A stretch of 14,328 nt of DNA from Thermoplasmata archaeon. GTDB taxonomy: Archaea; Thermoplasmatota; Thermoplasmata; GCA-020350865. The position numbers were made by a program, and so were the translations under genes. Position 1 is the stretch's first letter; the number at the start of each line of letters is the position of its first letter. Below the pieces are notes generated by a model that saw nothing but the letters and a program-made list of their open reading frames with translations, did no database searches and was not told the origin of the DNA. The stretch spans positions 1,921,102-1,935,429 of the forward strand of contig CP070672.1 of the NCBI GenBank assembly GCA_020351895.1, written 5' to 3'. Positions 1 to 14,328 of this stretch are shown piece by piece.

Positions 1-875
1 CGATATTCGAGTCTTTACCAGTGGCGGGAGGTATGCTCGCTGTTGGTATTCCAGAGTATAGGCTTCCAGAGGATGTACTTAACCAAGAGGTTAAAAATAT
101 TACCTCCCTCGGTGCGGAACTAAAAACCTCGGCTCCCATAGGAAAGGATAATAACTTCAACGAGCTCTTCAAAGAAGGTTACGATGCGATTTTTGTGGGT
201 GTTGGCGCACATATACCCAGAGAAATGAGGGTTCCTGGGGAGGATTTGGAAGGCGTCTTAGCTGCCACCGATCTCCTTCGGGATGTGAATCTTGGAAAAG
301 ATGTGAAAATCGGTAAGAAGGTGGCAGTCATAGGCGGGGGCAATGTGGCCATGGACGCAGTTAGAACCTCTCTGAGATTGGGGGCAGAGAAAGTCATGAT
401 AATCTACAGAAGAGCTGAGGAGCAGATGCCTGCAGATCCCATGGAGGTTGAGGAGAGCAGGGAGGAGGGTGTTGAGTACCACTTCCTCAGGAATCCCACA
501 AAAATAATCGGTGAAGATGGAAAGGTTGTAGGTATGGAAATTATCAAGATGAAGCTCGGAGAGCCCGATGCAAGCGGAAGAAGAAGGCCCATCCCAATAG
601 AGGGCTCAAACTACACCATAAAGGTGGATACAGTTATTCCTGCTATAAGTCAGTCTCCTGACCTCTTCTGGGTACCCGAAGGAACAATAAACATCACCAA
701 ATGGAATTCCGTAGAGGCCGACGAGGAAACCGGTGCAACGAACATGAAAGGAATCTACGCAGCTGGTGATGGGGTAACAGGACCACAAACGGTAATCGAA
801 GCTGTTGCTGGGGCAAGAAAGGCTGCAGTGGCGATAGATAAGTTTTTAAGAAGCGGAGACAGGGTGGCTTCTTAG
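1..875 (+). CDS. FAD/NADPH-dependent oxidoreductase, GltD/NfnB-like (C-terminal part, 5' truncated)
   Basis: The frame is already open at base 3 and reads IFESLPVAGGMLAVGIPEYRLP-like sequence, the hallmark that follows the first FAD-binding motif in glutamate synthase small-subunit-like flavoproteins. The GTG at 21 is therefore internal and the true start lies upstream of the window. Seen: a second Rossmann motif GGGNVAMD at 333-356, followed by YRRAEEQMPA (403-432), whose two arginines in this family contact the NADP(H) phosphate, and a C-terminal FAD motif GIYAAGDG near 751-774 with a helix TVIEAVAGARKAA. The family transfers electrons between NAD(P)H and an iron-sulfur or flavin partner; members serve as GltD, NfnB/SudA or as accessory subunits of other complexes. 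Which partner applies here cannot be told, because the N-terminal iron-sulfur region and upstream neighbours are missing. It ends in TAG followed by a T-run at 877-882. Confidence 0.9.
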   Translation, partial: IFESLPVAGGMLAVGIPEYRLPEDVLNQEVKNITSLGAELKTSAPIGKDNNFNELFKEGYDAIFVGVGAHIPREMRVPGEDLEGVLAATDLLRDVNLGKDVKIGKKVAVIGGGNVAMDAVRTSLRLGAEKVMIIYRRAEEQMPADPMEVEESREEGVEYHFLRNPTKIIGEDGKVVGMEIIKMKLGEPDASGRRRPIPIEGSNYTIKVDTVIPAISQSPDLFWVPEGTINITKWNSVEADEETGATNMKGIYAAGDGVTGPQTVIEAVAGARKAAVAIDKFLRSGDRVAS

Positions 876-1102
876 GTTTTTTATGTGTGGTCTGTACTCA
901 TTCGCATAATGGTTAACCACCTACTCAGCATTTTAAAGCAACATGCTGGACTTCATTATCATACAGAAGGAAACCTTCCTTTGATACATATGGATGGTGT
1001 TTAAATTCCAGAGAGGATAGGAAACCCAAACAATATTTTTGATATTTAAGAGGATAGATTTAAATCCCAAACCGTGTTTAGAAATTGGAAAGTAGGGATT
1101 TT
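876..1102. other. Intergenic region with T-run and promoter, no gene seen
   Basis: This gap holds only ORFs shorter than 15 codons. A six-T run at 877-882 directly after the oxidoreductase stop is a plausible archaeal terminator. A 5-bp stem GAAGG-AAA-CCTTC lies at 966-978 and is too short to interpret. The promoter of the next gene is at the right end. Confidence 0.5.
1058..1065 (+). promoter_or_regulatory. Putative TATA box of the Asp-box propeller gene
   Basis: ATTTAAAT at 1058-1065 is an AT-rich archaeal TATA-like element. Transcription would start about 25 bases downstream, near 1085-1090. That leaves a short leader before the ATG at 1103 and argues against the in-frame TTG at 1085 as the start. 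No experimental support. Confidence 0.45.
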
Positions 1103-2791
1103 ATGCATTTAAAGATTAAAAAAGAGAAATTATGGTCCATTGCAATAACTCTTCTATTCCTGATGAGTTTCAATATCTCCCTATCCATGGTTGTCCTCAT
1201 TGTTGAGGGGTATCCACCATTTTCGACTAATGTGAAGGTAAATACAGATACCGGAAATCGCCCTCAATCTGGCCCCAAAATCGCGTTGGGCTCCGAAGGC
1301 ACCATTTATGCAGTCTGGCAGGATAGCCGTAACTGGGATGATGACATCTATTTTGCCAGGTCAACTGATGGGGGTGCCAATTGGAGTGACCCGAACATCA
1401 GAGTGAACACTGATCAAGATACAGCCTTACAATTTAATCCCACCCTCGCAATTGATGCTGAGGGTACATTATATGTTGCTTGGGAAGATACCCGTGATGG
1501 GGATAGGAATATTTATTTTGCTAAGTCCAAAGATGGAGGAAACACATGGACAGATCCCAATATAAGAGTCAATAACGATCTCGGTGACTTCAATGAAGAA
1601 GGACCCTCCATTGCCGTGGATTCAGGTGGCACTATTTATCTGGTCTGGGACGATAATCGCAATGGGGATTATGATATATACTTCGCCAAATCCACAGACG
1701 AAGGTGCCACTTGGACAGAACCAAATGTTAGAGTGAATACAGATTTAACCGATACTGGTCAATCAAGACCCACAATCGCTGTGGATGCTACTGGTACCAT
1801 CTATGTAGCCTGGACAGACCGAAGAAACGGGAACTCTGACATCTATCTTGCATATTCAACGGATGGAGGCTCAAACTGGTCTGATCCAAATGTAAAAGTC
1901 AATACTGACACTACCACCTCTGATCAATATAGCCCTAATCTTGTAGTTGACTGCTTCGGTACCATTCACATAAGCTGGGTGGACAAACGAGATGGCGATG
2001 CCGATATTTACTATGCCAAGTCAATCAATAAAGGTGCGGATTGGACATATCCCAATGTTAAAGTCAACACTGATTTTGGGACAGAGGATCAATTTCAGCC
2101 CACAATAGTCGTGAGTTCCTCTGGAACCATCTATGCAGCATGGCAGGACGATGGCAATGATGAGTATGACATCTTATTTGCCTATTCCACAGATGGCGGA
2201 ATGACCTGGAGCGAACCCAATTTAAGAGTAAATGATGACTCCAGTGGCTATGCCCAGAGCGCTCCAAACCTTGCAGTGGACTCTTTAGGTGGAGTCTATA
2301 TAGTATGGGGTGACGCGCGTGATTATTATACAAGTGGCTATGATATATACTTTGCTAACCTGACGGCCGTTGCAACCATCCAGAACAATGCCCCAACAAT
2401 CACAAACAAAGCTTCAGCATCTAAAACGGCAATTGTGAATTTGACAATGACTTTTAACTTCATAGCCTCCGACCCTGATTCAGATCCCCTCTTTTGGAGT
2501 AAGCTCTCTGGACCTGATTGGCTTGTAATAGGTCCAAGTAATGGCACAATTTATGGAAAACCTTCCACAGAAGATTTAGGTTCAAACGATTTTATGATCC
2601 AAGTGAGTGACGGGAAGGGGGGGACGGACAGTTACTCTTTTTCCATAACCGTTCAATCAAGCTCTAACGGGGGTGGTGATAAACAGGATGGTGATTCTAC
2701 CGACTCTGGGGCTTTATGGTTGATTCTTGTCATCGTTATAGTTATTGTGGTTATTGTATTATTGTTCTTCCTCATCCGTAAGAAAAAATAG
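1103..2791 (+). CDS. Secreted, membrane-anchored Asp-box (BNR) beta-propeller protein
   Basis: The 562-residue product is predicted to be an exported surface protein. I chose the ATG at 1103 because it puts a lysine-rich segment (MHLKIKKEK) directly before a hydrophobic stretch (residues about 10-35), a normal signal peptide or membrane anchor; an in-frame TTG at 1085 adds only six residues. Six Asp-box motifs (S-x-D-x-G-x-x-W) sit at residues 87, 142, 197, 252, 307 and 362, each exactly 55 residues apart. A seventh unit ends YDIYFANLTAV without a box, and the N-terminal TNVKVNTD matches the PNxRVNTD strand, suggesting a seven-bladed propeller closed by its N-terminus. Residues about 430-522 resemble an Ig/cadherin-like (He_PIG type) domain. 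A Ser/Gly/Asp linker, a TM helix (about 537-558) and the tail RKKK follow. Sialidases use Asp-boxes, but no sialidase active-site pattern was identified, so a binding or structural role is more likely than catalysis. Confidence 0.85.
   Translation: MHLKIKKEKLWSIAITLLFLMSFNISLSMVVLIVEGYPPFSTNVKVNTDTGNRPQSGPKIALGSEGTIYAVWQDSRNWDDDIYFARSTDGGANWSDPNIRVNTDQDTALQFNPTLAIDAEGTLYVAWEDTRDGDRNIYFAKSKDGGNTWTDPNIRVNNDLGDFNEEGPSIAVDSGGTIYLVWDDNRNGDYDIYFAKSTDEGATWTEPNVRVNTDLTDTGQSRPTIAVDATGTIYVAWTDRRNGNSDIYLAYSTDGGSNWSDPNVKVNTDTTTSDQYSPNLVVDCFGTIHISWVDKRDGDADIYYAKSINKGADWTYPNVKVNTDFGTEDQFQPTIVVSSSGTIYAAWQDDGNDEYDILFAYSTDGGMTWSEPNLRVNDDSSGYAQSAPNLAVDSLGGVYIVWGDARDYYTSGYDIYFANLTAVATIQNNAPTITNKASASKTAIVNLTMTFNFIASDPDSDPLFWSKLSGPDWLVIGPSNGTIYGKPSTEDLGSNDFMIQVSDGKGGTDSYSFSITVQSSSNGGGDKQDGDSTDSGALWLILVIVIVIVVIVLLFFLIRKKK
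1237..2370 (+). repeat. Tandem propeller blades, 165-bp period
   Basis: Seven blade-coding units lie within one gene. Asp-box codons begin at 1361, 1526, 1691, 1856, 2021 and 2186, an invariant 165-bp spacing with no indel. A typical unit reads xPTIAVDxxGTIYVAW, then DxRNGDxDIYFAKSTDGG, then WSDPNVRVNTD. Blade 5 has a degenerate box (SINKGADW) and blade 7 lacks one. Confidence 0.85.
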
Positions 2792-2816
2792 AAAATATGG
2801 GGGGAGGGATCCCAAC

Positions 2817-2839
2817 CCACTTTTTTCATAAAAAAGTGG
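2817..2839. terminator. Perfect 10-bp hairpin between convergent genes
   Basis: CCACTTTTTT at 2817-2826 and AAAAAAGTGG at 2830-2839 are exact inverted repeats around a CAT loop. It lies 25 bp after the propeller stop and 55 bp beyond the 3' end of the opposing tRNA gene. It contains a T6 run on each strand, so it could terminate transcription in both directions. Archaeal terminators are mostly T-tracts, so the stem itself may be incidental. Confidence 0.55.
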
Positions 2840-2894
2840 ACAAAATAAAGGGCATCTGCAATTAAACCTTAATTAGAATCGATAGCCCAAATAA

Positions 2895-3023
2895 TGCGGG
2901 GGGAGGGATTTGAACCCTCGTATGCCTACGCAACAGGGTCCTAAGCCCTGCCCTTCTTGGCCGACAGGTCAAGGCTAGGGGAAATGTCTTTCCCCGCCGT
3001 TTTCCAAGCTCAGGTACCCCCGC
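2895..3023 (-). tRNA. tRNA-Leu (anticodon UAG) with probable D-arm intron
   Basis: Read on the minus strand, GCGGGGG (3023-3017) pairs perfectly with CCCCCGC (2902-2896), and the next base (2895) gives A73, the discriminator leucine tRNAs use. The T-arm is GAGGG-TTCAAAT-CCCTC (2919-2903). The anticodon arm is CAGGG-CTTAGGA-CCCTG (2950-2934), giving anticodon TAG at 2943-2941, which reads CUA/CUN leucine codons. A 14-base variable region (2933-2920) can form the class II arm. CCA is not encoded. The D-stem CCT (3014-3012) pairs with AGG (2954-2952), but 57 bases separate the two strands instead of about 13, so the gene is 129 bp rather than about 85. The anticodon loop itself is uninterrupted. 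Confidence 0.9.
2956..2999 (-). other. Candidate noncanonical intron in tRNA-Leu D-loop (about 44 nt)
   Basis: Removing 2999-2956 joins GAGCTTGGAAAA to AAGGG and restores a normal class II D-arm: G13 A14 G15, G18 G19, A21, A22 and the CCT/AGG stem, with a mature length near 85. The insert folds on its own: GGGGAAA (2995-2989) pairs with TTTCCCC (2984-2978) around a GACA loop. Exon bases CTTGG (3008-3004) pair with CCAAG (2960-2956) next to unpaired A-rich segments, as in a relaxed bulge-helix-bulge splice site. Exact cut sites are uncertain by about 1-3 bases, because the motif is not a textbook 3-4-3 bulge-helix-bulge. Confidence 0.6.
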
Positions 3024-3059
3024 TTTATGGTGAAAGTAAACAGATGGGGACCAAGATCA

Positions 3060-3067
3060 TATTAAAT
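3060..3067 (-). promoter_or_regulatory. Putative TATA box of tRNA-Leu
   Basis: On the minus strand ATTTAATA lies 37-44 bases upstream of the mature tRNA 5' end. This would give a short 5' leader removed by RNase P. The assignment rests on spacing and base composition only. Confidence 0.4.
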
Positions 3068-3152
3068 GCATGTTCCTCCACAATTGGATATTCAAACTTG
3101 TGGGGTGATATATCCTAATAAATTAATAAGTTTTCAGTGAAAAAGGTGAAAA

Positions 3153-3160
3153 TATATAAA
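3153..3160 (+). promoter_or_regulatory. Putative TATA box of radB
   Basis: TATATAAA at 3153-3160 is a strong archaeal TATA box. A start about 25 bases downstream (near 3183) leaves a leader of roughly 20 bases that contains the Shine-Dalgarno-like AAAGGTG at 3192-3198, seven bases before the radB ATG at 3206. Confidence 0.65.
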
Positions 3161-3205
3161 TCCACCATTCCCAATATAGTGTTTCCCAAGTAAAGGTGTA
3201 AATAA

Positions 3206-3883
3206 ATGTATATCCCTACAAAATGTGAGACCTTAGACAACCTCTTAGGCGGGGGAATAGAATCCGGCTCTTTGACCAGCCTATACGGTGAAGCAGGTTC
3301 TGGAAAGACAAACGTATGCCTCCAACTGGCAAGAAATGTAGTATTGAACGGTAAAAAAGTGGTTTTTATAGATACTGAAGGCGTTTCTTTTACACGCCTT
3401 AAACAAATCTGTGGTGAGGATTTCGACAAGGTTACAAAGGACATTCTGTTCTTTACACCATTTTCCCTGGAGGAGCAGGAAAAGAATGTAGAAGATGCTG
3501 TACACCTTGCCGAGGCTAAAGAAGAAATCGGGCTCATTGTGCTGGACTCGGCAACTGTCCATTACCGAGCAACATTCGGTGAAGAATGCGAAGCAGACGG
3601 AAGAAAATCCTTGGGAAGACAGGTCAACCTCTTACTTCAAGTCTCTCGAAAAAAAGATATTCCTGTTGTAATAACTACTCAGGTGTACACAGATACCAAA
3701 ACCAACACTTTTGAGCCCATAGGAGGTCATGTGCTCATGCATTATGCAAAGGCCATTATAAAGTTGGAAAAGCTCGGTGATGGGGGACTGAGAAGGGCCA
3801 TGATAAAGAAGTACAGGTGGCGCCCGGAGGGAATTTCAGCCGAGTTCAAATTAACTGAAAACGGTGTCGAAGGAGCTAATTGA
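3206..3883 (+). CDS. radB: DNA repair and recombination protein RadB
   Basis: RadB is the short euryarchaeal RecA/RadA paralogue, thought to assist RadA in homologous recombination by binding DNA and partner proteins. The 225-residue length is normal for the family, which lacks the N-terminal helix-hairpin-helix domain of RadA. Seen: N-terminal CETLDNLLGGGIESGS, Walker A GEAGSGKT (residues 28-35), FIDTEG (54-59), Walker B LIVLD (110-114), the sensor-like VVITTQVYTD strand, GGHVLMHYAKAIIKL, and the basic segment KKYRWRPEG near the C-terminus. The ATG at 3206 is supported by the upstream AAAGGTG and TATA box. The gene stands alone on its strand and ends in TGA at 3881-3883, with no base between it and the stop codon of the convergent idsA. 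Confidence 0.95.
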   Translation: MYIPTKCETLDNLLGGGIESGSLTSLYGEAGSGKTNVCLQLARNVVLNGKKVVFIDTEGVSFTRLKQICGEDFDKVTKDILFFTPFSLEEQEKNVEDAVHLAEAKEEIGLIVLDSATVHYRATFGEECEADGRKSLGRQVNLLLQVSRKKDIPVVITTQVYTDTKTNTFEPIGGHVLMHYAKAIIKLEKLGDGGLRRAMIKKYRWRPEGISAEFKLTENGVEGAN

Positions 3884-4867
3884 TTATTTTTTTCGTTCAA
3901 CCATGTAATCCGTGATTTTAATCAGCAAATCTTTGTGCTCAGAATCTGAAAGGACATCCAGCAATTCCTTAGAATTTTTAGCGAAGTCATGGGCCATCTG
4001 TTCCGCATATGCTGTGGAACCAACCTTGTCCATGAGTCCTATTGCGTCTATCACTTCCTGCTGTGTTGCCTTTTGATCCCCTAAAACAGATAGAAATTTA
4101 CTTCTATCCTCCCCTTCCAGTCTCACTAAAGCATGCACAACCATTAAGGTCCTCTTTCCGTTTCTGATATCGCTGCCCACAGGCTTACCCAATAGCTCTT
4201 CGTCTGCCTTTAAATCTAGGTAGTCATCCCAGATTTGAAATCCCATGCCCAGCAACCTTCCGTATTCGGCAAGGGCTGTAATTTGCTCTTTTTTACCCTC
4301 TGCGATCATGGCTCCCCCCATGGCAGCCATTTGAAATAACCTGGCTGTTTTATATTCGATCATCATCAAGTAATCCTTCTCTGAAATATCGATTCTGTTC
4401 TCGAAATCCTTGTCCAACTGCTGACCCTCGCCTATGTTCCTTACCGCCTTCGCTACCTCTCGAACCAGTTCCCTCAATACAGAATCACTAACATCTGTCG
4501 TGGATAAAGTTTCGATAGCCCTTGCGAAAAGCACATCACCAGCATTGATGGCAGTTGCTTCGTCAAAAAGTGTATGAACGGTAGCAACTCCCCTCCTCAG
4601 CGAATCCTTATCCATGACATCGTCATGTAGCAAAGTGAAGTTGTGAATCAGCTCCAATGTCACCCCAAATGGGATTACCTTCTCGCCTTTTTCTGAGATG
4701 GCATCGGCACAAAGCATGGCTAAAACAGGTCTTAGTCTCTTACCACCAGCCATGGGAATATGTTGTATAGCCTTGCGGAGCTTCTCTTGTTCTCCTATAT
4801 CCAACGCATCCTCAAGTGCTTTGTTCACGGTATTAATCCTATCTTCGAGCATGCTTTTTAAATCCAT
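3884..4867 (-). CDS. idsA: Short-chain polyprenyl (geranylgeranyl/farnesyl) diphosphate synthase
   Basis: This enzyme condenses IPP with allylic diphosphates to make the C15-C20 chain used for archaeal membrane lipids. At 327 residues it is full length. Seen: GGKRLRP (41-47), first Asp-rich motif DDVMD (82-86), GEGQQLD (146-152), KT (173-174), second Asp-rich motif DDYLD (214-218) and GKPVGSDIRNGKRT. Phe77 lies five residues before the first Asp-rich motif, the position known to limit chain length in archaeal geranylgeranyl diphosphate synthases, so a C20 (or C15) product is expected; the exact length is inference. It is the last gene of the ipk-fni-idsA operon, 10 bases after fni, with AGGA in the gap as a weak ribosome site. 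It converges on radB with no spacer. Confidence 0.93.
   Translation of the reverse strand: MDLKSMLEDRINTVNKALEDALDIGEQEKLRKAIQHIPMAGGKRLRPVLAMLCADAISEKGEKVIPFGVTLELIHNFTLLHDDVMDKDSLRRGVATVHTLFDEATAINAGDVLFARAIETLSTTDVSDSVLRELVREVAKAVRNIGEGQQLDKDFENRIDISEKDYLMMIEYKTARLFQMAAMGGAMIAEGKKEQITALAEYGRLLGMGFQIWDDYLDLKADEELLGKPVGSDIRNGKRTLMVVHALVRLEGEDRSKFLSVLGDQKATQQEVIDAIGLMDKVGSTAYAEQMAHDFAKNSKELLDVLSDSEHKDLLIKITDYMVERKK
3887..3893 (+). terminator. T7 tract after radB, inside the 3' end of idsA
   Basis: Seven Ts follow four bases after the radB stop and could end the radB transcript. On the other strand the same bases encode the C-terminal lysines of IdsA. A role in termination is inferred from position only. 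Confidence 0.4.
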
Positions 4868-4877
4868 GTTTATTCCT

Positions 4878-5936
4878 CTATCTACCAGTAATCTGTTCCA
4901 TCCATTCTTTTGTCCTTCCAGTGATCACGACTTCCTGTTTCTTCAGCTCTGCTAGGTTCTTTACCCCTGTTAAAAACATGGTAACCTTCAGTTCATGTAT
5001 CACACCTTCAAGCTGCTCCATTACTTTCTCAGAGCTCTCTGTAGCGGATTTAAGTAAGGCTCCAGCCATGCCTGCGGAATTTGCGCCAAGGGCCAATGCA
5101 CGGGCAGCGTCAATACCGTTTCTAATACCTCCTGTGGCGATCAATTCCAGCCCTACATTGGCCTCGACCACGCTCACAGGAGTTGGAATACCCCAGTCCC
5201 AGAATGTCCTGCCAATGCCCTCTTTCAGCTTGTCTTTCTTATTTATGGCGCGGTAGACCTCCACACCTGAAAAACTGGTTCCACCAAGACCGCCAACATC
5301 TATTCCTATTACACCAGCTCCTCTCAAAGCTTGGGCCGTTTTTCTGGATATACCACTGCCGGTTTCTTTGGCTATTATTGGGTACTTTAAAGCCAGGTGC
5401 TTTATCTCGGTCATACAACCCTTTGCATTGACATTTCCCTCGGGCTGTACGACCTCCTGCAGGTAGTTCAGATGTATAGCGAGAACATCTGCATCGATCA
5501 TGTTAAAGGCTTCTTCGATTTTTTCTGTATCAAGACGTTCAGAATCTTCCTGTGAGATGAGCTGTGGTGCTCCAACATTTCCTATGACAAGAGGTATGTC
5601 GAATTCCTTTACTACAGAATAGGTCTCTTTCAGTTTCGTGTTCTCCAAGGCAGCCCTTTGACTCCCAACACCCATACCAATTTTCAGTTTGCTAGCAGCC
5701 TCGGCCAGGTTTCTGTTGATTTGCTCAGCTTTTGGATAACCTCCTGTGATGGCCGATATGATTATGGGCGCAGATAGGTTTTTTTTCAGGATCCTTGCTT
5801 TTGTGTCCAAATCCGAGAAATCAATCTCTGGCAAGGCATGATGTACAAAATGAATGTCATCCCAAAAGTTGTAGTGCGCCTTAACATCCTCATTTAAGCA
5901 AATCTGAACATGATCCTCTTTTCTGTTCTCTATCAT
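4878..5936 (-). CDS. fni: Type 2 isopentenyl-diphosphate delta-isomerase
   Basis: The FMN- and NAD(P)H-dependent isomerase interconverts IPP and DMAPP, supplying the allylic primer that the downstream synthase needs. At 352 residues it is a complete TIM-barrel enzyme. Seen: N-terminal RKEDH (5-9), ISAITGGY (60-67), GMGVGSQRAAL (87-97), GNVGAPQ (119-125), HLNYLQE (155-161) with QPEGN (164-168), the region of the catalytic glutamine and metal site, KETGSGIS, GIDVGGLGGTSF and the phosphate-binding GGIRNG. The start is fixed by a strong GGAGGT on the minus strand at 5948-5943, overlapping the end of ipk by only its neighbouring stop codon. The genes are 12 bases apart, so translation is probably coupled. 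Confidence 0.95.
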   Translation of the reverse strand: MIENRKEDHVQICLNEDVKAHYNFWDDIHFVHHALPEIDFSDLDTKARILKKNLSAPIIISAITGGYPKAEQINRNLAEAASKLKIGMGVGSQRAALENTKLKETYSVVKEFDIPLVIGNVGAPQLISQEDSERLDTEKIEEAFNMIDADVLAIHLNYLQEVVQPEGNVNAKGCMTEIKHLALKYPIIAKETGSGISRKTAQALRGAGVIGIDVGGLGGTSFSGVEVYRAINKKDKLKEGIGRTFWDWGIPTPVSVVEANVGLELIATGGIRNGIDAARALALGANSAGMAGALLKSATESSEKVMEQLEGVIHELKVTMFLTGVKNLAELKKQEVVITGRTKEWMEQITGR

Positions 5937-5942
5937 TCCGAT

Positions 5943-5948
5943 ACCTCC
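5943..5948 (-). promoter_or_regulatory. Strong Shine-Dalgarno of fni
   Basis: Minus-strand GGAGGT directly follows the ipk TGA (5951-5949) and lies six bases before the fni ATG. It decides the fni start and shows that fni is translated from the ipk transcript. It is the best ribosome site in the window. Confidence 0.8.
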
Positions 5949-6728
5949 TCAGTTTTTACTCACAATTCTGGTGCATGTTACTTCCTTATTCAATAGGGTA
6001 TCCTTCAGCCTATTCTCCACATTGCCGTTCAGAATCACGGCCTCGTGACCCAATGCCGCAATTTTAAACATTATCTCCAGCTTGCCGTAAATGCTGCCTG
6101 TAACATCATCCACATTGCTCTCGCTTTTTTTCAAGGAGGTGAAGGTTTTTTCATCTATAACAGGCAAAAGCACTGGATTTTCGCCAGTTGTAGGGTCGGA
6201 CGGGAATATCCCATCCACATCAGCCACGAATATAACCTTTTCTGGCGTAAAAACCCTGGCAAGCTCCAACATAAGCTGATCTCCCGAGCAAATGGAAAAT
6301 TTTAACTTATTGTCGATGACCACATCACCGAATGTTATTGGGGTAAAACCCAGATCAAAATATTTTTTAAATAGTGTCGTATCCATGCTCTTTATTTCAC
6401 CATTTTCATTGACTACAAATGCGCTTGGTGCAAGGGAAACAGCGCTGATTCCCCGCTCCCGAAAAGCGGATAGTACCATGAGATTCAGGTTCTTGACATC
6501 CTTCTGGACCTCTGACAATGCCCGAATCTGCTCCTGATCTTTAAAGCCCATATACAATTTATGCTTCTTGGCAAGGATGTGTCCAAAGGAGCCAGCACCA
6601 TGAACAATCATGGTTCTTTTTCCAGCCTCTTTTACCTCGGAAACAAGACGCATAGTCCTATCATTTTCGAACGTATTTTTGTTTCTTTTATCGGTTATTA
6701 CGCTCCCACCGAATTTGATCAAGAACAT
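5949..6728 (-). CDS. ipk: Isopentenyl phosphate kinase
   Basis: IPK phosphorylates isopentenyl phosphate to IPP with ATP, the last step of the archaeal alternative mevalonate pathways. The 259-residue amino-acid-kinase fold protein shows KFGGS (5-9) for phosphate binding, VHGAGSFGH (42-50) ending in His50, the position of the conserved catalytic histidine that separates IPK from other kinases of the fold, CSGDQL, the ATP-site segment VADVDGIF and the C-terminal VTGSIYGKLE. It is the first gene of the ipk-fni-idsA operon. An AGGTG on the minus strand at 6744-6740 precedes the ATG by 11 bases. The mevalonate-phosphorylating and decarboxylating enzymes that would supply the substrate are not in this window. 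Confidence 0.93.
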   Translation of the reverse strand: MFLIKFGGSVITDKRNKNTFENDRTMRLVSEVKEAGKRTMIVHGAGSFGHILAKKHKLYMGFKDQEQIRALSEVQKDVKNLNLMVLSAFRERGISAVSLAPSAFVVNENGEIKSMDTTLFKKYFDLGFTPITFGDVVIDNKLKFSICSGDQLMLELARVFTPEKVIFVADVDGIFPSDPTTGENPVLLPVIDEKTFTSLKKSESNVDDVTGSIYGKLEIMFKIAALGHEAVILNGNVENRLKDTLLNKEVTCTRIVSKN

Positions 6729-6778
6729 ATAAGTATCAACACCTATATCGTCAGAAAGAAGGTTATACCTTTTGTATG

Positions 6779-6785
6779 TTTAAAT
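6779..6785 (-). promoter_or_regulatory. Putative TATA box of the ipk-fni-idsA operon
   Basis: ATTTAAA on the minus strand lies about 50 bases upstream of the ipk ATG. A start near 6755 would give a leader of roughly 27 bases containing the AGGTG ribosome site. This suggests the operon is transcribed independently of the giant gene upstream. Confidence 0.45.
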
Positions 6786-6878
6786 GTTTTGCGTGAAATT
6801 GAGTTTCTTTTTAACAATCAAGAATTATCGATAGAGAGAGGACCATCTCTCATAACCCGCAGAAGTAAGGTTATTTAT

Positions 6879-6885
6879 AAAAAAA
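6879..6885 (-). terminator. T7 tract after the giant surface protein gene
   Basis: The minus strand reads CTCCTTTTTTTATAAATAA beginning about 12 bases after the TAG at 6903-6901, a typical archaeal T-tract terminator. A little further on, GAGAGA (6834-6839) and TCTCTC (6846-6851) form a 6-bp stem with a six-base loop that may add to it. Confidence 0.5.
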
Positions 6886-6900
6886 GGAGATACAGGGGTA

Positions 6901-9900
6901 CTATTTTCTCTTTCTAGTTTCTAACTTATAGTAGACGAACATTCCCACTGTAAGTGTCACGATTGCGAACATGAATGCCATGAACATGACGAATGGTGAG
7001 AGTTCCGCTCTCCTTGACTGTCCCTCTCGGGTATCTTGTGGTTGAAAATCGCGGGTTTCCTGGTTCACATCTGGTGTTGCTGGCATTTGTTTTCCATCAA
7101 TTTCTTTGCTGGTTTCTTGGTATTCCCTATCTTCATCTTCTGATATTTCCCTGGTTTCCTCATCATGCTCCTGGATTTCTTGATCCGCGCAAGAAGTCTC
7201 GATTTCAGGTTCCATGTCATGAGATGATACATCCTTTGTCTCTTCTTCAATGGTAACCTCATCCTCCAAGGTTTCTTCTTCAACCGAAACCTCTTCCATC
7301 GTAACCTCGGTTTCAATAGATGACTCGGATTCTAAATCTTCACTCTCTGGGGGTAATTCAACCTCTGGTTCTTCATCTTGCACAACAACCTCGTTCTCTG
7401 TCACTTCATCAACAGAAGTTGCTACATCTTCCTCTTCTGGAGTAACTTCGTTCTCCACTTCCTCTTCAACGGAAGGCTCAGTGTTCACGTCTTGATCTTC
7501 AGTAGGTACCTCGGTTTCAGGATTCTCCTCATCCGAGGTCGTTTCATCTCCCACCTCCTCTTCTTCAGGAATGTCTGATGTAGTTTGCTCAAGAACTGTT
7601 GCAATGCTGTTTATTACGGCCTCGTTTCCTGTTCCATCGCTTACGGTTAGGATGATCTCGTACTGTCCAGGTGTATAATATGTGTGCGTGACTTCAATTC
7701 CAGATGCGGTTTCTCCGTCTCCGAAATCCCATTCATAGATGAGGGAAGGTAGATCCCAGAGATATGAGGCATAGGCTGTGAAGGAAATAACCTCAGCCTC
7801 ATTGAAACTGTATTCTAGAGTTGTATCTTGGGTATAGATCATGTAATCCTCCATGGAAAAGGCGGAGAAATGCCCTTTTTTTGCGAATGAGAAGTCGGGT
7901 GCGGGGATTTTGACATCTATGGAATCAGCAAGTCGCTCGATGAAGTTCTCATTTGCGTCAGAATAGTCCAAAGTTACATTATTTGTCAACACACCAACAT
8001 ATTGCACATCAGGATCTACTATCATGTTGGAGTATGTGAATACGACATCGTATTGGACAGAGCCAATGCCTCCGGAAGGCACATCTCCGATATTCCATGT
8101 TATATTATGACCCACGAGAGAATCATACGGTGGGATAGAATCTGTAATTTCAAAGGATGTGTTAATTGGAAGTGTGTCATTTATTATGACATTAGTTGCA
8201 TCTCCAGTGCCTATATTCTCGTAGTTGACAGTATACGGAACGAACACTTCGAACGTGAAGGGCAGGCCGAAGACATATGGACGCAAGTCACTTACAAGCC
8301 AAGTCCAGGTATCATTCTGTCTTACATTAAAGGTATGATGTATCCTTGACTGGGAGCCATCCTCTGTTCTGAGGATGAGCCAGCAGGGTGTTGCTCCCCA
8401 AACCTGCCCGTTGACTGGATCATCCCATGGTGTGTATTTAACAACGGCGGTGTGGGTGTTACTGAGAATGTCGATTTTTACCCCCTCAATTGTCACAGCC
8501 TGTTCATCTGGATTACCTGGTATTCGGTAGATATATGCATAGGCAGCAATCTCACCATTTTCATATACTGTGAGATTCACATCATGCCATTTCTCACCTG
8601 CGATTCTAAGGGTGAGGTTCACTGGGACATAGGCAGCTTGAACCTGACCCAGACCAGCATCCTTGGACATTATCATCACTGGGGCTGTTACAACAGATTC
8701 CGCAGAATCGTACAGCTGCTCTATGAGGTTGCCGTTGGCATCGCTGTAATCTAATGTGACCTCATTAAGAAGTGGTGTCTGATCTGGTGTACCTACATCC
8801 ACCTTCACATTTACTGTTATGCTTCCTCCAGCTCCTGACTTGACCTCTAAGATATTCCAGGTAACAATTTGTCCGATTACTGAACTTTCTGCAGGTAAGG
8901 CGGATACAAATGAGACAACCAATGGTAGCATATCCACTATAATTATGTTGCTGGCGTCGCCTGTACCTGTGTTTTCATATTCTATTGTATAGACAATAGG
9001 ATCACCTGGATCAGCCTCAGGGACATCAACGGTCTTCAACAACGACATAATTGGTGCAGTGACTACTGAATCTGCAAAATCGTCCAATTGGTCGTAGTAG
9101 TTACCGTTGGCATCTGCATAATCCAGTGTTACAACATTGTGTAGCGGTGTCTTATCAGGTGTTCCTACATCGACTGTAACCGTAATTGTTATTGATCCAC
9201 TTCCACCTGGTTTGAGATCGCCAATAATCCATGTGAAATCATCTCCGCTTGATGAGTTGTATCCAGGTATCGAACTTGAATAGGAAGTATCCGGTGGTAT
9301 GGTGTCAACTATCTCCACAAGGGAGGCCAAACCGGTTCCAGTGTTTTCGTAGTTGATTGTGTAAACTATGGGATCACCGGGATCGGCTTTTGATACATCG
9401 ACTGTCTTTGTTATCGACAGAATTGGGGCGGTTACCACTAAATCGGCATAATCGCCCAATTGATCGTAGTAATTACCGTTGGCATCTGCATAATCCAGGG
9501 TGGCGGTGTTGTTCAGCGGGGTCTCGTCAGGTGTTCGCTCATCGACCTTAACCCTTAGGATGACGGTTTTTGTTGCACCTGGGCCAACATCTCCAAGGTC
9601 GAACTCGTAAACATCTCCCACATTTGAAGAGTACCCTGGAGTTGAACTAACATATGTGGTGTCTGCTGGTATGGTATCTGTAACAAGAACACCACTGGCC
9701 CACCCGGTTCCTGTGTTCTTACAGTCGATTGTGAATACGATAATATCCCCTGGATCGGCAGTTGGTTGATTGACTGTCTTGGTAATGGACATGATGGGTG
9801 CAGTCACTATAACCTCTGCATCATCGCCCAACGGTGTGTAGTAATTCTCATTTGCATCGGCCCAATCTAAAGTGACCTCGTTATACAATAATGTCTCGTC

Positions 9901-12900
9901 AGGTGTTCCCACATCAACTCTGACCCTCAATATTATTGTACCGGTTCCATTTGGACTGGGTGCAAGATGGCCAATATCCCAATAGAAATCATCACCGAAC
10001 GAAGAACTCGGCGGAGGTGTTGAGTTTACAAAGGTTGTTTCTGGTGGTATCGTGTCAGTGATCTTAACAAGGGATGCCCAACCTGTTCCTAAGTTCTCAT
10101 AAGTGATTGTGTACTCGATCAAATCCCCTGGGTCTGCGTCAGGTACATTGGCAGTCTTAGTGATTGAAAGAATAGGAGCAGTAACCGTGCAATCTGCATA
10201 ATCGCTTAATTGATCGTAGTAGTTGTCATTTGCGTCGGCATAATCCAGTGTTGCAGTGTTATGCAGTGGTGTCTTATCAGGTGTTCCTATGTCCACCCTA
10301 ACAACTATTACTATCTGACCACTGCCGTTTGGACCAACATCACCCAGATTCCATATATAGGTTTGGCCACTTGATGAATTAAAGTCAGGAATTGGGGAGC
10401 CTTCTAGGGTGGTGTAATCGGGAATCGTATCTTCCACGATAACGCCTCTTGCCACTCCAGTCCCGCTGTTGATATAGGATATCTTATAAGTGATTAGATC
10501 ATCTGGATCTGCAGTGGAAACATCCACAGATTTGGACATTGTAAGAATGGGTGCTGTGACGATAACATCTGCGAAATCTTCCAATTTTGTGTAATAGTTG
10601 CCGTTTGAATCCGCATAATCTAAGGTTGCCTCGTTTCTGAGATGGGTCTCATCATCTGTTCCCACTATGACGCCTACCCAGATTTTTACTTCTCCGGTAA
10701 AGCCGGGAGCGACATCTCCGATGTAGAATAGGTAGAACCTACCAATATTAGTGATATATCCTGGATCGGAACTTTCGAATTTCACATGATCAGGTATGGT
10801 GTCATTCACAAAGACACCAGTTGCCAATCCTGTACCTGTGTTTTCATACTCTATTGTATACAATATCGTATCGCCTGGATCAGCTGTGGGAACATCGGCG
10901 GTCTTGGTCATGGACATAACAGGAGCAGTGACGATCGTATTCGCATAATCACTCAATTGATCGTAATAGTTACCATTTGCATCTGCATAATCCAGGGTTA
11001 CTTCATTCTTCAATATCGATTCATCAGATGTTCCAACATCCACTGTCACGGTGATGGTTATTGTCCCGCTTCCACCCGGTATAAGATCACCTATGATCCA
11101 GGTGTAGTCATCTCCACTGGAAGAATTAGGTGCCGGTATCGAGCTTTCGAAAGTAGTGTCAGGCGGTATGGAGTCCATGATCTCCACAAGTGTCGCCCAA
11201 CCAGTTCCTGAGTTCTCATACTCTAGGGTATAAACAATAGGATCACCAGGATCGGCCTCGGCGACATCTACCGTCTTAATTATGGATAGAATCGGGGCAG
11301 TTACCAATACATCGGCATAATCACATAATCGCTCGATGTAATTACCGTTTGCATCTGAATAATCGAGTGTGACTCTGTTGTGAAGTTTTGTCTCATCGGG
11401 TGTTCCGACATCCACTGTCACCGTGATCCTTATGGTCCCTCTTCCACCTGGTTTAAGATTACCTATGGTCCAAGTATAATCATCTCCACTGGAGGAGTTA
11501 GGTGCTGGTACCGAGCTTACAAAGGTGGTGTCGGGTGGTATGGTATCCACGATCTCGACAAGTGAGGCCCAACCCGTTCCTAAGTTCCTGTAACGGATCG
11601 TGAACACAATCGTATCGCCTGGATCAGCATAATCTACGTTGGCCTGCTTACAAACCCTCATCACAGGTGCCGTGACCCAGACATCGGCATAATCCTCCAA
11701 TTGTGAGTAATAGTTACTGTTGTTGTCTGCATAATCGAGGGTGGCTCTGTTTCGCAATAGTGTTTCATCAGGGGTCCCAACATCTACTCTTACTGTGATA
11801 GTTATTGTGCCTGTTCCGTTTGGTTCAAGATCCCATATCATCCATGTATAGTCATCTCCACTTGAAGAATTAGGTGCTGGAATCGAGCTCACAAAGGTGG
11901 TGTCGGGTGGTATTGTATCAACGATCTTAACAAGTGTTGCCCAACCTGTTCCTGAGGTATTATATAATAGCTCGTATACAATGATATCTTCGGGATCATG
12001 ATTATCATGACATGCTGTTTTGCTCAGGGTCATAACAGGGGCGGTAACCCAGACATCAGCATAATCCTTCAATTGCGTGTAGTAGTTACCGTTTGCGTCT
12101 GCATAATCAAGGGTTGCTTCATTGTGTAATAGTGTTTCATCAGGTGTCCCAACATCCACACATACTGTTATTGTACTTATTCCGGTTCCGTTTGGTTCAA
12201 GATTCCATATCAACCATATATGCTCATCTCCACTTGAGGATGTGGGTGCTGGAATCGAGCTCTCAAATGTAGTGTCGGGTGGTATTGTATCTACTATCTT
12301 CACAAGTGATGCCCACCCTGTTCCCGAGTTCTCATATTCGATGGTATATTCTATCATATCTTCTGGATCGGCATCTGTCACATCTGCGGCCTTGGTTATG
12401 GATAAAATCGGAGCAGTTACCATGACGTCTGCATAATCCTCCAATTGCGTGTAGTAGTTACCGTTAGCATCTGCATAATCAAGGGTTGCTTCATTGTGCA
12501 GTTTTGTCTCGTCAGGTATTCCCACATCCACCTTGACTGTGATTGTTATTGTACCACTTCCTGATGGCTCAAGATCACCTATTATCCATGTATACACATC
12601 CCCACTGGAAGAATTGGGTGCTGGTATAGAGCTTATAAATTTAGTGTCAGGAGGTATTGTATCAACGATCTCCACAAGAGAAGCCCAACCTGTTCCTGTG
12701 TTCTCATATTCGATGGTGTAAACGATGGGATCGTCTGGATCGGCTTGGCTGACATCGGCTGTCTTGGTGAGAGATAACACAGGGGCTGTTACAGGTAAAC
12801 AAGCAAGGGCGTCTAATGGATCAAAAGGATTGCCATTGTCATCCGAAAACTCCAATCTAACATGGTTACGGAGACTTCTTCTGTCTGGTGTTCCAACATT

Positions 12901-14328
12901 CACCCTTACTGTAATTGTTATGGTTATTGTCTCGTTGTCTTCTACGAGTGCATAGAACCAAGAATAGAGACTGGTAGTGTTGAAATCAGGTGTTGGTGAT
13001 GAGCTGACAAAAGTGGTATCGCCGGGAATGGTATCGTTTATCCACACGTTTGTTGCGTTTCCTGAACCAGAATTTACGAATTCAATGGTGTAAGTTATCT
13101 CATCATCGGGATCGGCGCTTGAAACATTGGCGGTCTTTGTAACATTCATAACAGGAGCAGTAACCGTAACATCCGCATAATCGGTTTCTTGATCATATGG
13201 ATTCCCATTTGCATCATCGTAGTCGAGTGTTGCCTCGTTGTGAAGGGGTGTTCCATCCGGGGTGCCCACATCGACGGTGACTGTTATGATGATGACACCA
13301 CCGGAATTGGCACCAACTGTCCCAATAATCCATGTATACGTATCCACGCTAACATTATCATAACCAGGATTGGAGCCATCATATGTTGTGTCTGCAGGTA
13401 TGGTGTCAGTGATAACCACATCGGTTGCAACACCACTTCCGGTATTGTTATATGTTATCGTAAACACAATGGGATCGCCGGGATCAGCGGTATTTACATC
13501 CGCAACCTTACTTATTTTCATCACAGGAGCTGTGCATGTTACATCCGCTGTGTCATTTTCTTGGGGATACGGATTTCCATTTACATCATCATAATCTAGG
13601 GTTACCTCGTTGGTCATGACGATTCCATCACCAGTGTAGGCATCAACCTCCACGACTATTGTTATTGTCCCACTTGTTTTTCCAGGAACGAATGAAATAT
13701 TCCATGTGTATGTATCTCCGCTCTCCATATTGAAACCTGGAGTCGCGTTCACTAAAGTCGTTTCTGCGGGAATTGTATCGATTATTACGATGCCAGTTGC
13801 CTCACCAGATCCGGAATTCTCGAAGTCAATGGTATAGGTTATATAATCACCTGGATTGGCTGTACTTTTATCCGCTGATTTCTGAATGCTCATTACTGGA
13901 GCCGTGATAGTCACATAGTTTTCATCGAAGAGTTGATCGTAGAAATTGCCATTATCATCTGCATAATCCAATGTGGCAGTATTATGAAGAAGTGAACCAT
14001 CATCTATACCTGCTTTTACCATCACATATATTCGGATGGTTCCACCGGAATTGGATTCCACCAACCCGGTATTCCACGTGTATGTATTACCGCTTACGCT
14101 ATCCTCTTTTGGTTCCGAATAAAGGAAGGTCACATTCTCAGGCAATGTATCTTTCACCACAACGAGTGTTGCATTTCCAGATCCAGTGTTTTGATATGAC
14201 AAACCGTACATGATGGTGTCCCCTGGATTTGCCTTTTTATGGCAAACACATTTGCTGAATATCATCACAGGAGCGGTAACTTTTACTTCAGCCTTATCAT
14301 TCAGTTGTGGATAATAGTTATTATTTGC
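6901..14328 (-). CDS. Giant DUF11-repeat surface protein with PKD domain and C-terminal anchor (5' truncated)
   Basis: One uninterrupted frame of 2475 codons plus stop runs off the right edge. The 20 codons before the GTG at 14268 already encode the tail of another repeat, ending in VTAP, so that GTG is internal and the N-terminus is missing. Order of parts: tail of one DUF11 unit (14328-14269), 15 complete units (14268-8680), a sixteenth split by an unfamiliar domain (8679 to about 7895), a PKD domain with YEWDFGDGE (about 7800-7593), a Glu/Thr/Ser-rich stalk of about 190 residues (about 7590-7020), a TM helix (about 6993-6928) and the basic tail KLETRKRK. N-glycosylation sequons are frequent, for example NSSS in many units. 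The architecture indicates a long fibre or surface-layer-like protein with its ectodomain outside the cell, perhaps adhesive; no enzymatic motif was seen. No frameshift was seen in 7.4 kb. Confidence 0.9.
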   Translation of the reverse strand, partial: ANNNYYPQLNDKAEVKVTAPVMIFSKCVCHKKANPGDTIMYGLSYQNTGSGNATLVVVKDTLPENVTFLYSEPKEDSVSGNTYTWNTGLVESNSGGTIRIYVMVKAGIDDGSLLHNTATLDYADDNGNFYDQLFDENYVTITAPVMSIQKSADKSTANPGDYITYTIDFENSGSGEATGIVIIDTIPAETTLVNATPGFNMESGDTYTWNISFVPGKTSGTITIVVEVDAYTGDGIVMTNEVTLDYDDVNGNPYPQENDTADVTCTAPVMKISKVADVNTADPGDPIVFTITYNNTGSGVATDVVITDTIPADTTYDGSNPGYDNVSVDTYTWIIGTVGANSGGVIIITVTVDVGTPDGTPLHNEATLDYDDANGNPYDQETDYADVTVTAPVMNVTKTANVSSADPDDEITYTIEFVNSGSGNATNVWINDTIPGDTTFVSSSPTPDFNTTSLYSWFYALVEDNETITITITVRVNVGTPDRRSLRNHVRLEFSDDNGNPFDPLDALACLPVTAPVLSLTKTADVSQADPDDPIVYTIEYENTGTGWASLVEIVDTIPPDTKFISSIPAPNSSSGDVYTWIIGDLEPSGSGTITITVKVDVGIPDETKLHNEATLDYADANGNYYTQLEDYADVMVTAPILSITKAADVTDADPEDMIEYTIEYENSGTGWASLVKIVDTIPPDTTFESSIPAPTSSSGDEHIWLIWNLEPNGTGISTITVCVDVGTPDETLLHNEATLDYADANGNYYTQLKDYADVWVTAPVMTLSKTACHDNHDPEDIIVYELLYNTSGTGWATLVKIVDTIPPDTTFVSSIPAPNSSSGDDYTWMIWDLEPNGTGTITITVRVDVGTPDETLLRNRATLDYADNNSNYYSQLEDYADVWVTAPVMRVCKQANVDYADPGDTIVFTIRYRNLGTGWASLVEIVDTIPPDTTFVSSVPAPNSSSGDDYTWTIGNLKPGGRGTIRITVTVDVGTPDETKLHNRVTLDYSDANGNYIERLCDYADVLVTAPILSIIKTVDVAEADPGDPIVYTLEYENSGTGWATLVEIMDSIPPDTTFESSIPAPNSSSGDDYTWIIGDLIPGGSGTITITVTVDVGTSDESILKNEVTLDYADANGNYYDQLSDYANTIVTAPVMSMTKTADVPTADPGDTILYTIEYENTGTGLATGVFVNDTIPDHVKFESSDPGYITNIGRFYLFYIGDVAPGFTGEVKIWVGVIVGTDDETHLRNEATLDYADSNGNYYTKLEDFADVIVTAPILTMSKSVDVSTADPDDLITYKISYINSGTGVARGVIVEDTIPDYTTLEGSPIPDFNSSSGQTYIWNLGDVGPNGSGQIVIVVRVDIGTPDKTPLHNTATLDYADANDNYYDQLSDYADCTVTAPILSITKTANVPDADPGDLIEYTITYENLGTGWASLVKITDTIPPETTFVNSTPPPSSSFGDDFYWDIGHLAPSPNGTGTIILRVRVDVGTPDETLLYNEVTLDWADANENYYTPLGDDAEVIVTAPIMSITKTVNQPTADPGDIIVFTIDCKNTGTGWASGVLVTDTIPADTTYVSSTPGYSSNVGDVYEFDLGDVGPGATKTVILRVKVDERTPDETPLNNTATLDYADANGNYYDQLGDYADLVVTAPILSITKTVDVSKADPGDPIVYTINYENTGTGLASLVEIVDTIPPDTSYSSSIPGYNSSSGDDFTWIIGDLKPGGSGSITITVTVDVGTPDKTPLHNVVTLDYADANGNYYDQLDDFADSVVTAPIMSLLKTVDVPEADPGDPIVYTIEYENTGTGDASNIIIVDMLPLVVSFVSALPAESSVIGQIVTWNILEVKSGAGGSITVNVKVDVGTPDQTPLLNEVTLDYSDANGNLIEQLYDSAESVVTAPVMIMSKDAGLGQVQAAYVPVNLTLRIAGEKWHDVNLTVYENGEIAAYAYIYRIPGNPDEQAVTIEGVKIDILSNTHTAVVKYTPWDDPVNGQVWGATPCWLILRTEDGSQSRIHHTFNVRQNDTWTWLVSDLRPYVFGLPFTFEVFVPYTVNYENIGTGDATNVIINDTLPINTSFEITDSIPPYDSLVGHNITWNIGDVPSGGIGSVQYDVVFTYSNMIVDPDVQYVGVLTNNVTLDYSDANENFIERLADSIDVKIPAPDFSFAKKGHFSAFSMEDYMIYTQDTTLEYSFNEAEVISFTAYASYLWDLPSLIYEWDFGDGETASGIEVTHTYYTPGQYEIILTVSDGTGNEAVINSIATVLEQTTSDIPEEEEVGDETTSDEENPETEVPTEDQDVNTEPSVEEEVENEVTPEEEDVATSVDEVTENEVVVQDEEPEVELPPESEDLESESSIETEVTMEEVSVEEETLEDEVTIEEETKDVSSHDMEPEIETSCADQEIQEHDEETREISEDEDREYQETSKEIDGKQMPATPDVNQETRDFQPQDTREGQSRRAELSPFVMFMAFMFAIVTLTVGMFVYYKLETRKRK
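6904..7590 (-). other. Acidic stalk, transmembrane anchor and basic tail
   Basis: About 190 residues dominated by Glu, Asp, Thr, Ser and Val (for example TTSDIPEEEEVGDE) form a low-complexity, highly negative linker. A Gln/Arg-rich stretch, a hydrophobic helix (SPFVMFMAFMFAIVTLTVGMF) and KLETRKRK at the C-terminus follow. Positive residues after the helix fit an extracellular stalk with a cytoplasmic tail. The negative charge would hold the PKD and DUF11 fibre away from the membrane; that role is inferred. Confidence 0.85.
7593..7830 (-). other. PKD domain of the giant surface protein
   Basis: The segment reads from VISFTAYAS through YEWDFGDGETASG, THTYYTPGQYEIILTVSDG and ends at IATVLEQ. 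The WDFGDG and YxxPGxYxxxLTVxD motifs are diagnostic of PKD Ig-like domains, common on archaeal surface proteins. It is the membrane-proximal folded domain. Confidence 0.9.
8236..8640 (-). other. Unrecognised domain nested in the last DUF11 unit
   Basis: Unit 16 starts normally (MIMSKDAG) and resumes with YTVNYENIGTGDATN at about 8238, but between these lie about 135 residues with no DUF11 pattern. This stretch starts near AYVPVNLTLRIAGEKWHDVNLT and includes YRIPGNPDEQAV, YTPWDDPVNGQVWGATPCW and HHTFNVRQNDTWTW. It is rich in Trp, His and alternating hydrophobic residues, which suggests a beta-sandwich. The function is unknown; a carbohydrate- or metal-binding role is possible but unsupported. 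Confidence 0.65.
8680..14268 (-). repeat. Array of 15 complete DUF11-type repeats, 372-bp period
   Basis: Taking the last valine or isoleucine of each VTAPV/VTAPI as the unit start, units begin at 14268, 13896, 13524, 13152, 12780, 12408, 12036, 11664, 11292, 10920, 10548, 10173, 9795, 9423 and 9051; the split sixteenth begins at 8679. Thirteen of the 15 intervals are exactly 372 bp (124 residues); the other two are 375 and 378. The consensus runs through KTADVxxADPGDPIVYTI, then YENTGTGWASLV, DTIPPDTTF, SSSGDDYTWIIGDL, TITVTVDVGTPDET and LDYADANGNYYDQL. This is the DUF11 (PF01345/TIGR01451-type) Ig-like fold, assigned from the motif pattern. Confidence 0.9.

Follow-up and report, generated by a model that had tools for sequence, protein, structure and literature searches.

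A candidate D-loop intron in an archaeal tRNA-Leu(UAG) gene, and tRNA introns outside position 37/38 in the Thermoplasmata

How does a tRNA gene with every other arm intact come to have its two D-stem strands 57 bases apart, and is the intervening DNA removed from the transcript? The gene in question, a tRNA-Leu(UAG), lies on the minus strand (3023-2895) of a 14,328-nt stretch of a Thermoplasmata genome (contig CP070672.1), hereafter the window. Its acceptor stem (GCGGGGG/CCCCCGC) forms 7/7 pairs, the anticodon arm (CAGGG-CTTAGGA-CCCTG) and the T-arm (GAGGG-TTCAAAT-CCCTC) are intact, and a class II variable arm and A73 are present. Between the D-stem strands CCT (3014-3012) and AGG (2954-2952) are 57 bases. 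The original prediction, drawn from this DNA, had named these intact parts and the 57-base separation, together with a 7-bp hairpin in the insert and an exon CTTGG complementary to CCAAG at its 3' end, and each can be read at the positions below. Our preferred reading, with a probability of about 0.88, is that the insert is an archaeal tRNA intron and that its position is non-canonical: it follows G18-G19 in the D-loop and precedes the D-stem 3' strand, outside position 37/38, and the anticodon loop CTTAGGA is uninterrupted. The features, with the support that two related genomes (G001 and G016) lend them, are as follows.

2895..3023, minus strand: tRNA-Leu(UAG) gene including the intron, 129 nt (sequence, and comparison with G001 and G016)
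3000..3023, minus strand: exon 1, 24 nt, comprising the acceptor 5' strand, U8-A9, the D-stem 5' strand CCT (3014-3012) and the D-loop as far as GGAAAA (identical in G001 and G016)
2955..2999, minus strand: putative D-loop intron, 45 nt (excision gives the G016 gene; a diverged 31-nt insert occupies the equivalent place in G001)
2895..2954, minus strand: exon 2, 60 nt, comprising the D-stem 3' strand AGG, anticodon arm, variable arm, T-arm, acceptor 3' strand and A73 (identical in G001 and G016)
2934..2950, minus strand: anticodon arm of exon 2 (sequence)
2920..2933, minus strand: variable arm of exon 2 (sequence)
2903..2919, minus strand: T-arm of exon 2 (sequence)
2896..2902, minus strand: acceptor 3' strand of exon 2 (sequence)
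3004..3008, minus strand: predicted exon-intron helix, exon side CTTGG (sequence; fold)
2956..2960, minus strand: predicted exon-intron helix, intron side CCAAG (sequence; fold)
2978..2995, minus strand: predicted intron hairpin GGGGAAA-GACA-TTTCCCC, to which the fold adds GGC/GCC (2998-2996 with 2975-2973)

Comparison with two related genomes

Genome G001 (CP070751.1) was reached through the 352-aa protein encoded at 4878-5936, about 2 kb from the tRNA gene, which we take to be IDI2 and whose G001 copy is 79% identical; G016, one of three genomes compared from the order of G001, has a copy of 77% identity. Gene order across window positions 3206-6728 is the same in G001, the genes presumably being RadB-like followed by apparent polyprenyl synthase, isopentenyl-diphosphate isomerase type 2 and isopentenyl phosphate kinase genes. 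Elsewhere in the window, a 2455-aa open frame (6901-14268, minus strand) whose product would have TADPGDxIxYTIxYxNxGTG-type repeats, an acidic tail and, at its C-terminus, a membrane segment suggests a giant DUF11-like surface protein, and a 568-aa protein (1085-2791, plus strand) has by eye sialidase-like (BNR) repeats and a C-terminal membrane segment.

In the syntenic place, G001 has a tRNA-Leu(UAG) gene of 115 nt, the same as the window's at 84/84 exon bases, with a 31-nt insert that differs from the 45-nt insert of the window in both length and sequence. The G016 gene is uninterrupted, and the window gene minus 45 nt is an 84-nt sequence identical to it at 84/84 positions, whereas excision of 44, 43 or 47 nt leaves a product that differs. 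Because the 45-nt excision reproduces the G016 gene exactly, we place the cut at 2999-2955 or, equivalently, at 3000-2956, which gives the same product; the intron ends are uncertain by a few nucleotides. It had been proposed that removing about 44 nt (2999-2956) would give an almost perfect class II D-arm. Removal of the insert stands, but the size does not: 44 nt leaves 85 nt and a sequence unlike the G016 gene, while 45 nt leaves 84 nt and exactly that gene. Insert-free relatives with different exon bases had been named as grounds for doubt; the exon bases of the insert-free G016 are identical. A 43-nt excision (3003-2961) that leaves CTTGG joined to CCAAG was rejected: its 86-nt product is not the G016 gene, and the bases concerned differ between the window and G001.

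Exons that stay identical while the insert between them changes fast are what one would expect of a spliced intron, and two other accounts of the locus fit this pattern poorly. The gene could be dead, broken by a chance insertion, with another copy serving instead, and a second tRNA-Leu(UAG) elsewhere in the window's own genome is possible; we consider this quite improbable, since two other genomes match the exons at 84/84 bases, the insert having diverged, and since no other tRNA-Leu(UAG) was found among the candidates scored in G001. The original prediction had raised such a second intact copy as a reason to call the gene a pseudogene, and in the 5.16-Mb contig of G001 none is present among 63 RF00005 matches (150 of 309 candidates scored), of which this gene alone has a UAG anticodon loop. 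ARAGORN called 53 tRNAs in these matches, none of them UAG, and a pattern for the 3' half of tRNA-Leu(UAG), run over the whole genome, matched once in G001 and once in G016. Alternatively, the insert could be retained, so that the mature tRNA carries a giant self-folding D-loop, and its hairpin is stable. We give this very little credence: the insert varies in length (45 versus 31 nt), one relative lacks it with identical exons, and a D-arm of 3 pairs with a 57-base loop would lie far outside the intronless tRNA-Leu(UAG) genes read in relatives.

The start of the G016 gene is 5 bases from a 100-N gap, across which lies a uvrA-like gene, and downstream the tRNA is followed by a transposase-like ORF (both by eye). 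The neighborhood of this gene therefore says nothing about synteny, and the intronless copy may belong to a mobile or variant segment. No tRNA remnant was found in G016 within 4 kb behind IDI2, where the GGPPS-like gene is also interrupted by a 100-N gap. Other tRNA loci in G001 are also unusual. A 3-kb region (L113, C1:4640571-4643566, minus strand) contains 18 tRNA matches, many divergent and some with inserts, and resembles a tRNA array carried by a virus or another mobile element; a tRNA-Leu(UAA) (L100) and a tRNA-Gln(UUG) (L096) look, by eye, bacterial rather than archaeal.

Gene prediction, fold and excision site

Without its intron mode, ARAGORN reported no tRNA in the window, and an Rfam scan at E values up to 1 likewise missed the gene; the sole Rfam result in the window, a match to mir-1261 (E = 0.94), was put down to chance. 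Intron-aware prediction, suggested earlier as a check, went astray: the ARAGORN intron mode offered a 46-nt anticodon-loop intron, which we rejected, as it breaks a perfect anticodon stem and conflicts with both relatives. Exon-joined forms with 43, 44 or 45 nt removed were each called tRNA-Leu(tag), so ARAGORN cannot decide the cut. Annotation that lacks the right intron model loses such genes, as ARAGORN and the Rfam scan did here, or misreads them, as the intron mode did in misplacing the intron.

When the D-arm region is folded in silico, a 5-bp helix joins CUUGG of the exon to CCAAG at the intron 3' end, and GGC/GCC pairs lengthen the intron hairpin. Next to this helix come 5 unpaired bases and then the hairpin, an arrangement more relaxed than the strict bulge-helix-bulge, in which a 4-bp helix is flanked by a 3-nt bulge on either side. 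The G001 fold has a 10-bp intron hairpin and a junction helix, CUU/AAG, of just 3 bp. With the cut placed so as to yield the G016 gene, 3/4 pairs of the canonical helix are present in the window and 3/4 in G001, in different registers, and we therefore class the motif of both as relaxed; a departure from the strict motif had been anticipated, and at this cut it holds. When the intron letters were shuffled, both kinds of feature, the hairpin and the exon complement, arose in 312 of 20,000 trials, so pairing by itself is modest evidence and it is the comparison of relatives that carries the case.

That the gene is transcribed and its transcript cut and rejoined, and at exactly which bases, is our inference. 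In the transcript, the end of exon 1 (CUUGG) would pair with the intron 3' end (CCAAG), the intron hairpin lying beyond and the intron as a whole just after G18-G19 in the D-loop. The tRNA splicing endonuclease would cut on both sides of the CUUGG/CCAAG helix, after which the RNA ligase customary in archaea, presumably RtcB, would join the exons. The predicted product is an 84-nt class II tRNA with the D-loop GAGCUUGGAAAA.

Where exactly the intron is cut admits an alternative that we hold to be possible but doubtful. Removal of 47 nt (3001-2955) would follow canonical geometry, placing the TTGG/CCAA helix exactly as in canonical motifs; read from the sequence, the window reaches 4/4 in this register for this cut alone, which would leave an 82-nt tRNA with a short D-loop and the junction GGAAAGGG. 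Canonical geometry gives 4/4 pairs for 20 of the 30 introns tested (see below). Removal of 44 nt would instead leave an 85-nt form, with the junction GGAAAAAAGGG, that retains the 13-nt D-loop of genomes G002 and G026. Neither product, however, is the G016 gene; the D-loop of the 82-nt form is two bases shorter than that of G016, and in the TTGG/CCAA register G001 pairs at just 3/4 positions (read from sequence). The 45-nt intron, with its junction GGAAAAAGGG (five A) and 84-nt product, appears more likely than these other cuts, because the gene of a relative equals exactly that product.

Introns outside position 37/38 in the class

D-arm introns had been described at the outset as, to the best of knowledge, unusual in Thermoplasmatota-like genomes. 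This needs correcting: introns outside 37/38 are not rare in the class, though little described in the searchable literature. The tRNA-Leu(UAG) pattern had 60 matches in 300 genomes of the class, and of 50 loci read, 7 have a D-arm insert (in G001, G057, G245, G233, G269, G101 and G165; G057, G233 and G245 are records JAJZYH01, DAHVCH01 and DAHUZP01), 42 have none and 1 is unclear; the relatives G002, G026, G097 and G053 have an intronless gene. The unclear locus (L164, in G068) shows the 3' half of tRNA-Leu(UAG) but no recognizable 5' half immediately before it, whether through another intron, a split gene or decay.

Other tRNAs are interrupted as well. In G001, the D-loop intron of tRNA-Thr(GGU) (L128) folds with a 5-bp helix between two 3-nt bulges, and tRNA-Val(UAC) (L134) has a 22-nt D-loop intron together with one at 37/38, of which G016 (L263) has only the latter. 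A T-loop intron in tRNA-Gly(CCC) is present in G001 (L132) and G002 (L303) and absent from G016 (L260). Besides this, in G002, which belongs to the order of G001, the D-loops of tRNA-Val(CAC), -Ser(GCU) and -Ser(GGA) are interrupted, as are the T-loops of tRNA-Arg(UCU) and -Ala(UGC). Ten poor or odd RF00005 matches were examined in each of G057 (39 matches) and G245 (45 matches); these gave 7 T-loop introns in G057 and 6 in G245, all 30-35 nt long. Most tRNA genes read in relatives have no intron outside 37/38. Relatives that differ in one intron, as G001 and G016 do for tRNA-Leu(UAG), -Val(UAC) and -Gly(CCC), make gain and loss directly comparable.

Whether the helices of these introns exceed chance was judged from 30 cases, 13 in D-loops and 17 in T-loops. 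The D-loop cuts were chosen manually to give a product like the genes of intronless relatives or paralogs, the pairing register of L226 and L237 was set by eye, and the six tRNA-Leu(UAG) introns outside the window and G001 resemble one another, so that 6 of the 13 D-loop cases are not independent. The canonical helix averages 3.77 of 4 pairs in the D-loop set, compared with 2.60 when introns are swapped (0 of 2,000 swaps reach the observed value) and at most 2.46 when the partner is slid by 1-3 bases. For the T-loop set the mean is 3.59, compared with 3.41 on swapping (reached by 15 of 2,000) and at most 2.71 on sliding; exon 1 is nearly constant there, so the swap is a weak control and sliding the informative one. 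All four pairs form in 10/13 D-loop and 10/17 T-loop introns (20/30 overall), and the remainder, the window's included, have 3/4. ARAGORN reads a tRNA in 30/30 joined and 5/30 unjoined sequences.

Across the class, a T-loop intron pattern occurs in 52 of 300 genomes (2 for the backward control). This is an upper figure, because some of the 12 loci checked fail: 8 have 12/12 stem pairs, 3 are not tRNAs and 1 is a fragment with a T-stem and 4/7 acceptor pairs. After automatic exon joining at these 12 loci, ARAGORN recognized 3. T-loop introns are cut after TTCRAA and measure 29-50 nt in those checked (e.g., L224, L235, L300, L301, L311-L313, L318 and L319). One T-loop family, GGTTCGAATGACTA...TAGTCTCGGAAATCCC, is nearly unchanged in 12 genomes, where it is known from the pattern match alone.

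Several further inserts were excluded from the counts, as their cuts were ambiguous or not worked out. The initiator tRNA-Met of G001 (L131, 125 nt) and G016 (L244, 123 nt) has an insert of about 50 nt, apparently in the D-arm, whose cut is ambiguous because an ATCCCGA-like stretch (ACCCCGA in one G016 copy) flanks it on both sides. In G057 and G245, a tRNA with a CGG anticodon (L228 and L238) has a D-arm insert further 5', and tRNA-Lys(UUU) (L232 and L243) has apparently both D-loop and T-loop inserts. About 200 bases downstream of the intact, intronless tRNA-Gly(CCC) of G016 lies a 3' tRNA-Gly fragment that keeps the T-loop intron (L308, C1:1062276-1062336, minus strand), as if an integrating element had brought the intronless half; PMC3293823 describes a Caldiarchaeum model with which this arrangement may be compared.

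Splicing endonuclease and known systems

Which enzyme would remove such introns? All 14 relatives surveyed (14/14) encode two PF01974 repeats in a single frame, i.e., a fused two-repeat, alpha'2-like endonuclease. The catalytic Tyr/His/Lys of the C-terminal repeat and the dimer state of these enzymes are assigned here by assumption. The motifs KYG.HFR and GV[KR]K are conserved in 12/12 aligned endonucleases (those of G048 and G002 were outside the alignment). None of these 12 has an insertion where the specificity loop (ASL) of the ARMAN enzyme lies, a place located by alignment with that enzyme, the crenarchaeal loop not being part of that alignment; the loop-less enzyme occurs regardless of whether D- or T-loop introns were found in the genome. 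The solved structure closest in sequence to the G001 endonuclease, encoded on the minus strand at 1459-2547 of locus L081, is 5x89, which PMC6379350 gives as the Methanopyrus enzyme, with 4fz2 (ARMAN-2), 1r0v/2gjw (Archaeoglobus fulgidus) and 2ohc (Thermoplasma acidophilum) scoring lower.

Enzymes of this kind are not generally credited with such work. Euryarchaea with alpha4 or alpha2 enzymes are said to have one intron only, at the canonical position (PMC4090602), these enzymes are said to cut only canonical motifs or to be narrow (PMC4033280 and PMC6379350), and alpha'2 is classed as narrow, efficient removal of relaxed introns being ascribed only to (alpha-beta)2 and epsilon2 enzymes (PMC6379350). 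It is also reported that A. fulgidus removes a relaxed 37/38 intron from full-length pre-tRNA (PMC6379350), and that homodimeric enzymes are able to cut a bulge-helix-loop motif (PMC8707768). Since 20/30 introns meet the canonical helix, an alpha'2 enzyme may just be cutting canonical motifs irrespective of their position; the tRNA-Leu(UAG) introns of the window and G001 are the clearest cases demanding more than that. On balance, we favor the view that Thermoplasmata widely splice D- and T-loop introns with a fused alpha'2 endonuclease that lacks the loops credited with broad specificity, and that one or more of these introns, as in the tRNA-Leu(UAG) genes of G001 and the window, have a relaxed motif. 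If so, the rule that pairs alpha'2 with 37/38 introns only would reflect history and sampling, not enzyme ability. The class-wide pattern makes the stated rule linking enzyme type to intron position testable.

Archaeal tRNA introns are a known kind of feature; the place of the window's is unusual, and the searchable literature does not record it for this lineage: among the matches listed from open-access PMC literature, by titles and the starts of abstracts, we recognized no report of D- or T-loop tRNA introns in Thermoplasmata. One non-canonical intron model was trained on Crenarchaeota and Euryarchaeota, and 673 non-canonical introns were counted in 217 archaeal genomes (PMC8450103); the supplementary tables of that study may include relatives.

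Known systems both resemble this one and differ from it. Thermoproteales and other Crenarchaeota, Thaumarchaeota, Nanoarchaeota and Korarchaeota likewise have short introns outside 37/38, with bulge-helix-bulge or relaxed motifs (PMC3218864 and PMC4090602), but these lineages, Korarchaeota excepted, use two-subunit enzymes (PMC4090602), unlike the single fused two-repeat enzyme of the window's relatives. Euryarchaeal non-canonical introns are recorded in three thermophilic methanogens of other lineages (PMC3218864), and multiple introns are listed for Methanopyrus kandleri and Methanothermobacter (PMC4033280); the M. kandleri enzyme, in contrast, is an (alpha-beta)2 type (PMC4033280 and PMC6379350). 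Among Asgard archaea, Atabeyarchaeia and Freyarchaeia, too, often have introns at non-canonical positions, yet 92-95% of their tRNA genes have an intron (PMC11291895), whereas most tRNA genes read in the window's relatives, which belong to a different phylum, have none outside 37/38. The ARMAN (Micrarchaeum) epsilon2 system similarly combines a single fused endonuclease with relaxed introns (PMC6379350 and PMC12397907), but there the fused enzyme is a three-unit protein with a specificity loop, the ASL, whereas the enzymes of the window's relatives consist of two full repeats with no insertion at that place.
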